A stretch of 64,000 nt of DNA from Calorimonas adulescens (GTDB lineage Bacteria; Bacillota; Thermoanaerobacteria; Thermoanaerobacterales; UBA4877): positions 1-64,000 of the forward strand of contig NZ_VTPS01000015.1 of the NCBI RefSeq assembly GCF_008274215.1. The letters are read 5' to 3'. A program made the translations under genes and the position numbers. Every line of letters starts with the position of its first letter. The first letter of the stretch is position 1. Positions 1-64,000 of the stretch are shown piece after piece. The notes under the pieces are model-generated. The model was given only the letters and a program-made list of their open reading frames with translations. It was not told where the DNA came from and did not search any database.

Positions 1-8
1 ACAGCTTA

Positions 9-40
9 TACGGGTACTTCGGTACCCGTATTTGCTTTTA
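9..40 (+). terminator. Intrinsic terminator of an upstream gene
   Basis: A perfect 9-bp stem (9-17 with 22-30) with a TTCG tetraloop is followed by a T-rich run. It is a classical stable terminator for a gene left of the window. Confidence 0.75.
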
Positions 41-56
41 CGCAATAAAAAAAAGC

Positions 57-96
57 GCTGTTGCACAATGAACTATTTAGTCCATTGTGCAACAGC
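57..96. repeat. Long perfect inverted repeat, minus-strand terminator-like
   Basis: A 14-bp perfect stem (57-70 with 83-96) has a 12-nt loop that can pair internally (ACTA/TAGT). Read on the minus strand it is followed by a run of eight T, so it looks like a minus-strand terminator, but no minus-strand gene lies to its right. The arm GCTGTTGCACAATG resembles terminal repeats of some IS elements, so an IS scar is possible. That reading is inference. Confidence 0.5.
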
Positions 97-193
97 CCCA
101 TATTTTACATGACCTTACATTTCAAAGCCAGTTCTATAATTCTCTTCAATGGTCTCCGATATTTTTTTACTTTTATCTTGAAACATTATACAC

Positions 194-222
194 TTGAATA
201 CACATTTACAGTAGGTTATACT
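194..222 (+). promoter_or_regulatory. Candidate sigma-A promoter of levR copy 1
   Basis: TTGAAT (194-199), a 17-nt spacer and TATACT (217-222) lie directly upstream of the RBS and TTG start at 244. The predicted leader is very short. Confidence 0.55.
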
Positions 223-243
223 AAAACAGAAGGGGGGAGAGGA

Positions 244-2955
244 TTGAAACGCATTGATACTGTTTATGAGACTGTGAGGGAATTATGCGATAAGCAGTTG
301 ATAAATGGGAAATGCACAGGTGTATCCGCTTATGAGGTAGCAAAACTTTTAAATCTGCAGAGGACAAATGTAAGTGCTGACCTCAATAGGCTTTGTAAAG
401 AGGGTAAGCTTATAAAAATTGAAGGTAAACCTGTACTCTTTAAGATAAACAATGGGTTTGAGGAAAACGTTAATCAAAATAATCTGCTTTCTGAAGAATT
501 TAATAACCTGATAGGATATGACGCCAGCTTAAAGGGGCCTATATTAGCTGCTCAGGCTGCTATTGTATATCCGCCAAGAGGGCTTAATACCTTGATTGTA
601 GGAGAAACAGGTGTTGGCAAATCTATGTTTGCAGAATTGATGTATAGATATGCCAAGAAGATAGGCCATATTTCACCAAATGGTGAGTTTATCACCTTCA
701 ATTGTGCAGATTATGCCAACAACCCTCAACTTTTAATTTCTCAGCTCTTTGGTGTGAAGAAGGGCGCATATACGGGTGCAGATAGGGACAGGGATGGCCT
801 GGTGGCCAAGGCTGACGGCGGTATACTGTTTTTGGATGAGGTGCACAGACTACCACCTGAGGGGCAGGAGATGCTCTTTACCCTTATGGACAAGGGCATG
901 TATAAAGCCCTTGGCGAGGTGGATAATACCCGTAAGGCTAATGTACTTATCATATGTGCCACAACTGAAAATCCCGAATCTGCTCTTTTAAAGACATTTG
1001 TACGCAGGATACCTGTTCTGATAAAGCTGCCGCCGCTTAGAGAAAGGACATTAAAGGAGCGATATGAACTTTTGAAGTTCTTCTTGAAAAATGAGGCTAC
1101 AAGAATCGGCAGGTATATAATAGTCAGTGCTAACGCTTTAAAATCTCTCCTCTTATATGACTGCACAAATAATGTAGGTGGACTTAAATCTGATATACAG
1201 CTTGCATGTGCAAGGGCTTTTTTGACAAGCACGATGAAAGGGTTGAGCAGTGTGGAGCTTAGAAGTGCAGACCTCCCTGAATATGTGAGGATAGCACTCA
1301 GGTATGTAAACGGAAAAGAGGCTCAACTTAGAGAGATGGGTATAGGAGAAAACGAGATTATATTTAAGGGCAATGAGACGATAGAGGTAACACCATCAAC
1401 CAATATAGAAAATGAGCCAAGTATATATGATATGATAGATAACAAGAGGAAAGAACTTATTGAAAAAGGCCTTAGCAGTGAGGAGATAAACTTTCTTATT
1501 GGGGTTGATATTAACTCATATTTCAGGAGATTTATAGGCAGATTTGACAGTATCAATAATGATGAGCTCTATAAGATAGTAGATAAACAGCTTGTTGAAA
1601 CAGTAAGGAGCTTTTTAAGTGAGGCCTCTAAAAATCTTGATAGGCTTTTTGCCTCCAAAACATTCTTTGGCCTGTGTATCCATCTGTCTAGTACAATGGA
1701 GAGGATGAAAAAGGGTCTACCAATTGTAAACTATCAATTGGAGGAGATACAAAAGAGCCATCCTGAAGAATACAAAGAGGCATTAAAGCTAAAGGATATG
1801 ATAAAGCAGGAATGGGATATAGAGCTTCCTGATGATGAGGTTGGCTATATAGCAATGTTTCTTACATTGGAAGACACCATAGATGAGAATACACATGTAG
1901 GCGTTGTTGTTGCAATGCATGGAAGCTCGACTGCATCTTCTATGGTGGATGTGGTGAATAAACTCCTTGGTGTAAGCCATGCAAAAGGTTATGATATGCC
2001 TCTTGATCAGAAACCCGAGGAAGCTCTTTTAAGGCTTAAAGATCTTATAATATCAGCTAACAATGGAAAGGGTGTAATCCTGCTTTACGATATGGGTTCG
2101 TTTGGTATGATGGGAGATGTCATATACGAAGAGACCGGTATACCAATAAGGTCTATGGATATGGTAAGTACCCCAATTGCTCTTGAAGCTACAAGGAAGG
2201 CACTGTTCAATACGACACTGGATGAGGTTTTTGATGCTCTAAAACTTTCCAGCGGTTACGATTCTAGAATACAGCTGGATGTAAGAAGAGAAAAATCGTC
2301 TCAAGATAGTATTATTTTGTCTGTATGTGCTACAGGGTTAGGCAGCGCTGTGAAGTTGAGAAACTATGTAGAAGACAGAATTGACTTGAAGGGTATAGAA
2401 ATATTGCCACTAGGTGTAACTAATAGAGAAGTCTTCATAAATAAAATCAAGGATATAAAGTATAATAAGGAAATCATAGCAGTAATAGGTTCTATAAACC
2501 CCGGACTATATGACATACCGTTTTTCTCGGCAGCAGACATATTTAGAAAAGAAAGGCTCAGTGAGCTGCAGTATTTGATAGATAGCAGTTGTTTTAAAAA
2601 TGATATATACAAAAATATGGAAGATGTATTGGAAAAAGAAATGTCTCTTTATGATGTCGATTTTTTGATGAGAGAAATCAAAACAATAATTATTACCATT
2701 GGGGAAGTAATAAATAGAAAAATAGATGATGACACATCGGTAGGAATTATACTTCACATAGCATGTCTTGTCGAAAAGATGCTGAAAGACAGCTCATATC
2801 ATAATACAATGAAAGAAGATGTGAAAAAGAGAATTATACAAGGAAATGAAGAAATCTATGAGAGACTTCAAGGGATTTTTAATTCGATTGAAGAACATTA
2901 TAATATAAAAATAGGTGAAGATGAAATTTTATATCTGATGGACATCATACTGTAG
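244..2955 (+). CDS. levR: LevR-type sigma-54 activator with PRD and PTS domains (copy 1)
   Basis: Transcription activator that opens RNA polymerase-sigma-54 promoters of PTS operons and is controlled by PTS phosphorylation. The order is an N-terminal winged helix (residues 1-65), an AAA+ domain with GETGVGKS (about 120-127), the sigma-54-contact loop GAYTGA (about 174-179) and Walker B LFLDE (about 195), then PRD1 (His about 480), an EIIA-Man-like domain (MHGSS, His about 559), an EIIB-like segment (Cys about 695) and a C-terminal PRD2 (His about 838). The TTG at 244 is chosen because a strong RBS (AGGGGGGAGAGG) precedes it. The frame is open back to position 61 but shows no RBS there. At 903 residues it has the usual family length. 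It lies just upstream of a -24/-12 promoter and PTS genes, its likely target. Confidence 0.93.
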   Translation: MKRIDTVYETVRELCDKQLINGKCTGVSAYEVAKLLNLQRTNVSADLNRLCKEGKLIKIEGKPVLFKINNGFEENVNQNNLLSEEFNNLIGYDASLKGPILAAQAAIVYPPRGLNTLIVGETGVGKSMFAELMYRYAKKIGHISPNGEFITFNCADYANNPQLLISQLFGVKKGAYTGADRDRDGLVAKADGGILFLDEVHRLPPEGQEMLFTLMDKGMYKALGEVDNTRKANVLIICATTENPESALLKTFVRRIPVLIKLPPLRERTLKERYELLKFFLKNEATRIGRYIIVSANALKSLLLYDCTNNVGGLKSDIQLACARAFLTSTMKGLSSVELRSADLPEYVRIALRYVNGKEAQLREMGIGENEIIFKGNETIEVTPSTNIENEPSIYDMIDNKRKELIEKGLSSEEINFLIGVDINSYFRRFIGRFDSINNDELYKIVDKQLVETVRSFLSEASKNLDRLFASKTFFGLCIHLSSTMERMKKGLPIVNYQLEEIQKSHPEEYKEALKLKDMIKQEWDIELPDDEVGYIAMFLTLEDTIDENTHVGVVVAMHGSSTASSMVDVVNKLLGVSHAKGYDMPLDQKPEEALLRLKDLIISANNGKGVILLYDMGSFGMMGDVIYEETGIPIRSMDMVSTPIALEATRKALFNTTLDEVFDALKLSSGYDSRIQLDVRREKSSQDSIILSVCATGLGSAVKLRNYVEDRIDLKGIEILPLGVTNREVFINKIKDIKYNKEIIAVIGSINPGLYDIPFFSAADIFRKERLSELQYLIDSSCFKNDIYKNMEDVLEKEMSLYDVDFLMREIKTIIITIGEVINRKIDDDTSVGIILHIACLVEKMLKDSSYHNTMKEDVKKRIIQGNEEIYERLQGIFNSIEEHYNIKIGEDEILYLMDIIL

Positions 2956-2975
2956 GTTTAAACCTGCAGTTTTTA
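2949..2975 (+). terminator. Terminator overlapping the levR stop codon
   Basis: An 8-bp stem (2949-2956 with 2963-2970, one G-U pair) is followed by TTTTATTT. The TAG stop codon lies inside the left arm. It separates levR from the sigma-54-driven PTS operon. Confidence 0.65.
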
Positions 2976-3023
2976 TTTATACACTATTATACAGATCTTT
3001 TGTTCTGGGGAATCGTTTGCCTA

Positions 3024-3044
3024 TATAAATGATACACATTTATA
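3024..3044. promoter_or_regulatory. Candidate LevR upstream activator site
   Basis: A perfect palindrome, TATAAATG-5 nt-CATTTATA, lies about 65-85 bp upstream of the -24/-12 promoter. This is a usual position for a bacterial enhancer-binding protein. Assignment to LevR is inference. Confidence 0.45.
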
Positions 3045-3109
3045 CAATGTACTGCTTTTAGGATTTTTAAAATAGATTTTTTATGTAAAAACCGTTTAAT
3101 TTCCTGTAC

Positions 3110-3125
3110 TGGCATGGAAATTGCT
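3110..3125 (+). promoter_or_regulatory. Sigma-54 (-24/-12) promoter of PTS operon 1
   Basis: TGGCATGGAAATTGCT matches the sigma-54 consensus TGGCAC-N5-TTGCW. The invariant GG (3111-3112) and GC (3123-3124) are separated by exactly 10 nt. The predicted start is near 3136, 27 nt before the IIB start codon. Confidence 0.88.
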
Positions 3126-3162
3126 TCAACAAATAAGTGATAAAAACGTAGGAGGGTTATTT

Positions 3163-3471
3163 ATGAAAATATTATTGGTATGCGCAGCAGGTATGAGTAC
3201 AAGTTTAGTTGTAGAAAAAATGAAAAAGGCAGTTAAACCTGAATATAGGGAGGTGGTGATAGATGCGGTACCTGTAGACCAATTTGAAGAGGTTGTAAAG
3301 GACTACGATGTAGTTCTTTTAGGGCCACAAATAAGGTATAAAAAGAAAGATTTTGAAAAGATTACAGGTGAATTGGGCATACCCCTGGAGGTAATTAACC
3401 CTACTGATTATGGGATGGTAAGAGGCGATAAAATTTTAGAACAAGCATTAAAGCTAACCCAAAAACAATAA
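3163..3471 (+). CDS. PTS sugar transporter subunit IIB, lactose/cellobiose type (copy 1)
   Basis: Cytoplasmic phosphocarrier that accepts phosphate from IIA on a cysteine and passes it to the sugar bound by IIC. The 102-residue protein begins MKILLVCAAGMSTSLVV. Cys7 in the CAAGMST loop is the phosphorylation site of the cellobiose-type IIB family. The ATG at 3163 follows the RBS GGAGGG. The in-frame TTG at 3121 is rejected because it lies inside the sigma-54 promoter. It is the first gene of the operon, 12 nt from IIC. Confidence 0.93.
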   Translation: MKILLVCAAGMSTSLVVEKMKKAVKPEYREVVIDAVPVDQFEEVVKDYDVVLLGPQIRYKKKDFEKITGELGIPLEVINPTDYGMVRGDKILEQALKLTQKQ

Positions 3472-3483
3472 AGGAGTGATATT

Positions 3484-4803
3484 ATGAATTTTTCTGAGAG
3501 ATTAAATTCAGTTTTAGAAAACTACCTATTACCAATTGGCGGTGCTCTGGGGAATCAGAGACATTTGAAAGCCATGCGTGATGGACTGATATACGCTATT
3601 CCATTTACAATTATGGGTGGCTTGGTTTTGATTGTTGGAAATCCGCCTATTGGGGAAAATGTGACTGAAAGTAATATATTTTTAAAAATCATGGTTGCTT
3701 GGAGAGACTGGGCAGCTGCTAATTCTGCAGTTATAAACATGCCATATAGCATGACTATGGGAATAATGGCTTTATTTGTAGCAATAGGTGTGGCATACAA
3801 TTTGGCAAGAAGCTATAAGATGGATACTCTTTCAGCTTCGACAATTTCAGCTGCTACATTTCTGATAGTAGCAGCACCCATTAAAGATGGAAATATACCT
3901 GCTAACTATATAGATGCTAAGGGCATTTTTACAGCAATAATTGTCGGATTGGTTACTGTGGAGATAACGCGCTTTTTAAAGTCGAATAATATTACTATAA
4001 AAATGCCTGAAGGAGTACCACCAGCCGTCTCTTCATCATTTGACGCCTTGATACCACTGGCTGTAAATGTTCTAGTTTTTTACTTTATAAGCTTGATAGT
4101 TCAAAATTTAAGCGGCATGATTATACCCCAAGCTATTATGACTGCTTTGACTCCGGCGGTGAAAGCCGTAGATTCTGCACCAGCAATCTTTATATTTTCA
4201 ACAATTTCTCAACTTTTCTGGTTTATTGGTATACATGGTGCAGCACTTGTAGGAGCGATTTTGGATCCATTTAAATTAGCTAACGTTGCGGCAAATGCTG
4301 AGGCTTATATGACCTATCAACCACTCCCACATATATTTACAGATACCTTTTGGGCTTACTATATTACTCTTGGTGGTTCTGGAGCTACATTAGGTCTTAC
4401 ACTTCTTTATCTTAGGAGTAAGTCTAAACAGTTAAATGCCATTGGAAAAGTTGCAATTTTGCCTGCCTTATTTAACATAAATGAACCCATAATATTTGGT
4501 ACGCCTATGGTTTTAAATCCAATCATGCTTATACCATTTGTATTTGTACAGGGTATAAATGGAGTAATATCATACTATGTTGTTAAAATAGGACTTGTAA
4601 ATGCTTCATTTGCAAGTGTGCCGTGGACTACTCCAGCACCCATAGGAGCCTTTTTAGCTACAATGGATTGGAGGGCCATTATACTGGTGTTTGCATTACT
4701 TATACTTGATATGGTCTTGTATTATCCATTCTTTAAAATATATGAAAAACAGTTGATTGAACAAGAGGGCGAGGAAGAGGGTATTCAAGAAGAAGTCGTA
4801 TAA
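3484..4803 (+). CDS. celB: PTS sugar transporter subunit IIC, cellobiose type (copy 1)
   Basis: Membrane channel and sugar-binding subunit of a lactose/cellobiose-family PTS permease. The 439-residue hydrophobic protein has many membrane segments, family sequences such as KAMRDGLIYAIPFTIMGG near the N-terminus and a conserved NINEPIIFGTP sugar-site segment near residues 330-340. The acidic C-terminal tail is short and cytoplasmic. An RBS (AAGGAGTGA) precedes the ATG. The operon partners IIB, IIA and a 6-phospho-beta-glucosidase suggest an aryl- or oligo-beta-glucoside substrate. The precise sugar cannot be read from sequence. Confidence 0.92.
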   Translation: MNFSERLNSVLENYLLPIGGALGNQRHLKAMRDGLIYAIPFTIMGGLVLIVGNPPIGENVTESNIFLKIMVAWRDWAAANSAVINMPYSMTMGIMALFVAIGVAYNLARSYKMDTLSASTISAATFLIVAAPIKDGNIPANYIDAKGIFTAIIVGLVTVEITRFLKSNNITIKMPEGVPPAVSSSFDALIPLAVNVLVFYFISLIVQNLSGMIIPQAIMTALTPAVKAVDSAPAIFIFSTISQLFWFIGIHGAALVGAILDPFKLANVAANAEAYMTYQPLPHIFTDTFWAYYITLGGSGATLGLTLLYLRSKSKQLNAIGKVAILPALFNINEPIIFGTPMVLNPIMLIPFVFVQGINGVISYYVVKIGLVNASFASVPWTTPAPIGAFLATMDWRAIILVFALLILDMVLYYPFFKIYEKQLIEQEGEEEGIQEEVV

Positions 4804-4830
4804 AATTTTCAATAGTGAGGGACGAGGCGA

Positions 4831-5154
4831 ATGGACTTTGAACAGATTGTGTTTGAGATCATAGTACATGCAGGAAATGCCAGGAGCGATGCCTTTGAGG
4901 CATTAGCATCTGCAAGAGAGGGTAATTTTAATGAAGCCTATAAATTAATAGATAAGGTTAAAGAAGAGCTACAGAAAGCTCACGAAATTCAAAACAATCT
5001 AATTAGTTTGGAGGCAGAAGGCGAACATATACAACCAAACCTACTTTTAGTCCATGCTGAAGATCATTTGATGAATGCTATATTGGCCAAAGACTTAATT
5101 ATAGAGCTTATTCATCTATATGAGGATAATCAAAAGTGTATGGTTAAGAAATGA
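4831..5154 (+). CDS. PTS sugar transporter subunit IIA, lactose/cellobiose type (copy 1)
   Basis: Cytoplasmic phosphocarrier that takes phosphate from HPr and hands it to IIB. The 107-residue, all-helical protein has the family motif VHAEDHLM near residues 74-81. His75 is the expected phosphorylated residue. The start ATG is preceded by GAGGGACGAGG. The gene lies 27 nt after IIC. Together with copy 2 in this window it is a paralogous pair with His at the same position. Confidence 0.92.
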   Translation: MDFEQIVFEIIVHAGNARSDAFEALASAREGNFNEAYKLIDKVKEELQKAHEIQNNLISLEAEGEHIQPNLLLVHAEDHLMNAILAKDLIIELIHLYEDNQKCMVKK

Positions 5155-5203
5155 GTGGCGAGAGTTAATAATGTTTCTAATACATGATAAACTGCATTAA
5201 GAT

Positions 5204-5229
5204 AATGTATTTCGAAAAGATAATACATT
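5204..5229. repeat. AT-rich palindrome upstream of the 6-phospho-beta-glucosidase
   Basis: A perfect 8-bp inverted repeat, AATGTATT-10 nt-AATACATT, lies in the 217-nt gap between the IIA gene and the glycosidase. It could be an operator or an mRNA processing structure. No sigma-54 or clear sigma-A promoter is visible in the gap. Confidence 0.4.
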
Positions 5230-5356
5230 TTAATTGAGACAACCTATAAAATATAAATATAATAATTTTACAGTGGCCGCTGTATAAAAGATAAACTGGA
5301 AATGATTTAAATTTTTAGTTTATAAAAGATTGTAGAATTATTGTTCTCAATTATGA

Positions 5357-6781
<1,425 letters not shown>

Positions 6782-6835
6782 TTAAATCGTTTTGATAAAT
6801 TAAGTAAAACAGGAAAGTAAAATAAGACTCATTAT

Positions 6836-6879
6836 GATAGCCTTGTATAAATAAAATTATATAGGGCTATCGTTTTTTT
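6836..6879 (+). terminator. Terminator of PTS operon 1
   Basis: A 15-bp stem containing two G-U pairs (left arm from 6836, right arm to 6871) is followed by GTTTTTTT. Confidence 0.8.
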
Positions 6880-6972
6880 ATGCTGTGTGTACTCTAATAA
6901 AAGACATTTTTTAAGGTTATATCCGTTATATATGGACTATTCTAAAATTTTTTTAAAAAGCATGAAATGCTC

Positions 6973-7001
6973 TTGACTATAGCAAATTATACTTTTATAA
7001 T
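6973..7001 (+). promoter_or_regulatory. Sigma-A promoter of the liv operon
   Basis: TTGACT (6973-6978), a 17-nt spacer and TATAAT (6996-7001) make a near-consensus promoter about 210 nt upstream of livJ. This implies a leader of about 200 nt. Confidence 0.75.
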
Positions 7002-7077
7002 TATATCATCAAGCATAAATATAAGTAATAATAACTAGTCAGTATTTTTTGTTTGTTGGGATTTACAGACACGTTAT

Positions 7078-7109
7078 GGATAAAAACAATTGGGTTTTTA
7101 TCCGATTTT
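7078..7109 (+). promoter_or_regulatory. Terminator-like hairpin in the livJ leader
   Basis: A 10-bp perfect stem (GGATAAAAAC with GTTTTTATCC, loop AATTGG) followed by GATTTTTATT sits inside the predicted livJ 5' leader, about 100 nt before the start codon. This is the layout of a transcription attenuator. No known riboswitch was recognised next to it. An alternative is a pause or stability hairpin. Confidence 0.45.
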
Positions 7110-7209
7110 TATTAGTTTTTGTGCATAGTAAGTTGGAGGTGGTGAAAGATAAGAGATACTTGATTGCTTGGTATTGGAAAATTGAAATTTAGAAACGAGG
7201 GGGAAGTTT

Positions 7210-8400
7210 ATGAAGAAAGGTTTGTTGGCAATTTTGGCGCTGCTAATGGTCTTATCGCTGGTGGTTGCTGGGTGTGGCGGTCAGCAGGCGCAGCAGTCTC
7301 AAGGTGGTGGCGGAAGCTCTGGGGATACAATTAAAATAGGCGCCAATTTTGAGCTTACAGGTACTATGGCTGCATATGGGAGAACTTCTGTCAATGCGAT
7401 AAAGATGGCCGCTGACGAATGGAACGCTAAGGGAGGCCTGCTGGGCAAACAGATTGAAGTTGTAGAGGCCGACAACAAGTCTCTTCCTGATGAATCTACC
7501 AATGCTGCGACCAGGCTTGTAACTCAGGATAAGGTTGTTGCTATAATAGGTACTTCTGCCAGCACAACCACGCTGGGTATGGTGCCTGTGGTGCAGCAGT
7601 ATAAAATTCCTACCATTGCTACTACGGCTACAAACCCTGACGTGACAGTGGATCCTAAGAGCCAGGAGACATACAAGTATATGTTCAGGGCATGCTTTAT
7701 AGACCCGTTCCAGGGTGTTGTGGGTGCTAACTTTGCATATAACGATTTGGGTGCCAGAACCGCAGTCTTGTATATTGATGAAAAGGATGCTTTTTCAATT
7801 GGCCTGGCCAAGTTCTTCAAGGAAAACTTTGAGAAGCTCGGTGGCAAGATACTCTCTGAGGAACATTATGTGGCGGGCGACCAGGACTTCAGGTCTACCC
7901 TTACCAAGATACAGTCTATGAATCCAGATGTTATATATGAGCCTGGACATTATCAAGAGACAGGTATGATAATAAAACAGGCCAGGGAGATGGGCATAAC
8001 CACACCAATAGTTGGTGGTGATGGTTGGGATTCTCCAGACCTTGTAAAGATAGCAGGGGCAGAAAATATGAACAATGTGTTTATGAGTAACCACTTTATA
8101 CCATCTGACCCTGATCCAAAAATCCAAAATTTCGTTAAGGCATACAAGGACAAATTTGGAGAAATGCCAGATGCCAAGGCAGTATTAGCCTATGAGGCAG
8201 CGAACATTATGTTCACGGGCATAAAGAATGCCAATTCTACCAATGGGGATGACATAGTAGCTGCCTTAGAGGGGTTAAAAGACTATCCAGGCCTTACAGG
8301 TAACATTACTTTTGATAAACAACACAATCCTGTAAAACCAGCTATCATCATTGAGTTTAAGAATGGTGAACAGGTAATGAGGGGCAGAGTTAACCCGTAA
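7210..8400 (+). CDS. livJ: Branched-chain amino-acid ABC transporter, substrate-binding lipoprotein
   Basis: Extracellular lipid-anchored receptor that delivers Leu/Ile/Val to LivHM. The 396-residue protein starts with a lipoprotein signal (hydrophobic residues 4-20, lipobox VVAGC, Cys22), followed by a Gly/Gln/Ser linker and a type I periplasmic-binding fold beginning IKIGANFELTGTMAAYG. RBS GAGGGGGAAG lies before ATG. It is the first gene of livJHMGF, separated from livH by a strong hairpin, a common way to keep the receptor mRNA in excess. Related receptors can bind other amides or amino acids, so the exact ligand is inferred. Confidence 0.92.
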   Translation: MKKGLLAILALLMVLSLVVAGCGGQQAQQSQGGGGSSGDTIKIGANFELTGTMAAYGRTSVNAIKMAADEWNAKGGLLGKQIEVVEADNKSLPDESTNAATRLVTQDKVVAIIGTSASTTTLGMVPVVQQYKIPTIATTATNPDVTVDPKSQETYKYMFRACFIDPFQGVVGANFAYNDLGARTAVLYIDEKDAFSIGLAKFFKENFEKLGGKILSEEHYVAGDQDFRSTLTKIQSMNPDVIYEPGHYQETGMIIKQAREMGITTPIVGGDGWDSPDLVKIAGAENMNNVFMSNHFIPSDPDPKIQNFVKAYKDKFGEMPDAKAVLAYEAANIMFTGIKNANSTNGDDIVAALEGLKDYPGLTGNITFDKQHNPVKPAIIIEFKNGEQVMRGRVNP

Positions 8401-8430
8401 TACGATGATTTAGCAGATCAAATTCATATT

Positions 8431-8458
8431 TATAGGCGAGGTTTTTGCCTCGCCTATA
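8431..8458 (+). terminator. Intra-operon hairpin between livJ and livH
   Basis: A perfect 11-bp stem (TATAGGCGAGG with CCTCGCCTATA) has a 6-nt loop and is followed by ATAAATTTT. The weak T-run suggests partial termination or 3'-end protection of livJ mRNA. Confidence 0.6.
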
Positions 8459-8484
8459 ATAAATTTTGAGGGAGGAGGAAATAC

Positions 8485-9369
8485 ATGGAGCAGTTTATGC
8501 AGCAGATGATAAATGGTTTCTCTCTGGGAAGCATATATGCACTTATTGCCCTGGGGTACACCATGGTATATGGAATTATAAAACTTATAAATTTTGCCCA
8601 TGGCGACATATATATGCTTGGTGCTTTCGCAGGATTTTTTGCTATTTCAGCCTTTCATTTGGGTTTTATACCTTCACTTATTATTTCAATGGCTATATGC
8701 GCCCTGGCAGGCATGTTTATTGAAAAAGTCGCCTACAAGCCCCTGAGGACAGCTCCAAGAATATCAATGTTGATTACAGCAATAGGAGTATCTCTTTTTC
8801 TTGAAAATGGGGGGCTTCTGGTATTTTCACCCTCAATAAGGACCTTTCCAACAATATTTCCTGTAAAGACATATTCCATCTTTGGCGGCATTGTTAAGCT
8901 AACTGTGAAAGACATTGTAGTATTTTTAGTAATGATAGTGATGCTCATAATACTGCAATATCTTGTTTACCGGACTAAAATAGGAAAGGCAATGAGGGCT
9001 GTCTCCTTTGACAAGGATGCAGCAGGCCTCATGGGCGTGGATGTAGATACAACCATTTCTTACACTTTTGCAATAGGTTCGGCATTGGCAGCAGTGGCAG
9101 GCGTGCTTGTGGGCATATACTACAACTCCGTATGGCCTCTAATGGGGATTATGCCAGGACTTAAGGCATTCATAGCTGCGGTCCTGGGAGGCATAGGTAT
9201 AATACCCGGTGCTGTGCTGGGAGGACTTATGATTGGTGTTATCGAGACCCTGGTTGCCGGATATGGCAATTCCCTCTACAGAGACGGCGTAGCCTTTGCA
9301 ATACTGATTATTGTCCTTCTTTTAAAACCATCAGGGCTTCTTGGCAAAAACGAGAGAGAGAAGGTGTAA
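8485..9369 (+). CDS. livH: Branched-chain amino-acid ABC transporter permease LivH
   Basis: One of two membrane permeases of the Liv importer. The 294-residue polytopic protein begins with QMINGFSLGSIYALIALGYTMVYGI, the LivH family opening, and has the GGIGIIPGAVLGG cytoplasmic coupling segment near residues 230-245. RBS GGGAGGAGG precedes ATG. The next gene (livM) starts 1 nt after its stop, which implies translational coupling. Confidence 0.93.
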   Translation: MEQFMQQMINGFSLGSIYALIALGYTMVYGIIKLINFAHGDIYMLGAFAGFFAISAFHLGFIPSLIISMAICALAGMFIEKVAYKPLRTAPRISMLITAIGVSLFLENGGLLVFSPSIRTFPTIFPVKTYSIFGGIVKLTVKDIVVFLVMIVMLIILQYLVYRTKIGKAMRAVSFDKDAAGLMGVDVDTTISYTFAIGSALAAVAGVLVGIYYNSVWPLMGIMPGLKAFIAAVLGGIGIIPGAVLGGLMIGVIETLVAGYGNSLYRDGVAFAILIIVLLLKPSGLLGKNEREKV

Positions 9370-9370
9370 C

Positions 9371-10324
9371 ATGGAGAGGAACGCATTGAAAAAGGATTTT
9401 ATGGTGCTTATAGCAATCGTAATTTTTTATGCTGTCATACAGGTTCTTATGCAGACGGGGGTAATTGGCCCTTACTATTCTTTAAATCTGATACTTATGT
9501 GCATTAATATTATGTTAGCTGTCAGCCTAAACCTTATAAACGGCTTTCTGGGACAGTTTTCCATAGGCCATGCAGGACTTATGTCTGTTGGGGCATATAC
9601 CTCGGCGATATTGACATACTATTATGATATGCCTCTTGCAGTGGCTTTAATTGTAGGGGCACTATCTGCTTCTCTGGCAGGCCTTATAGTAGCTGTACCT
9701 ACACTGAGGCTTAAAGGCGATTATTTAGGTATTGCTACCCTGGGTTTTGGAGAAATAATAAGGGTTTTCTTTCTCACCAATGACACCGTAGGAGGAGCCA
9801 AGGGATTTTTTGGAATACCCAAGCTAACCACATGGACATGGGCATATTTTGTTATGGTACTCACCATAGTTGTCATAAAGAACTTTATTAATTCCAGCTA
9901 TGGCAGGAGCTGTATAGCTATAAGGGAGAATGAAATTGCGGCTGAGGCTATGGGAATCAATACTACAAGGTATAAGATACTGGCCTTTACTATAGGTGCC
10001 TTTTTTGCCGGGGCCGCAGGCGCATTGTATGCTCATAACTTCTATACAATTCAACCAGAACAGTTTAATTTTATGAAATCCTTTGATATAATGACAATGG
10101 TGGTATTAGGGGGACAGGGTTCTATAACCGGCAGTATTGTTGGAGCCGTTGCTGTTACACTTTTGAACGCAGCACTTTCAAGCCTTGCAGCCTTAAGGAT
10201 GGTTATCTACTCATTACTGCTTATCATTATGATGTTATTCAGACCGCAGGGGCTGTTTGGCATTACTGAATTTACGATAGACCAGGTCCTGGGAAGGAGG
10301 GGCAGACTTGGAAAATCTGCTTGA
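9371..10324 (+). CDS. livM: Branched-chain amino-acid ABC transporter permease LivM
   Basis: Second membrane permease of the Liv importer, 317 residues, with the family segments LNLINGFLGQFSIGHAGLMS near residue 50 and VVLGGQGSITGSIVGA near residue 255. The ATG at 9371 is chosen over an upstream in-frame codon inside livH because the RBS-like GAGAGAAGGTG lies just before it. It overlaps the livG start by 17 nt. Confidence 0.93.
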   Translation: MERNALKKDFMVLIAIVIFYAVIQVLMQTGVIGPYYSLNLILMCINIMLAVSLNLINGFLGQFSIGHAGLMSVGAYTSAILTYYYDMPLAVALIVGALSASLAGLIVAVPTLRLKGDYLGIATLGFGEIIRVFFLTNDTVGGAKGFFGIPKLTTWTWAYFVMVLTIVVIKNFINSSYGRSCIAIRENEIAAEAMGINTTRYKILAFTIGAFFAGAAGALYAHNFYTIQPEQFNFMKSFDIMTMVVLGGQGSITGSIVGAVAVTLLNAALSSLAALRMVIYSLLLIIMMLFRPQGLFGITEFTIDQVLGRRGRLGKSA

Positions 10325-11099
10325 AATAAAGCATCTGTCTAAGAACTTTGGAGGTATTGAGGCACTCAAGGATGTTAATATAAATGTAGAAAGGAATGGT
10401 CTTGTTGGTCTTATAGGGCCTAATGGGGCAGGAAAGACCACAATATTTAACCTTATTACCGGTGAATATGTGCCTACCTCTGGGAGTGTGATATTTGATG
10501 GCAAAGAGCTTGCCAACCACCACCCTTATCAGGTGGCAGCATTAGGTATAACCAGGACGTTCCAGAATATAAGGCTGTTTTCAGATCTATCCGTGCTGGA
10601 TAATGTGAGGATTGCGTGTCATCTCCATGTAAAATACAGTGTTTTTGACTCGATAATACATGGCAGGAGGTTTGTTGAAGGAGAAAAGGAAATATATGAT
10701 AGGTCTATGGAGCTTCTAAAGATCTTTAAGCTGGAAAATAAAAGGGATGAGTTGGCTAAAAACCTTCCGTATGGAGAACAAAGGCGCCTTGAGATAACCA
10801 GAGCCCTTGCGACCAATCCAAAGCTGCTTTTGCTGGATGAGCCTGCGGCAGGCATGAATCCCCAGGAGACAGAAGATCTTATGGAGACCATCAGATTTTT
10901 GAGGGATGGGATGAACATAACCATACTGCTTATTGAGCATGATATGCATCTGGTCATGGGTATATGCGAGAAGATATATGTACTGGATTTTGGTAAGGTG
11001 ATAGCTGAGGGAGACCCCACCTCCATACAGCACGATCCAAAGGTTATTGAGGCATATCTGGGGACAGCTTATCTTGAAGGGGGCAAAGTAAATGCTTGA
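10308..11099 (+). CDS. livG: Branched-chain amino-acid ABC transporter ATPase LivG
   Basis: Cytoplasmic ATPase of the Liv importer, 263 residues. Walker A is GPNGAGKTT, the signature is degenerate (PYGEQRR, as in the LivG family) and Walker B is LLLLDEPAAG. A D-loop and the switch His (LLIEHDM) follow. It starts with TTG at 10308 behind the strong RBS GGGAAGGAGGGG, inside the livM 3' end. It overlaps livF by 8 nt. Confidence 0.93.
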   Translation: MENLLEIKHLSKNFGGIEALKDVNINVERNGLVGLIGPNGAGKTTIFNLITGEYVPTSGSVIFDGKELANHHPYQVAALGITRTFQNIRLFSDLSVLDNVRIACHLHVKYSVFDSIIHGRRFVEGEKEIYDRSMELLKIFKLENKRDELAKNLPYGEQRRLEITRALATNPKLLLLDEPAAGMNPQETEDLMETIRFLRDGMNITILLIEHDMHLVMGICEKIYVLDFGKVIAEGDPTSIQHDPKVIEAYLGTAYLEGGKVNA

Positions 11100-11793
11100 G
11101 GTTAAAGACCTGCATGTATACTATGGTGCTATACATGCCTTAAAGGGAATTTCATTTAAGGTTGAGGACGGAGAAATAGTAACGATAATAGGCGCAAATG
11201 GAGCCGGTAAGTCTACAACACTCAGGACTATCTCTGGCCTTTTGAGACCTAAAACAGGGGAAATTATATTAAATGGAGTCCATTTAGAAAAAATGAAGGC
11301 AAAGGATATTGTGAAAATGGGGGTTTGCCAGGTTCCAGAGGGCAGGAGAATTTTTGCTAATATGAGTGTCCAAGAAAATCTTGAACTGGGCGCATATCTG
11401 AGAAACGACAGGGATGGGATAAAAAAAGACTTTGACAGGGTATTTTCACTCTTCCCCCGGCTTGCAGAGAGAAAGTCTCAGATTGCAGGTACCCTTTCTG
11501 GTGGAGAACAGCAGATGCTGGCCATAGGGAGGGCCTTGATGTCGAGGCCCAGGATTATATTGATGGATGAGCCGTCGATGGGCCTGGCGCCGATACTTGT
11601 TGAGCAGATATTCAATGTAATTAAGGAAATAAACAGCGAGGGTACTACAGTCCTATTAGTTGAGCAAAATGCGTATATGGCGCTTGTAACGGCAAAGAAA
11701 GCCTATGTCCTTGAGACTGGAAACATAGTAATGGGCGGTACGGCGTCTGAACTATTGAATAATGAAGAGGTAAGAAGGGCATATTTAGGATAA
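11092..11793 (+). CDS. livF: Branched-chain amino-acid ABC transporter ATPase LivF
   Basis: Second ATPase of the importer, 233 residues, with Walker A GANGAGKST, signature LSGGEQQM, Walker B IILMDEPSMG and the family LLVEQNAYMAL switch region. The ATG overlaps the livG stop. It is the last gene of the operon, and a hairpin follows directly. With livJHMG it forms a complete HAAT-family system that feeds the branched-chain amino-acid fermentation genes found 18-26 kb downstream. Confidence 0.94.
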   Translation: MLEVKDLHVYYGAIHALKGISFKVEDGEIVTIIGANGAGKSTTLRTISGLLRPKTGEIILNGVHLEKMKAKDIVKMGVCQVPEGRRIFANMSVQENLELGAYLRNDRDGIKKDFDRVFSLFPRLAERKSQIAGTLSGGEQQMLAIGRALMSRPRIILMDEPSMGLAPILVEQIFNVIKEINSEGTTVLLVEQNAYMALVTAKKAYVLETGNIVMGGTASELLNNEEVRRAYLG

Positions 11794-11795
11794 GG

Positions 11796-11822
11796 AGGGA
11801 TGACAAATCGTCATCCCTTATT
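11796..11822. terminator. Terminator between convergent liv and trpP genes
   Basis: A 9-bp stem (AGGGATGAC with GTCATCCCT, loop AAATC) is followed by TATTTG. It sits between convergent genes and could serve both strands. Confidence 0.65.
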
Positions 11823-11824
11823 TG

Positions 11825-12334
11825 CTATACCTTTCCTATAGCTTTTTGGGCCTGATATGCTATATTGTATACTGCATATGTCACGACAGTATTTATTGCA
11901 GCAGTTGGTATGACCACCGTGGTCACCAATACTGAGAAGGCGAGTGGTAGACCACCTACAACAGCAGAAGCTATGGCAAGAAACACTATGCCGCTTTCCA
12001 TTGTGCCAATGAAAGCAATCACAGGTATAGCAATATGCCTGTTAAACCTTGCAGTGAGCCTTATGAGCGTAACAACAACAAAGGCTGTTATTATTTCCTC
12101 GATGAAGTTTGCCACCTGACCGCCAGGGAAGGTTGTTGTCAAGGCTGCAAATATTCCTCCTAAGAAGCCACCAAGCAGTGCATTTTGGTATACCGGGTTA
12201 ATAAACAATGCAACGAATAGCATGGCGAGAAGGAAGTTTGGTTTCATACTACCCATTATGGGTGGTGTTATCTGATGGAGTACAAGGCCAATAGCCATTA
12301 GAAGGGCTGTGAGTATACTGTCCCTCAATTTCAT
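11825..12334 (-). CDS. trpP: Tryptophan transporter TrpP-type (ECF-like small membrane protein)
   Basis: Predicted Trp uptake protein: 169 residues, about five membrane segments, beginning MKLRDSILTALLMAIGLVLHQITPP, a form typical of TrpP/YhaG-related clostridial proteins. Segment GSMKPNFLLAMLFVAL is also family-like. The ATG at 12334 follows AAGGAGTG. An upstream in-frame extension exists but has no RBS. The upstream T-box has a Trp (UGG) specifier, which is the strongest evidence for the substrate. Expression should rise when tRNA-Trp is uncharged. Confidence 0.87.
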   Translation of the reverse strand: MKLRDSILTALLMAIGLVLHQITPPIMGSMKPNFLLAMLFVALFINPVYQNALLGGFLGGIFAALTTTFPGGQVANFIEEIITAFVVVTLIRLTARFNRHIAIPVIAFIGTMESGIVFLAIASAVVGGLPLAFSVLVTTVVIPTAAINTVVTYAVYNIAYQAQKAIGKV

Positions 12335-12423
12335 AATACCAACACTCCTTTTTAAATTTAATAGTAATTTTAGTGGTATCATATATCCTTCACGTCATAG
12401 GCCATCACCCCATGTCCGATAAA

Positions 12424-12680
12424 ATAAAAAAGCCTTTCGTCCCTATAGGGACGAAAGGCTATCTTCCGTGGTGCCACCCTTATGAGGTTTCCCTCACTCA
12501 TCCGGGTACTAACATACCCTGTCCTTGTGATAACGGAGGACACGTCCGTGATGAGCTACTTATATTTCGCCCACCCTTCTAAGGAGCCCATTCACTCATG
12601 GATAAGGTATCGCCTTTCCACCGCCGGCGACTCTCTTTGACCTATCCTTTGAGTTACTATTCTCCCTCATCGAATTTATT
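12424..12680 (-). promoter_or_regulatory. T-box riboswitch, tryptophan-specific
   Basis: On the minus strand the leader carries the T-box antiterminator sequence AGGGTGGCACCACGG (12480 down to 12466) followed by a 13-bp terminator stem and TTTTTT (12460 down to 12424). In Stem I the internal loop is bounded by GGAG/CTCC and CTCA/TGAG. Its 5' side has the AGTA motif and its 3' side reads TGAATGG-G, placing UGG (12590-12588) at the specifier position before a purine. The T-box bulge TGGC would pair with GCCA, agreeing with the G73 discriminator of tRNA-Trp. It regulates trpP by antitermination. Confidence 0.93.
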
Positions 12681-12686
12681 TTATTT

Positions 12687-12714
12687 ATTATAGTCTACTA
12701 CCTTATTACTGCAA
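12687..12714 (-). promoter_or_regulatory. Promoter of the T-box/trpP transcript
   Basis: On the minus strand TATAAT (12692-12687) is preceded at 16 nt by TTGCAG (12714-12709). A TTGACG lies six bases further out but with poor spacing. Confidence 0.5.
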
Positions 12715-12936
12715 CGTCAAGTAGTTTTTTATTTAATTGCTTATATCTTTATAGACCTGTTAAAGCGGTAATATAAGATAGCTTAGAAGATTGACAGTAT
12801 TTTTAACTTATCTTCTGCCCTTTTTATCGTCTCATAGCGTTTATCCCTATAGATATGGGCAGTAAATTTTTTCTTTAAAAATTTGACATTAGAGTTATAA
12901 TAAAGGGGGGTGAAATATTTTGTGAGGTGAATCATA

Positions 12937-14082
12937 TTGACATTATTGGAACTGGCAATTGTTTTAGGCGTGGCAAGGCTGGGTGGATACATAGCGGCCA
13001 GATTTGAGCAGCCTAACGTACTGGGGCAGATAATAGCGGGCATTATTGTGGGACCTTCTCTACTGAATATTGTCAGTAACTCCGATATACTGGAGAGCAT
13101 GGCGGAGATTGGCGTGATACTGCTCATGTTTCTTGCTGGAACAGAGACAAACTTAGACGACCTTGTTTCCTCAGGAGTATCGTCAACAATTATCGCCATT
13201 GGTGGAGTGTTTCTGCCTTTTGTTTTAGGTTTTGGCGCATCCAGGGTTGAGGGCATATCTTTGAATGAAGCATTATTTATTGGGACTATATTAACAGCTA
13301 CATCGGTTAGCATAAGCGTGCAGACTTTGAGGGAGATACATAAGTTAAACTCAAAAGAGGGCATTGCCATCATGGGGGCGGCCGTTATTGATGATGTCAT
13401 AGGTATCATCTTTCTTACAGTAGTGGTGGGATATGTGTCAGGCAAATCGGGTATTGTGCCCATGATAGAAAATCTTCTTTTATTTTTTACACTGGTTATA
13501 GTAATCGGGTTTCTTGTATCCAGATATTTAGATAAACTGGATATGGCTCTCAAACAGGGCGACAGGATAGTAACAATAGCTTTAGTATTTTGCTTTGTCA
13601 TGTCTTACATTGCAGATAAATCCGGGATAGCAACTATTACTGGAGCTTATATAGCAGGTATTATCCTGTCTACGACGCCGTATAGAGAGAAGGTTATACA
13701 CGGTATTGACCCTATAGCCTATCTTGTCTTTACTCCTATATTTTTTGTAAGCATAGGTCTTAAGGCAGATATAAAGACATTGACAGAGGGTATTGTCTTT
13801 AGCCTCATAATAATAGCTGCCTCCGTAGTTGGTAAAATTATAGGCTGTGGCCTTATGGCAAAGGCTGTTGGATTTGATTGGAAAGGTGCACTCTCTGTAG
13901 GTATCGGCATGATACCCAGGGGTGAGGTGGCCCTGATCATAGTTAACCTTGGCTTGAAGATGGGCATTGTTACACCCAGGCTTTTTACAACTTCAGTACT
14001 TGTGGTGCTTGTTACAACGCTCATTACACCACCTCTTTTAAAAATGTCTTTCTCACGGGAATTGTCAAGCGAGGGTGAATAA
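12937..14082 (+). CDS. Cation:proton antiporter (CPA2/KefB-NapA type)
   Basis: Monovalent cation/proton antiporter in the membrane. The 381-residue protein has about 12 membrane segments with the Na+/H+ exchanger core only and no C-terminal TrkA domain. Family features include the NVLGQIIAGIIVGPSLL segment near the N-terminus and GAAVIDDVIGI (two Asp near residues 150-152, the ion-binding pair of CPA2 proteins). The start is TTG at 12937 behind GTGAGGTG. The next gene, 14 nt downstream, is a small PII-like protein, suggesting that the antiporter is gated by a separate nucleotide-sensing subunit. Na+ versus K+ cannot be decided. Confidence 0.85.
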   Translation: MTLLELAIVLGVARLGGYIAARFEQPNVLGQIIAGIIVGPSLLNIVSNSDILESMAEIGVILLMFLAGTETNLDDLVSSGVSSTIIAIGGVFLPFVLGFGASRVEGISLNEALFIGTILTATSVSISVQTLREIHKLNSKEGIAIMGAAVIDDVIGIIFLTVVVGYVSGKSGIVPMIENLLLFFTLVIVIGFLVSRYLDKLDMALKQGDRIVTIALVFCFVMSYIADKSGIATITGAYIAGIILSTTPYREKVIHGIDPIAYLVFTPIFFVSIGLKADIKTLTEGIVFSLIIIAASVVGKIIGCGLMAKAVGFDWKGALSVGIGMIPRGEVALIIVNLGLKMGIVTPRLFTTSVLVVLVTTLITPPLLKMSFSRELSSEGE

Positions 14083-14096
14083 AGGAGGGGACATAT

Positions 14097-14471
14097 ATGT
14101 ATCTTTTTGTTGTAGTGTTAAACAGGGTGGAGTATCTTGACAAATTACTTATCACCATGAGGGAACACGGGGCTAAAGGGGCAACGGTACTGGACTCTGT
14201 TGGTTCTGGAAGGATTATTAAAAATTTTGACGAGGCCAGGCCTATGATAGCCAGCATAAGGAGGCTTAGGGAAGAAGAGTTTTCTACCAACAAGACCATT
14301 TTTTCAGTGTTGGAGACCCGTTCTCAGGTTGATGAGATAGCTGATGCCATAGAAAAGGCCATAGGCAATTTTTCTGATAAGGAGATGGGTATAATGTTTT
14401 CCATCCCTCTGGACATGGTGAGGGGTGGCGCACTGGAGCGGTATATAAGAAGCAAGGGTCATTTTGAATGA
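14097..14471 (+). CDS. PII-like small regulatory protein
   Basis: A 124-residue protein of ferredoxin-like fold pattern. It starts MYLFVVVLNRVEYLDKLLITMREHG, which is the beta-alpha opening of PII/CutA-like proteins, where a sensor subunit binds a nucleotide. It lacks the classical PII T-loop Tyr and the PROSITE PII motifs, so it belongs to a divergent group. It is tightly linked to the antiporter (14 nt, RBS AGGAGGGG). The inferred role is ligand-dependent control of the antiporter. The family assignment is from overall pattern only. Confidence 0.6.
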   Translation: MYLFVVVLNRVEYLDKLLITMREHGAKGATVLDSVGSGRIIKNFDEARPMIASIRRLREEEFSTNKTIFSVLETRSQVDEIADAIEKAIGNFSDKEMGIMFSIPLDMVRGGALERYIRSKGHFE

Positions 14472-14514
14472 ATATATAATCCCATCTGCGAATAGATTAA
14501 GGTGAGGTGTTAAC

Positions 14515-15240
14515 ATGGATCCTTTGTCTATTTCGCTGATGGGACTTTTTATAGGTACAATCGGTACAGGACTTGGTGGCACAGTTGCTCTTTTTTACAG
14601 AAATCCATCGAGAAGGTTTTTAGGCCTGGCCATAGCAGTTTCCGGCGGGCTTATGCTTTCTGTGGTCTGCTTTGACCTGCTGCCTGAGGCATTTGATATA
14701 TCAGGCCTTAGTTATACCTTGATAGGAGTAGTCATTGGTGTTATTATTGTTATGATAATGGAGCAAAAGATGCAGGAGCAGAATGGCAACCAGGGCTTTG
14801 AGTATTTGAGGACGGGTCTTTTGATGGGTGTAGCTATAGCACTGCATAATCTGCCTGAGGGCCTGGCCGTAGGTTCCTCTTTCGCTGCATCTCAAAGCGT
14901 GGGCCTGAGTATGGCTCTGGTGATTGGACTGCATGACTTCCCCGAAGGGCTTTCCATGGCAGCTCCTCTCATGGCAGGGGGTATGAGAGGAGCTATGGTA
15001 CTTTATTATACCATATTATCAGGGATACCAACAGGAATTGGTGCTTTTATAGGTGCATATCTGGGTGAAATATCACCTGACCTGATTGCTTTAAATATGG
15101 GGATAGCAGCAGGGTGCATGCTGTATATAACATGCGACGAAATGTTCCCCATGGCAAGAGACCTCCACAAGGGAAGGCTCACAGCCGTTGGCATACTCTT
15201 TGGCATAATACTCGGGATAATAATTACGGAGATGTTGTAG
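14515..15240 (+). CDS. zupT: ZIP-family metal (zinc) transporter
   Basis: Membrane transporter importing zinc or other divalent metals. The 241-residue protein has eight predicted membrane helices. The two metal-site helices carry ALHNLPEGLAVG (about residues 119-130) and GLHDFPEGLSMA (about 141-152), the paired H-x-x-PEG motifs of the ZIP family. RBS GGTGAGGTG precedes ATG. The sua5 gene follows with no gap, so it sits at the head of the conserved sua5-ywlE-rpiB-upp block. Confidence 0.9.
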   Translation: MDPLSISLMGLFIGTIGTGLGGTVALFYRNPSRRFLGLAIAVSGGLMLSVVCFDLLPEAFDISGLSYTLIGVVIGVIIVMIMEQKMQEQNGNQGFEYLRTGLLMGVAIALHNLPEGLAVGSSFAASQSVGLSMALVIGLHDFPEGLSMAAPLMAGGMRGAMVLYYTILSGIPTGIGAFIGAYLGEISPDLIALNMGIAAGCMLYITCDEMFPMARDLHKGRLTAVGILFGIILGIIITEML

Positions 15241-16296
15241 ATGACTGAGATTTACTGGATTGATGAAAATAATATTGACGATAACCTGCTTTTTAAAGCG
15301 GCTAAGGTTTTAAGAGATGGCGGCATTGCCGCCTTTCCTACAGAGACGGTTTATGGTTTGGGAGCAAATGCATTGGACAGTAAAGCAGTGAAGAAGATAT
15401 TCCGGGCCAAGGGAAGACCCAGTGATAATCCACTGATTGTCCATGTGGCAGACTATGAGGGCATTTTTCCTCTTGTTGCTGAAATAAATGAAGCAGCTGA
15501 AACGCTTATACACCGGTTTATGCCCGGGCCTATAACAATTGTAATGAAAAAATCCACAGCCATACCAGATGAGGTGACTGCAGGGCTGGATACGGTTGGC
15601 ATAAGGATGCCATCTCACAAGATTGCCTCAAGGCTTATAAAGCTGGCCGGCGTCCCGGTGGCTGCACCCAGTGCTAACCTTTCAGGGAAGCCAAGCCCTA
15701 CGAGGCCTGAACATGTTATACATGATATGGACGGCAGGGTTGATGTTATAATAGCTGACGGGATATGCGATATAGGAGTGGAGTCTACAGTTGTAGATGT
15801 CACAGGGGATGTGCCAGTGATATTAAGGCCAGGTGGGGTTACTTTTGAAGAACTGCAATCCGTCCTTGGGAAGGTAGAGATAGACCCGGCCGTTTTAAGA
15901 AAACCGGATAAAAATCTTGTGGCTAAAGCACCAGGAATGAAGTATACACACTATTCGCCTGATGCAGATGTGGTAATTGTTGCCGGCCCGTCTGAAATGG
16001 TAGCAGCAGAAGTAAACAGACTGGCCAAAGAGGATATGGCAGAGGGCAAAAAAGTAGCTGTCCTGGCCAGTGATGAAACATCAGGATTGTATGATATAAT
16101 GGTAGTGCCGATTGGCTCACAGAAGGACAAACTTTCCATATCCAGCAGGATTTTTGATGCCTTAAGAAGGTTAGACGAACTTGGTGTAGACAAGGCATAT
16201 GCAGAGGCTGTTGACGAAGAAGGGTTGGGCCTGGCCATAATGAACCGCATGAAAAAGGCGGCTGGGTATAGAATTATAAAGGTGGGTGAAAAATGA
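15241..16296 (+). CDS. sua5: L-threonylcarbamoyladenylate synthase (Sua5 type)
   Basis: Makes threonylcarbamoyl-AMP from Thr, bicarbonate and ATP for the t6A37 modification of ANN-decoding tRNAs. At 351 residues it is the long Sua5 form. The YrdC domain comes first (FPTETVYGLGANA near 30-42, KGRPSDNPLIVHV near 56-68, SANLSGKPSPT near 140-150), then a linker (KAPGMKYTHYSPDA) and a C-terminal Sua5 domain. ATG directly follows the zupT stop and overlaps ywlE by 4 nt at its own end. Firmicutes synteny (ywlC-ywlE-rpiB) agrees. Confidence 0.93.
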   Translation: MTEIYWIDENNIDDNLLFKAAKVLRDGGIAAFPTETVYGLGANALDSKAVKKIFRAKGRPSDNPLIVHVADYEGIFPLVAEINEAAETLIHRFMPGPITIVMKKSTAIPDEVTAGLDTVGIRMPSHKIASRLIKLAGVPVAAPSANLSGKPSPTRPEHVIHDMDGRVDVIIADGICDIGVESTVVDVTGDVPVILRPGGVTFEELQSVLGKVEIDPAVLRKPDKNLVAKAPGMKYTHYSPDADVVIVAGPSEMVAAEVNRLAKEDMAEGKKVAVLASDETSGLYDIMVVPIGSQKDKLSISSRIFDALRRLDELGVDKAYAEAVDEEGLGLAIMNRMKKAAGYRIIKVGEK

Positions 16297-16742
16297 AGGT
16301 GCTTTTTGTATGCACGGGAAATACGTGCAGAAGTCCGATGGCAGCAGGTATTTTAAAGAAGATGTTAAAGGACCGTGGGATAGAAAACGTTGAAGTCGAT
16401 TCCTGCGGGTTTGTGGAGGAGGGATTGCCGGCATCACAATATGCCATAGAGGTGTCCGGAGAGCATGGTGTGGATATCTCGGGCCATAGGTCGAAGGTAA
16501 TAAATAAAGCGCTGATAGATGAGAGTTCAATAATCCTTACCATGTCAAAACGTCACAAGGACGAGGTCATAAAGCTGTCACCGGATGCGCAGGAAAAGGC
16601 CTTTACCATTACTGAGTTTGTTGATGAGGATGGAGAAATAGAAGACCCCATAGGCATGGGCAAAGATATGTACGAAAGGACATTTAAGAAACTGTATGGG
16701 ATACTGGAAAGGGTTATTGACAAAATAGACGATCTAAAATAG
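16293..16742 (+). CDS. ywlE: Low-molecular-weight protein phosphatase (YwlE type, probable protein-arginine phosphatase)
   Basis: A 149-residue phosphatase with the P-loop CTGNTCRS at residues 7-14 (Cys7 nucleophile, Arg13) and the acid Asp in EDPIGMG near residue 111. Thr rather than Ile after GN in the P-loop is the hallmark of the arginine-phosphatase YwlE subgroup, which counteracts the McsB kinase. ATGA overlap with sua5. Location between sua5 and rpiB matches Bacillus ywlC-ywlE-ywlF. Confidence 0.88.
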   Translation: MKVLFVCTGNTCRSPMAAGILKKMLKDRGIENVEVDSCGFVEEGLPASQYAIEVSGEHGVDISGHRSKVINKALIDESSIILTMSKRHKDEVIKLSPDAQEKAFTITEFVDEDGEIEDPIGMGKDMYERTFKKLYGILERVIDKIDDLK

Positions 16743-16860
16743 ATGCTGCTTAAGGTTGCCATTACAATAGCATCAAAAATATGTTACAAAATGGTTAAAT
16801 TTTTGTGTAACCTATGGAAAAATTAGGACAGATAATTTACAATAGAAGGGAGTATAAAAC

Positions 16861-17963
<1,103 letters not shown>

Positions 17964-17973
17964 GGATTGACAC

Positions 17974-18423
17974 ATGCGCCCTTCATGGGATGACTATTTC
18001 ATGGAAATTCTGGATATAGTAAAGACCCGCTCCACCTGTCTCAGGAGACAGGTAGGGGCAATCATAGTTAGAGGCAACAGGATCCTTACCACTGGGTACA
18101 ACGGTGCACCCAGTGGGATGGCCCACTGCAGCGAAACGGGGTGCTTGAGAGATAAGATGGGCATACCCTCAGGAGAAAGACAGGAGCTATGCCGTGGCCT
18201 GCATGCAGAGCAAAATGCCATTATACAGGCCGGACTCTATGGTATAGATATAAAAGGATCTACCATATATTGTACCCATAAGCCATGTATTACCTGTACC
18301 AAGATGATAATAAATGCTGGTATAATCAGAGTCGTATACAAAGAGGATTATCCCGATGAGCTTTCAGAAGAGTTTTTTAAAGAAGCGGGAGTAAATATGG
18401 ATATATATCCGCAGATGAGGTGA
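17974..18423 (+). CDS. comEB: dCMP deaminase (ComEB family)
   Basis: Zinc deaminase converting dCMP to dUMP for thymidylate synthesis. The 149-residue protein has the zinc/catalytic motifs GLHAEQNAI (about residue 70) and [10 protein letters not shown] (about 98-107), plus the family insert with extra Cys/His residues (HCSETGC). RBS GAGGATTG lies before ATG. It is ten nt from upp and six from tagO, and is co-transcribed. Confidence 0.92.
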
Positions 18424-18429
18424 TAAACT

Positions 18430-19461
18430 GTGAGGTATCTCTTACCTATGATTTTTGCATTTTTAATTGCTTTTTTGGTTACACCTATGGCGAAGGTAAT
18501 AGCCATAAAGGTAGGTGCTATAGATATGCCCGGTGAGGAGAGAAGGATTCATACACGTCCAATACCGCGGATGGGAGGTCTGTCCATATTTGCCGCCTTT
18601 GTTTTATCCACCCTTGTATTTATGCCGATGGATATAAAGACGGTTGGGCTTATCCTGGCAAGTAGCCTCATAGTAGTGATGGGCATAGTTGACGATATAA
18701 AGGGTCTTTCTGCTACCGTCAAGATGGGAGGCCAGATATTAGCTGCCATGGTGCTGGTGTTTTTTGGTTTCAGGATAGAGTGGCTGACCAGCCCCTTAGA
18801 TGGCATGATATATTTGGGATGGCTTTCCATACCAGCCACTGTTTTCTGGGTGGTTGGCATAACCAATACATTTAACTTGATAGATGGTTTGGATGGCCTG
18901 GCCGCAGGTATTTCTGCCATATCATCGGTTACAATGTTTGTGGTAGCTCTTTTAAATGGAAGGGATACAGCAGCCATGCTTCTGCTGATAGTTGCTGGGG
19001 CAGCCCTTGGGTTTCTGCCTCACAATTTCAATCCAGCAAAGATATTTATGGGGGATACGGGCTCTCTCTTTTTAGGTTTTGTACTTTCGGCTATATCTAT
19101 ACAGGGGACTATCAAAGGAGCTACAGCCATAGCCATAGTTATACCAGTACTGGCCATGGGCCTGCCCATATTTGATACGGCCATTGCAATTGTGAGAAGA
19201 GCAAAGAATGGTATGCCTATAATGCAGCCTGACAGAGGTCATCTGCACCACAGGCTTCTGGACATGGGCTTTACGCAGAGGCAGGTTGTACTCATACTTT
19301 ATGCCATAAGCGGGATACTGGGAGTGGTGGCTATTGCTGTCACAAATGCATCACCGCTGTGGTCATTGGTGCTTACACTGTCTGTATTGCTTGCTGCCTT
19401 TATAGGCACAAAGCGTATGGGGCTTTTAAATCCTGTAGGGGAGAAAAACATAAATGCATAA
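18430..19461 (+). CDS. tagO: Undecaprenyl-phosphate sugar-1-phosphate transferase (WecA/TagO family)
   Basis: Membrane enzyme that transfers a GlcNAc-1-phosphate type unit to undecaprenyl phosphate to start teichoic-acid or other surface polymer synthesis. The 343-residue, roughly ten-helix protein has the catalytic motifs GIVDDIKGL (about 90), NTFNLIDGLDGLA (about 143-155), FMGDTGSLFLG (about 200) and the cytoplasmic HLHHRLLDMG loop typical of the GlcNAc-P transferase branch rather than MraY. GTG start behind GAGGTGATAA. It is followed in overlap by wecB, which supplies or interconverts the UDP-HexNAc. Confidence 0.9.
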   Translation: MRYLLPMIFAFLIAFLVTPMAKVIAIKVGAIDMPGEERRIHTRPIPRMGGLSIFAAFVLSTLVFMPMDIKTVGLILASSLIVVMGIVDDIKGLSATVKMGGQILAAMVLVFFGFRIEWLTSPLDGMIYLGWLSIPATVFWVVGITNTFNLIDGLDGLAAGISAISSVTMFVVALLNGRDTAAMLLLIVAGAALGFLPHNFNPAKIFMGDTGSLFLGFVLSAISIQGTIKGATAIAIVIPVLAMGLPIFDTAIAIVRRAKNGMPIMQPDRGHLHHRLLDMGFTQRQVVLILYAISGILGVVAIAVTNASPLWSLVLTLSVLLAAFIGTKRMGLLNPVGEKNINA

Positions 19462-20605
19462 GGTAAAGCTGATGACTGTATTTGGCACAAGGCCTGAGGC
19501 CATCAAGATGGCACCTTTGATCTTAGAGCTTAAAAAGCATGACAGCTTTGAGACTATTGTGTGTGTTACGGGACAGCACAGGGAAATGCTTGACCAGGTC
19601 CTTGGTATATTTGGTATTGATGTTGATTTTGACCTGAATATAATGCAGGAAAAACAGAGTCTTACAGACATTACTGTAAATGCCATTAAGGGCATGGAAG
19701 GGGTATTCAGCAAAGTCACTCCTGAACTGGTGCTGGTGCATGGAGACACCACAACCACGTTTGCTGCTTCTTTAGCGGCATTTTATCATAAAATCAAGGT
19801 AGCCCATGTGGAGGCTGGTCTGAGGACCCATGACAAATGGTTTCCTTTTCCGGAGGAAATGAACAGGAAACTTACCGGCGATCTGGCAGATATCCATTTT
19901 GCACCAACTGCAGGGGCAAAGCAAAACCTCATTGCAGAGGGTGTAGCAGCGGATAATATATTTGTCACGGGGAATACTGTAATAGATGTACTTCCATATA
20001 CAATAAAAGAGGACTATTATTTTAAAACGGTTGCACTGAATGAAATAGATTATGATAAAATGAGAATTGTTGTAGTGGAGGCACACAGGAGAGAAAACTG
20101 GGGCAGGCCGATGGAGAATATTTGCCGTGCCATAAAGAGGCTGCTCCGTGAGTACAGCGACATGGTGGTGGTCTATCCTGTACATCTAAACCCTGCAGTC
20201 AGGGACACTGTGCTTTCTATGCTTGACGGTCTTGACCGATGCGTACTTGTTGACCCGCTGGACATAGATGATATGCATAACCTGCTTTACCGCTCTTACA
20301 TGGTGCTTACAGATTCAGGTGGCCTGCAGGAGGAAGTACCGTCTATGGGCAAACCAGTGCTGGTGTTGCGGCGTGAGACTGAGAGGCCAGAAGCAGTGGA
20401 GGCGGGTACTGTGAAGCTGGTAGGCCTCGAGGAAAAGGACATTTATAGGGAGGCTTCTCTACTTTTATCTGATGCCAGAGAATATTTAGCTATGGCTAAC
20501 AGCGTAAATCCTTATGGAGATGGCCAGGCCTCAAAAAGGATATCAGGATATCTTTTGAATTATTATGGTTTTTCAAAGGCCAAACCGGAGGAGTTCAACC
20601 GGTAA
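19454..20605 (+). CDS. wecB: UDP-N-acetylglucosamine 2-epimerase (non-hydrolysing)
   Basis: Reversibly converts UDP-GlcNAc to UDP-ManNAc, a precursor of cell-wall polymers. The 383-residue GT-B-like protein has the opening TVFGTRPEAIKMAPLI, the segment VHGDTTTTFAASLAAFY, HVEAGLRT and EEMNRKLTG, and the C-terminal DSGGLQEEVPSMGKPVLVLR. ATG overlaps the tagO stop by 8 nt. Order upp-...-mnaA-atpI is also seen in Bacillus. Confidence 0.95.
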   Translation: MHKVKLMTVFGTRPEAIKMAPLILELKKHDSFETIVCVTGQHREMLDQVLGIFGIDVDFDLNIMQEKQSLTDITVNAIKGMEGVFSKVTPELVLVHGDTTTTFAASLAAFYHKIKVAHVEAGLRTHDKWFPFPEEMNRKLTGDLADIHFAPTAGAKQNLIAEGVAADNIFVTGNTVIDVLPYTIKEDYYFKTVALNEIDYDKMRIVVVEAHRRENWGRPMENICRAIKRLLREYSDMVVVYPVHLNPAVRDTVLSMLDGLDRCVLVDPLDIDDMHNLLYRSYMVLTDSGGLQEEVPSMGKPVLVLRRETERPEAVEAGTVKLVGLEEKDIYREASLLLSDAREYLAMANSVNPYGDGQASKRISGYLLNYYGFSKAKPEEFNR

Positions 20606-20617
20606 GGAGGGCCTGAA

Positions 20618-20824
20618 ATGTGGGATATGCTTTCACTTTTTACATATCTTGGCCTGTATTTTGGCCTGCCAATAATCCTGGGTATAGTTTTAGGCAGGGC
20701 ACTGGACTTGAATTTTCAAACACAGCCCATTTTTTTAATAATCTTTTTACTGCTGGGCGTTACAGGAACATTTTTTAATATGTATCAATATATTAAAAAA
20801 GGAGATAAAATAAGAAAAAAGTAA
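20618..20824 (+). CDS. atpZ: AtpZ/AtpI-family small membrane protein, orphan
   Basis: A 68-residue protein with two membrane helices (about residues 7-28 and 38-58) and a Lys-rich tail. The first helix YLGLYFGLPIILGIVLGRALD is typical of AtpZ/AtpI proteins that sit at the start of F-ATPase operons and help c-ring assembly or Mg2+ uptake. RBS AAGGAGG lies before ATG. No atpB follows. The next gene is ywmB, which normally comes after atpC. Confidence 0.72.
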   Translation: MWDMLSLFTYLGLYFGLPIILGIVLGRALDLNFQTQPIFLIIFLLLGVTGTFFNMYQYIKKGDKIRKK

Positions 20825-20956
20825 ACTGCCGGTGAATAAATTCCTCAATTGCGGTAAATAATTTATCTTAGAGGGCGGGTGGAAGGCTTGGATATATTGT
20901 CCCCCTTATATATCCGAGAGTCCTCCGCTCCTTATTTATAACAGGAGGATGGAAAA
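20825..20956. other. Intergenic gap where the ATP synthase operon would be expected
   Basis: In Bacillus the order is upp-mnaA-atpI-atpB...atpC-ywmA-ywmB-murA. Here only 132 nt separate the atpZ-like gene from ywmB. The gap holds an 8-bp hairpin (GGATATAT with ATATATCC, about 20891-20920) and no recognisable ATPase fragment. Confidence 0.6.
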
Positions 20957-21697
20957 ATGAGGAAATTAATTGTACCGGCATTGTTATTTTTAATTGTAAC
21001 AGCTTTTGTTTATCCTGAGGTGGGTGGTGCCAATATATCGAAGGTGTCAATAAAAGAAGCCTTGGAGAGGAGCGGTGCAGCTTTTGATGGGGCTGAAATA
21101 AATGGATTTTCATTGCTAAATGAAAAATTTATGGGCTACAGGCTGCTGGAGGAGACGGTCGAAAACCTGGCACAACGCATTGGCAATCAAAATATCTACA
21201 GAATCAGCGGCATAGATGAAGAAGACTATAGGCAGGTTACACTGAAGGGCGAGGATAATGACGCTGCTTTTGCCATCACCATTCAGACCTACAATCTACC
21301 CTCGGGACCGGAGAGTTATTTAATCGTAAACTGCTACATCAAGGACAGCAGTGAGGATATAGGTGAAGCCTATGAAGAGGTGAAAAAGTGCTTTGATGCG
21401 CTAAAAGTAAAAAAGCCACAGATATCGGTTATCTTAACAGGACATTTTGACAAAAAATTATCAGAAAAAGACATGAATACGATAGTGAGTTCCATAATGA
21501 GCAGTCTTGATGCCTCATACACAAAAAACCGGCTGTATGACGATATGCTGACAATGACCGGTTATAGTGAAAAATTGGGTGAATATATAGAGCTGGGGAA
21601 TGAAAAAATAAATTTAAACCTGGCTATGAGGTATTCAGATTCTGATGGTAAGACATACCTGTGGCTGGGTACGCCGGTTATAACTACAGATTACTAA
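20957..21697 (+). CDS. ywmB: YwmB-like exported protein
   Basis: A 246-residue protein with an N-terminal signal peptide or anchor (about residues 3-20) and a soluble domain of the YwmB family, whose crystal fold resembles TATA-box-binding proteins and whose function is unknown. Recognition rests on length, the signal and the conserved position directly before murA, as in Bacillus. The closing part KTYLWLGTPVITTDY is family-like. RBS ACAGGAGG lies before ATG. Confidence 0.7.
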   Translation: MRKLIVPALLFLIVTAFVYPEVGGANISKVSIKEALERSGAAFDGAEINGFSLLNEKFMGYRLLEETVENLAQRIGNQNIYRISGIDEEDYRQVTLKGEDNDAAFAITIQTYNLPSGPESYLIVNCYIKDSSEDIGEAYEEVKKCFDALKVKKPQISVILTGHFDKKLSEKDMNTIVSSIMSSLDASYTKNRLYDDMLTMTGYSEKLGEYIELGNEKINLNLAMRYSDSDGKTYLWLGTPVITTDY

Positions 21698-21709
21698 GAG
21701 GTGACAGGA

Positions 21710-22960
21710 ATGAGAAGGCTCATTGTGGAAAAAAGTCCACCACTTCACGGAATCATTAATGTAAGCGGCTCTAAAAATGCTGTACTGCCAATAATGGCTG
21801 CCTGTATACTCGCTAATGGGGAGATTAAACTGGAGGATATACCAAAACTTGAGGATGTACTGGTCATGGAGCGGATGATTAAGGCCATTGGACTGGAAGT
21901 CCATGAGGATGGGAAAAATCTCTATATAAAAGGTACGGAGAATATAAAATGCGAGGCTCCATATGATTTGGTACGCATGTTGAGGGCCTCTTTTCTTGTT
22001 ATGGGGCCAATTTTAGCCAGAAAGGGCAAGGTGCGTATAGCCCTTCCCGGGGGATGCAACATAGGCAGCAGACCGGTTGACTTGCACCTTAAAGGCTTTC
22101 GGGCACTGGGGGCGGAAATAGATATGGGGCATGGATATGTTGAGGCCCATGCTCAGGCCTTAAGAGGAAACAAGATATATCTTGACTTTCCCAGTGTGGG
22201 AGCCACAGAGAACATCATGATGGCGGCCATTCTGGCCAAAGGCGTGACAATATTAGAAAACGCCGCAGAAGAGCCGGAGATAGTTGACCTTGCCAATTTT
22301 CTCAACGAGATGGGCGCAAAGGTAGTGGGGGCAGGGACTGACTGCATCAGGATTGAAGGTGTAGAATGGTTGAAAGGTACCAGCCATACCGTAATACCTG
22401 ACAGGATAGAGGCAGGCACCTATATGATTGCTGCAGCTATGACGGGAGGCAGGGTCGTAATAAGGAACGTTGAGATTGAACACTTGAAGCCTATAGTTGC
22501 AAAACTCACGGAGGCAGGAGTGGCCATAGATATTAATGAAAATGAGATAGTGGTTGACGGCAGAAGAGGTATAAGGCATGTGGATGTCAAGACACTTCCC
22601 TATCCTGGGTTTCCAACGGACCTTCAGCCCCAGATGATGGCAATGCTCTCTATTGCCCAGGGCACAAGCATTGTGATAGAGACTGTTTTTGAAAACAGGT
22701 TTCAGCATGTGCCGGAGTTAAAAAGGATGGGGGCAGATATCAAGATAGAAGGCAGGAGCGCAGTGGTGCAGGGGGTGGACAACCTTACAGGGGCAGAGGT
22801 TAAGGCTACAGACCTGAGGGCCGGTGCCGCCCTGGTGCTGGCAGGCCTTGTAGCTGAGAGGCAGACTGAAGTTACAGAGATACAGCATATACACCGTGGA
22901 TATGTAGACATGAAGGGGAAGCTGGAACAGGTAGGCGCAAGAATAAGAGAAATAAATTAG
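21710..22960 (+). CDS. murA: UDP-N-acetylglucosamine 1-carboxyvinyltransferase
   Basis: First committed step of peptidoglycan synthesis: it adds enolpyruvate from PEP to UDP-GlcNAc. It is 416 residues from ATG 21710. The RBS AGAGGTGA overlaps the alternative upstream GTG at 21701, which is therefore rejected. Diagnostic motifs are SGSKNAVLPIMAA (about 18-30), the PEP-binding loop GGCNIGSRPVDLH with catalytic Cys near 113, and FPTDLQPQMMA (about 300). A terminator follows. Confidence 0.95.
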   Translation: MRRLIVEKSPPLHGIINVSGSKNAVLPIMAACILANGEIKLEDIPKLEDVLVMERMIKAIGLEVHEDGKNLYIKGTENIKCEAPYDLVRMLRASFLVMGPILARKGKVRIALPGGCNIGSRPVDLHLKGFRALGAEIDMGHGYVEAHAQALRGNKIYLDFPSVGATENIMMAAILAKGVTILENAAEEPEIVDLANFLNEMGAKVVGAGTDCIRIEGVEWLKGTSHTVIPDRIEAGTYMIAAAMTGGRVVIRNVEIEHLKPIVAKLTEAGVAIDINENEIVVDGRRGIRHVDVKTLPYPGFPTDLQPQMMAMLSIAQGTSIVIETVFENRFQHVPELKRMGADIKIEGRSAVVQGVDNLTGAEVKATDLRAGAALVLAGLVAERQTEVTEIQHIHRGYVDMKGKLEQVGARIREIN

Positions 22961-22967
22961 TTTTTTA

Positions 22968-23006
22968 AAAAGTATGTTGTAAAGCTACAATATACTTTTA
23001 TTTTTT
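22968..23006 (+). terminator. Terminator after murA
   Basis: A 14-bp stem with one G-U pair (22968-22981 with 22986-22999), loop AAGC, is followed by ATTTTTT. Confidence 0.88.
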
Positions 23007-23063
23007 AATATACCTATATGTGCAACCCCACACCTATATATATGTGTGAAAGGTGGTGAGAAC

Positions 23064-23273
23064 ATGAGCGAGTTAGTAGATTCCAGGCTTCAGATAAGAT
23101 ACTTTATGGGGAACGACGAAAATGGCAGGAAACAGACAAAGACGGTTACCTATTCAAGGGTTAAGACTTCGGCGGCTGATGAGCAGTTGCTGAGCGTGGC
23201 GACAAAAATTGCAGGTTTGAGCAGCCATCCTGTAGACGGTCTCCTGAGGGTAAATACTGTCGGCCTGGCCTAA
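23064..23273 (+). CDS. DUF1659-family small protein
   Basis: A 69-residue protein (ATG 23064, RBS AGGTGGTGAG; an in-frame GTG at 23046 is less likely). It has the family pattern of an N-terminal strand (LQIRYFMGNDENGRKQTKT), a central TYSRVKTSA and a C-terminal LLRVNTVGLA. Function is unknown. It forms a typical clostridial trio with the following DUF2922 and YvrJ genes. Confidence 0.78.
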   Translation: MSELVDSRLQIRYFMGNDENGRKQTKTVTYSRVKTSAADEQLLSVATKIAGLSSHPVDGLLRVNTVGLA

Positions 23274-23302
23274 AAAGGACTGGATAGGAAGGGGGTGAAG
23301 CC

Positions 23303-23521
23303 GTGAAACAGCTTCAGATGTCTTTTAAAAATGACCTTGGCAGGAACTTTAGGGTTAATGTGGATGACATAAGGGATGACGTTTCTCCCGAAGAAATAAA
23401 AGACTGTATGGATGAGATACTTGCATCCGACATCTTTGACGCTAATGGTGGCAGCATTGCTGAGATTGTTGGCGCTAAGATAGTCACTACCGACATTGTA
23501 GACGTGGAACTGCCACAGTAG
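23303..23521 (+). CDS. DUF2922-family small protein
   Basis: A 72-residue protein starting with GTG behind GAAGGGGGTG. The pattern MSFKNDLGRNFRVNVDDIRD...VKIVTTDIVDVEL-like is that of DUF2922, two beta strands flanking a helix. Function is unknown. It is co-transcribed with the DUF1659 gene and a YvrJ gene. Confidence 0.78.
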   Translation: MKQLQMSFKNDLGRNFRVNVDDIRDDVSPEEIKDCMDEILASDIFDANGGSIAEIVGAKIVTTDIVDVELPQ

Positions 23522-23532
23522 GCTGAGGTGAT

Positions 23533-23685
23533 ATGATGGATGAGATATTTTCGCAGATTGCAAACCTTGGCTTTCCCATTGTGGTGAGCATTTACCTTCT
23601 GGTAAGGATTGAAGCCAAACTGGACAATCTGACGGTATCAATAACAGAACTGTCCAAAGCCATAGAGAATATTAAGAGGGTCTGA
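23533..23685 (+). CDS. YvrJ-family small membrane protein
   Basis: A 50-residue protein (ATG 23533 or 23536, RBS TGAGGTG). It reads MMDEIFSQIANLGFPIVVSI and then YLLVRIEAKLDNLTVSITEL, i.e. the NxGFPIxVxxYLLxRIExK pattern of the YvrJ family with one membrane helix followed by a short amphipathic helix. Function is unknown. The terminator stem begins at its 3' end. Confidence 0.8.
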   Translation: MMDEIFSQIANLGFPIVVSIYLLVRIEAKLDNLTVSITELSKAIENIKRV

Positions 23686-23709
23686 GTCTTAAACTCAGGC
23701 CCTCTTTTT
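23675..23709 (+). terminator. Terminator of the DUF1659-DUF2922-yvrJ operon
   Basis: The stem AGAGGG-x-CTGAG pairs with CTCAG-x-CCCTCT, loop TCTTAAA, then TTTT. The yvrJ stop codon is inside the left arm. Confidence 0.85.
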
Positions 23710-23740
23710 AAAAAAAATTAATACAAAAGCCCCAGTTTAT

Positions 23741-23749
23741 TGGTATAAT
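23741..23749 (+). promoter_or_regulatory. Extended -10 promoter of cdaA
   Basis: TGGTATAAT is an extended -10 element with no good -35 at proper spacing, 34 nt before the cdaA start codon. Confidence 0.45.
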
Positions 23750-23782
23750 ATAAATGATATAGAACTAATGAGGTGAATATGA

Positions 23783-24601
23783 TTGTTTCAGGACTTATTA
23801 AACCTTTTTCGGATGATCAGAATTGCTGATATTGTTGATATGGCAATTATTGCCTATGTCTTATACAGGGTACTTGTCTTTATAAGGAATTCCAGGGCAG
23901 AACAGCTGGTAAAGGGTCTTTTTGTGCTTCTGTTTATAACCTGGGCCAGTGGTTGGATGGGTCTTCGGACGATTAACTGGATATTGAGGAATGCTATGAC
24001 TGTAGGTGTAATAGCCCTCCTCATAGTATTTCAGCCGGAGCTCAGGAAAGCACTGGAGACACTGGGCAGGGGCGAGTTTATAAGGCGTACTCTCTTAAAT
24101 GAAGAGAATAGCGGTGAGTCCACCATTGACAAGATAGTGGATGCAGCAGCATATCTGTCGCGGGCCAAGATAGGTGCCCTTATTATTATAGAGAGGGAGA
24201 TGGGTCTAAATGACGTGATTGAGACTGGTATAAAACTGGATTCTCTTTTAAGTAGTGAACTTCTTATAAACATATTTATACCCAATACGCCGCTTCACGA
24301 TGGTGCGGTTATAATACGGGGAGATAGAATTATGGCAGCCTCATGTTTTTTGCCTCTTTCGGAAAATCCAAACCTCAGCAAGGAACTGGGCACGAGGCAT
24401 CATGCAGGCATAGGGATTACCGAGGTCTCGGATGCTGTGGCTGTCATAGTCTCAGAAGAGACAGGCACTATCTCCATTGCGCAAAATGGAAGACTCTCCA
24501 GGTATTTAGATTCTAAAACCCTGAAAGAATTATTGAAGAGTATATTTATAAAGCAGAGGGAACCCAAGGCTTCAAGTTGGACAAGGTGGGTGAAAAAATG
24601 A
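23783..24601 (+). CDS. cdaA: Diadenylate cyclase CdaA
   Basis: Membrane-anchored enzyme making c-di-AMP from two ATP, controlling K+ and osmolyte balance and wall homeostasis. The 272-residue protein has three N-terminal helices and then a DisA_N domain with the DGA motif (LHDGAVII) and RHH motif (GTRHHAGIGITE), both needed for ATP binding. The TTG at 23783 is the start, seven nt after GAGGTG. ATGA overlap with cdaR. The usual third gene, glmM, is not adjacent here. Confidence 0.95.
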   Translation: MFQDLLNLFRMIRIADIVDMAIIAYVLYRVLVFIRNSRAEQLVKGLFVLLFITWASGWMGLRTINWILRNAMTVGVIALLIVFQPELRKALETLGRGEFIRRTLLNEENSGESTIDKIVDAAAYLSRAKIGALIIIEREMGLNDVIETGIKLDSLLSSELLINIFIPNTPLHDGAVIIRGDRIMAASCFLPLSENPNLSKELGTRHHAGIGITEVSDAVAVIVSEETGTISIAQNGRLSRYLDSKTLKELLKSIFIKQREPKASSWTRWVKK

Positions 24602-25797
24602 TAAGTAAGGATTTGCCTTTAAAACTTTTTTGTATTCTGGTGGCATTCATTTTATGGCTATATGTTATGGGTGTTGAAAACCCGCAGATTACATATAGCT
24701 TTAATAACATACCGGTCCAACTTTCCAATGAGGATAAACTTGCTAAGTCCGACCTTATACTTCAAGGGTTAAAGGATGATGAGGTGGATATAAGGATAAA
24801 GGGGAGAAGAAATGACATTTTAAAGCTTAATTCGTCTAAGATAAGTGCGTCTGTGGATCTTGGCGAGGTTGACGGACCGGGGTCTATATCCCTCCCCGTG
24901 AAGGTGACAGGGATACCGTCAAATATTGACCTTGTATCGGTTAATCCTCAGACGGTAACTGTTGATGTAGACAGGCTGGTAAGCCGGAATTTTGATGTCG
25001 AGGTAATAGAGGAAGGCCAGTTAAAAGAGGGGTTTGTACTCAAGGAAAGTGATATTAACCCCGGGAGCGTGACAGTAAAAGGGCCAGAAAGGTTGATGAA
25101 TACTGTAAGGAGAGCAGTGGTCTCTATAGACATAGATCAGTTGGACAAAAACTATGGCGGCCGATTTGATGTGCAGCTCCTGGACCCTTCAAATAAGCCT
25201 GTAAAGGGACTTGCCATATCCCCTAAGGAGGTATATGTTTCCCTATCAGTTTCTTTTGCGAAGGATGTAGCGGTTAAGCTTGTAACAACAGGAGAAGTGC
25301 CAAAGGGATACAGGTTGTTTAAGGCCGAGATAGTTCCTGAGACAATAACCATACTTGGAGATAAAAATACGGTTGAAAAGGTGAGTGAGGTCAGTGTCAA
25401 ACCCATTGACATAAATGGGCTAAAGGATAAGGTGTCATACAACGTCCCCCTTGACCTTCCACCCGGCATTTCAGTAAAGGACGATTCAAATGAGGTCAAG
25501 GTAAATCTTGATATAGACAGCATTGCGGAAAAGGAGCTTACCGTAGATAATATATCGGTGGTTGGTCAGGATCCACAAAAGCTAAGCTATAACTTTACCG
25601 GTGCCAGGGTTGTTGTAGAAGGACGAGCGAAGACAGTGGAAAAGATAAGTGCTGACGATATAACCTTGAAGGCCACGGTATCACCGGAGCCAGGTTCATA
25701 CAATGTCGAAATAGTGGGTTCAATAAGGCCGGATATTGAAGATGTGAGCATAAAATCGATAGAGCCTGATGTAATACATGTGGATGTAGCAAGATAG
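24598..25797 (+). CDS. cdaR: CdaA regulatory protein CdaR (YbbR domains)
   Basis: Extracellular, membrane-anchored regulator of CdaA. The 399-residue protein has one N-terminal helix (LPLKLFCILVAFILWLYVMG, about 6-25) followed by about four YbbR repeats; the recurring pattern P-x-x-(V/I)-x-(V/L)-G/KGP can be seen in NPGSVTVKGPERL and VPETITILGDKNTV. ATG 24598 overlaps the cdaA stop. An upstream in-frame TTG without RBS is rejected. Confidence 0.92.
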   Translation: MISKDLPLKLFCILVAFILWLYVMGVENPQITYSFNNIPVQLSNEDKLAKSDLILQGLKDDEVDIRIKGRRNDILKLNSSKISASVDLGEVDGPGSISLPVKVTGIPSNIDLVSVNPQTVTVDVDRLVSRNFDVEVIEEGQLKEGFVLKESDINPGSVTVKGPERLMNTVRRAVVSIDIDQLDKNYGGRFDVQLLDPSNKPVKGLAISPKEVYVSLSVSFAKDVAVKLVTTGEVPKGYRLFKAEIVPETITILGDKNTVEKVSEVSVKPIDINGLKDKVSYNVPLDLPPGISVKDDSNEVKVNLDIDSIAEKELTVDNISVVGQDPQKLSYNFTGARVVVEGRAKTVEKISADDITLKATVSPEPGSYNVEIVGSIRPDIEDVSIKSIEPDVIHVDVAR

Positions 25798-25886
25798 GCA
25801 GTTATAATTAAAAGGCCAAACCTGATTGCCTGATGCCTTTGAGGATATTAACATAATAAATTTTTTACAGATGAGGAGGAATTGAT

Positions 25887-26642
25887 ATGGAGAAGAGAGC
25901 TGACATAGGAGTCTTTGGGGGTACTGGGCTGTATTCCTTTCTTGATGACGTTGAGGAGATTGAGATGGAAACCCCATATGGAAAGCCCAGCGACAGCATT
26001 GCCATAGCTGAAGTAGATGGTAAATCTGTTGCATTTATCCCCAGACATGGGAAGGACCACCGCTACCCGCCTCACAGGATTCCGTACAGGGCCAACATAT
26101 ATGCTATGAAGCAGCTTGGGGTGAAGTATATAATAGCGCCTACTGCTTCCGGAAGCTTAAAAGCAGAGATAGGCCCCAGTGACTTTTGCATACCGGACCA
26201 GCTCATTGACAGGACATGGGGCAGGGAGGATACATTTTTCAATGGACCAGAAGTAAAGCATATAACCTTTGCAGACCCGTATGATGAGGACCTGCGAAGG
26301 CTTGCTGTCAAAGTCTGCATAGAAAACGGCCTTAAGGTCCATGATGGAGGGGTTATGGTAGTGATACAGGGCCCTAGATTTTCTACCAGAGCTGAAAGCA
26401 GATGGTTTTCATCAATAGGTGGCACTGTCATCAACATGACACAGTATCCAGAATGTGTCCTGGCCAGAGAGATGGATATCCCATATGTAAACATATCGAT
26501 AATCACAGATTATGATGCTGGGCTTGAGGGCCATCCTGAGATAAAACCGGTAAGCCATGAGGAGGTGCTGAAGGTTTTTGAAGAGAACAATGAGAGGATC
26601 AAAAAGGTACTCTATGATATGATAAGGAAGATAGAGGTATAG
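25887..26642 (+). CDS. mtnP: S-methyl-5'-thioadenosine phosphorylase
   Basis: Phosphorolyses methylthioadenosine to adenine and methylthioribose 1-phosphate. The 251-residue trimeric-type PNP-fold protein has the phosphate motif GGTGLYSF (about 9-16), FIPRHGKDHRYPPHRIPYR-like base-site segment, and IQGPRFSTRAESR. RBS GATGAGGAGG lies before ATG. mtnA, the next enzyme of the pathway, is 1.4 kb downstream, which supports MTA over other nucleosides. Confidence 0.92.
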   Translation: MEKRADIGVFGGTGLYSFLDDVEEIEMETPYGKPSDSIAIAEVDGKSVAFIPRHGKDHRYPPHRIPYRANIYAMKQLGVKYIIAPTASGSLKAEIGPSDFCIPDQLIDRTWGREDTFFNGPEVKHITFADPYDEDLRRLAVKVCIENGLKVHDGGVMVVIQGPRFSTRAESRWFSSIGGTVINMTQYPECVLAREMDIPYVNISIITDYDAGLEGHPEIKPVSHEEVLKVFEENNERIKKVLYDMIRKIEV

Positions 26643-26655
26643 GAGGGCGGGCATA

Positions 26656-27669
26656 ATGCCTGGAGACTTAAGAGAAATTGAAAGGCAGCTTTTGCTTATT
26701 ACCTTCCTTTCTCAGAGGAAAGAGGGTTTCACTGTTGAGGAGATAAAAAATTGGTTTCACAGTATGGGGATAGAGGTTTCTACAAGAACCATAAGGAGAG
26801 ACATGGATGCGCTGAGTGAGGCCCATGTGCCTGTATGTGAAGATGGAGAAGGTAGAGATACCCGCTACTTTATAAATAAATATACCTTAAAAGATGTTAC
26901 ATTTTCTGTATCCGAGATCCTTGGCCTTTATTTCTTAAGAGAGCTGATTAAGCCGATAAAAACAGTGGAGCTTGCAGATGATGCATATACACTGATAGAC
27001 AGGATGATTGCATCAATCCCGGAAATAAATCGGACTTATATAGACAGGATAAAGGATACCTTCAAGATAGATAGTGGATATCTTATCCCCGATGAGAAGA
27101 CTGACATGAATCTTTTAGAGACCTTGCAGAATGCTGTTGAAGATAAAAATAGTGTAGATATGGTTTACTATTCCTACTCCTCCAACTATACAGGCAGGCG
27201 CATTGTCGACCCGTATCTGGTGTACTTCAGGGATGGAAATTACTATCTTGTGGGGTACTGTCACAATGATGAGGGGATAAGGGAGTTTAAACTGACGCGG
27301 ATAAGGGACCTTAAGGTGACTAATAATACGTTTGAGTACAGGAATGGGTTTAACTTTGATGAGTACAGGAGATATAGCTTTGACAGGCTTAGAGGAGAGG
27401 GACATTATCTGGTGAAAATCCGTTTCGCAGGTGAGGCAGCAAGATACGTGAAGGAATTTGAGAGGTACAGGGCAGATGAAATAGTTGAAGAGGGGAATGG
27501 GGACATCATATTCATAAAGGAGGTGTCCATGCTGAATGAGATAAAAAGATGGGTCTTAGGCTATGGTAGTGGTGCTCTGGTCCTGGAACCGGAAGAGCTT
27601 GTGGAAGAGATTAAAAATGAGATTGCGGCCTTGAGATGCCGGTATGATGAGGTGCAAAGGTGCACATAA
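26656..27669 (+). CDS. WYL-domain transcriptional regulator (HTH-11)
   Basis: A 337-residue regulator with an N-terminal winged helix (LLLITFLSQRKEGFTVEEI, about 12-60, with recognition segment STRTIRRDMDAL) and a WYL domain (about 150-225) that senses an unidentified ligand; VDPYLVYFRDGNYYLVGYC is the core. A C-terminal WCX-like region follows. It is co-transcribed with mtnP (14 nt, RBS GGAGGGCGGG). Its target is unknown; the salvage genes around it are candidates. Confidence 0.85.
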   Translation: MPGDLREIERQLLLITFLSQRKEGFTVEEIKNWFHSMGIEVSTRTIRRDMDALSEAHVPVCEDGEGRDTRYFINKYTLKDVTFSVSEILGLYFLRELIKPIKTVELADDAYTLIDRMIASIPEINRTYIDRIKDTFKIDSGYLIPDEKTDMNLLETLQNAVEDKNSVDMVYYSYSSNYTGRRIVDPYLVYFRDGNYYLVGYCHNDEGIREFKLTRIRDLKVTNNTFEYRNGFNFDEYRRYSFDRLRGEGHYLVKIRFAGEAARYVKEFERYRADEIVEEGNGDIIFIKEVSMLNEIKRWVLGYGSGALVLEPEELVEEIKNEIAALRCRYDEVQRCT

Positions 27670-27685
27670 GGTGTGCACTCTTTTT
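27660..27685 (+). terminator. Terminator overlapping the end of the WYL gene
   Basis: A 7-bp stem (GTGCACA with TGTGCAC), whose loop TAAGG contains the WYL stop codon, is followed by TCTTTTTAT. Confidence 0.7.
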
Positions 27686-27711
27686 ATGAATAAAAGTGGG
27701 AGTGGGAGTTC

Positions 27712-28083
27712 ATGGACTTTGTTAGGGTTTTGCGGGAACAGGTGGTGCCATCCATGGGTTGTACTGAATGTGCACTCTGCTATCTTATGGATGGCAGTTT
27801 TGAAAGTATGTGCCTTGCAATAAACAACATGATAGGAGATATGGCGGGAATGATATGCGACGGAGGCAAGGAGGGCCGTTCTTTTAAACTGTTGACCAGT
27901 ATAGACGCTGCCTTCGATAATGCCTATTTGGCTTTGGAAGGTGTATCCATACCGGAGTATAATGGGATTGTTGACAGAGATGCAGAGGTCACAATTAGAA
28001 ATCTCGGCAGGATATCCCTCGAGGGTATGAGTGTGGCCGAGGATGTGGTAATAGATATAATGGAAAACACTAAGACTGAATGA
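27712..28083 (+). pseudogene. cyuA: Internally deleted L-cysteine desulfidase / YhaM (UPF0597) gene
   Basis: A 123-codon frame joins the N-terminal start of the CyuA/UPF0597 family (FVRVLREQVVPSMGCTEC, with the Cys that binds the Fe-S cluster) to its C-terminal quarter (NNMIGDMAGMICDGGKEG, then SIDAAFDNAYLALEGVSI and RNLGRISLEGM). The family is about 420-430 residues, so roughly 300 central residues are gone, in frame. Normal RBS and ATG remain and the frame is open. It cannot be a working desulfidase. It may be a decaying relic or, less likely, a retained mini-protein. mtnA starts 15 nt after its stop. Confidence 0.75.
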
Positions 28084-28097
28084 GGGAGGAATTAATT

Positions 28098-29123
28098 TTG
28101 AGAAGCCTGTGGTTTGAAGACAATTCACTTATGATAATAGATCAGACGTTGCTTCCTGGGGAGTTTAGGATAGTTAAACTAAGTTCCTGCGATGAGGTTG
28201 CCCATGCCATAAAGACACTGATGGTTAGAGGGGCACCGGCCATAGGTGTGGCAGCGGCTTATGGGTTCTACTTAGGTATAAAGGACTGCAGTGAAGGGAA
28301 TATCGATGAAAGACTTGATGAGTCTTATGAACTATTGAGGAGCACGAGGCCTACGGCTGTAAACCTCTTCTGGGCACTGGAGAGGGTCAGGGGTGTTGCT
28401 ATTACGGCCAGGCCAGCAGGGGTTGATGCCACAAAGGTTGCTATTCTCAATGAGGCACACAGGATGGCTGAGGAGGATGTGGCAACAAACAGAAAAATTG
28501 GTGAATATGGCAGTACCCTAATAAAGGATGGCTTTAACATACTTACCCACTGTAATGCTGGTGCTTTAGCTACAGTTGACTACGGTACAGCATTGGGTGT
28601 TATAAGGGCAGCCCATGAAAAGGGTAAGAGAGTGCATGTATATGCCGATGAGACAAGACCTCTACTGCAAGGTGCAAGGCTAACCGCATGGGAGCTAAAA
28701 AGAGATGGTATACCTGTAACCCTTATTGCGGACAATATGGCCGGGTTTCTAATGAAACAGGGCAGGATAGACATGGTAGTGGTGGGCGCTGACCGTATTG
28801 CACAGAATGGAGACACTGCAAACAAGATAGGGACATATTCTGTAGCTGTGCTGGCTGCCAGGAATAACGTACCATTTTATATTGCTGCCCCTCTTTCCAC
28901 TGTAGATATGAGCCTTAATAATGGTTCAGAAATCCCCATAGAGGAGCGAAGCCACGAAGAGGTGACCACTGTAAAGGGTCAAAGGATTGCACCGGAGGGT
29001 GTGGATGTCTACAACCCTGCATTCGATATAACGGAGGCAGAGCTTATAAAAGGCATCATAACTGAAAAGGGTATTGCATATCCTCCTTATAAAGAAAGCT
29101 TACAAAAATTTTTTAACGATTAG
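28098..29123 (+). CDS. mtnA: Methylthioribose-1-phosphate isomerase
   Basis: Converts methylthioribose 1-phosphate to methylthioribulose 1-phosphate in Met salvage. It is 341 residues from TTG 28098, chosen because RBS AGGGAGGA ends seven nt before it; the ATG at 28080 overlaps the previous stop and lacks an RBS. Family motifs are VRGAPAIGVAAAYG (about 44-57), LTHCNAGALATV with the catalytic Cys (about 153-164) and GADRIAQNGDTANKIGT (about 229-245). No further MTR salvage genes are seen here. In anaerobes the product may go to a methylthio-xylulose or DHAP shunt. Confidence 0.93.
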   Translation: MRSLWFEDNSLMIIDQTLLPGEFRIVKLSSCDEVAHAIKTLMVRGAPAIGVAAAYGFYLGIKDCSEGNIDERLDESYELLRSTRPTAVNLFWALERVRGVAITARPAGVDATKVAILNEAHRMAEEDVATNRKIGEYGSTLIKDGFNILTHCNAGALATVDYGTALGVIRAAHEKGKRVHVYADETRPLLQGARLTAWELKRDGIPVTLIADNMAGFLMKQGRIDMVVVGADRIAQNGDTANKIGTYSVAVLAARNNVPFYIAAPLSTVDMSLNNGSEIPIEERSHEEVTTVKGQRIAPEGVDVYNPAFDITEAELIKGIITEKGIAYPPYKESLQKFFND

Positions 29124-29132
29124 GAGGAAATT

Positions 29133-29452
29133 TTAGAATTTCGTCGAATCTATACATTATGAAAAGATTTTAAGACTTAAATTTTTTGTGTAAAAAGACG
29201 GGGATTGTAAAAATAGGTATACTATATGCACCGGATTTTCTCGTAAATGCCGGTGGAGCTATCCAGGCGGCTGATGAGCTGGAGGGGTTTAATAAGAAGA
29301 GGGCTACCCACAATGTGGAAAGGATATATGACAATCTGCTTGGGGCATTTGAGATAGCAAAGAGTGAGAACATAACCCCATATAAGACTGCTGATAGGTT
29401 TGTGAATGAAAGGGTAGCTGGTGGTGCTAAGATAAAGACCATAAGGTTATAG
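29133..29452 (+). pseudogene. Remnant of a Leu/Val/Phe-type amino-acid dehydrogenase
   Basis: The last about 80 codons (GILYAPDFLVNAGGAIQAADE and the following ADRFVNERV) match the C-terminus of the intact Leu/Val dehydrogenase at 31764 but are clearly diverged. Just upstream, an RBS-like AGGAGG (29122-29127) and the codons at 29136-29170 recall the intact N-terminus (E-F/L-x-x-Y-x-x-x-D-F), interrupted by a stop. The NAD-binding middle is missing. It is read as an internally deleted paralogue left at the head of the buk-ptb operon. Confidence 0.75.
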
Positions 29453-29465
29453 GAGTGCACATATT

Positions 29466-30560
29466 ATGGATAAAATGATACTGGTCATTAACCCTGGCTC
29501 AACATCAACCAAGGTTGCCATCTTCAAAGGGGCGGAAAACTTTAAATCCAGGGTACTTACTTATTCTTCAGATGACTTGAAGGGATATAACAGTGTTATT
29601 GAGCAGTTTGAGATGAGGCTATATGACATATTGAAGTGGCTGGAGCAAGAAGGGATAGACATAAAAGACTTTGAAGCCGTTGTGGGGAGAGGCGGCATGG
29701 TAAGGCCTATACCGGGTGGTACTTATATTGTGACCGATGCGCTGGTAGAAGACCTTAAAAATCAAGTTGGTGGTGAACATGCCTCAAACCTTGGTGGGCT
29801 TCTTGCAAAAAATATTGCAGATAGGGCAGGCATTCCAGCATTTATAGTCGACCCTGTTGCAGTGGATGAATTTGAGGATATAGCAAGGATTTCAGGGATG
29901 CCTGAAATATCAAGGATGAGTCACGCTCATGCGCTGAATATAAAGGCTGTAGCAAGGAAAGTGGCCCACAAAATGGGTAAACCGCTGGCTGAACTAAATC
30001 TAATCATTGTGCACCTGGGTGGCGGCATATCAGTGAGTGCACTTAGGGGTGGGAGGCAGATTGATGTAAACGATGCCAATGAGGGTGGCCCGTTTTCCCC
30101 TGAAAGGACAGGTTCATTAGCTGCGTTGGACCTTGTGAGGCTATGTTATTCAGGCAAGTATACCTATTCCCAGATGAAGAAAAAAATAGTTGGGCATGGT
30201 GGTATTACAGCCTATTTGGGCACTAACGACATCAGGGAGGTTGAAAATAGGATAGAGACTGGAGATAGGTATGCTGAACTTATATTTAATGCCATGGCCT
30301 ATCAGGTGTCCAAGGAGATAGGCTCTATGTCTGCTGTACTTTATGGCAAGGTAGACGCTATAATCCTTACCGGCGGGGGTGCCTATTCAAAACGTATCAC
30401 TACATTGATAGGAGACAGGGTGAGGTTTATAGCACCAGTCATAATAGAGGCAGGAGAAGATGAACTGAGGTCTCTTGCTGAGGGTGTGTTCAGATTAATA
30501 AATGGTGAGGAGAAACCAAAAATATATGAGGATGAGGTGATAAAAATTGAGAAGTTTTAA
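29466..30560 (+). CDS. buk: Butyrate kinase (copy 1)
   Basis: Converts butyryl- or branched-chain acyl-phosphate plus ADP to acid plus ATP. The 364-residue ASKHA-fold protein has the phosphate-1 motif [14 protein letters not shown] (about 6-19), the IVDPVAVDEF segment (about 138), [11 protein letters not shown] (about 180) and AIILTGGGAY (about 300). RBS AGGAGTG lies before ATG. It overlaps ptb. Given the Leu/Val dehydrogenase and Vor genes, isobutyrate, isovalerate or 2-methylbutyrate are likely products. Confidence 0.94.
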   Translation: MDKMILVINPGSTSTKVAIFKGAENFKSRVLTYSSDDLKGYNSVIEQFEMRLYDILKWLEQEGIDIKDFEAVVGRGGMVRPIPGGTYIVTDALVEDLKNQVGGEHASNLGGLLAKNIADRAGIPAFIVDPVAVDEFEDIARISGMPEISRMSHAHALNIKAVARKVAHKMGKPLAELNLIIVHLGGGISVSALRGGRQIDVNDANEGGPFSPERTGSLAALDLVRLCYSGKYTYSQMKKKIVGHGGITAYLGTNDIREVENRIETGDRYAELIFNAMAYQVSKEIGSMSAVLYGKVDAIILTGGGAYSKRITTLIGDRVRFIAPVIIEAGEDELRSLAEGVFRLINGEEKPKIYEDEVIKIEKF

Positions 30561-31446
30561 TGATATATTAGAAACGCTTAAAGGGACTGAGAAAAGGGTT
30601 ATATCCGTAGCCTGTGCCCAGGATGATGATGTCCTTTTAGCTGTGGAAAGTGCAAGAGAGAGGGATATAGCTGACGCTGTCTTGGTGGGCGATGCTGACA
30701 GGATTAGAGAGATAGCTGAAGAAAAGGGGATAGACCTGAACAACTACAAGATAGTTGATATAAAAGATAAAAATGAAGCCGCTCGAGAAGCTGTGAGAAT
30801 AGTATCTACAGGACAGGCTGACATGCTTATGAAGGGTATAATAGGTACAGCAGACTTTTTGAGGGCTGTTCTTGATAAAGAGATTGGCTTGAGGACAGGC
30901 AGGGTACTTAGCCATGTGGCTGTGTTTGAGATACCAGGTTTTGACAGACTGATGCTCTTGACTGACGTAGCCATGGTTATAGCGCCGGACCTGAAGACAA
31001 AGATAGATATCATACAGAATGCTGCAGAGGTGGCAGAAAAGATTGGCATAGCAAAGCCAAAGGTTGCGGCACTGGCCGCAGTTGAGGTGGTAAATCCTGA
31101 CATGCCATCTACCTTAGATGCTGCTGCACTTGCCAAGATGTCTGACAGGGGACAGTTAAAGGACATCATCGTGGATGGGCCACTAGCACTCGACAATGCA
31201 GTTTCTCTTGAGGCAGCCAGGCACAAGGGCATTACCAGTGAGGTAGCGGGTATGGCTGATATTCTTCTTGCACCAGATATAGAAGCAGGTAATGTGCTAT
31301 ACAAGGCTATAACATATTTTGCTGGAGGGATGGTTTCTGGGATTGTGATGGGGGCTAAGGCACCCATAATACTTACCTCCAGGTCAGACAGCGATGAGGC
31401 AAAGTTAAATTCAATTGCACTGGCAACCCTGGTTTCTTCAAAATAG
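30547..31446 (+). CDS. ptb: Phosphate butyryltransferase (copy 1)
   Basis: Exchanges CoA for phosphate on butyryl- or branched-chain acyl-CoA. The 299-residue PTA/PTB-fold protein includes DMLMKGIIGTADFLRAVL, the catalytic-region LSHVAVFEIPGFDRLMLLTD and IVMGAKAPIILTSRSD. It starts with TTG 30547 behind GAGGTG, inside the buk 3' end. A second ptb lies at 40809. Both are followed about 25-27 nt after the stop by the homologous structured RNA described separately. Confidence 0.94.
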   Translation: MRSFNDILETLKGTEKRVISVACAQDDDVLLAVESARERDIADAVLVGDADRIREIAEEKGIDLNNYKIVDIKDKNEAAREAVRIVSTGQADMLMKGIIGTADFLRAVLDKEIGLRTGRVLSHVAVFEIPGFDRLMLLTDVAMVIAPDLKTKIDIIQNAAEVAEKIGIAKPKVAALAAVEVVNPDMPSTLDAAALAKMSDRGQLKDIIVDGPLALDNAVSLEAARHKGITSEVAGMADILLAPDIEAGNVLYKAITYFAGGMVSGIVMGAKAPIILTSRSDSDEAKLNSIALATLVSSK

Positions 31447-31471
31447 TATTCAAACCCAATGATGATTATAC

Positions 31472-31713
31472 TGTAAGAAGTCTATGAAGAATGATAGCAA
31501 GCATCAAATACGACTTTAAAGAGAGTCTATGATACTCTTGAATTCGTGGCAAGTGTAGCTGGGGCATCTGGCATGGACGCCAGATGAGCCGACCTGAGGC
31601 AAGGACGCCGAATGGAGGTGTACCCGGCGGAACGCAGCCACGAATTATTAGAGTATCAGGACGAACGATCAGGGGCATGGATGCTGCTATCATTCGCAGA
31701 ATGCCTTCTTACA
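31472..31713 (+). ncRNA. Structured intergenic RNA downstream of ptb copy 1 (long form)
   Basis: A 317-nt gene-free gap holds nested helices. P1 pairs 31472-31480 with 31705-31713 (9 bp, perfect). P2 pairs 31490-31505 with 31680-31694 (15 bp, one bulged A). P3 pairs 31531-31538 and 31541-31550 with 31637-31646 and 31650-31657 (18 bp, perfect, one internal loop). P4 pairs 31565-31572 with 31579-31586. P5 pairs 31606-31610 with 31625-31629. Positions 31484-31567 are about 75% identical to the gap after the second ptb, and P2 shows two compensatory changes between copies. The upstream strand of P3 can alternatively pair with GAGT at 31523-31526. No known riboswitch was recognised. Strand is inferred from operon direction. 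Confidence 0.7.
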
Positions 31714-31763
31714 TCAGAATCAATACGGGTTTGATATAAATTTATCACAGGGGGTATTTATGA

Positions 31764-32828
31764 ATGGAACTTTTCAGCTATATGCAAAAGTATGACTATG
31801 AGCAGGTGGTTTTCTGCCATGACAAGGCATCAGGGCTGAAGGCAATTATTGCTATCCATGACACCACACTGGGGCCTGCGTTGGGTGGCTGCAGGATGTG
31901 GACCTATTCCTGTGAAGATGATGCCATAATGGATGCCTTGAGGCTTGCAAAGGGCATGACATACAAGAATGCTGCTGCCGGGCTCAATCTCGGTGGTGCA
32001 AAGACAGTTGTGATAGGTGACCCCAAAAAGGATAAATCTGAAGCACTCTTCCGGGCACTTGGAAGGTTCATTCAGACATTAAATGGCAGGTATATAACCG
32101 CTGAGGATGTAGGCACCAATGTAAGGGATATGGAGTATATAAGGATGGAAACCAAATATGTTGCAGGTCTTGGTGAAGGCAGCGGCGACCCATCCCCATT
32201 TACTGCACTGGGTGTGTTTCAGGGGATAAAGGCTGCCTGCAAAGAGGTGTATGGTAGCGACGATCTCACAGGAAGGAAGGTTGCCATACAGGGGATAGGA
32301 AACGTAGGGTATAATCTTGCCAAGCTTTTGAAAGAGGCTGGTGCAGAGCTAATTGTAACAGATATTTTTGAAGATAACGTGAGAAGAGCAGTTGAGGAAC
32401 TGGGTGCAAAAGCTGTAAAAGCAGATAAAATATTTGAAGTGGAATGTGACATATTTGCTCCTTGCGCCTTGGGTGCGGTGATAAATGATGATACCATTGA
32501 CAGGTTGAAATGTAAGATAGTAGGCGGTTCTGCCAACAACCAGCTTAAGGAGGATAAACATGGCGATATGCTGCAGCAGAGGGGCATACTCTATGTACCG
32601 GACTATATAATCAATGCTGGTGGTGTTATAAACGTGGCAGCAGAGTTTGAACCGGGTGGATACAGAAAAGATAAGGCTACCAGAAAAGTAGAGGCCCTGT
32701 ATGATGCTGTAGTGGATGTTATAGAAATTTCAAAGAGGGAAAATATCCCAACGTACAAGGCTGCTGACAGATTGGTAGAAAATAGGATAAATGTTATTGC
32801 CAATGTAAGGAACAACTATATAAGATAA
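31764..32828 (+). CDS. bcd: Leucine/valine (branched-chain) amino-acid dehydrogenase
   Basis: NAD-dependent oxidative deamination of Leu/Val/Ile to the 2-oxoacids. The 354-residue Glu/Leu/Phe/Val dehydrogenase has the catalytic Lys motif NLGGAKTVV (about 74-82), dinucleotide fold [11 protein letters not shown] (about 176) and SANNQL (about 258). ATG at 31764 lies behind GGGGGTATTT. It lies after the structured RNA and before a second buk. The substrate range among branched-chain (and Phe) amino acids is inferred from operon partners. Confidence 0.92.
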
Positions 32829-32914
32829 ATAACTATAATAACTTGACAGTGCGTCGTATAACGTCAAACGCGGCTTTAAAACAAGCCTATTATATAAATA
32901 TTTTTTGTTACTAA

Positions 32915-32941
32915 AAATATTATGGTATAATATAAAAGATA
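32915..32941 (+). promoter_or_regulatory. Candidate promoter of the buk2-vor segment
   Basis: An extended -10 TGGTATAAT (32933-32941) is preceded by TTGTTA (32915-32920) with a short 15-nt spacer, about 110 nt before the second buk. Confidence 0.5.
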
Positions 32942-32972
32942 AGAGAGGCAGATTGTAGGTGCTACCGCATTC

Positions 32973-33006
32973 ATAGCAGGAACCGTGAATTTAGGCTTCC
33001 TGCTAT
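32973..33006 (+). other. Leader hairpin before buk copy 2
   Basis: A perfect 10-bp stem (ATAGCAGGAA with TTCCTGCTAT) has a 14-nt loop, 44 nt before the start codon. No T-run follows, so it is more likely a leader stability or regulatory structure than a terminator. Confidence 0.5.
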
Positions 33007-33049
33007 ATCTTAATATTCCACACATCTTAAAAAGAGAGGGGGATAACGT

Positions 33050-34126
33050 TTGAAAGACGTGTATACAATACTCACGATTAACCCTGGGTCCACGTCTACA
33101 AAGATTGCGATTTTTAAAAATGAAAATCCCATTTTTACAGAGACAGTCAGGCACAGTACAGAAGAAATTTCAAAATATCCTCGCATTATTGACCAGTATG
33201 AGTTCAGGAGGGATGCTATACTAAAACTTTTGGAAGAAAAAGGTTTTTCTATTTCTGACCTGGACGCTGTGGTGGGACGAGGAGGGCTATTAAAGCCAAT
33301 ACCCAGCGGGACGTATGAAGTAAATGACAGGATGATAGAGGACCTCAGGATGAGTGTGCAGGGCGAACATGCCTCAAATCTTGGCGGTCTTATAGCCCAT
33401 GAGATAGCAAGGACGTTAAAAATTCCTGCATATATTGTCGACCCGGTAGTGGTCGATGAGCTGGATGATATTGCCAGGATTTCAGGAATGCCAGAGCTTC
33501 CAAGGGTCAGTATATTTCATGCCTTGAATCAAAAGGCCATTGCCAGAAAGGCAGCTATGGATCTGGGGAAGAAATATGAGGATTTGGATCTCATTATTGT
33601 CCATCTCGGAGGAGGTATTTCGGTAGGTGCCCATCACCTTGGAAGGGTTATAGATGTTAATAATGCCTTAAACGGCGAAGGCCCATTCTCGCCTGAAAGG
33701 ACAGGAGGGTTACCTGTCTTGCAGTTGGTAGAGCTGTGCTATTCTGGAAAGTATACTAAGCAAGAGATGGAAAAAAAGATTGTTGGCAAGGGTGGTCTGG
33801 TCGCATACCTGGGGACCAACAGCGCTCAGGAAGTGCACGATATGGTAAAAAAAGGAGACAAGAAAGCCAAACTTGTCTACGAGGCCATGGCATACCAGGT
33901 GGCAAAGGAGATAGGAGCAATGGCTGTTGTGTTAAAGGGCCATGTAGATGCCATAGTGTTTACAGGGGGTATTGCTTACGATGACATGTTTTTGGGTTGG
34001 ATAATTGATAGGGTCAAATTTATTGCTCCTGTTATGAAATATCCTGGAGAGGATGAGATGATAGCTCTTGCACAGGGCGGTTTAAGAGTGTTAAAAGGAG
34101 AAGAAGCAGCTTTAACCTACGAATAG
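33050..34126 (+). CDS. buk: Butyrate kinase (copy 2)
   Basis: A second acyl-phosphate kinase, 358 residues, with [14 protein letters not shown] near the N-terminus, [25 protein letters not shown] and [11 protein letters not shown]. It starts with TTG 33050 behind GAGAGGGGG. It shares organisation but clearly not identity with copy 1, so the two may prefer different acyl groups. It is followed at 17 nt by a P-loop protein and the Vor genes, tying it to branched-chain 2-oxoacid oxidation. Confidence 0.94.
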
Positions 34127-34143
34127 GAATCGAAGGTGATGTG

Positions 34144-34815
34144 ATGGATTATAAAAGGCTTACAGTGATTACAGGGCATTTTGGGAGCGGTAAGACTGAG
34201 ATATCAATAAACTATGCCATAGAGCTGAAAAAATTAGTGGATAAGGTTGCCCTAGTAGATTTAGATATAGTAAACCCCTATTTCAGGTCGCGGGAAGAAA
34301 GGGAAACCCTTAAACAAGATTACGATGTAAGGGTAGTATGTACAGAGGAAGAGTATATGAATGCTGACATACCTGCCCTTTCTCCAGAGATTTATGGAGT
34401 ATTGCAGGACAAAAGATGGAATACGGTAGTAGATCTTGGCGGTGATGATATAGGTGCTACCGCACTGGGAATGTTCAATAAATATTTCCAGGAAGAACCA
34501 TATGAAATGATATTTGTGGTGAATGTAAACAGACCATTTACTTCAACCAAAGAGGGTATAATCAAGCGTATCAGAGCAATAGAAAAGGCTTCAAGGATAA
34601 AGGTTACACACCTTGTCAACAACACCCATCTTATGGATGACACGACAATAGATGATATATTAAATGGATACAAAGTGACAGAAGAGGTATCAAGAGAGAC
34701 TGGTCTTCCCATCAAGTTTATTTCCGGAAAGAAAGAAATACTCGAGAAATTGCCTGATTATATTGAGGTTAAGCTTTTTCCCCTTAATTTATTTATGAAA
34801 CCACCATGGAAATAG
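34144..34815 (+). CDS. P-loop ATP-binding protein of unknown function in the vor operon
   Basis: A 223-residue MinD/CobB-like P-loop protein: Walker A GHFGSGKTE (about 11-19, a deviant form), a switch-like VALVDLDIVNPYFRSRE (about 37-53) and Walker B-like VVDLGGDDIGA (about 95-105). ATG 34144 is preferred over GTG 34141 from the RBS AAGGTGATG. It lies between a butyrate kinase and the ferredoxin subunit of a 2-oxoacid oxidoreductase, so a role in maturation or regulation of that complex is possible. No specific function is assigned. Confidence 0.7.
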   Translation: MDYKRLTVITGHFGSGKTEISINYAIELKKLVDKVALVDLDIVNPYFRSREERETLKQDYDVRVVCTEEEYMNADIPALSPEIYGVLQDKRWNTVVDLGGDDIGATALGMFNKYFQEEPYEMIFVVNVNRPFTSTKEGIIKRIRAIEKASRIKVTHLVNNTHLMDDTTIDDILNGYKVTEEVSRETGLPIKFISGKKEILEKLPDYIEVKLFPLNLFMKPPWK

Positions 34816-34831
34816 AAGGAGGGATTTTTAA

Positions 34832-35053
34832 ATGGCTGCAAGAGGTAATGTGATTTTTGATACTGAACGGTGTAAGGGTTGCGAATTGTGCACTACGGTG
34901 TGTCCTGTAGATATTATCGAGATGTCTTCAAAATTAAACAGCAGGGGTTACCATTTTTCCCAAATAAAGGATGGAGCCATGGAGAAATGTATAGCCTGTG
35001 GTTTCTGCGGGATGACCTGCCCTGATTTTGTTATCAGGGTTGAAAGATTGTAA
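34832..35053 (+). CDS. vorD: 2-oxoacid:ferredoxin oxidoreductase, ferredoxin-like delta subunit
   Basis: A 73-residue protein binding two [4Fe-4S] clusters, with CKGCELCTTVCP and CIACGFCGMTCP. It passes electrons from the thiamine-diphosphate subunits to ferredoxin. RBS GAAGGAGGG lies before ATG. It is the first gene of a delta-alpha-beta-gamma set, which is the KorDABC/VorDABC order. Confidence 0.92.
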   Translation: MAARGNVIFDTERCKGCELCTTVCPVDIIEMSSKLNSRGYHFSQIKDGAMEKCIACGFCGMTCPDFVIRVERL

Positions 35054-35073
35054 ATAAGGGAGGGAGAATCAAA

Positions 35074-36141
35074 ATGGCGAGAATTTTAATGAAGGGTAAT
35101 GAAGCCCTTGGTGAAGCGGCTATAAGGGCTGGTGCGAAATTTTACTTTGGATACCCGATAACACCTCAAAATGAGGTATCAGCATATATGGCAGAGAGAC
35201 TCCCTGAGGTGGGCGGCGTGTTCTTGCAGGCGGAGAGTGAGGTGTCGGCAATAAATATGGTATATGGTGCTGGTGGAGCTGGGGCCAGAGTTCTGATAAC
35301 GTCCAGCAGTCCTGGCATAAGTCTTATGCAGGAGGGTATCTCGTATATAGTCGGTGCTGAGATACCTGCGGTCATAGTGAACGTAATGAGAGGCGGGCCA
35401 GGCCTTGGAGGCATCCAACCAGGCCAGGCGGACTATTTCCAGGCTACGAGAGGCGGCGGCCATGGCGACTATTTTATGGTTGTTTTAGCCCCTGAATCCA
35501 TCCAGGAGATGGTTGAGATAATGCAGGAGGCCTTTGACATAGCAGATCAGTACAGGAATCCTGTTATGATACTGGCAGATGGCATGATGGGTCAGATGAT
35601 GGAGGCAGTAGATCTGGATAATATAAAAAAGTCAGATAGGAAGCTGCCACCCAAGACATGGGCGACTACCGGGATGGCGCATCACCAGGGGAAAAATATT
35701 ATAAATTCTCTGGAACTCGACCCTGCAAAGCTTGAAAAGCATAACCTTGACCTCAAGAAGAAGTATGACGAAATGGCAAAGAATGAGGTAAGGTATGAGA
35801 TGTATAAGTGTGATGACGCCGACATTATAGCTGTAGCCTTTGGTACAACAGCCAGGATAGTAAAGAATACCATGGAAATGGCCAGGAGGGAAGGTATAAA
35901 AATGGGCCTTATAAGGCCAATATCCGTGTGGCCTTTCCCACAGGAGCCTTTTGACAAGACTGCGGCTCATGCTAAGGCATATATATCGGTAGAGATGAAC
36001 ATGGGGCAGATGGTAGAGGATGTAAGACTGGCTGTAAACGGCAGAAGACCTGTGCATTTTTATGGCAGGACCGGAGGAATGATACCTGATCCAAGGGACA
36101 TACTGGTTGAGGTTAAAAATATCCTTGGAGGTGTTAGATAA
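35074..36141 (+). CDS. vorB: 2-oxoisovalerate (2-oxoacid):ferredoxin oxidoreductase alpha subunit
   Basis: A 355-residue pyrimidine-binding subunit. It begins [20 protein letters not shown] and then [17 protein letters not shown], the VorB opening, and includes [11 protein letters not shown] and a C-terminal [13 protein letters not shown] segment. The complex oxidises branched-chain (or other) 2-oxoacids with CoA to acyl-CoA, CO2 and reduced ferredoxin. RBS AGGGAGGG. It abuts the beta gene with 1-nt overlap. Neighbouring buk and dehydrogenase genes favour branched-chain substrates over 2-oxoglutarate. Confidence 0.9.
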
Positions 36142-36890
36142 TGGCAAGAGTGATTTATGAAAAACCAGCTGGTATAGCAGATGTTGTAACCCATTACTGT
36201 CCTGGATGTACCCATGGTATAATACATGGCCTGGTGGCTGAAAGCCTGAATGAGCTTGGCGTGCTGGGCGAGACAATAGGTGTGGCTCCGGTGGGGTGTG
36301 CGGTTCTGGCATACAACTACTTCAATTGTGATATGCAGGAAGCTGCCCATGGAAGGGCCCCTGCTGTTGCAACTGGTATAAAGAGAGTCCTTCCAGACAG
36401 GATTGTCTTTACTTATCAGGGCGATGGTGACCTTGCAGCCATAGGCACTGCAGAGATAGTACATGCGGCAGCCAGAGGGGAGAACATCACCGTTATATTT
36501 GTGAATAATGCCATCTATGGCATGACTGGAGGACAGATGGCACCCACAACTCTTTTAGGGCAAGTGACCACAACCACCCCTTATGGAAGAAAGCCAGAGG
36601 CTAACGGATTCCCGATAAGGGTATGCGAGATGCTCTCAACCTTAGAGGGTGCAGCATATGTGGCAAGGGTGTCTGTACATGATATAAATAATATAAGGAA
36701 GGCAAAGAAGGCAATAAAGGAGGCATTTCAGACACAGATAGATAAAAAAGGATTTTCTATAGTAGAGGTCTTATCCACATGCCCGACCAATTGGGGGCTT
36801 ACACCGGTGGAGGCTATCAAATGGCTTAAAAACAATATGATTCCACATTATCCTCTTGCAACCTTCAAATCTCCATGGGGGGTGAAATAA
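36141..36890 (+). CDS. vorA: 2-oxoacid:ferredoxin oxidoreductase beta (thiamine-diphosphate) subunit
   Basis: A 249-residue subunit carrying the ThDP-binding site: [12 protein letters not shown] near residues 17-28, [12 protein letters not shown], and the ThDP motif [13 protein letters not shown]...[11 protein letters not shown] (about residues 93-134). It forms the active site with the alpha subunit. It starts 1 nt inside the alpha stop and overlaps the gamma start, so translation is coupled. Confidence 0.93.
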
Positions 36891-37441
36891 TGGAAGAGAG
36901 AGTAATAATGGCTGGATTTGGCGGCCAGGGTCTTATGACCATAGGCCAGCTTTTGGCCTATGCGGGTCTTGAAGAAGACAAGAATGTTTCCTGGATGCCG
37001 TCCTATGGACCGGAGCAGAGGGGTGGCACAGCCAACTGCCATGTAATAGTGTCTGATGGCCCTGTCGGCTCACCGGTTATTTCAGAAGCTACCGGTGTCA
37101 TTGTGATGAACAGGCCATCTCTTGAAAAGTTTGAAAGTTACCTTATACAAGGTGGGGTGCTGGTAATTGATTCTACTCTGATAGATGTTAAAGCATCAAG
37201 GACAGATGTCGAGGCTATTTATGTGCCTGCAGATGAAATGGCCAATGAGATGGGAAATTCCAAAATGGCCAATATGATAATGTTGGGTGCATATGTACAA
37301 AAAACAGGTGTTGTAAAGTTAGAATCCCTCTTTAATGCACTACGGCATGTATGGGGAAATACTGCTAAGGAAAGGTTTGTAGAGCCAAACATCGAGGCCA
37401 TTAAAAAAGGTGCCGGGCTTATAGGTGAATTAGTAAAGTAG
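36890..37441 (+). CDS. vorC: 2-oxoacid:ferredoxin oxidoreductase gamma subunit
   Basis: A 183-residue subunit binding CoA and the ThDP edge, with GFGGQGLMTIGQLLAYAGL near the N-terminus and SWMPSYGPEQRGGTANC (about 37-53), both diagnostic. ATG 36890 overlaps the beta stop and follows GGGGGGTGA; the in-frame ATG at 36875 inside the beta gene is rejected. Last gene of the vor operon. Confidence 0.92.
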   Translation: MEERVIMAGFGGQGLMTIGQLLAYAGLEEDKNVSWMPSYGPEQRGGTANCHVIVSDGPVGSPVISEATGVIVMNRPSLEKFESYLIQGGVLVIDSTLIDVKASRTDVEAIYVPADEMANEMGNSKMANMIMLGAYVQKTGVVKLESLFNALRHVWGNTAKERFVEPNIEAIKKGAGLIGELVK

Positions 37442-37458
37442 ATAATATTAACAAAAAT

Positions 37459-37500
37459 CCTCCATCATGAATATTATATATCAGAAAATATTCAAGGAGG
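37459..37500 (+). promoter_or_regulatory. Hairpin that can sequester the RBS of the YjcZ-like gene
   Basis: CCTCC (37459-37463) can pair with the RBS GGAGG (37496-37500), extended by an inner 7-bp stem GAATATT (37469-37475) with AATATTC (37487-37493). Closed, it would hide the RBS of the small gene at 37506. Confidence 0.5.
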
Positions 37501-37505
37501 TAATC

Positions 37506-37598
37506 ATGATGGAGGAAAAAGGATTTGGTGGCGGCATCTGGTGGATTATAATACTTCTGTTCATAGTATTTCTATGTTGTGGCTGGGATAAGTGTTAA
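37506..37598 (+). CDS. YjcZ-type small membrane protein (30 aa)
   Basis: A 30-residue protein, ATG at 37506 (or 37509) behind AAGGAGGT. It reads MMEEKGFGGGIWWIIILLFI and then VFLCCGWDKC: a Gly-rich start and one membrane helix, the pattern of YjcZ/YhaJ-like tiny proteins often linked to sporulation in Firmicutes. Function is unknown. A terminator follows 13 nt after its stop. Confidence 0.75.
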   Translation: MMEEKGFGGGIWWIIILLFIVFLCCGWDKC

Positions 37599-37611
37599 AT
37601 AGGCAGTACCG

Positions 37612-37641
37612 AAAAAGAGCTGAGATCTCAGCTCTTTTTTT
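37612..37641 (+). terminator. Terminator after the YjcZ-like gene
   Basis: A palindromic stem AAAGAGCTGA/TCAGCTCTTT around GATC is flanked by A and T runs, giving a bidirectional-looking intrinsic terminator. Confidence 0.88.
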
Positions 37642-37651
37642 GTATATATAT

Positions 37652-37993
37652 TTGGTTTCTGTACAACTGGATATACCAGGATCTGCTACTACTGTTGTTA
37701 TGGTTGAGACTCTACTGATGATAGGTGTCAAACCGGGGCCACTGCTATTTACTGAACACTTAAACGAGAAGACCTTTCTGACAGGGGTTATTGTAACCAG
37801 AGTCACTGGTGTTGAACTTTTTACTTCCCTGTTTGGCAGTGTACCCGGCGGCATGCAGGAGATGATCATCCTTTCAGAGTCCTATGATGTGAACCATCCT
37901 GCCGTGGTTGTTATACAGACAGTGAGGAGGATTTTAATAGTTATAATGTATCCATTGCTGGTAAATATAATCCTGAAGTATGTTAAGGGTTAA
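37652..37993 (+). pseudogene. Chimeric relic: TctA fragment joined to AbrB-family C-terminus
   Basis: One open frame without its own RBS fuses two unrelated membrane-protein pieces. Its first part (DIPGSATTVVMVETLLMIGV and KPGPLLFTEH) matches the signature GIPGSATTAV...G-x-x-PGPLLFTE of TctA, the large subunit of tricarboxylate transporters (usually about 500 residues). Its second part (TGVELFTSLFGSVPGGMQEM, then QTVRRILIVIMYPLL) matches the C-terminal repeat of AbrB/COG3180 membrane proteins (about 350 residues). The frame begins right after a terminator, so it is probably not expressed. It is most simply a deletion that joined two former neighbours. Confidence 0.7.
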
Positions 37994-37994
37994 T

Positions 37995-38333
37995 CTATTT
38001 TAGTGGTGAGAACACTGCATATAGCAGTATTTCCTTATCAGTGTCGTTTATCACCCCATGCTCACATCCTGCAGGGGCGTTGACGAGCTGGCCTTCTTTT
38101 ACCCTGATTCTCTCGCCGTTTACAAGGGCCAGGCCTTCCCCCTCTAAGAAATAGAAAGTCTCCTGGTTTTCGTGGGTGTGTGGGACTATCTCACCACCGG
38201 GCATAATCCTTGCGAGCCTCACCAATATGTTCTCGTTGTCGTCTTCATCAAGTATGGTCTTTAAATAGGTTTCTTTATGAATTGGATTTTTTACCCATGC
38301 CACTTCACTTGGGTTTTTAACAATTGATTTCAT
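37995..38333 (-). CDS. Cupin-domain protein
   Basis: A 112-residue single-domain cupin: motif 1 G(G)EIVPHTHENQETFYFLEG (about 47-66; His, His and Glu metal ligands) and motif 2 VNAPAGCEHGVIN (about 84-96). It is likely a small metal-binding regulator or isomerase-like protein with unknown substrate. Minus strand, RBS AAGGGG before ATG, convergent with the TctA/AbrB relic. Confidence 0.82.
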   Translation of the reverse strand: MKSIVKNPSEVAWVKNPIHKETYLKTILDEDDNENILVRLARIMPGGEIVPHTHENQETFYFLEGEGLALVNGERIRVKEGQLVNAPAGCEHGVINDTDKEILLYAVFSPLK

Positions 38334-38348
38334 CTTTTTTACCCCTTT

Positions 38349-38561
38349 CTATAAATTAATAAAATTATCAACAATTTCCACAGGTTTTTCCACATCTTTA
38401 CTGTATGTATCTGCAAATTTTTTTAGATAATCCCATTTTATATCGATATATTGATGCGCAAGAATGTTCCGCAATCTTACTATATTTGCAAGTTTTTCTG
38501 CAAGTATTCTTTCTAAATTCCGACGTGCTGTTCTATCAGTTTTGTAATCAATGAATGTAAG
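38349..38561 (-). pseudogene. Fragment of a HepT-like HEPN toxin
   Basis: Between stop codons at 38564-38562 and 38351-38349 a 70-codon frame reads through ERILAEKLANIVRLRNILAH to QYIDIKWDYLKKFAD. The R-x4-H motif (RNILAH) and following QY are the HEPN RNase core. The N-terminal helices and part of the middle of a normal (about 140-residue) HepT are absent, no start codon is seen, and it overlaps the tail of the MNT gene in another frame. It is read as a degraded toxin partner. Confidence 0.65.
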
Positions 38562-38920
38562 CTAACCACCTCTTTTCGCATTCTGTATATATCCATGAGG
38601 TCATTAGAAAGGTCTTCTGCTTCCATGGAAATATCCAACATATACTTTATATATAGTTCTTCATCTCTTATCAATAATTTGCTGCCCCTTATAGCTTCCC
38701 ATGCTATTATTGGGTTTGCACTATTAAGTATGATCAGGTCGACGTCTTTTCTGGTAATGTCCTCCAGATTTCCCCATAACATTGTGATGTCATCAAAGGT
38801 ATATCCCTCTTTTAGATATACAGCGATATCCACATCAGACTCTTTGAACTGTCTTCTTTTGGAATACGAACCGAATCCTGCATGGCAAAGAAATCCTGTA
38901 ATTTTTTTGAAAAGGTCCAT
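38513..38920 (-). CDS. MntA-like minimal nucleotidyltransferase (antitoxin type)
   Basis: A 135-residue minimal nucleotidyltransferase: GSYSKRRQFKESDVDIAV (about 17-34) has the G-S-x(n)-D-x-D catalytic pattern, with a third Asp in DVDLIIL. In MntA/HepT systems this enzyme AMPylates and silences the HEPN RNase. The N-terminus is about 10 residues shorter than usual and its C-terminus runs into the degraded HepT region, so the system may be in decay. ATG lies behind AAGGGATA. Confidence 0.72.
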   Translation of the reverse strand: MDLFKKITGFLCHAGFGSYSKRRQFKESDVDIAVYLKEGYTFDDITMLWGNLEDITRKDVDLIILNSANPIIAWEAIRGSKLLIRDEELYIKYMLDISMEAEDLSNDLMDIYRMRKEVVSLHSLITKLIEQHVGI

Positions 38921-39061
38921 AGTATCCCTTTATATCAACTGATTTTCCTTTATGATAGCATATACATCTTAAAATATAAAGTAATAAATAATAAAAAAGG
39001 ATGATTGGGGTATTTTGTAGAATATATACCATATTTGAAAAACCAAAATCGGGAGGAGATC

Positions 39062-40126
39062 ATGTTGAACTATGATGAATTGAGGAAAAACGCCAGAATA
39101 AACATGAATAATGTATGCCGCGGGTGCAAAAGATGTGACGGAATAGCCTGCGCTGGAGAGGTGCCGGGGATAGGAGGCGTAGGTTCTGGTGAAGGGTTCA
39201 TAGAGAATGTACGGGCTTTGTCAAGGGTGAAGCTGGAACTGAAAACACTGCATAATGTCAAAAAACCTGATATTTCCTCGGAAATATTTGGCGAAAATGT
39301 AAGTTTTCCTGTACTTCCAGCACCCATGGCAGGCATGAAAAGCAATTTTGGTGGATACTTTACTGAATATGAGTTTGCATCGATTCTGGCCAATGCTTGC
39401 AAGGAATTAAGACTGATGTATACATCGGCGGATGGGCCAGATCCTAACATGTTTAATGCTGGTATTGAAGCTATAAAAAATACAGGCGTGCCATCAATCG
39501 TGTTTATAAAACCGAGAGGAGTAAAAGAGGTAATAGAGAAGATTAAAGTTGCAGAAGAGGCTGGTGCTAAGGCAGTGGGTATGGATGTGGATGGAGCAGG
39601 TCTTATCCTGATGGTAAGGAGCGGACAGGAGGTAGGGCCAAAGAACACTGATGAGCTTAAGGAGATAATATCCTCTACCAGTTTGCCAGTTGTGCTTAAA
39701 GGTATAATGACGGTCGAAGAGGCAAAGATTGCTTATGAATCCGGAGCAAAAGGTATAGTGGTCTCCAACCACGGTGGCAGGGTGCTGGAGGCTGCCATGG
39801 CTACATGTGATGTACTCCCAGAAATAGCAGAGAAATTTAAAAGAAAAATGGCAATTTTTGTGGACGGCGGCGTGAGGTCTGGCGTAGATGTATTAAAGAT
39901 GCTGGCTTTGGGTGCTGATGCTGTGATAGTGGGAAGGCCGGTAGCCATAGCTGCCCACGGCGGCAGGATAGATGGTGTCAAATGGCTTTTGAAGAACTAT
40001 GCAGATGAGCTCTACCAGGCCATGATACTTACGGGTACGCCTGACGTGCATATTAATAGTGAAATAGAGTGCTTTGGGAATAATATCCTCATAAAGATAA
40101 AGGAGCGGGGCACATGGAGAGTTTAA
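39062..40126 (+). CDS. FMN-dependent alpha-hydroxy-acid dehydrogenase-like protein with N-terminal Cys cluster
   Basis: A 354-residue TIM-barrel flavoprotein. SNHGGR (near residue 237), VDGGVRSGVDVLKMLALGAD and VIVGRP are FMN-site hallmarks of the glycolate/lactate oxidase superfamily (also type 2 IPP isomerase). Unlike the oxidases it carries CRGCKRCDGIAC near residues 18-29, a possible metal or Fe-S site, suggesting ferredoxin- or NAD-linked use in an anaerobe. ATG 39062 follows GGGAGGAG; upstream in-frame codons lack an RBS. Substrate unknown; 2-hydroxyacids from amino-acid fermentation are candidates. Confidence 0.78.
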   Translation: MLNYDELRKNARINMNNVCRGCKRCDGIACAGEVPGIGGVGSGEGFIENVRALSRVKLELKTLHNVKKPDISSEIFGENVSFPVLPAPMAGMKSNFGGYFTEYEFASILANACKELRLMYTSADGPDPNMFNAGIEAIKNTGVPSIVFIKPRGVKEVIEKIKVAEEAGAKAVGMDVDGAGLILMVRSGQEVGPKNTDELKEIISSTSLPVVLKGIMTVEEAKIAYESGAKGIVVSNHGGRVLEAAMATCDVLPEIAEKFKRKMAIFVDGGVRSGVDVLKMLALGADAVIVGRPVAIAAHGGRIDGVKWLLKNYADELYQAMILTGTPDVHINSEIECFGNNILIKIKERGTWRV

Positions 40127-40227
40127 GGTCATTAAACATAGAGAAAATAAAGGTTATTCTTTTGGGTTTATATGTTCGGGGAGATTATTAATTTTATTAA
40201 ATCTGAATCTGAAAGGAGTGAAGAGAT

Positions 40228-40689
40228 ATGGAGTTAAAGGAAGGTATGGAAGCACCGGATTTTACACTACCATCCACTGATGGGAATGTGACATTATCAA
40301 GCCTTCGGGGTAAGAATGTTGTTCTCTATTTCTATCCCAAGGATAATACATCCGGTTGTACCAATGAGGCGGTAAGCTTCAGGGATAAGCTTAGGGATTT
40401 TGAGGACTTAAATACGGAGATTCTTGGTGTTAGTAGAGATAGTATAAGGTCTCACGAGAACTTTGCCTCTAGGTATGGACTACCTTTTAAACTGCTTTCA
40501 GACAGTGAAGGTATGGTATGTGAACTCTATGGGGTGTTGAAAGAGAAAAATATGTATGGAAAGATCACCATAGGCATTGAGCGTACTACATTTGTCATTG
40601 ACAGGGATGGCTATATAAGGAAGATTTTTAACAAGGTAAAGGTTAATGGGCATGTTGATGATGTTTTAGAGATTGTACGCAGCATGTAA
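40228..40689 (+). CDS. bcp: Thioredoxin-dependent peroxiredoxin (BCP/PrxQ type)
   Basis: Reduces hydrogen and organic peroxides. The 153-residue protein has the peroxidatic motif YPKDNTSGCTNEA with Cys near residue 46. The resolving Cys usually five residues later is replaced (Val), although another Cys occurs near residue 92, so it may be an atypical or 1-Cys member. RBS AAAGGAGTGAAG lies before ATG. A terminator starts at its stop codon. Confidence 0.92.
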   Translation: MELKEGMEAPDFTLPSTDGNVTLSSLRGKNVVLYFYPKDNTSGCTNEAVSFRDKLRDFEDLNTEILGVSRDSIRSHENFASRYGLPFKLLSDSEGMVCELYGVLKEKNMYGKITIGIERTTFVIDRDGYIRKIFNKVKVNGHVDDVLEIVRSM

Positions 40690-40711
40690 GGCCGTATGGC
40701 CTTATTTTTTT
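40687..40711 (+). terminator. Terminator after bcp
   Basis: A 7-bp stem TAAGGCC/GGCCTTA with a GTAT loop is followed by TTTTTTT. It includes the bcp stop codon. Confidence 0.85.
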
Positions 40712-40737
40712 GCATAATTAAAGAAGGAGATTTACGG

Positions 40738-40764
40738 TTTGTATAGAATTATATAATATACAAA
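40738..40764. promoter_or_regulatory. Palindrome upstream of ptb copy 2
   Basis: TTTGTATA-11 nt-TATACAAA is a perfect 8-bp inverted repeat 45 nt before the TTG start. The AT-rich centre could hold a -10 element, so it may be an operator overlapping the promoter. Confidence 0.4.
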
Positions 40765-40808
40765 AAAATTTTAAGCTTTATAAAAAATTTGAGGCCGGAG
40801 GTGATACC

Positions 40809-41714
40809 TTGATAAAAAACTTTGAAGAACTTAAGAACAAGGCATTGGACTCTGGTAGAATGGTATTATCGGTAGCTGCAGCCGCAGATGAAACGGTGAT
40901 TGCGGCTGTTGAGAAAGCCCGTAAGATTGGTATCATAGACGTCTTCCTTGTTGGCGACAAGAGGAAAATAGCGGCTATAGCTGAAGAGATGGGCGTGGAT
41001 ATCAAGAATTACGAGGTCATAGATGAAGAGGATGTAACTGGAGCAGCCAGGACTGCAGTAAAATTAGTGCATGATGGCCAGGCCGATTTCGTGATGAAAG
41101 GCATCCTGGGTACATCAGATCTGCTAAAATCTGTCCTGGATGAGGAGATTGGACTCCGTGGCAAAAACCTGCTTTCCCATATAATGGTATACAATATACC
41201 TGCTTATCATAAACTTTTAATGGTTACAGACGGTGGCATGGTTATAAGTCCTACCATGGAAGAAAAGGCAGGCATAATACAAAATGCTGTGGAGTTAGGT
41301 AGGGCGCTGGATATAGAGCCATTGAAAGTGGCTGCGCTTTGCGCTGTGGAAACTGTTAACCCCAAAATGCAGGCAACCGTCGACGCAAAAGAGCTTTCAG
41401 AGAAGTCGAAGAGGGGAGAAATAGAGGGCGCAATTGTGGAAGGCCCGCTTGCCTTTGATCTTGCCATAAGTAAAGAAGCGGCAAGACACAAGGGGGTTGC
41501 CGGTGAGGTGGTAGGAGACGCCGACTGTCTGCTTGTGCCATATATTGAGGTGGGCAACAGCATAGGCAAATGCCTGTCCTATTTTGGTGGAGCACAGTGC
41601 GCAGGCATAGTTATGGGGGCAAGAAAACCAATAGTGCTGGTATCAAGGGCAGATCCGCCGGAGGATAAGTTTAACTCTATCGTTTTGGGATGTGTAATTG
41701 CATCGAATCGATAG
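40809..41714 (+). CDS. ptb: Phosphate butyryltransferase (copy 2)
   Basis: A 301-residue phosphate acyltransferase of the PTB family, with FVMKGILGTSDLLKSVLDEE, LLSHIMVYNIPAYHKLLMVT and AGIVMGARKPIVLVSRADPP. It starts with TTG 40809 behind GGAGGTG. It lies upstream of indolepyruvate ferredoxin oxidoreductase genes, so aryl-acetyl-CoA or branched acyl-CoA are plausible substrates. A short form of the structured RNA begins a few nt after the stop. Confidence 0.93.
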   Translation: MIKNFEELKNKALDSGRMVLSVAAAADETVIAAVEKARKIGIIDVFLVGDKRKIAAIAEEMGVDIKNYEVIDEEDVTGAARTAVKLVHDGQADFVMKGILGTSDLLKSVLDEEIGLRGKNLLSHIMVYNIPAYHKLLMVTDGGMVISPTMEEKAGIIQNAVELGRALDIEPLKVAALCAVETVNPKMQATVDAKELSEKSKRGEIEGAIVEGPLAFDLAISKEAARHKGVAGEVVGDADCLLVPYIEVGNSIGKCLSYFGGAQCAGIVMGARKPIVLVSRADPPEDKFNSIVLGCVIASNR

Positions 41715-41720
41715 TAATTC

Positions 41721-41845
41721 GATGTGGGAACCAATGAAAGATGACATACAACATCAAATTCATCCTTAAAGCGAGTCCATGATACTCTTAATAAGTGGCG
41801 GGTGCAGCAGGAGCATAGATGTTGCTGTCATGCATGTATTGCATC
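41721..41845 (+). ncRNA. Structured intergenic RNA downstream of ptb copy 2 (short form)
   Basis: Homologue of the RNA at 31472-31713. Positions 41734-41816 align to 31484-31567 at about 75% identity with one gap, and 41812-41833 align to the 3' end of copy 1. The helix P2 is ATGACA-tac-AACATC (41741-41755) with GATGTT-gc-TGTCAT (41818-41831). Relative to copy 1 one T-A pair has become C-G and one G-C pair has become A-T, both sides changing together. The outer pairs GATG/CATC and CAAT/ATTG close it. The GAGT/ACTC hairpin (41773-41776 with 41784-41787) is conserved. The roughly 111-nt inner module of copy 1 is absent. It lies 33 nt before iorA. Confidence 0.68.
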
Positions 41846-41877
41846 AGGTCAATAAACCTTTAGGGGAGTGAGATGAC

Positions 41878-43620
41878 ATGAGGGAACTTCTTACAGGCAA
41901 TGAAGCTGTGGCCAGGGGTGCCTATGAGTACGGCATAACCGTTGCTGCTGCATATCCGGGTACTCCAAGTACCGAGATACTGGAAAATATAGCACCATAT
42001 GATGAGATATACGCCGAGTGGTCACCCAATGAAAAGGTGGCATTGGAGGTGGCTCTCGGAGCAGCCTTTGCAGGGGCAAGAAGCCTTGCAGCCATGAAAC
42101 ATGTGGGCCTCAATGTAGCGGCAGACCCCATGTTTACTTCAGCCTATACGGGAGTCAACGGTGCTTTTATTATCGTGACCGCAGACGACCCGGGCATGCA
42201 TAGCTCTCAGGATGAGCAGGATAACAGGTACTATGCTAAGTTTGCGAAGATACCCATGCTGGAACCGTCGGACAGCCAGGAGTGTAAGGAATTCGTTGGT
42301 GAGGCGGTTAGTATATCCGAAGAGTTTGATACCCCGGTCATATTGAGACTGACAACCAGGATATCTCACAGCAAGAGTCTGGTAGAGCTGGGAACAAGAG
42401 AGAATGTATCCATGAGACCATATAGGCGAAATGCACACAAATATGTAACCACTCCCGGGAATGCAAGAGTCTTGAGGGTAAGACTGGAGGAAAGATTAAA
42501 GAAATTGAAAGAATACAGTGAGAAGTCTCCGTTAAACCATATTGAATGGGGAGATAAAATGATAGGTATTATTACCTCCGGCATAGCATACCAGTATGCC
42601 AGAGAGGTTATGGGCGATAGTGCTTCGTATCTAAAACTGGGTATGACATATCCTCTGCCTGATGAGCTTATCAAAGAGTTTGCATCGCAGGTGGAAGAGG
42701 TATATGTTGTAGAGGAACTGGAACCATATCTGGAGGAGCATTTAAAAGCCCTTGGGATTAAATGCCATGGTAAGGACCTTATACCCATAGTTGGTGAACT
42801 GAATCCGGAGATTGTGGCAAGGGGATTTCTTGGCAAGGAGCCTGAGACGATAAAGGTGAGTATCAAGCCTGCGGCCAGGCCACCACTAATGTGTCCCGGA
42901 TGCCCTCACAGGGGGGTGTTTTTCGCCCTATCCGGTAAGGATGCAGTAATAACCGGCGATATCGGCTGCTATACCCTGGGTTCACAGGAGCCTTTAAGCG
43001 CCATGGACACAACCATATGCATGGGAGCCAGTGTATCTAACGGACATGGTTTCCAGAAAGCCTTTGAAAAGAACGGGATAAATAAAAAGGTATTTTCTGT
43101 CATAGGCGACTCTACGTTCTTCCATTCAGGTATGACAGGACTCCTTGACATTGCATATAACAAGGGCAATTCCACCCTTATAATACTGGATAACAGGATA
43201 ACAGCCATGACAGGACAGCAGGAAAATCCGGGTACAGGGTATACTTTAAAGGGTGAGCCAACATTCCAGGCTGACCTGGCAAAGATTTGCAATGCCATGG
43301 GCATAGAAAGGGTAAGGGAGGTAAACTCTCTTGACCTTGAGCAGGTGGAGGCTGCTATAGACGAGGCTATGAACACAACAGATCCCATGGTTATAATCGC
43401 TAAAGCCCCGTGCGCCCTCTTAAAGAGAGAAAAACAGCCGGAGGGGAAGAGCAGGATAGATGTGGATATATGCCAGCAGTGTGGACTGTGTCTGCAGCTT
43501 GGTTGTCCGGCCATATACAGGGACGAGAATGATAATATCATAATAGATGAATATCAGTGCAATGGCTGCACACTCTGTCAGCAGGTGTGTGAATTTGATG
43601 CCATTGAGACCACAATGTAG
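41878..43620 (+). CDS. iorA: Indolepyruvate ferredoxin oxidoreductase, alpha subunit
   Basis: Oxidatively decarboxylates aromatic 2-oxoacids (indolepyruvate, phenylpyruvate) to aryl-acetyl-CoA with ferredoxin. The 580-residue fused subunit begins LLTGNEAVARGAYEYGITVA and AAYPGTPSTEI, has a ThDP half with CPGCPHRG (about 340), GDIGCYTLG and DNRITAMTGQQ (about 438), and two C-terminal Fe-S motifs (CQQCGLCLQLGCP and CNGCTLCQQVCE). RBS GGGGAGTGAG. It is followed by iorB. Confidence 0.95.
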   Translation: MRELLTGNEAVARGAYEYGITVAAAYPGTPSTEILENIAPYDEIYAEWSPNEKVALEVALGAAFAGARSLAAMKHVGLNVAADPMFTSAYTGVNGAFIIVTADDPGMHSSQDEQDNRYYAKFAKIPMLEPSDSQECKEFVGEAVSISEEFDTPVILRLTTRISHSKSLVELGTRENVSMRPYRRNAHKYVTTPGNARVLRVRLEERLKKLKEYSEKSPLNHIEWGDKMIGIITSGIAYQYAREVMGDSASYLKLGMTYPLPDELIKEFASQVEEVYVVEELEPYLEEHLKALGIKCHGKDLIPIVGELNPEIVARGFLGKEPETIKVSIKPAARPPLMCPGCPHRGVFFALSGKDAVITGDIGCYTLGSQEPLSAMDTTICMGASVSNGHGFQKAFEKNGINKKVFSVIGDSTFFHSGMTGLLDIAYNKGNSTLIILDNRITAMTGQQENPGTGYTLKGEPTFQADLAKICNAMGIERVREVNSLDLEQVEAAIDEAMNTTDPMVIIAKAPCALLKREKQPEGKSRIDVDICQQCGLCLQLGCPAIYRDENDNIIIDEYQCNGCTLCQQVCEFDAIETTM

Positions 43621-43632
43621 GAGGGTTTTGGT

Positions 43633-44211
43633 ATGAGCAGTACAAAGAGCATTCTACTGGTTGGAGTCGGAGGCCAGGGCACTATACTTGCCAGTCGTGT
43701 CCTTACCAAGGGATTGGTGGCAGCGGGATATGATGTAAAGATGTCTGAAATACACGGTATGTCTCAGAGGGGCGGCAGCGTATCAACCCAGATAAGATTT
43801 GGTGAAAAGGTATATTCCCCTATCATAGGCAGGGGTACAGCGGATGCCATAGTGGCCTTTGAACAGATGGAGGGATTGAGATATATAGATTTCTTAAAGG
43901 TCGATGGTATGATGGTTATCAATGACTATAGGCAGCCGTCATTGCCCGTAATGATTGGTGATGCTGAATACCCCGACGGCATTATAGATGAACTGAGTTC
44001 AAAGGTTAAGACTGTTGTATTTGATGCTGCCGATGTGGCAAACAGCATTGGTAACCTAAAGGTGCAGAATATAGTCCTCCTTGGGGCATTGATTAAAGTG
44101 ATAGGCCTTGAAAATCTGGAATGGGAGGCAATTATATCTCTGGAAGTACCTCCTAAATTTAAAGATATGAATATTGAGGCTTACCATAAGGGACTTGAAC
44201 TTGCATCATAA
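43633..44211 (+). CDS. iorB: Indolepyruvate ferredoxin oxidoreductase, beta subunit
   Basis: A 192-residue gamma-type subunit of the IOR complex, with GVGGQGTILASRVLTKGL near residues 11-28 and SEIHGMSQRGGSVSTQIRFG (about 42-61), as in the family. It starts 12 nt after iorA behind AGGAGGG. With Vor it gives this region two ferredoxin-linked 2-oxoacid routes. Confidence 0.94.
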   Translation: MSSTKSILLVGVGGQGTILASRVLTKGLVAAGYDVKMSEIHGMSQRGGSVSTQIRFGEKVYSPIIGRGTADAIVAFEQMEGLRYIDFLKVDGMMVINDYRQPSLPVMIGDAEYPDGIIDELSSKVKTVVFDAADVANSIGNLKVQNIVLLGALIKVIGLENLEWEAIISLEVPPKFKDMNIEAYHKGLELAS

Positions 44212-44247
44212 ATTATCCACCATGATTTCCAATGTATGCGCTCATAT

Positions 44248-44284
44248 TCCCACCTTTAGTAACATAAGGATTATACAGGTGGGA
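44248..44284 (+). promoter_or_regulatory. Hairpin covering the RBS of the polysaccharide deacetylase gene
   Basis: TCCCACCT (44248-44255) is perfectly complementary to AGGTGGGA (44277-44284), which contains the RBS of the gene starting at 44291. The loop is 21 nt. It is a candidate translational switch. Confidence 0.5.
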
Positions 44285-44290
44285 TGTTAA

Positions 44291-45067
44291 ATGAGAGTAA
44301 TAATTATAAAGAGAACCCTGATTGTGGTTATCGTTATCGTAATCCTATTGGTGACTGGGCTTTATGGTGCCTATACTGAGGTATTTAATGATAATGAGCA
44401 AAAGGTGATAGCCATAATAATAGATGATTTTGGCAACAATGGTAAAGGAACGGAAACCTTTTTTAAAATTAAAGAGAGGCTTACAGTGGCTGTATTGCCA
44501 AATATGCCGTATACTGTTGAGGATGCTGAAAGGGCTCACCAAAATGGATTTGAGGTAATAGTGCACCTGCCCATGGAACCGGTAAAGGGCAAAAAAAGCT
44601 GGCTTCCACCCGATTCAATAACGTCTGATTTGAGTTATAATGAGGTACTTAAAAAAACCTGTAAGGCATTTGATCAGGTGCCTTATGCAGTTGGCTTTAA
44701 TAATCATATGGGTTCTAAGATTACCTCTGATAAGAATATGATGCGTATCATACTGGAAGAGGCTAAAAGACGTGGTTATTATGTGGTGGACAGCAAGACC
44801 ACTAAAAATTCTGTAATCGATGAGGTATCAGAGGCAATAGGAATCAAACATTATGATAGAGACCTATTTTTAGACGCAAAGAGCGAATATGGTGTGTACA
44901 AACAGGTTATAAGGTTGGCAGAAATAGCAGGGGAAAAAGGATACGCCGTTGGAATAGGGCATGTAGGACCTGAGGGTGGGACGATTACCGCCAGAGGGAT
45001 AATGGACGCACTGCCAGAGCTTGAAAAGATGAACATTAAAATAGTATATGTGTCTCAATTAAAATAG
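44291..45067 (+). CDS. Divergent polysaccharide deacetylase family protein
   Basis: A 258-residue protein with an N-terminal membrane anchor (about residues 7-27) and a NodB-like barrel of the divergent polysaccharide deacetylase (YibQ/DUF610) family: IAIIIDDFGNNG (about 37-48), VAVLPNMPYT, HLPMEP (about 94-99), FNNHMGSKITS (about 136-146) and IGHVGPEGGT. It probably acts on cell-surface glycan. The exact substrate is unknown. It shares a terminator with the convergent stress-protein gene. Confidence 0.86.
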   Translation: MRVIIIKRTLIVVIVIVILLVTGLYGAYTEVFNDNEQKVIAIIIDDFGNNGKGTETFFKIKERLTVAVLPNMPYTVEDAERAHQNGFEVIVHLPMEPVKGKKSWLPPDSITSDLSYNEVLKKTCKAFDQVPYAVGFNNHMGSKITSDKNMMRIILEEAKRRGYYVVDSKTTKNSVIDEVSEAIGIKHYDRDLFLDAKSEYGVYKQVIRLAEIAGEKGYAVGIGHVGPEGGTITARGIMDALPELEKMNIKIVYVSQLK

Positions 45068-45089
45068 GGGTCAGATTGACCCCTATTTT
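45061..45089. terminator. Bidirectional terminator
   Basis: A perfect 13-bp stem (45061-45073 with 45077-45089) rich in G-C is flanked by A4 and T4 and placed between convergent genes. It includes both stop codons. Confidence 0.88.
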
Positions 45090-45559
45090 ACATATACGTT
45101 CCTTGCACCTTCTGCCCGGAGCTGTTTAGCAGCTTCATCCACTTTTTGCCTTGTTGATTCAACAGATACAACTGCCCCGCCTGCCTTGATGTCTTCCTCA
45201 TATTTTCTTGCCTGTTCTGCAGGAATGCCCCAGTCTACAAGACTGCCGACTATTCCTCCACCAACTGCTCCAGTGATGGTTGCAGCTAAAGGGCCCATAG
45301 CCACGATAGGGCCTATGCCTGGTATCATCAGTGCACCAGCGCTGGCGGCCAGGCCGGCAACACCTCCGAGGACACCTCCTGTTGTCATACCCGTGTTAAG
45401 GTTGTTCTCTGCACCTGTGTTGCCACGGTTTTCATTATCCTTGGCTATTACAGACATTTCATTGTCAGTAAACCCCTTTGCTCTCATATTCCTTATAGCC
45501 TTTTCAGCCATGTCCCTTGATGAGAATGAACCAATAACTTTTGCTTTATCATCAGCCAT
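45083..45559 (-). CDS. General stress protein 17M-like
   Basis: A 158-residue protein. Its N-terminal domain (VIGSFSSRDMAEKAIRNMRA, then KGFTDNEMSVIAKD) and C-terminal repeat-like domain (VVSVESTRQKVDEAAKQL) flank a Gly/Ala-rich central hydrophobic stretch (about 60-105), as in the YflT/GSP17M stress family. Function is unknown. RBS GGGAGG. Minus strand, divergent from plsC. Confidence 0.78.
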   Translation of the reverse strand: MADDKAKVIGSFSSRDMAEKAIRNMRAKGFTDNEMSVIAKDNENRGNTGAENNLNTGMTTGGVLGGVAGLAASAGALMIPGIGPIVAMGPLAATITGAVGGGIVGSLVDWGIPAEQARKYEEDIKAGGAVVSVESTRQKVDEAAKQLRAEGARNVYVK

Positions 45560-45657
45560 AAAAAAACCTCCCTTTTGGATTGTATTAATCAGTAGATATT
45601 TTTTACTAAATGGAGTAAAATTATGTATATAATATTATTTTCAAAAAGAGGTTATAT

Positions 45658-46269
45658 ATGTTTTATGTTACATTCAGATGCATCTGTTATATTATATTTA
45701 AAATTTTGTTCAGAATTAAATTCGAGGGGATTGAAAATATTCCGAAGGATGGTGCATGTATTATAGCCAGTAATCACAGGAGTATACTTGACCCGTTTCT
45801 ATTGGCTTCAGGTCTTAAAAGGAAAATAATATTTCTTGCCAACAAATATCTCTTTGATATACCGGTAGTAGGGTCTTTAATCAGAAAATTGGATGCCATC
45901 CCTTTAGATAAAAAAAAGGTGGACATAAAAGCATTAAAAGCTGCTTTGAATGTATTGGAGTGTGGTGGTATAATAGGTATGTTCCCTGAAGGTGGTATCA
46001 GAAAAGAAGGGCACACTGATATTACCGGCATTGAGGAAGGAATACTTTTTTTAGCAAAGACCTCAAAGGCGCCGATTGTCCCATGTAACATTGAAGGTAG
46101 CAGTGAAGTTCTCCCGGTTGGGAAATATATACCAAAATTAAAAAAGGTAAAGATTAAATTTTTTGAGCAGATAGACTGCACTCAATTAACAAAAGAGGAC
46201 TATGGATATTATAAACAATTAATATATAAATATATAAACAATATTCAGGAGGTAGAAGATGTGCAGTAA
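45658..46269 (+). CDS. plsC: 1-acyl-sn-glycerol-3-phosphate acyltransferase (PlsC-like)
   Basis: Adds the second acyl chain to lysophosphatidic acid at the membrane. The 203-residue protein has the acyltransferase H-x4-D motif in SNHRSILDP (about 40-48), the glycerol-phosphate motif FPEGGIRKEG (about 110-119) and VPCNIEGS (about 140). RBS AAGAGG. It overlaps the patatin-like gene by 11 nt, so the two lipid enzymes are co-translated. Confidence 0.9.
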   Translation: MFYVTFRCICYIIFKILFRIKFEGIENIPKDGACIIASNHRSILDPFLLASGLKRKIIFLANKYLFDIPVVGSLIRKLDAIPLDKKKVDIKALKAALNVLECGGIIGMFPEGGIRKEGHTDITGIEEGILFLAKTSKAPIVPCNIEGSSEVLPVGKYIPKLKKVKIKFFEQIDCTQLTKEDYGYYKQLIYKYINNIQEVEDVQ

Positions 46270-47122
46270 AACGGCTCTTGTACTTGGAGGAGGAGGGGCA
46301 AGGGGGTATGCCCATATAGGGGTCATTAAAGCTCTGGAGGAAGCGGGGATACAAATAGACATGATTGTGGGCACCAGTATAGGTGCTATAGTTGGAGCCG
46401 GTTATGCTTCGGGCCTTACTGTAGAAGAAATGGAATCCATAGCAGAATCTATGACTTTAAAAAAATTTATTGAACTTATGGACATCTCCGTTTCATCTCA
46501 GGGGCTTATTAAGGGTAATGGAATCAGCAGTTTTTTAAATCAAGCTATCAAAAAGAAGAACTTCGATGAACTTGATATACCTTTTTATGCCGTAGCAACT
46601 AATATTTTGACGGGAGAAAAGATAGTAATAAACCAGGGTGATCTAATAGATGCTGTAAGGGCAAGTATGGCAATTCCAGGTTTATTCACCCCTATACGTT
46701 ATTATGACAAAATCTTAGTTGATGGCACTCTTGTAGACTTTCTGCCCATAAACGTGGCGATACAAAACGGTGCTAACCGTGTGATTGCTGTAAATGTCTC
46801 ATCAGAGGTCGATGGCGTATCGACAATTAACAGAATATATATATCTCTGAGACGAGCATTAGATAAGGTAGAGGTTGCTGCAATACCAGAGAATTTTAGA
46901 GGTGTACTTAAGAAATATCCTAATGCTATTTATTTTACCATAAAGGCACTGGAGATATTAAATACATGTAAACAGGACATCTCTCTGGCCCCAAATGTGG
47001 TCGTGCTCACCCCTCCTGTCCAAAACATCAAATGGTATAACTTTCAAAAGGCTAAGGAAGGGATAGAGGCGGGCTATACCACTGCTGTGGAGCTTATAAA
47101 TCGTGGATTTATGCAGACATGA
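46259..47122 (+). CDS. Patatin-like phospholipase
   Basis: A 287-residue serine lipid hydrolase: oxyanion loop LGGGGARGYAHIG (about 8-20), nucleophile motif GTSIGA (about 38-43) and catalytic DGTLVD (about 159-164). It resembles RssA/YchK-type bacterial patatins. RBS CAGGAGG. Coupling to plsC suggests phospholipid remodelling. Confidence 0.9.
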   Translation: MCSKTALVLGGGGARGYAHIGVIKALEEAGIQIDMIVGTSIGAIVGAGYASGLTVEEMESIAESMTLKKFIELMDISVSSQGLIKGNGISSFLNQAIKKKNFDELDIPFYAVATNILTGEKIVINQGDLIDAVRASMAIPGLFTPIRYYDKILVDGTLVDFLPINVAIQNGANRVIAVNVSSEVDGVSTINRIYISLRRALDKVEVAAIPENFRGVLKKYPNAIYFTIKALEILNTCKQDISLAPNVVVLTPPVQNIKWYNFQKAKEGIEAGYTTAVELINRGFMQT

Positions 47123-47137
47123 GATATTTAATAAAAC

Positions 47138-47166
47138 TTGAAAAAAACATATTCATGTGGTATAGT
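47138..47166 (+). promoter_or_regulatory. Promoter of tRNA-Arg(ACG)
   Basis: TTGAAA (47138-47143), 17-nt spacer, TATAGT (47161-47166), 22 nt before the tRNA 5' end. Confidence 0.75.
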
Positions 47167-47187
47167 ATTTGTTGTTAAATAAATAAT

Positions 47188-47264
47188 GCGCCCATAGCTC
47201 AGCTGGATAGAGTAACTGACTACGAATCAGGAGGTCGGGGGTTCAAATCCCTCTGGGCGCACCA
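47188..47264 (+). tRNA. tRNA-Arg(ACG)
   Basis: A full cloverleaf with acceptor GCGCCCA/TGGGCGC, T arm GGGGG-TTCAAAT-CCCTC, anticodon loop CTACGAA (anticodon ACG, read as ICG) and encoded CCA. The top pair of the anticodon stem is A-G rather than Watson-Crick. Confidence 0.95.
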
Positions 47265-47281
47265 GTAAAATAGCAGGTTTC

Positions 47282-47312
47282 AGGTATCGATAAAATGTCG
47301 ATACCTTTTTTA
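47282..47312 (+). terminator. Terminator after tRNA-Arg(ACG)
   Basis: A 9-bp stem AGGTATCGA/TCGATACCT is followed by TTTTTAG. Confidence 0.85.
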
Positions 47313-47559
47313 GTGTTTGAAATTTTTATGGAGTGCTTAAGCTATAAGCTTTTATAAAAGTATGCAATTTTTATGATACATGGCCAAAAAGTAACAGAAT
47401 GTATTACATCAAATGTAAATGATGGAAAGTTTATTTATGCAGGCTTGAGGGTCATAAAAGGTAAAAATATGTATTACATAATCTTAACATGGACCGATTC
47501 AATTTTCCTATATTGTTTTTTATATAATTGTGATAGAATATAAGAAAGAGAAATTGGAA
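47313..47559. other. AT-rich intergenic region with an unrecognised 56-codon ORF
   Basis: No convincing gene is present. The plus-strand frame 47373-47543 (56 codons, MIHGQKVTECITSNVNDGKF at its start) is open but has no clear RBS and no family I recognise. It may be decayed coding sequence. Confidence 0.35.
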
Positions 47560-47790
47560 ATGAATAAACCGAAAGAATTAATTGATAAGATCAAAAATAG
47601 CCAAATAATGTGGTCGAAACATGCAAGAGAAAAGATGCAAAAATATGATATATCAATAGATTTTGTAATAAATGGCATAATGAATGGTGAAATTATAGAG
47701 TATATTTGGAGATATGGATATGGAAAATTGTATATAATTTTCTTCATTAACAGGCATGATGGGAAATCATTGTGCCTTTTTTATGTTTAA
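47560..47790 (+). CDS. DUF4258-like small protein, possibly truncated
   Basis: A 76-residue protein. The segment MWSKHAREKMQKYDISIDFV and then INGIMNGEIIE resembles the opening of DUF4258 proteins (S-x-H-A-x-x-R-M-x-x-R-x-I, then GEIIE), which are often toxin-like partners in TA pairs. The second half does not follow the family pattern, so a frameshift after GEIIEY or divergence is likely. The RBS is weak. No antitoxin partner is seen. Confidence 0.45.
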   Translation: MNKPKELIDKIKNSQIMWSKHAREKMQKYDISIDFVINGIMNGEIIEYIWRYGYGKLYIIFFINRHDGKSLCLFYV

Positions 47791-48093
47791 ATTTTTAGTA
47801 TATCCGCTGCCTAACCGAATTGTACGGTTTAAAATCATAGACTACTCTGTTGGGAAAATCCCGATGTATACTTCATATGGCTGGCCGATATTAATGGGAC
47901 TATTAAACACGTCAGTGGCCCGTGTCCTGATACCAAAGAATTTTTTGTTGACAGATACTTCGTTTGGGAAGGATAATTAAAAATAAGATAGGTATTTTAA
48001 TATTTGCACATTTAAATGAAGGCATAAGGTGCTATATATATTTAGTTGGCGGAAGATAGCGTATGCTATATTGTGCTATTGGAGGCGGTATTC
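47791..48093. other. Intergenic region upstream of levR copy 2, nothing identified
   Basis: About 300 nt with no supported gene. Both strands have short protein-like stretches (for example minus-strand SPINIGQPYEVYIGIFPTE) but no start, RBS or recognisable family. It probably contains eroded coding sequence and the levR2 promoter. Confidence 0.3.
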
Positions 48094-50778
48094 ATGAAAA
48101 GAATCGATATGGTTTATCAAAAGCTTAAAGAGCTTGATAAAGGAGCAGGTGTAAGTGCCTCTGATATTGCTGACTCCCTTGGACTTAGCAGAGCTAATGT
48201 CAGCAGTGATCTTAATAAGTTGTGCGATGAAGGCAAAGCAGTTAAAACAGGCACAAAACCGGTATTTTTTAGACCTGTTCAGGAAATTTTACATAAAAAT
48301 GAAGAGACATCTCTTGATAAATTTGTAGAGAAAAATCCAAGTCTCTTTTCTGCTGTTGAGCAAGCTAAGGCTGCTATATTGTATCCTCCCGGTGGGATGC
48401 ATATATTAATTTTGGGGGAGACCGGGGTTGGAAAATCTATGTTTGCAGGACTCATACATAAATATGCGATAGAAATAAACAGAATGGAGAAAAATTCTCC
48501 GTTTGTAGTTTTTAACTGTGCAGACTATGCTAATAATCCACAACTCCTTATTAGTCAGCTATTTGGTACTAAGAAAGGTGCTTATACCGGGGCAGATTCT
48601 GATAAGATAGGACTTATTGAAAAAGCAGATGGTGGCATACTTTTCCTGGATGAGGTTCATAGGCTTCCACCGGAAGGACAGGAAATGTTTTTTGCTTTTA
48701 TAGATAATGGTATATTTAGAAGGCTTGGTGAAACTGATTTAGAAAGAAAATCTAATGTATTAATTATAGCTGCTACCACTGAAAATCCAGAATCTATTCT
48801 TCTTAAGACATTTATGAGAAGAATTCCAATGATTATACGTCTGCCAAACCTTCGTGAGAGAAGCATTGAAGAAAGATTCAACCTTATCTGCCAATTTATG
48901 AGAGAAGAATCTAATAAACTTGGCAGACAGATTATGGTGTCAGTAAATTCCATGAGAGCTTTTTTGAGCTATAGCTGTCCCAACAATATTGGACAATTAA
49001 AAACCGATATTCAACTTGTGTGTGCGAAAGCTTATGCAGATTTTGTTTCAAATAAGAAGGAAGATATCAAAATAAACAGTATTGATTTGCCACAGTATAT
49101 AAGAGAAGGACTGTATATGGAAACGGAACACCGACAGTTATGGAACAAGTTTTTAAATATTAATAAAAGATATTTCATATTTGACAAAAGTGAAAAAAGT
49201 ATATTGCTTGAGGAAGGCAGCGGTGAGGAAAACATATATGAAATGATAGATATGAAGATGCATGAGCTAAAAGACAGGGGACTCAGCGGGGAAGAACTCG
49301 ATAAGGAAATGGAGAAAGATATTAAAGATTACTTTGAAAAGTATTTTTACAAGGTCAATAACACCATTGATATTTCAGACATTGAAAATGTTGTAGGAAT
49401 TGAAATTGTTCGAGTTGTTGAAGAGATAATAAAGTTTTCTGAAAAAAGGCTAAATAGGGTATTGAGCAAAGAAGTTTATTGTGGAATGGCAGTTCATATA
49501 TATAATGCAGTTGAGCGAATTAGACGAAATAGAAAAATTATGAATCCTCAACTTAATAAGATAAGAACTGAATATAGTGAAGAATTTAATGTGGCCCTTG
49601 ACTGTCTGAAAATAATAGAGCAGGTATTGGATGTATCTATGCCCATTGACGAAGCCGGATTTCTTGCCATGTTTTTTGCCTATGATGGCAAAGAAGTAAA
49701 AGAGCAAAAAAGTAAAGATGTAAAAGTAATTGTTATTGCACATGGTAAAGCGACTGCTACTTCCATGGTAGAAACTGCAAACAGCCTTCTTGGAACGAAA
49801 TATGCAATAGGCATTAATGCTCCACTTGATGAAAAGCCTCAACAGGTACTTTCAAAGCTGAAGACATATCTTAAAAATGCTGGAATAAAATCTGACATTT
49901 TATTTTTGGTGGATATGGGTTCGCTTACAACTTTTGGTGAAGAAATTGAAAAGGAATTTGGCATTAAGACAAAAACAATTCCTCTTGTAAGCACCTTGCA
50001 TGTAATAGAAGCGACAAGGAAGGCGATGATAGGCCATTCCCTGGAAGAAGTATATGAAGAAACATTGAATGTTAATACCTTTTTAGAAGAAGGGGCAAGT
50101 AGTAAAACTGTTAGTGAAATGGAAGAAAAACTGGCTATAGTTGCGATATGTACAACTGGAGAAGGAAGTGCAGTTGCGGTAAAAAATATTCTTGAGCAGC
50201 ATCTCAATTATGACAACAATATCTTTGAAATTATACCGATAAACCTTGTTGGAACGGAGAGCATACATACAAGATTGAGAAATATAGAAAAAGAAAAAAA
50301 GATTTTATGCATTGTCAGTTCATTCAAGATAGATACAAGTATACCTCAGTATGGGTTGCATGAGGTGTTAAGCTTGGAAGCTATTAAGCCAATACAAAGA
50401 CTTATAGATATTGAAAATACTTATATAAAGATGGGTGATACCTTAGAAAACCAGCTGAAAAATATCAATAGTAAATACGTTTTACAGGACATAAAGAAGT
50501 TTATTAATGCCATTGAAAATGAATTAAATATTAAAGTTAATACAAACGCTTTAATTGGAATAGCCTTGCATGTAGCGTGTATGATAGACAGATTGAAAGG
50601 TGGAGGATCTGTTGATGAGTTTATGGATAGAGGAAAGTATATTTCGGAAAATTATGAACTTTACAATATAGTTAAAAGGGCATGTGAGATTTTAACTAAG
50701 AAATACGATATTGACATTTCGGATGATGAGATTTGTTATATTATGACTTTTTTTAATTATAAAATAATACTAAATTAA
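48094..50778 (+). CDS. levR: LevR-type sigma-54 activator with PRD and PTS domains (copy 2)
   Basis: Paralogue of the activator at 244-2955 with the same architecture in 894 residues: N-terminal winged helix, AAA+ with GETGVGKS (about 108-115), GAYTGA (about 162-167) and LFLDEVH, PRD1, EIIA-Man-like domain (AHGKATATSM, His about 550), EIIB-like Cys (about 686) and PRD2. ATG 48094 follows GGAGGCGG; an upstream in-frame TTG is rejected. It sits before two sigma-54 promoters and PTS genes, its likely targets. The ligand-sensing PTS domains suggest control by the co-located IIB. Confidence 0.93.
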   Translation: MKRIDMVYQKLKELDKGAGVSASDIADSLGLSRANVSSDLNKLCDEGKAVKTGTKPVFFRPVQEILHKNEETSLDKFVEKNPSLFSAVEQAKAAILYPPGGMHILILGETGVGKSMFAGLIHKYAIEINRMEKNSPFVVFNCADYANNPQLLISQLFGTKKGAYTGADSDKIGLIEKADGGILFLDEVHRLPPEGQEMFFAFIDNGIFRRLGETDLERKSNVLIIAATTENPESILLKTFMRRIPMIIRLPNLRERSIEERFNLICQFMREESNKLGRQIMVSVNSMRAFLSYSCPNNIGQLKTDIQLVCAKAYADFVSNKKEDIKINSIDLPQYIREGLYMETEHRQLWNKFLNINKRYFIFDKSEKSILLEEGSGEENIYEMIDMKMHELKDRGLSGEELDKEMEKDIKDYFEKYFYKVNNTIDISDIENVVGIEIVRVVEEIIKFSEKRLNRVLSKEVYCGMAVHIYNAVERIRRNRKIMNPQLNKIRTEYSEEFNVALDCLKIIEQVLDVSMPIDEAGFLAMFFAYDGKEVKEQKSKDVKVIVIAHGKATATSMVETANSLLGTKYAIGINAPLDEKPQQVLSKLKTYLKNAGIKSDILFLVDMGSLTTFGEEIEKEFGIKTKTIPLVSTLHVIEATRKAMIGHSLEEVYEETLNVNTFLEEGASSKTVSEMEEKLAIVAICTTGEGSAVAVKNILEQHLNYDNNIFEIIPINLVGTESIHTRLRNIEKEKKILCIVSSFKIDTSIPQYGLHEVLSLEAIKPIQRLIDIENTYIKMGDTLENQLKNINSKYVLQDIKKFINAIENELNIKVNTNALIGIALHVACMIDRLKGGGSVDEFMDRGKYISENYELYNIVKRACEILTKKYDIDISDDEICYIMTFFNYKIILN

Positions 50779-50795
50779 TTAATTATTATTTTATA
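50758..50795. promoter_or_regulatory. Inverted repeat upstream of sigma-54 promoter 2, candidate LevR2 site
   Basis: TATAAAATAAT (50758-50768) and ATTATTTTATA (50785-50795) form a perfect 11-bp inverted repeat spanning the levR2 stop codon, 40-75 bp upstream of the -24/-12 element. Its half-site starts TATAAA like the palindrome before PTS operon 1. Function is inference. Confidence 0.4.
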
Positions 50796-50818
50796 CGGCA
50801 AAAACGCCGTATTTTTTT
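50793..50818 (+). terminator. Terminator of levR copy 2
   Basis: A 7-bp stem ATACGGC/GCCGTAT with a 6-nt loop is followed by TTTTTT. It separates levR2 from the PTS promoter. Confidence 0.85.
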
Positions 50819-50834
50819 ATTATATCATGTGTTT

Positions 50835-50850
50835 TGGCATGATATTTGCG
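50835..50850 (+). promoter_or_regulatory. Sigma-54 promoter of the PTS IIA gene (locus 2)
   Basis: TGGCATGATATTTGCG: GG (50836-50837) and GC (50848-50849) are separated by 10 nt. The predicted start is near 50861, 43 nt before the IIA start codon. Confidence 0.87.
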
Positions 50851-50903
50851 TATTTAATGTAGTGAAAACACAACAACAATCACTATGAGAAAGGACGTTG
50901 CAA

Positions 50904-51233
50904 ATGGAGTATGAAGAAATAGTAATGCAAATTATTGTAAGTAGTGGTAATGCTAGAACCCATGCAATGACTGCCATACAGCATGCGAAGTCTGGGAATA
51001 TATCTGAAGCGAGAAAGGAGATTGAGAAAGCAGGTGATGAGTTAGGCAAAGCACATGATGCACAAACAAAGCTTATACAGGATGAAGCAGCTGGAAATAC
51101 AAGAGAAGTTACATTGCTTATGGTACATGCTCAAGACCACCTCATGAATGCAATGACGGTAAAAGATTTAGCCCAAGAATTTATTGACATGTACGAAAGG
51201 CAAGTAAAGTTAGAAAGTGTTTTGGCACAATAA
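50904..51233 (+). CDS. PTS sugar transporter subunit IIA, lactose/cellobiose type (copy 2)
   Basis: Phosphocarrier of the second PTS, 109 residues, with the family motif MVHAQDHLM and phospho-His75 at exactly the same position as copy 1. ATG 50904 lies behind GAAAGGACG. In this locus IIA comes first, whereas in operon 1 it comes third. Its last codons and stop contain a further sigma-54 promoter for the downstream IIB gene. Confidence 0.93.
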   Translation: MEYEEIVMQIIVSSGNARTHAMTAIQHAKSGNISEARKEIEKAGDELGKAHDAQTKLIQDEAAGNTREVTLLMVHAQDHLMNAMTVKDLAQEFIDMYERQVKLESVLAQ

Positions 51234-51238
51234 TTGCA
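51223..51238 (+). promoter_or_regulatory. Second sigma-54 promoter, overlapping the IIA stop codon
   Basis: TGGCACAATAATTGCA matches the -24/-12 consensus closely (TGGCAC...TTGCA), with GG at 51224-51225 and GC at 51236-51237, 10 nt apart. It lies across the last three sense codons and TAA of IIA. The predicted start near 51249 is 41 nt before IIB. Confidence 0.85.
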
Positions 51239-51289
51239 TTATATATTTAGTAAGAGAACACATTATTTATTAGTGAGGAGGCAATAAAA

Positions 51290-51598
51290 ATGAAGAAAAT
51301 TACATTAATATGTGCTGCAGGAATGTCCACAAGCCTAATGGTTACAAAGATGAAAGAAGCGGCAAAAAAGCTAGGAATGGAGGTCGAGATAAGGGCTACA
51401 TCGGAAAGTAAATTTAAGCAGTACGAAAACGATACGGACATTTTACTTCTTGGGCCTCAGGTAGGCTTTCTGCTAAATAAATATAAACAAACCTACGAAC
51501 CCAAAGGAATAAAAGTAGAGGTAATAGACAGTATAGACTACGGGATGATGAATGGAGAGAAAGTATTGAAGAATGCGTTAGGCATTCAAAGTATGTAA
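51290..51598 (+). CDS. PTS sugar transporter subunit IIB, lactose/cellobiose type (copy 2)
   Basis: A 102-residue phosphocarrier, LICAAGMSTSLMVTKM with phospho-Cys8. RBS GTGAGGAGG. It is separated from IIA by the second sigma-54 promoter, so IIB, IIC and the metabolic genes can be made independently of IIA. Confidence 0.93.
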   Translation: MKKITLICAAGMSTSLMVTKMKEAAKKLGMEVEIRATSESKFKQYENDTDILLLGPQVGFLLNKYKQTYEPKGIKVEVIDSIDYGMMNGEKVLKNALGIQSM

Positions 51599-51622
51599 AT
51601 TAAAAGTAGGGAGGAATATTTT

Positions 51623-52900
51623 ATGAATAAAATTAATAAAATCCAGGGCGATTTACAAAAATTTGCCTACAATATTCAGCATAATAGGTACATCAGTGCC
51701 ATATCTAATGGATTAACAGCTATATTACCAATAATTATGATAGGTGCAATCAGCAGTTTGCTTAATTCAATGAATGTAGCACCGTATCAGGATTTTTTAA
51801 AAAGCACGGGGATAAAACAATATCTATCTATTCCAGGCTCTGTGACTACAGATTTTATAGCTCTTTATGCTGTAGTGGCAATTGCTTATAAACTGGCAGA
51901 GAGTTTTGACATTGAAGGATTTACTCCTGGAATATTAGCATTAATGAGTTTTTTAATATTAACTCCATTAGGAAATACAAAGGAAATCGGAAATTATTTA
52001 CCCACCAATTGGACGGGTGCTACAGGGTTGTTCGTTGCTATTTTAGTGGGGCTATGTGTTACTAGATTGTATGTTTATATTGTGAATAAAGGTTGGACTA
52101 TTAAAATGCCCGATGGAGTTCCCGAAACTGTAACAAAATCTTTTGTGGCTCTTTTACCGGGCTTTGTTATAGCTTTCATAATGCTTATTCTAAGAGTAAT
52201 ATTTGCCTATACGCCATTTGGGAATGTCCATTCATTTATCTTTAAAATTGTTCAATTGCCCCTTCAAAATATAGGTAGCACATGGGCGGCAATGGTGATA
52301 GGAATTCTTGCAATACAACTACTGTGGTTCTTTGGAATTCATGGAACACTGGCAATCGGTGTGTCCATAATAAAGCCAATATGGTTAGCGTTGGATTTGC
52401 AAAACTTACAGCTTTTCCAGGCTGGAATGAGGGGAACTAATATCGTTGGATGGAGTTTTTATATGGCCTTCATCAATCTGGGAGGAGCCGGAGCTATGCT
52501 TGGACTGGCATTTGTTTTGTTAAGAGCAAAATCAAAACGATACAGAACCTTAGGAAAGTTAGCCCTTGCTCCGGCATTATGCTGTATAAATGAGCCGCTT
52601 ATTTTTGGGCTTCCTGTGGTGATGAATCCTACATTTTTTATTCCTTTCCTGGTTGCTCCAGTAGTTATAGGATTATTAGCTTATTTTCTCATATCAATTG
52701 GAATATTACCAACTGTTACAGGGATTACGGTCCCGCTTGGAACACCGGTTATTTTATCCGGATTTATTGTTGGCGGGTGGCGCTCTGCACTGTATCAAGT
52801 AGTAGCTACAATAATATCAGGTCTTATTTATTGGCCGTTTTTCAGAATCGTAGACAATCAGGCCTATGAAGAAGAAAAACTAGCGACTCAACAAAAATAG
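51623..52900 (+). CDS. celB: PTS sugar transporter subunit IIC, cellobiose type (copy 2)
   Basis: A 425-residue membrane subunit with family segments RYISAISNGLTAILPIIMIG near the N-terminus, WFFGIHGTLAIG (about 234) and CCINEPLIFGLPVVMNP (about 325). It is clearly paralogous to copy 1 but diverged, so the transported sugar may differ. RBS GTAGGGAGG. The downstream epimerase and isomerase genes suggest an unusual sugar. Confidence 0.92.
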   Translation: MNKINKIQGDLQKFAYNIQHNRYISAISNGLTAILPIIMIGAISSLLNSMNVAPYQDFLKSTGIKQYLSIPGSVTTDFIALYAVVAIAYKLAESFDIEGFTPGILALMSFLILTPLGNTKEIGNYLPTNWTGATGLFVAILVGLCVTRLYVYIVNKGWTIKMPDGVPETVTKSFVALLPGFVIAFIMLILRVIFAYTPFGNVHSFIFKIVQLPLQNIGSTWAAMVIGILAIQLLWFFGIHGTLAIGVSIIKPIWLALDLQNLQLFQAGMRGTNIVGWSFYMAFINLGGAGAMLGLAFVLLRAKSKRYRTLGKLALAPALCCINEPLIFGLPVVMNPTFFIPFLVAPVVIGLLAYFLISIGILPTVTGITVPLGTPVILSGFIVGGWRSALYQVVATIISGLIYWPFFRIVDNQAYEEEKLATQQK

Positions 52901-52909
52901 TGTTTTATA

Positions 52910-52935
52910 AATATTTAATTAAAAGATTAAATATT
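52910..52935. repeat. AT-rich palindrome after IIC copy 2
   Basis: A perfect 10-bp inverted repeat, AATATTTAAT-6 nt-ATTAAATATT, lies between IIC and the TIM-barrel gene. It may be an operator or mRNA processing hairpin. No T-run follows. Confidence 0.4.
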
Positions 52936-53005
52936 ATGGCTTATGAGAACTTTTTAGATCATCTTTAAACTATTAAATGAGTATGAATAATTTCGGAGGA
53001 GTAAT

Positions 53006-53923
53006 ATGGATAAAGTCAAAAGGTTAATTGATTGTACTAAGAGTGATTTCGAAAAAATGACTGCAACTGAATTAAAAGAATCTATATATAAATCAGAAGG
53101 CAGAGTTATAATGGCACAACATTTAGTTATGGCTGGAGAAGGAATTATAAAAGGAGTAACAAATGCGGAAATTGAAGCAGCATTTGGAGCAGATATGATA
53201 TTATTAAATACCTATTATCTTAATGGAGAATATGATAATCCAGGTATGCAGGGAATGAAATTAATGGATTTAAAAAAGCTCATAAACAGACCTATCGGAA
53301 TATATTTAGGATGCACCAATAAAGGTAAAGAAACGGTTAAAAGTCTTGGGCCTATAGCTACGCCAGAAAATATCAGGCTTTGTTTAAAGGAGGGTATAGA
53401 CTTTATAGTATTAGGTGGGAATCCGGGGACAGGAACATCTATGGAGACAATTATTGAAGCGACAAAAATGGCTAAAGAAATAATTGGAGATAAAGCTTTA
53501 ATATTTTCAGGTAAATGGGAAGATGGAGTAGAAGAAAAGGTTTTGGGAGATCCTTTAGCCAAAAGACCTGCTAAAGAAGTTATAAAAGAACTGATCGATG
53601 CAGGGGCAGATGTTGTAGATTTACCAGCGCCGGGCTCAAGACATGGAATATCTGTTGATATGATAAGAGAGTGTGTGGAATTTATACACTCGTATAAACC
53701 AGGTACTTTGGCGATGACATTTCTGGATAGCTCTGTTGAAAGTGCAGATGAGGGCACTATAAGAGAAATTGCTTTGAGAATGAAAGAAACGGGTGCTGAT
53801 ATTCATGCAATAGGTGACGGTGGATATGGCGGATGCACGATACCAGAAAATGTATATCAATTATCAATAACAATCAGAGGCAGAAGGTTTACTATTAAGA
53901 GGATGGCGGCAAACAACAGGTAA
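53006..53923 (+). CDS. Uncharacterised TIM-barrel-like protein of PTS operons (DUF7916-like)
   Basis: A 305-residue soluble protein of unknown activity. The opening LIDCTKSDFEKMTATELKES, then EGRVIMAQ, and internal segments NRPIGIYLGCTNKG, IDFIVLGGNPGTGTS and ADVVDLPAPGSRHG are typical of an uncharacterised family found in sugar PTS operons and sometimes called PEP-phosphonomutase-like. Alternating strand/helix pattern and Gly-rich loops suggest a TIM barrel. RBS TTCGGAGGAG. It sits just before an epimerase and an RpiB paralogue, so a sugar-phosphate lyase, isomerase or regulatory role is possible. Confidence 0.65.
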   Translation: MDKVKRLIDCTKSDFEKMTATELKESIYKSEGRVIMAQHLVMAGEGIIKGVTNAEIEAAFGADMILLNTYYLNGEYDNPGMQGMKLMDLKKLINRPIGIYLGCTNKGKETVKSLGPIATPENIRLCLKEGIDFIVLGGNPGTGTSMETIIEATKMAKEIIGDKALIFSGKWEDGVEEKVLGDPLAKRPAKEVIKELIDAGADVVDLPAPGSRHGISVDMIRECVEFIHSYKPGTLAMTFLDSSVESADEGTIREIALRMKETGADIHAIGDGGYGGCTIPENVYQLSITIRGRRFTIKRMAANNR

Positions 53924-53971
53924 GTTTTTCACTATGGCAGCTAATCATCGTAGTAAAAAGGGGAGCAAATT

Positions 53972-54619
53972 ATGAAAAAGATAATTTGTCCATCAATGAT
54001 GTGTGCAAATTTCGATTCTCTTAAAGAAGAAGTTGCAAAGTTAGATATGGCTGGAATAGATATATTCCATATTGATATAATGGATGGAATCTTTGTACCT
54101 AACTTTGGTATGGGGCTGCAGGATATTCAGTGTATAAGAAAAAACACAGAAAAATTAATTGATGTACATTTAATGATTGAAAATCCAGGCAATTATATAG
54201 ATTTATTTGCGAAATTAGGAGTGGATATAATATATATTCATCCGGAGGCGGACAAGCATCCTGCCAGAACTATAGAAAAAATAAAAGCAGCAAGCAAAGC
54301 TGCAGGGATAGCAATAAATCCGGGAACTTCAGTGGAGACTATAGAAGAATTATTGCCAATGATTGATTATCTGATGGCTATGACAGTGAATCCAGGATTT
54401 GCGGGACAAAAGTATTTAAATTTTGTAGACAATAAAATTAAAAAATTGGTTAGATTAAAAAAAGATTATGGATTTAAGGTAATGGTAGATGGCGCAATAT
54501 CATCGGAAAAAATTAACGAGCTTTCAAAGTTGGGAGTAGACGGATTCATATTGGGGACATCTTCATTATTTGGGAAAAATGAAGATTACAAAACAATTAT
54601 AGAAAGACTAAAGAAGTAG
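53972..54619 (+). CDS. alsE: Ribulose-phosphate 3-epimerase family protein, AlsE-like (allulose-6-phosphate 3-epimerase)
   Basis: A 215-residue TIM-barrel epimerase. Metal and acid/base residues are conserved (HIDIMDG about 33-39; DVHLM about 64-68; MVDGAIS about 172-178). Several signatures follow the AlsE branch rather than Rpe: PSMMCANF instead of PSILSADF, IHPEAD, NPGFAGQKY and ILGTSSLFG. AlsE converts D-allulose 6-phosphate to fructose 6-phosphate. Operon linkage to an RpiB paralogue, as in Escherichia coli als genes, supports this. Ordinary pentose epimerase activity cannot be excluded. RBS AAAAGGGGAG. Confidence 0.78.
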   Translation: MKKIICPSMMCANFDSLKEEVAKLDMAGIDIFHIDIMDGIFVPNFGMGLQDIQCIRKNTEKLIDVHLMIENPGNYIDLFAKLGVDIIYIHPEADKHPARTIEKIKAASKAAGIAINPGTSVETIEELLPMIDYLMAMTVNPGFAGQKYLNFVDNKIKKLVRLKKDYGFKVMVDGAISSEKINELSKLGVDGFILGTSSLFGKNEDYKTIIERLKK

Positions 54620-54634
54620 TGGAGGTTATAAAAA

Positions 54635-55081
54635 ATGAAAATAGGTGTAGGAAGTGATCATGTAGGATACGCATTAAAGTTAGAAATAATAGAACACTTA
54701 AAAGAACTCGGACATGAAGTGGTCGACTTTGGACACTATAATAATCAAAGAACAGACTATCCTATTTATGGCGAAAAGGTAGCTAATGCAGTAGTAAATA
54801 AGGAAGTGGATTGTGGTATTTTAATATGCGGTACAGGAGTAGGTATGTCAATTGCTGCTAATAAGGTGAATGGAATAAGAGCCGTTGTATGCAGCGAACC
54901 TTATTCGGCAATGTTATCAAAACAGCACAATAACACGAATATATTGACACTTGGAGCAAGAGTGGTAGGAACTGAATTAGCAAAGATGATAGTAGACTCA
55001 TGGCTTGGAGTTGAGTATGAGGCAGGCCGACATGATAAAAGACTAGAGATGATAAGAGAGATTGAAACAAAGCAAAAATAG
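54635..55081 (+). CDS. RpiB/AlsB-like sugar-phosphate isomerase (copy 2)
   Basis: A 148-residue isomerase with GSDHVG, DYPIYG, catalytic Cys65 in ICGTGVGMS, SEPYSAMLSKQHNNTN and GRHDKR. It is a paralogue of housekeeping rpiB at 16861. RpiB-family enzymes also isomerise allose 6-phosphate to allulose 6-phosphate, the step before AlsE. Its place between AlsE-like and 6-phospho-beta-glucosidase genes argues for a hexose-phosphate role. RBS GTGGAGG. Confidence 0.82.
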   Translation: MKIGVGSDHVGYALKLEIIEHLKELGHEVVDFGHYNNQRTDYPIYGEKVANAVVNKEVDCGILICGTGVGMSIAANKVNGIRAVVCSEPYSAMLSKQHNNTNILTLGARVVGTELAKMIVDSWLGVEYEAGRHDKRLEMIREIETKQK

Positions 55082-55184
55082 TATGAACACGAAGAGTGGC
55101 AAGAGCGCTGTGGTGCCATTCCATCTCAGGCAGGCAGGTGACTTTCTACACAGGAATAATTATTTAATATAAGCTGAGATATAG

Positions 55185-56612
<1,428 letters not shown>

Positions 56613-56644
56613 TCTGTTTAGAGTTGAACATTATGAGCGAGCGC

Positions 56645-56703
56645 TGAGAGCAGTCAAGGACTACCGTCAAGTAAGACGAATTTTTTACCTTTGACTGCTC
56701 TCA
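56645..56703. repeat. Long hairpin between convergent bglA2 and cblS
   Basis: TGAGAGCAGTCA (56645-56656) pairs perfectly with TGACTGCTCTCA (56692-56703). Next to it AAGG pairs with CCTT across a bulge, and a nested CGTC/GACG stem lies in the loop. No clear T-run follows on either side, although ATTTTTTACC is in the loop. It may act as terminator or mRNA end-protecting structure for both genes. Confidence 0.55.
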
Positions 56704-56767
56704 AGTGAGCTTCCACAGTTTTGGGAGAGATGGAATAAAGAGATATTTTACCTTAGTTTCCTTTATA

Positions 56768-57499
56768 TTAAATTAATTTTCCAATATATGTAAAAGGTTT
56801 GTTTGTCAATCTTTTTACAGATGCTGTATCTTCTTCGCCATGAATTACGAGGCAGCAGGTAGAAGGTCCCCCTGATTTTAATACATCAAGATGCTGGGGG
56901 AAATTCGCCTCTACCTTTGCTCCTGATATGTTTTCTAATACGCCAATCTCGTATTTTATCCCTTTTGAACCAACCGGTATTGCTTCTATTATTTCTTTAG
57001 AGTTGGAAATTTTTACATAGTCTTTCAATGTAAGAACATCTTTTGAACTTAAAACTTCATTTCCTACACGTGGATACCCTAAAAGAGAGACATGCATACC
57101 TGCTTTGACCTTTTTTACCTTTAAATCTCCAATATTTGCTTTTGCTATTACTGTAATCCCTATACCTGTCATAGAGGTAGGGAAATTTTCCTCAGTACTT
57201 CCCGTAAAAACTACGTCTAAAAGTCCGTTTTCTTCAAGCTCGCTTTTTATGCCTCTCAAAATTTTTTCTCCTGCTGGATTCATTTCAACGGATAAAGTAT
57301 CTGATATAACAAGGGGTTCTGCTCCTACACATAGTGCTTCTGAAAGAGCTACTTTTACAGTAGTCCTTCCTACAATCTCTTCATCAACTTTTAACGCATC
57401 ATGCTCTTTATTCCCTATTGCCCCAAGGCTGTCACAAGATATCACATATGCTGCATCGGCTTCATAAATTATCACTAAATCTCTGTATCTCTCAATCAC
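56768..57499 (-). CDS. cblS: AIR-synthase-related protein, probable alpha-ribazole kinase CblS
   Basis: A 243-residue protein of the PurM/ThiL-like kinase superfamily. ISCDSLGAIGNKEHD (about 20-34), VGRTTVKVALSEALCVGAEP and VFTGSTEENFPTSMTGIG (about 95-112) match alpha-ribazole kinase CblS, which phosphorylates salvaged alpha-ribazole for the lower ligand of cobalamin. It starts with GTG overlapping the stop of the membrane gene upstream (57496-57987), whose product looks like the matching CblT transporter. The pairing is the strongest evidence. Confidence 0.72.
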   Translation of the reverse strand: MIERYRDLVIIYEADAAYVISCDSLGAIGNKEHDALKVDEEIVGRTTVKVALSEALCVGAEPLVISDTLSVEMNPAGEKILRGIKSELEENGLLDVVFTGSTEENFPTSMTGIGITVIAKANIGDLKVKKVKAGMHVSLLGYPRVGNEVLSSKDVLTLKDYVKISNSKEIIEAIPVGSKGIKYEIGVLENISGAKVEANFPQHLDVLKSGGPSTCCLVIHGEEDTASVKRLTNKPFTYIGKLI

Positions 57500-57987
57500 C
57501 TTTTATTTCCTACTCCTTTTTGTATTCCTTTGTAAACTAATGCCGCCAAGAGTGCGTTTGCGAAAGAAGCAATTGTTAAGGGGAAAACCCAGCCTACAAA
57601 AAATCCCCATCCGAATATTGGCACAAACAAGAGAGCTGAAACGGGGCCATTTAATATGGTAGCAGCAATTACCGCAACATAGATGTTGAATTTTTGATAA
57701 AAAAACCTAAATAGATATGCGTATACCGCCATCTGAGCAGCTACGTATATATGGTTTGTAAGTCCCAAAGGAAATCCAGAGGTGATTGCTGTAAGCATAT
57801 GGCCTAAACTTATCACAAGGGCTCCATACCATCCTCCAAGGTACAATGCGGCAAAATACCCTGGCATTGAATCGAAAGCAACTGTGTTAAAGACTTTTAT
57901 AAGAGCGCCTACTGCGCTTAGGGCTATGAGCATGGCAACGAGAGTCAAGGTTTTGACATTTTTTAATGTATTTGTGTTTTCTTTCAC
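57496..57987 (-). CDS. cblT: ECF-type S component, probable alpha-ribazole transporter CblT
   Basis: A 163-residue, five- to six-helix membrane protein: VAMLIALSAVGALIKV, then FDSMPGYFAALYLGGWYGAL and LGHMLTAITSGFPLGL, an ECF S-component pattern close to CblT. It starts with GTG 57987, seven nt after AGGGAGGG; the long upstream in-frame extension is not credible. It would need the general ECF ATPases, not in this window. Translationally coupled to cblS. Confidence 0.75.
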   Translation of the reverse strand: MKENTNTLKNVKTLTLVAMLIALSAVGALIKVFNTVAFDSMPGYFAALYLGGWYGALVISLGHMLTAITSGFPLGLTNHIYVAAQMAVYAYLFRFFYQKFNIYVAVIAATILNGPVSALLFVPIFGWGFFVGWVFPLTIASFANALLAALVYKGIQKGVGNKR

Positions 57988-58109
57988 ATCAATTCCCTCC
58001 CTATATAAAACATCACAAGACCTAAAAATGAAAGCATGTACATTATTTTTATGCTGTCTTTTATGCGGTGCGGAGTGATTTTTTCTTTTCCATACGTTGA
58101 GAGTCTTGA
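57984..58109 (-). pseudogene. Possible C-terminal remnant of a CbiB-like membrane protein
   Basis: Between the flavin reductase stop and cblT a 41-codon frame ends TPHRIKDSIKIMYMLSFLGL-VMFYIGREL, a pattern (I-x-x-S-I-K-I-M-Y, then a helix) reminiscent of the end of CbiB/CobD, the adenosylcobinamide-phosphate synthase. Its stop overlaps the cblT GTG. If right, a cobamide gene was largely deleted here. It is short, so chance cannot be excluded. Confidence 0.35.
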
Positions 58110-58667
58110 TCAACGCTGGGTATAGGATGACCATCTAACCATTTTATCCCTGAGATCCAAGGTTTCACCATCAACCGTAAAGGTTCCATTTCCGTTATGA
58201 TGGATCAGACGGCGTTCCTTTCGTTCCGGATCAATCCAGGCTTTTACCACCTCCAGGATGATAAGGTTGTATTTGTCAATCAAACTGTCATCGGCTATAC
58301 GGCATTCCAGGTTTACCAGGCATTCAGCTACAAGAGGTGCTTTTACTTTTTCGGCAGATACCGGTGTCAGACTGAAGGTTTTAAACTTGTCTGTGTCTAT
58401 ACCGGAGCAGTTACCGATTTCAACAACTTTAGAAGCAAGATCCACCGTTGGAACGGCAAGCACACATTCCCTTGTTTTGCGCAGAGTTTCAAAGCTGTGA
58501 TCCCATGGGCCGAGTATGCAGCCAATGAGTGGTATACCCTCATCTTCAATCACCATGTGATAGCTCATTGCCATCAGGTTTGGCTTACCATGATCGGAGG
58601 TTGCTACCAATAAGACTGGGCCCGGTTCAATGAATTGGTATACTTTGGATAATGGAAGCTCTTTCAT
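58110..58667 (-). CDS. Flavin reductase / flavoredoxin family protein
   Basis: A 185-residue FMN-binding split-barrel protein: GPVLLVATSDHGKPNLMAMS (about 16-35), LIGCILGPWDHSFETLRKT (about 47-65), ECVLAVPTVDLA and a C-terminal DKMVRWSSY. It is related to flavoredoxin and FMN-dependent ferric or flavin reductases of anaerobes. Electron partner is unknown. The RBS is weak (AGAGAGATG). Same direction as cblT-cblS. Confidence 0.85.
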   Translation of the reverse strand: MKELPLSKVYQFIEPGPVLLVATSDHGKPNLMAMSYHMVIEDEGIPLIGCILGPWDHSFETLRKTRECVLAVPTVDLASKVVEIGNCSGIDTDKFKTFSLTPVSAEKVKAPLVAECLVNLECRIADDSLIDKYNLIILEVVKAWIDPERKERRLIHHNGNGTFTVDGETLDLRDKMVRWSSYTQR

Positions 58668-58886
58668 ATAATCATCTCTCTTTCGTATTAAAGGCTTGGT
58701 TACACTTTTTGCAATTATATTATATATTTAGACAGTACTCTGAGTCAAACAGAAAATTGAGAAAAGAGAATGACTATGGTGTTTGAACAGGTACCATGAA
58801 AAGTGTTAACAGATTTTTAAAAATTTGATGCTATAATTTTTAAATGAAAAATAAAAATCGTAACAATTAAAAAGGGGGTATGCGGC

Positions 58887-60035
58887 TTGTATAAAAGATG
58901 GTATCTGCCTTATATATTATTACTTTCTTTGCTTGTAACGATATTGCCCGTATGTGACGTATATGCAGCACCTGTTATATCGACTGATTACCCGGGGGTA
59001 ATAGTGCAACCGGGAGCAAACCTTACGTTTCCGTTGACTATAAGTGGGGTCAGCGGTAAGGTGTCCTTGGGCGTGTCTTCTGTACCAAAGGGTTGGGACG
59101 CACAGATTTTTGGAGACGGCAGGCTTATCAATGCAGTATTTGTAAAACCTAACAGTGAGGTGGATGCAGAACTGCATGTAAAGGTGCCGCAAGACGTAGC
59201 GGACGGAAAATATACCATAGGGGTTATGGCACGAAGCGCTGGAGGGAATTCATTAATAGATATAGATATAACAGTGAATGGGGGTGCCGTGGGAAGTGAT
59301 GAAATTGAGGTACAGTATCCATCACTGAGCGGTCCTGATACTGCAACATATAACTTCAGGGCAACTTTGACAAACAATAGCGGCCGATCAAGGTCATATA
59401 ACCTTGGAGTAGATGCACCTCAAGGGTGGCAGGTGACATTCAAACCGGCTTACCAGAGCGATCAGATTGCGAGTTTATCCCTTGATGCCGGTAAGTCGCA
59501 GGACTTGGATATATCAGTTGACCCACCGGACAACGTGAAAGCTGGAAAATATACCATAACAGTGGCTGCTATCTCTGGTCAGGATGTGGCAAAAGCCAAC
59601 CTTGAGGTTGTTATAACTGGAAATTATAAAATGAAAGTATCAACACAAGATGAAAGGTTAAATGCTGATGTCACTGCAGGACATAAAGGTTCTGTAACAT
59701 TTACCATAAAGAATGAAGGCAGTGCAGATCTTCATGGGATTACATTTTCATCTGAAGCACCTCAAAACTGGTCAGTGACATTTGCACCAGAATCAATAGA
59801 TCTCATTCCTGCTGGAGAGACAAGACAGGTAACAGCATTTATAACCCCTGATAGCCGTGCAATTGCCGGTGATTACATGGTGGGAATAACAGCAAGTGCA
59901 AAAGAGACATCTGAAAGTATGGATATAAGGACTACAGTCCATACATCGACTCTTTGGGGATTGGTTGGTGTAGTTATAGTTGTAGCAGTGGTTGGTTGGG
60001 TGATGTGGACATTTAGAAAATATGGCAGGAGGTAA
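58887..60035 (+). CDS. Exported NEW3-domain protein anchored by a C-terminal helix
   Basis: A 382-residue protein: N-terminal signal peptide (about 1-28, ending near VYAAPV), then three to four beta-rich repeats of the NPCBM-associated NEW3 (alpha-galactosidase) type. Each repeat has the pattern P-x-G-W-x-(V/A)-x-F followed by (A/G)-G-x-Y; examples are SVPKGWDAQIF, APQGWQVTFKP and APQNWSVTFAPE. A C-terminal membrane helix (about 355-376) and RRR end follow. TTG 58887 lies behind AAGGGGGT. It leads an operon with an ABC exporter and probably acts outside the membrane with it. Confidence 0.82.
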   Translation: MYKRWYLPYILLLSLLVTILPVCDVYAAPVISTDYPGVIVQPGANLTFPLTISGVSGKVSLGVSSVPKGWDAQIFGDGRLINAVFVKPNSEVDAELHVKVPQDVADGKYTIGVMARSAGGNSLIDIDITVNGGAVGSDEIEVQYPSLSGPDTATYNFRATLTNNSGRSRSYNLGVDAPQGWQVTFKPAYQSDQIASLSLDAGKSQDLDISVDPPDNVKAGKYTITVAAISGQDVAKANLEVVITGNYKMKVSTQDERLNADVTAGHKGSVTFTIKNEGSADLHGITFSSEAPQNWSVTFAPESIDLIPAGETRQVTAFITPDSRAIAGDYMVGITASAKETSESMDIRTTVHTSTLWGLVGVVIVVAVVGWVMWTFRKYGRR

Positions 60036-60041
60036 CCTTAG

Positions 60042-61010
60042 ATGAGCGGGAACGCAGTTATTGAAGCCCATGGCCTTACCAAGTTATACGGAAATATAAA
60101 AGCTGTGGATGGGCTTGACCTCTCAATTTATGAAGGTGAGATATTTGGGTTGCTGGGTCCAAATGGGGCAGGCAAAACCACGACTATTCTAATGGTCATG
60201 GGCCTTACAGAACCAACCTCAGGGAGTGTGAATGTGTATGGACTTGACCCAATGAGAGACTCAATAAGTATAAAAAAAGTTGTGAGTTATATGCCGGATA
60301 ACATTGGATTTTATGACTATATGACAGGACGGGAAAACCTCCTTTATACGGCAAAGCTCAATCATATACCTGATGACGAGGCAAGGCAAAGGATAGATGT
60401 ATGTCTGGAGAGGGTAAATCTGACTGAAGCCGGTGACAGAAAAGTGAGGGAGTATTCACGCGGAATGAGGCAGAGGTTAGGCATAGCAGACGTGCTCATA
60501 AAGGACCCAAAGGTGATTATCTTAGATGAGCCCACTCTGGGAATAGACCCGGAAGGGGTTGATATGATACTGGACTTAATAGTTAATCTTAGTAAACAGG
60601 AAGGGAAAACAATAATTGTATCATCCCATCTTCTCTATCAGATGCAAGAGATATGTGACAGGTTGGGGATCTTTGTAAAAGGGAAACTTATAGCCTGCGG
60701 GAAGATATCTGAGCTTGCCTCCAATATCACAAATAGAAACGAATGTGCTGTACAGATTATAGCAAAGCCATTTGATGAGGGGCTTCTAAATATAGTAAAG
60801 TCTGTAGAAGGAGTAAAGGAGACATATATACAGGGTGGCATGATATCAGCTATATGTGAGAATGAAGATTCGGCTGTGATGATAAATAAGAGGTTGCTGG
60901 AAGCAGGTTATGTCATCTATCACTATGCCATAAGCGGATATAGCCTTGATGACATATACAGGAGGTATTTTGAAGGAGAGGATGGTGGATATGGTGCTCT
61001 TTCAAAATAA
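60042..61010 (+). CDS. ABC transporter ATP-binding protein (ABC-2 exporter type)
   Basis: A 322-residue ATPase: Walker A GPNGAGKTT (about 36-44), signature YSRGMRQRLG (about 142-151), Walker B VIILDEPTLGIDPEG (about 163-177) and switch SSHLL. The C-terminal extra domain of about 90 residues is common in DrrA/NosF-like exporters. RBS GGCAGGAGG. Partner permease overlaps its end. Confidence 0.93.
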   Translation: MSGNAVIEAHGLTKLYGNIKAVDGLDLSIYEGEIFGLLGPNGAGKTTTILMVMGLTEPTSGSVNVYGLDPMRDSISIKKVVSYMPDNIGFYDYMTGRENLLYTAKLNHIPDDEARQRIDVCLERVNLTEAGDRKVREYSRGMRQRLGIADVLIKDPKVIILDEPTLGIDPEGVDMILDLIVNLSKQEGKTIIVSSHLLYQMQEICDRLGIFVKGKLIACGKISELASNITNRNECAVQIIAKPFDEGLLNIVKSVEGVKETYIQGGMISAICENEDSAVMINKRLLEAGYVIYHYAISGYSLDDIYRRYFEGEDGGYGALSK

Positions 61011-61983
61011 TAAACTAAATAGTGAAGAGAGCGGTAGAGGACCGAGCGGCAACCTCTATACCATATTTAAAAAAGAGTTTTCTGACCAACTTTCCAGCAC
61101 GAGATTTTTAATACTCTTCTTTTTGATACTGATCACAGGTGTGGCCTCTTTGTATGTAGCGGCTGCCAGCATACGCTCCACAGTGGAAGAATCTGGTACC
61201 GACTTTATATTTTTAAGATTGTTTACTACATCCAGTTCATCACTGCCGCCATTTACTTCATTTATTTCCTTTTTAGGGCCACTGGTAGGGCTTTCAATTG
61301 GCTTTGACGCCATAAATGGGGAACAGAACGGAAGCACATTGAGCAGACTTCTGGCACAACCTGTATATAGAGATGATGTGATAAACGGCAAATTCTTAGC
61401 AGGCCTGGCCGTTCTCACCATCATGACATTTGCACTTGGAGGACTGGTAAGTGGTTTTGGAATTATGCTTACAGGTATTCCTCCAACAGCAGAAGAGATA
61501 GCGAGATTGGTAATATACCTGCTTCTAAATATTGTATTTATGGCCTTCTGGCTTGCAATTTCTATACTTTTCTCTATTTTGTTCAGGCAGACAGCAACTT
61601 CAGCATTGGGCGGAATAGCCCTCTGGCTTTTGTTTACGGTATTTGTGCCAATTCTTGCGGGCCCAATAGCTAATGCAGTATATCCAGTAAAAAGCCAGGA
61701 CGATGTTATATCACAGCTAAGGAATATAACGCTTCAGCAAAACATATCCCGGGTCTCGCCGTCCACTCTCTATGATGAGGCCTCTGCAGTACTGCTTTCT
61801 CCAGGAGTACGCACACTGGGGCCGATACTAATGGAGCAGATATATGGGGCAACCCCAGGGCCATTGCCACTTGGACAGAGTTTGCTGCTCATATGGCCGC
61901 ATATTACGGGCCTTATTGCAGGAACCCTTATAATATTTGGGATAGCATACACAATATTTTTAAGGAGAGAAATAAGGGCTTAG
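60991..61983 (+). CDS. ABC-2 type transporter permease
   Basis: A 330-residue membrane protein with about six helices in the ABC-2 (NosY/DUF3526-like) arrangement: one N-terminal helix, a large extracellular loop with Ser-rich stretch, GLSIGFDAINGEQNGSTLSRL-type coupling segment (FDAINGEQNGSTLSRLLAQP) and five more helices. The start is uncertain: ATG 60991, GTG 60985 or ATG 60982 share the RBS AAGGAG; 60991 is shown. The substrate of this NEW3-ABC system is unknown. Confidence 0.88.
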   Translation: MVLFQNNKLNSEESGRGPSGNLYTIFKKEFSDQLSSTRFLILFFLILITGVASLYVAAASIRSTVEESGTDFIFLRLFTTSSSSLPPFTSFISFLGPLVGLSIGFDAINGEQNGSTLSRLLAQPVYRDDVINGKFLAGLAVLTIMTFALGGLVSGFGIMLTGIPPTAEEIARLVIYLLLNIVFMAFWLAISILFSILFRQTATSALGGIALWLLFTVFVPILAGPIANAVYPVKSQDDVISQLRNITLQQNISRVSPSTLYDEASAVLLSPGVRTLGPILMEQIYGATPGPLPLGQSLLLIWPHITGLIAGTLIIFGIAYTIFLRREIRA

Positions 61984-62005
61984 TTTGACATTTATTTGTA
62001 TAAAA

Positions 62006-62050
62006 GGGGTGTTGTAAGCTGCCATGTAACTGTTTACAACACCCTTTTTT
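62006..62050 (+). terminator. Terminator of the NEW3-ABC operon
   Basis: An 11-bp stem GGGTGTTGTAA/TTACAACACCC is preceded by AAAA and followed by TTTTTT. Confidence 0.88.
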
Positions 62051-62159
62051 ATATGGCAATATACTTCAAATAAATAAAAGTTGTCTCATCAAATCTGGAC
62101 AGTGCGTGTAGATGATAGATACTATTAGACGCAGTGTATTATGTTTCAGCTAAAAGCTA

Positions 62160-62168
62160 TGGTATAAT
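62160..62168 (+). promoter_or_regulatory. Extended -10 promoter of the DUF362 gene
   Basis: TGGTATAAT, the same extended -10 word as upstream of cdaA and buk2, 22 nt before the start codon. Confidence 0.45.
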
Positions 62169-62190
62169 TTGTAGCACGGGGTGATAAATT

Positions 62191-63282
62191 ATGGATAGAA
62201 CATTATATGTCATATATGGTAATGATGGCAAATCCATGGTAAAGCAACTACTTAAGCAGGTCAATCCCTTTAAAAATCTGAGTAAAAATGCAAGCATAGC
62301 GCTAAAACCGAACCTTGTTGTTGCAAAATCACCGGAGACAGGGGCAACTACAGACATTGGAATGATAATGGGTATCATAGAATTTCTAAAGGATTATGGG
62401 TTTAATGATATAAGTATAATGGAAGGCTCGTGGGTTGGGGACAGTACGGCCAGGGCATACAGACTACTGGGGTATGAAGATATATCTAAAAGGTATGGGG
62501 TAAAACTTTATGATTTGAAGAAGGATTCCTATAAAGTGTATGACGTTGACAACATGAGCATAAAGGTATGTGACAAGCCGATGAGTGCAGATTATCTCAT
62601 AAACTTGCCTGTACTTAAGGCACACTGTCAGACCAGACTTACATGTGCACTTAAAAATCTAAAGGGCTGTATACCTGATGAAGAGAAGAGGAGGTTTCAT
62701 ACGCTCGGGATACACAGGCCTGTAGCATACCTTAATAAGATATTAAGACCATCCTTGCATATTGTCGATGGCATAATAGGAGACCTTACCTTTGAAGAAG
62801 GGGGTACCCCTGTAAACATGAACAGGATTATAATGGGATACGATCCTGTACTGATAGATACCTATGCAGCACAGATTATAGGATATGACTATCACGATAT
62901 AGGTTATATACCCATAGCCGAAAGCATAGGAGTGGGTTCTGCCGACATTCAAAATGCTGACATAGTACAAATAAATGAACCAGTTGGGCTTACAGGTGAT
63001 ATTTACCATTCAAGAAAGGTAGATAGACTCGCAAGATATATAAATGAAAGAGAAGCCTGCTCTGCCTGCTACGGTAGCCTTATTCATGCCCTTGAAAGAC
63101 TTGATGAAAAAGGTCTGCTGGACAGGTTTAAAGAGGGTGCCATATGTATCGGCCAGGGGTTTAAAGGTGTAGCTGGTGATGGGGTTGGGGTAGGAAGGTG
63201 TACATCGGAGTTTAACTCTTATGTAGATGGTTGCCCTCCGGTTGCGAGCCGTATCGTTGATTTTTTGAGCACAAAAATATAA
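62191..63282 (+). CDS. DUF362 family protein
   Basis: A 363-residue protein of the DUF362 family, found in anaerobes and archaea and often Fe-S associated. Features are IALKPNLVVAKSPETGATT (about 33-51, the family signature), a conserved LPVLKAHCQTRLTCALKNLKG segment (about 139-160, key Lys/His/Cys) and a C-terminal Cys-containing region (ACSACYG, GRCTSEF, DGCPP) that could hold a cluster. The activity is unknown. RBS GGGGTGA. Confidence 0.87.
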   Translation: MDRTLYVIYGNDGKSMVKQLLKQVNPFKNLSKNASIALKPNLVVAKSPETGATTDIGMIMGIIEFLKDYGFNDISIMEGSWVGDSTARAYRLLGYEDISKRYGVKLYDLKKDSYKVYDVDNMSIKVCDKPMSADYLINLPVLKAHCQTRLTCALKNLKGCIPDEEKRRFHTLGIHRPVAYLNKILRPSLHIVDGIIGDLTFEEGGTPVNMNRIIMGYDPVLIDTYAAQIIGYDYHDIGYIPIAESIGVGSADIQNADIVQINEPVGLTGDIYHSRKVDRLARYINEREACSACYGSLIHALERLDEKGLLDRFKEGAICIGQGFKGVAGDGVGVGRCTSEFNSYVDGCPPVASRIVDFLSTKI

Positions 63283-63317
63283 TGGCTGGTGTATGTGAAA
63301 TTTTAGCTGCTTCAGTG

Positions 63318-63346
63318 TTGACAAAAATAGTGTGACTCGCTATAAT
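63318..63346 (+). promoter_or_regulatory. Consensus sigma-A promoter of tRNA-Arg(CCT)-tadA
   Basis: TTGACA (63318-63323), 17-nt spacer and TATAAT (63341-63346) are perfect consensus, 29 nt before the tRNA. Confidence 0.88.
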
Positions 63347-63374
63347 ATTAGACGTACTTAAAAATAATACCTGT

Positions 63375-63451
<77 letters not shown>

Positions 63452-63466
63452 TTTATTAGGGTGAAT

Positions 63467-63913
63467 ATGATTCACGATTTTTTTATGCATGAGGCTTTAA
63501 ATGAGGCGAGAAAAGCGCTTAATAATGGTGAGGTACCCGTAGGTGCTGTAGTTGTTATGGGTGATAAAGTGGTAGGCAGAGGATACAACATGCGCGAGAT
63601 GTTGTATGATGCCACTGCCCATGCAGAGATCCTTGCCATCAGAGATGCCAACGCTAATCTCAAGAGATGGCGTCTGGAAGGATGTACGATGTATGTGACA
63701 TTAGAACCATGTCCGATGTGTGCCGGTGCAATTATTTTGTCGCGCATGGACATGGTGGTGATAGGAGCCCAGGATCCCAGAATGGGGTTTTGTGGCTCTG
63801 TGTACAATATAATTGAGGACAGGAGATTGGGGAAGACACCAGAGGTTATTACAGGTATTCTGGAGGACGAGTGCCAGAGAATATTAAAAGATTTCTTTAA
63901 CAGGAAGCGATAG
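63467..63913 (+). CDS. tadA: tRNA-specific adenosine deaminase
   Basis: Deaminates A34 of tRNA-Arg(ACG) to inosine. The 148-residue protein has the zinc/catalytic motifs TAHAEILAI (about 55-63) and LEPCPMCAGAI (about 85-95). ATG 63467 follows AGGGTGAAT; the frame extends back into the tRNA gene and is rejected there. It is placed in a tRNA cluster, and its substrate tRNA-Arg(ACG) is also in this window at 47188. Confidence 0.95.
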   Translation: MIHDFFMHEALNEARKALNNGEVPVGAVVVMGDKVVGRGYNMREMLYDATAHAEILAIRDANANLKRWRLEGCTMYVTLEPCPMCAGAIILSRMDMVVIGAQDPRMGFCGSVYNIIEDRRLGKTPEVITGILEDECQRILKDFFNRKR

Positions 63914-63916
63914 CCT

Positions 63917-64000
63917 GGAGAGGTGGCTGAGCTGGTCGAAGGCGCTCGACTCGAAATCGAGTAAACGGGGAACCGTTTCGTGGGTTCGAATCCCACCCTC
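63917..64000 (+). tRNA. tRNA-Ser(CGA), 3' end cut by the window
   Basis: Class II tRNA: acceptor 5' strand GGAGAGG, anticodon arm CTCGA-CTCGAAA-TCGAG (anticodon CGA), long variable arm (AACGGGGAACCGTT), T arm GTGGG-TTCGAAT-CCCAC. The last acceptor bases lie beyond position 64000. Confidence 0.93.

Follow-up and report, generated by a model that had tools for sequence, protein, structure and literature searches.

A well-structured RNA downstream of ptb in Calorimonas adulescens is a mobile member of the TwoAYGGAY family and may bind CsrA

Identity of the RNA between ptb and the dehydrogenase gene

The gap between ptb and a Glu/Leu/Phe/Val-family dehydrogenase gene in the window, the whole stretch of 64,000 nucleotides analyzed here, holds a genuine member of an already described RNA family, TwoAYGGAY (RF01731), with a pronounced fold and evidence of mobility. 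The feature is probably a MITE-like element whose inner RNA binds CsrA.

The RF01731 covariance model matched window positions 31516-31671 (+) over its entire length (model positions 1-168 of 168) with 58.1 bits, compared to a curated gathering cut-off of 43 bits, and was the only Rfam model above its cut-off in this gap. The preliminary description had regarded the stretch as an undescribed RNA without a known family and had named comparison with Rfam beforehand as decisive; by this yardstick of its own, the match refutes the claim of novelty. The family was first published in 2010 (Weinberg 2010) and was judged there to be probably an RNA, neither cis-regulatory nor a switch (PMC2864571). 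Rfam files RF01731 under cis-regulatory; the family is neither a riboswitch nor a T-box, and the Rfam T-box model had no match here. Like the Rfam family, the window element displays two hairpins with ANGGAY loops, AUGGAC at 31573-31578 and, in the relaxed form with N = A, AAGGAC at 31601-31606. The model spans only the inner 168 nt, however, whereas the element measures about 262 bp.

A December 2014 paper proposed TwoAYGGAY as a CsrA-binding sRNA from the loop motif alone (PMC4333381). In their available parts, neither this paper nor the discovery paper (PMC2864571) presents the family as a mobile element that has repeats at its ends, duplicates its target or relies on a partner transposase, and no report of its mobility was found in the openly searchable literature, a search to which subscription papers and the 2010 supplement did not belong. 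New here is that TwoAYGGAY is recognised as a transposon-like element, one that targets terminator hairpins in at least two lineages; the comparisons also support the CsrA hypothesis put forward before.

Extent and parts of the element

End-to-end alignment with 25 other copies from the window's own genome (G000) and its relative G001 (the MAG 'Thermoanaerobacteraceae bacterium Yes75-04') delimited a complete element. The features referred to below are the following:

30547-31446, +: ptb, phosphate butyryltransferase, upstream neighbour (TIGR02706, 450.8 bits)
31449-31457, +: TTCAAACCC, left arm of a bracketing inverted repeat, paired with 31727-31734 in the predicted fold
31462-31723, RNA-sense strand +: complete TwoAYGGAY element, about 262 bp
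31463-31480, +: left terminal inverted repeat TGATTATACTGTAAGAAG (family end TGATTYWGGTGTAAGAA)
31565-31586, +: hairpin 1, loop AUGGAC closed by C-G (31572-31579), invariant loop bases, covarying stem
31597-31610, +: hairpin 2, loop AAGGAC closed by C-G (31600-31607), GGA and the following G invariant in 33 cores
31605-31621, +: alternative hairpin, loop GAAUGGA, in the minimum-energy fold, 93.8% of cells paired in 26 copies
31705-31722, -: right terminal inverted repeat, TGATTCTGATGTAAGAAG on the - strand (31706-31722, one mismatch to the family end)
31727-31734, +: GGGTTTGA, right arm of the bracketing inverted repeat in the predicted fold
31764-32828, +: Glu/Leu/Phe/Val-family dehydrogenase, downstream neighbour (PF02812 and PF00208)
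41734-41816, +: second window copy, internally deleted, core lost (75% identity to query bases 13-96 only)
12351-12386, no strand assigned: empty site in the window, occupied by a TwoAYGGAY copy in G001 (L070 versus L211)

The terminal inverted repeats of the window element are imperfect and flank the covarying RNA core. With at most two mismatches, the family end TGATTYWGGTGTAAGAA occurred 20 times in G000 and 43 times in G001, compared to 8 and 3 occurrences of the reversed control. The originally proposed extent, 31472-31713, correctly placed a structured RNA but stopped short of the unit, which reaches from about 31462 to 31723.

An orthologous element resides at the identical locus in G001 (91% identity over the 242-base query), and the insertion is considered old because both genomes have it at one place. 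A search for an orthologous ptb-dehydrogenase gap lacking the element found none; the sole close ptb relative is G001, which itself carries the element. The target duplication of the window copy has decayed, and the inverted repeat TTCAAACCC / GGGTTTGA that brackets it may represent a target stem-loop split on insertion. The second copy in the window, which had been thought to keep the fold, turned out to be an internally deleted remnant that lacks the AYGGAY core and folds no better than shuffled sequences (z = +0.3).

Fold and covariation

The predicted fold of 31444-31740 had a free energy of -120.8 kcal/mol compared to a mean of -73.6 for shuffled sequences (z = -10.0), and none of 200 shuffles was as stable. 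It comprised a 9-bp outer helix, a bulged helix of about 15 bp, a long inner helix and two small hairpins, and all helices of the closed P1-P5 domain in the preliminary description were thereby recovered.

In the consensus structure of 26 copies (G000 and G001), 96.1% of cells were paired and changes on both sides were present in 23 of the 57 pairs. Derivation of this structure from the same 26 sequences inflates the percentage paired, while the double changes exceeded both controls, with 0 of 500 shuffles reaching the observed covariation and structures slid by 1-3 columns pairing 29-42% of cells. The hairpin 1 stem displayed compensatory change in seven of its eight pairs among 33 cores from many families. 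The all-lineage MAFFT alignment aligned the outer helices poorly and RNAalifold retained hairpin 1 alone, so that own-lineage copies were used to assess covariation of the complete structure.

The GGA hairpins at 31605-31621 and 31597-31610 are mutually exclusive in the own lineage, where they compete for one GCC strand, and may constitute an alternative fold.

Spread of the family and mobility in the lineage of the window

BLAST detected the element at 25 places in G000, some of them pieces of one copy, and the covariance model yielded at least 32 matches in G001 and between 6 and 33 in most genomes of a genus of the same order (g5), which we take to be probably Thermoanaerobacter. TwoAYGGAY was carried by 51 of the 399 sampled genomes of the phylum, and a DNA-level search of plasmid and phage collections gave no match. 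Many copies were truncated and had lost both loops. A diverged subfamily with arms such as GGCATGTAAAGGC was present in G001 (L199, L202, L204, L205 and L208), some of its copies being composite.

Mobility was demonstrated by comparison of related genomes. Elements of the own lineage end in GATTYWGGTGTAAGAA and are flanked by target duplications of about 7 bp, such as ATTACAT (L066), AATTTTT (L207) and AAAACAT versus AGAACAT (L201), with the ends judged by eye. Matching empty sites in G000 were identified for five G001 copies, and the window itself contains an empty site at 12351-12386. Dispersed copies, terminal inverted repeats and empty sites in relatives strongly support the suggestion of a mobile structured element that the preliminary description had listed among its options.

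Close to the empty site at 12351-12386, a T-box leader (115.7 bits) was noted at 12444-12679 (-), upstream of the ORF at 11825-12382 (-).

Prokaryotic MITEs are short, non-autonomous elements with terminal inverted repeats, many intergenic copies and deletion derivatives. TwoAYGGAY is alike in all of these respects; it has terminal inverted repeats, no coding capacity and dispersed copies, and the family displays target-site duplication as well as empty sites in relatives. In contrast to MITEs, its core is conserved as an RNA across many families of the phylum and its ends differ by lineage.

IS1182-type ends and duplicated hairpins in other lineages

The g5 copies carry the ends CAGACTGTAGACAAA / CAGTTTGTTGACAAA, and a 1.57-kb multicopy element in this genus has the same kind of ends and encodes an IS1182-family transposase (489.7 bits versus a cut-off of 270). 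A duplicated stem-loop, in many cases with the T-tract of an intrinsic terminator, flanked 18 of the 21 g5 copies; two of these 18 have their flanks in common and could represent a single segmental duplicate. Eleven g5 loci had a matched empty site in a g5 relative; the overlap of 20-34 bp folded into a hairpin at these loci, and each duplicated segment was more stable than 98.5-100% of the other windows in its own locus. Similarly, G154, a genome from a distant family, had duplicated stem-loops at four of its five copies and IS1182-type ends on all five, with the exact left end on four. Since an IS1182-family insertion sequence has such ends, the element is likely moved by a transposase supplied in trans, a mode of mobilisation supported by the shared ends in g5 and by the ends in G154. 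Insertion at stem-loops or in intergenic DNA, which spares genes, was demonstrated for g5 and is supported for G154.

The IS1182 element of g5 had itself duplicated a hairpin in one copy (L151). Another copy (L154, G012:C1:2127006-2128971) is centred in the palindrome GATAAGCTAGAT / ATCTAGCTTATC, unlike the hairpin duplication at L151, and split this palindrome in the same manner as supposed for TTCAAACCC / GGGTTTGA around the window copy. Relatives of IS1182 recognise stem-loops, and a published model covers both outcomes, duplication and splitting (PMC5678879; PMC12056078). The g5 TwoAYGGAY elements resemble the IS1182/IS1272 family in their ends (IS1182) and in stem-loop targeting, but the stem-loop is duplicated rather than replaced as in IS1272 (PMC5678879; PMC12056078). 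TwoAYGGAY further differs from IS1182 and IS1272 in that it has no transposase inside; in the window lineage its ends are different as well and the duplications measure about 7 bp.

Within the TwoAYGGAY copy at L153 (G012:C1:286123-286853), as well as in similar pairs of about 331 bp in g5, a 67-bp hairpin insert (CCCGGCACTCAAGTAAG ... CTTACTTGAGTGCCGGG) was observed, which resembles another mobile unit of smaller size lodged within TwoAYGGAY.

No pair of own-family ends 1-2 kb apart that could mark an autonomous insertion sequence was found in the lineage of the window, and a search for IS1182 in 16 genomes yielded, in G000, nothing but a decayed remnant that lacks the ends of the element. 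Ends common to TwoAYGGAY and an IS1182 element of the same genome were thus present in g5 and not in G000, and the window copy was not filed as an IS1182 MITE because the sole IS1182 remnant of its genome lacks the family ends. The IS1182-type end pattern was likewise absent from most of the other lineages searched, for which pairwise comparison of copies suggested other, partly palindromic ends with approximate boundaries. The simplest reading of these sequence comparisons would be that transposon ends of more than one type have carried a single RNA core; alternatively, the ends may have diverged rapidly.

Invariant loops and a possible interaction with CsrA

Among 33 cores from many families, the sole invariant columns were A, GGA and G in loop 1 and GGA and G in loop 2, the closing G following GGA in the hairpin loops. 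Two A(N)GGA hairpin loops were displayed by 37 of 38 predicted folds, and the motif was confined to the sense strand, with both loops intact in the window copy. In the 26 own-lineage copies, A112, G114, G115 and A116 of loop 1 were invariant and N was variable, and the loop-2 motif was lost in about five (alignment judged by eye). The CsrA/RsmE consensus is a hairpin with an ANGGAN hexaloop in which the A and GGA are contacted (PMC7652899), and the TwoAYGGAY hairpins have loops of this form on stems longer than in most SELEX CsrA ligands.

The host genome encodes CsrA (G000:C2:88510-88656, PF02599, E = 3.7e-21). CsrA was present in 49 of the 51 genomes with TwoAYGGAY and in 236 of the 348 others (odds ratio 11.6, p = 3.9e-6), a comparison that ignores phylogeny and motility; by genus, the co-occurrence had p = 2e-4. 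Any flagellar gene might give this pattern. The two TwoAYGGAY genomes without a CsrA match, G214 and G266, are 94% and 75% complete, and the absence may result from genome gaps. From loop conservation we strongly infer that the TwoAYGGAY hairpins would bind CsrA.

The family could also be a mobile element and nothing else, its loops conserved for the transposase or another DNA-level factor and CsrA irrelevant. We think this rather unlikely. It would agree with the demonstrated mobility, terminal inverted repeats and hairpin-targeted duplications, with an element orientation that is random relative to genes and with the commonness of CsrA, found in 285 of all 399 phylum genomes. It does not readily accommodate identical loops that are invariant in lineages with unrelated element ends, or a motif on one strand only that fits the bases contacted by CsrA/RsmE and leaves N free (PMC7652899).

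As a putative CsrA-binding RNA, TwoAYGGAY resembles the CsrA-sequestering sRNAs CsrB, CsrC and RsmZ in presenting GGA in hairpin loops and more than one site per RNA. It differs from them in that each unit has two main sites, the copies are numerous and scattered and the hosts are Firmicutes instead of Gammaproteobacteria; moreover, a search at the ptb locus gave no convincing promoter belonging to the element.

Genomic context and transcription of the copies

Copies of the family adjoin unrelated genes in either orientation, and the gene orientation around them showed no bias (37:29 and 30:32). Because orientation is random with respect to flanking genes, transcription of many copies may run antisense or be lacking altogether. 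At the ptb locus, the search for signals belonging to the element revealed no terminator and only weak promoter-like matches.

These results bear on two functions that had been proposed at the outset. The idea of a trans-acting RNA made from the ptb 3' end may hold in the form of a CsrA-binding RNA, as envisaged earlier (PMC4333381). In its stricter form, a domesticated sRNA processed as a single species from this 3' end, with its own targets and independent of mobility, it appears highly improbable: the copy was retained at the same G001 site with both loops intact, yet nothing sets it apart from the rest of the family, and neither a promoter nor a terminator that would convincingly belong to it was detected. 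Control of the dehydrogenase by a cis-regulatory leader (riboswitch, attenuator or T-box-like) was dropped on account of the unbiased orientation and is very doubtful, for although the elaborately folded element lies co-directionally upstream of this gene in both G000 and G001, its family is dispersed beside unrelated genes, no terminator was found between it and the dehydrogenase, the T-box model did not match and the discovery paper argued against cis-regulation (PMC2864571).

Proposed mechanism and implications

The MITE-like element with a CsrA-binding RNA that we favour would act in four steps. A TwoAYGGAY core flanked by terminal inverted repeats is dispersed in the genome, its mobility being demonstrated by the empty sites in related genomes. 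An IS1182-type transposase would move it in trans, as indicated for g5 by empty sites and for G154 by ends and flanking duplications; these indications come from g5 and G154, the lineage of the window having different ends and target duplications of about 7 bp. Insertion at intrinsic-terminator hairpins with duplication of the hairpin, demonstrated for g5 and supported for G154, spares genes and places the element in transcribed 3' regions. Transcription would then proceed from the neighbouring gene, as suggested by the lack of a convincing promoter of its own, here probably within the ptb-dehydrogenase message, and the resulting RNA would present two A(N)GGA-loop hairpins to which, judging from their conservation, CsrA may bind. 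In a final and speculative step, the many copies might jointly soak up CsrA; an equally speculative alternative is that the host message tolerates the inserted RNA because CsrA binds it.

A broader version, in which TwoAYGGAY is a CsrA decoy that spreads via different transposases, its insertions, often in terminator hairpins, turn message 3' ends into CsrA-binding sites and the genome-wide copies tune CsrA in Firmicutes, is tentative, and we consider it unlikely as a whole. To our knowledge, the antagonist of CsrA described to date in Firmicutes is the protein FliW.

With these results, an RNA family listed in 2010 as of unknown function gains a concrete identity as a transposon-like element and a testable partner in CsrA. 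Its structured RNA core rides on apparently unrelated transposon ends, and duplication of whole hairpins at terminators lets it enter transcribed regions while genes stay intact. Should the link to CsrA prove true, Gram-positive bacteria would have in TwoAYGGAY an input to CsrA that acts at the RNA level.
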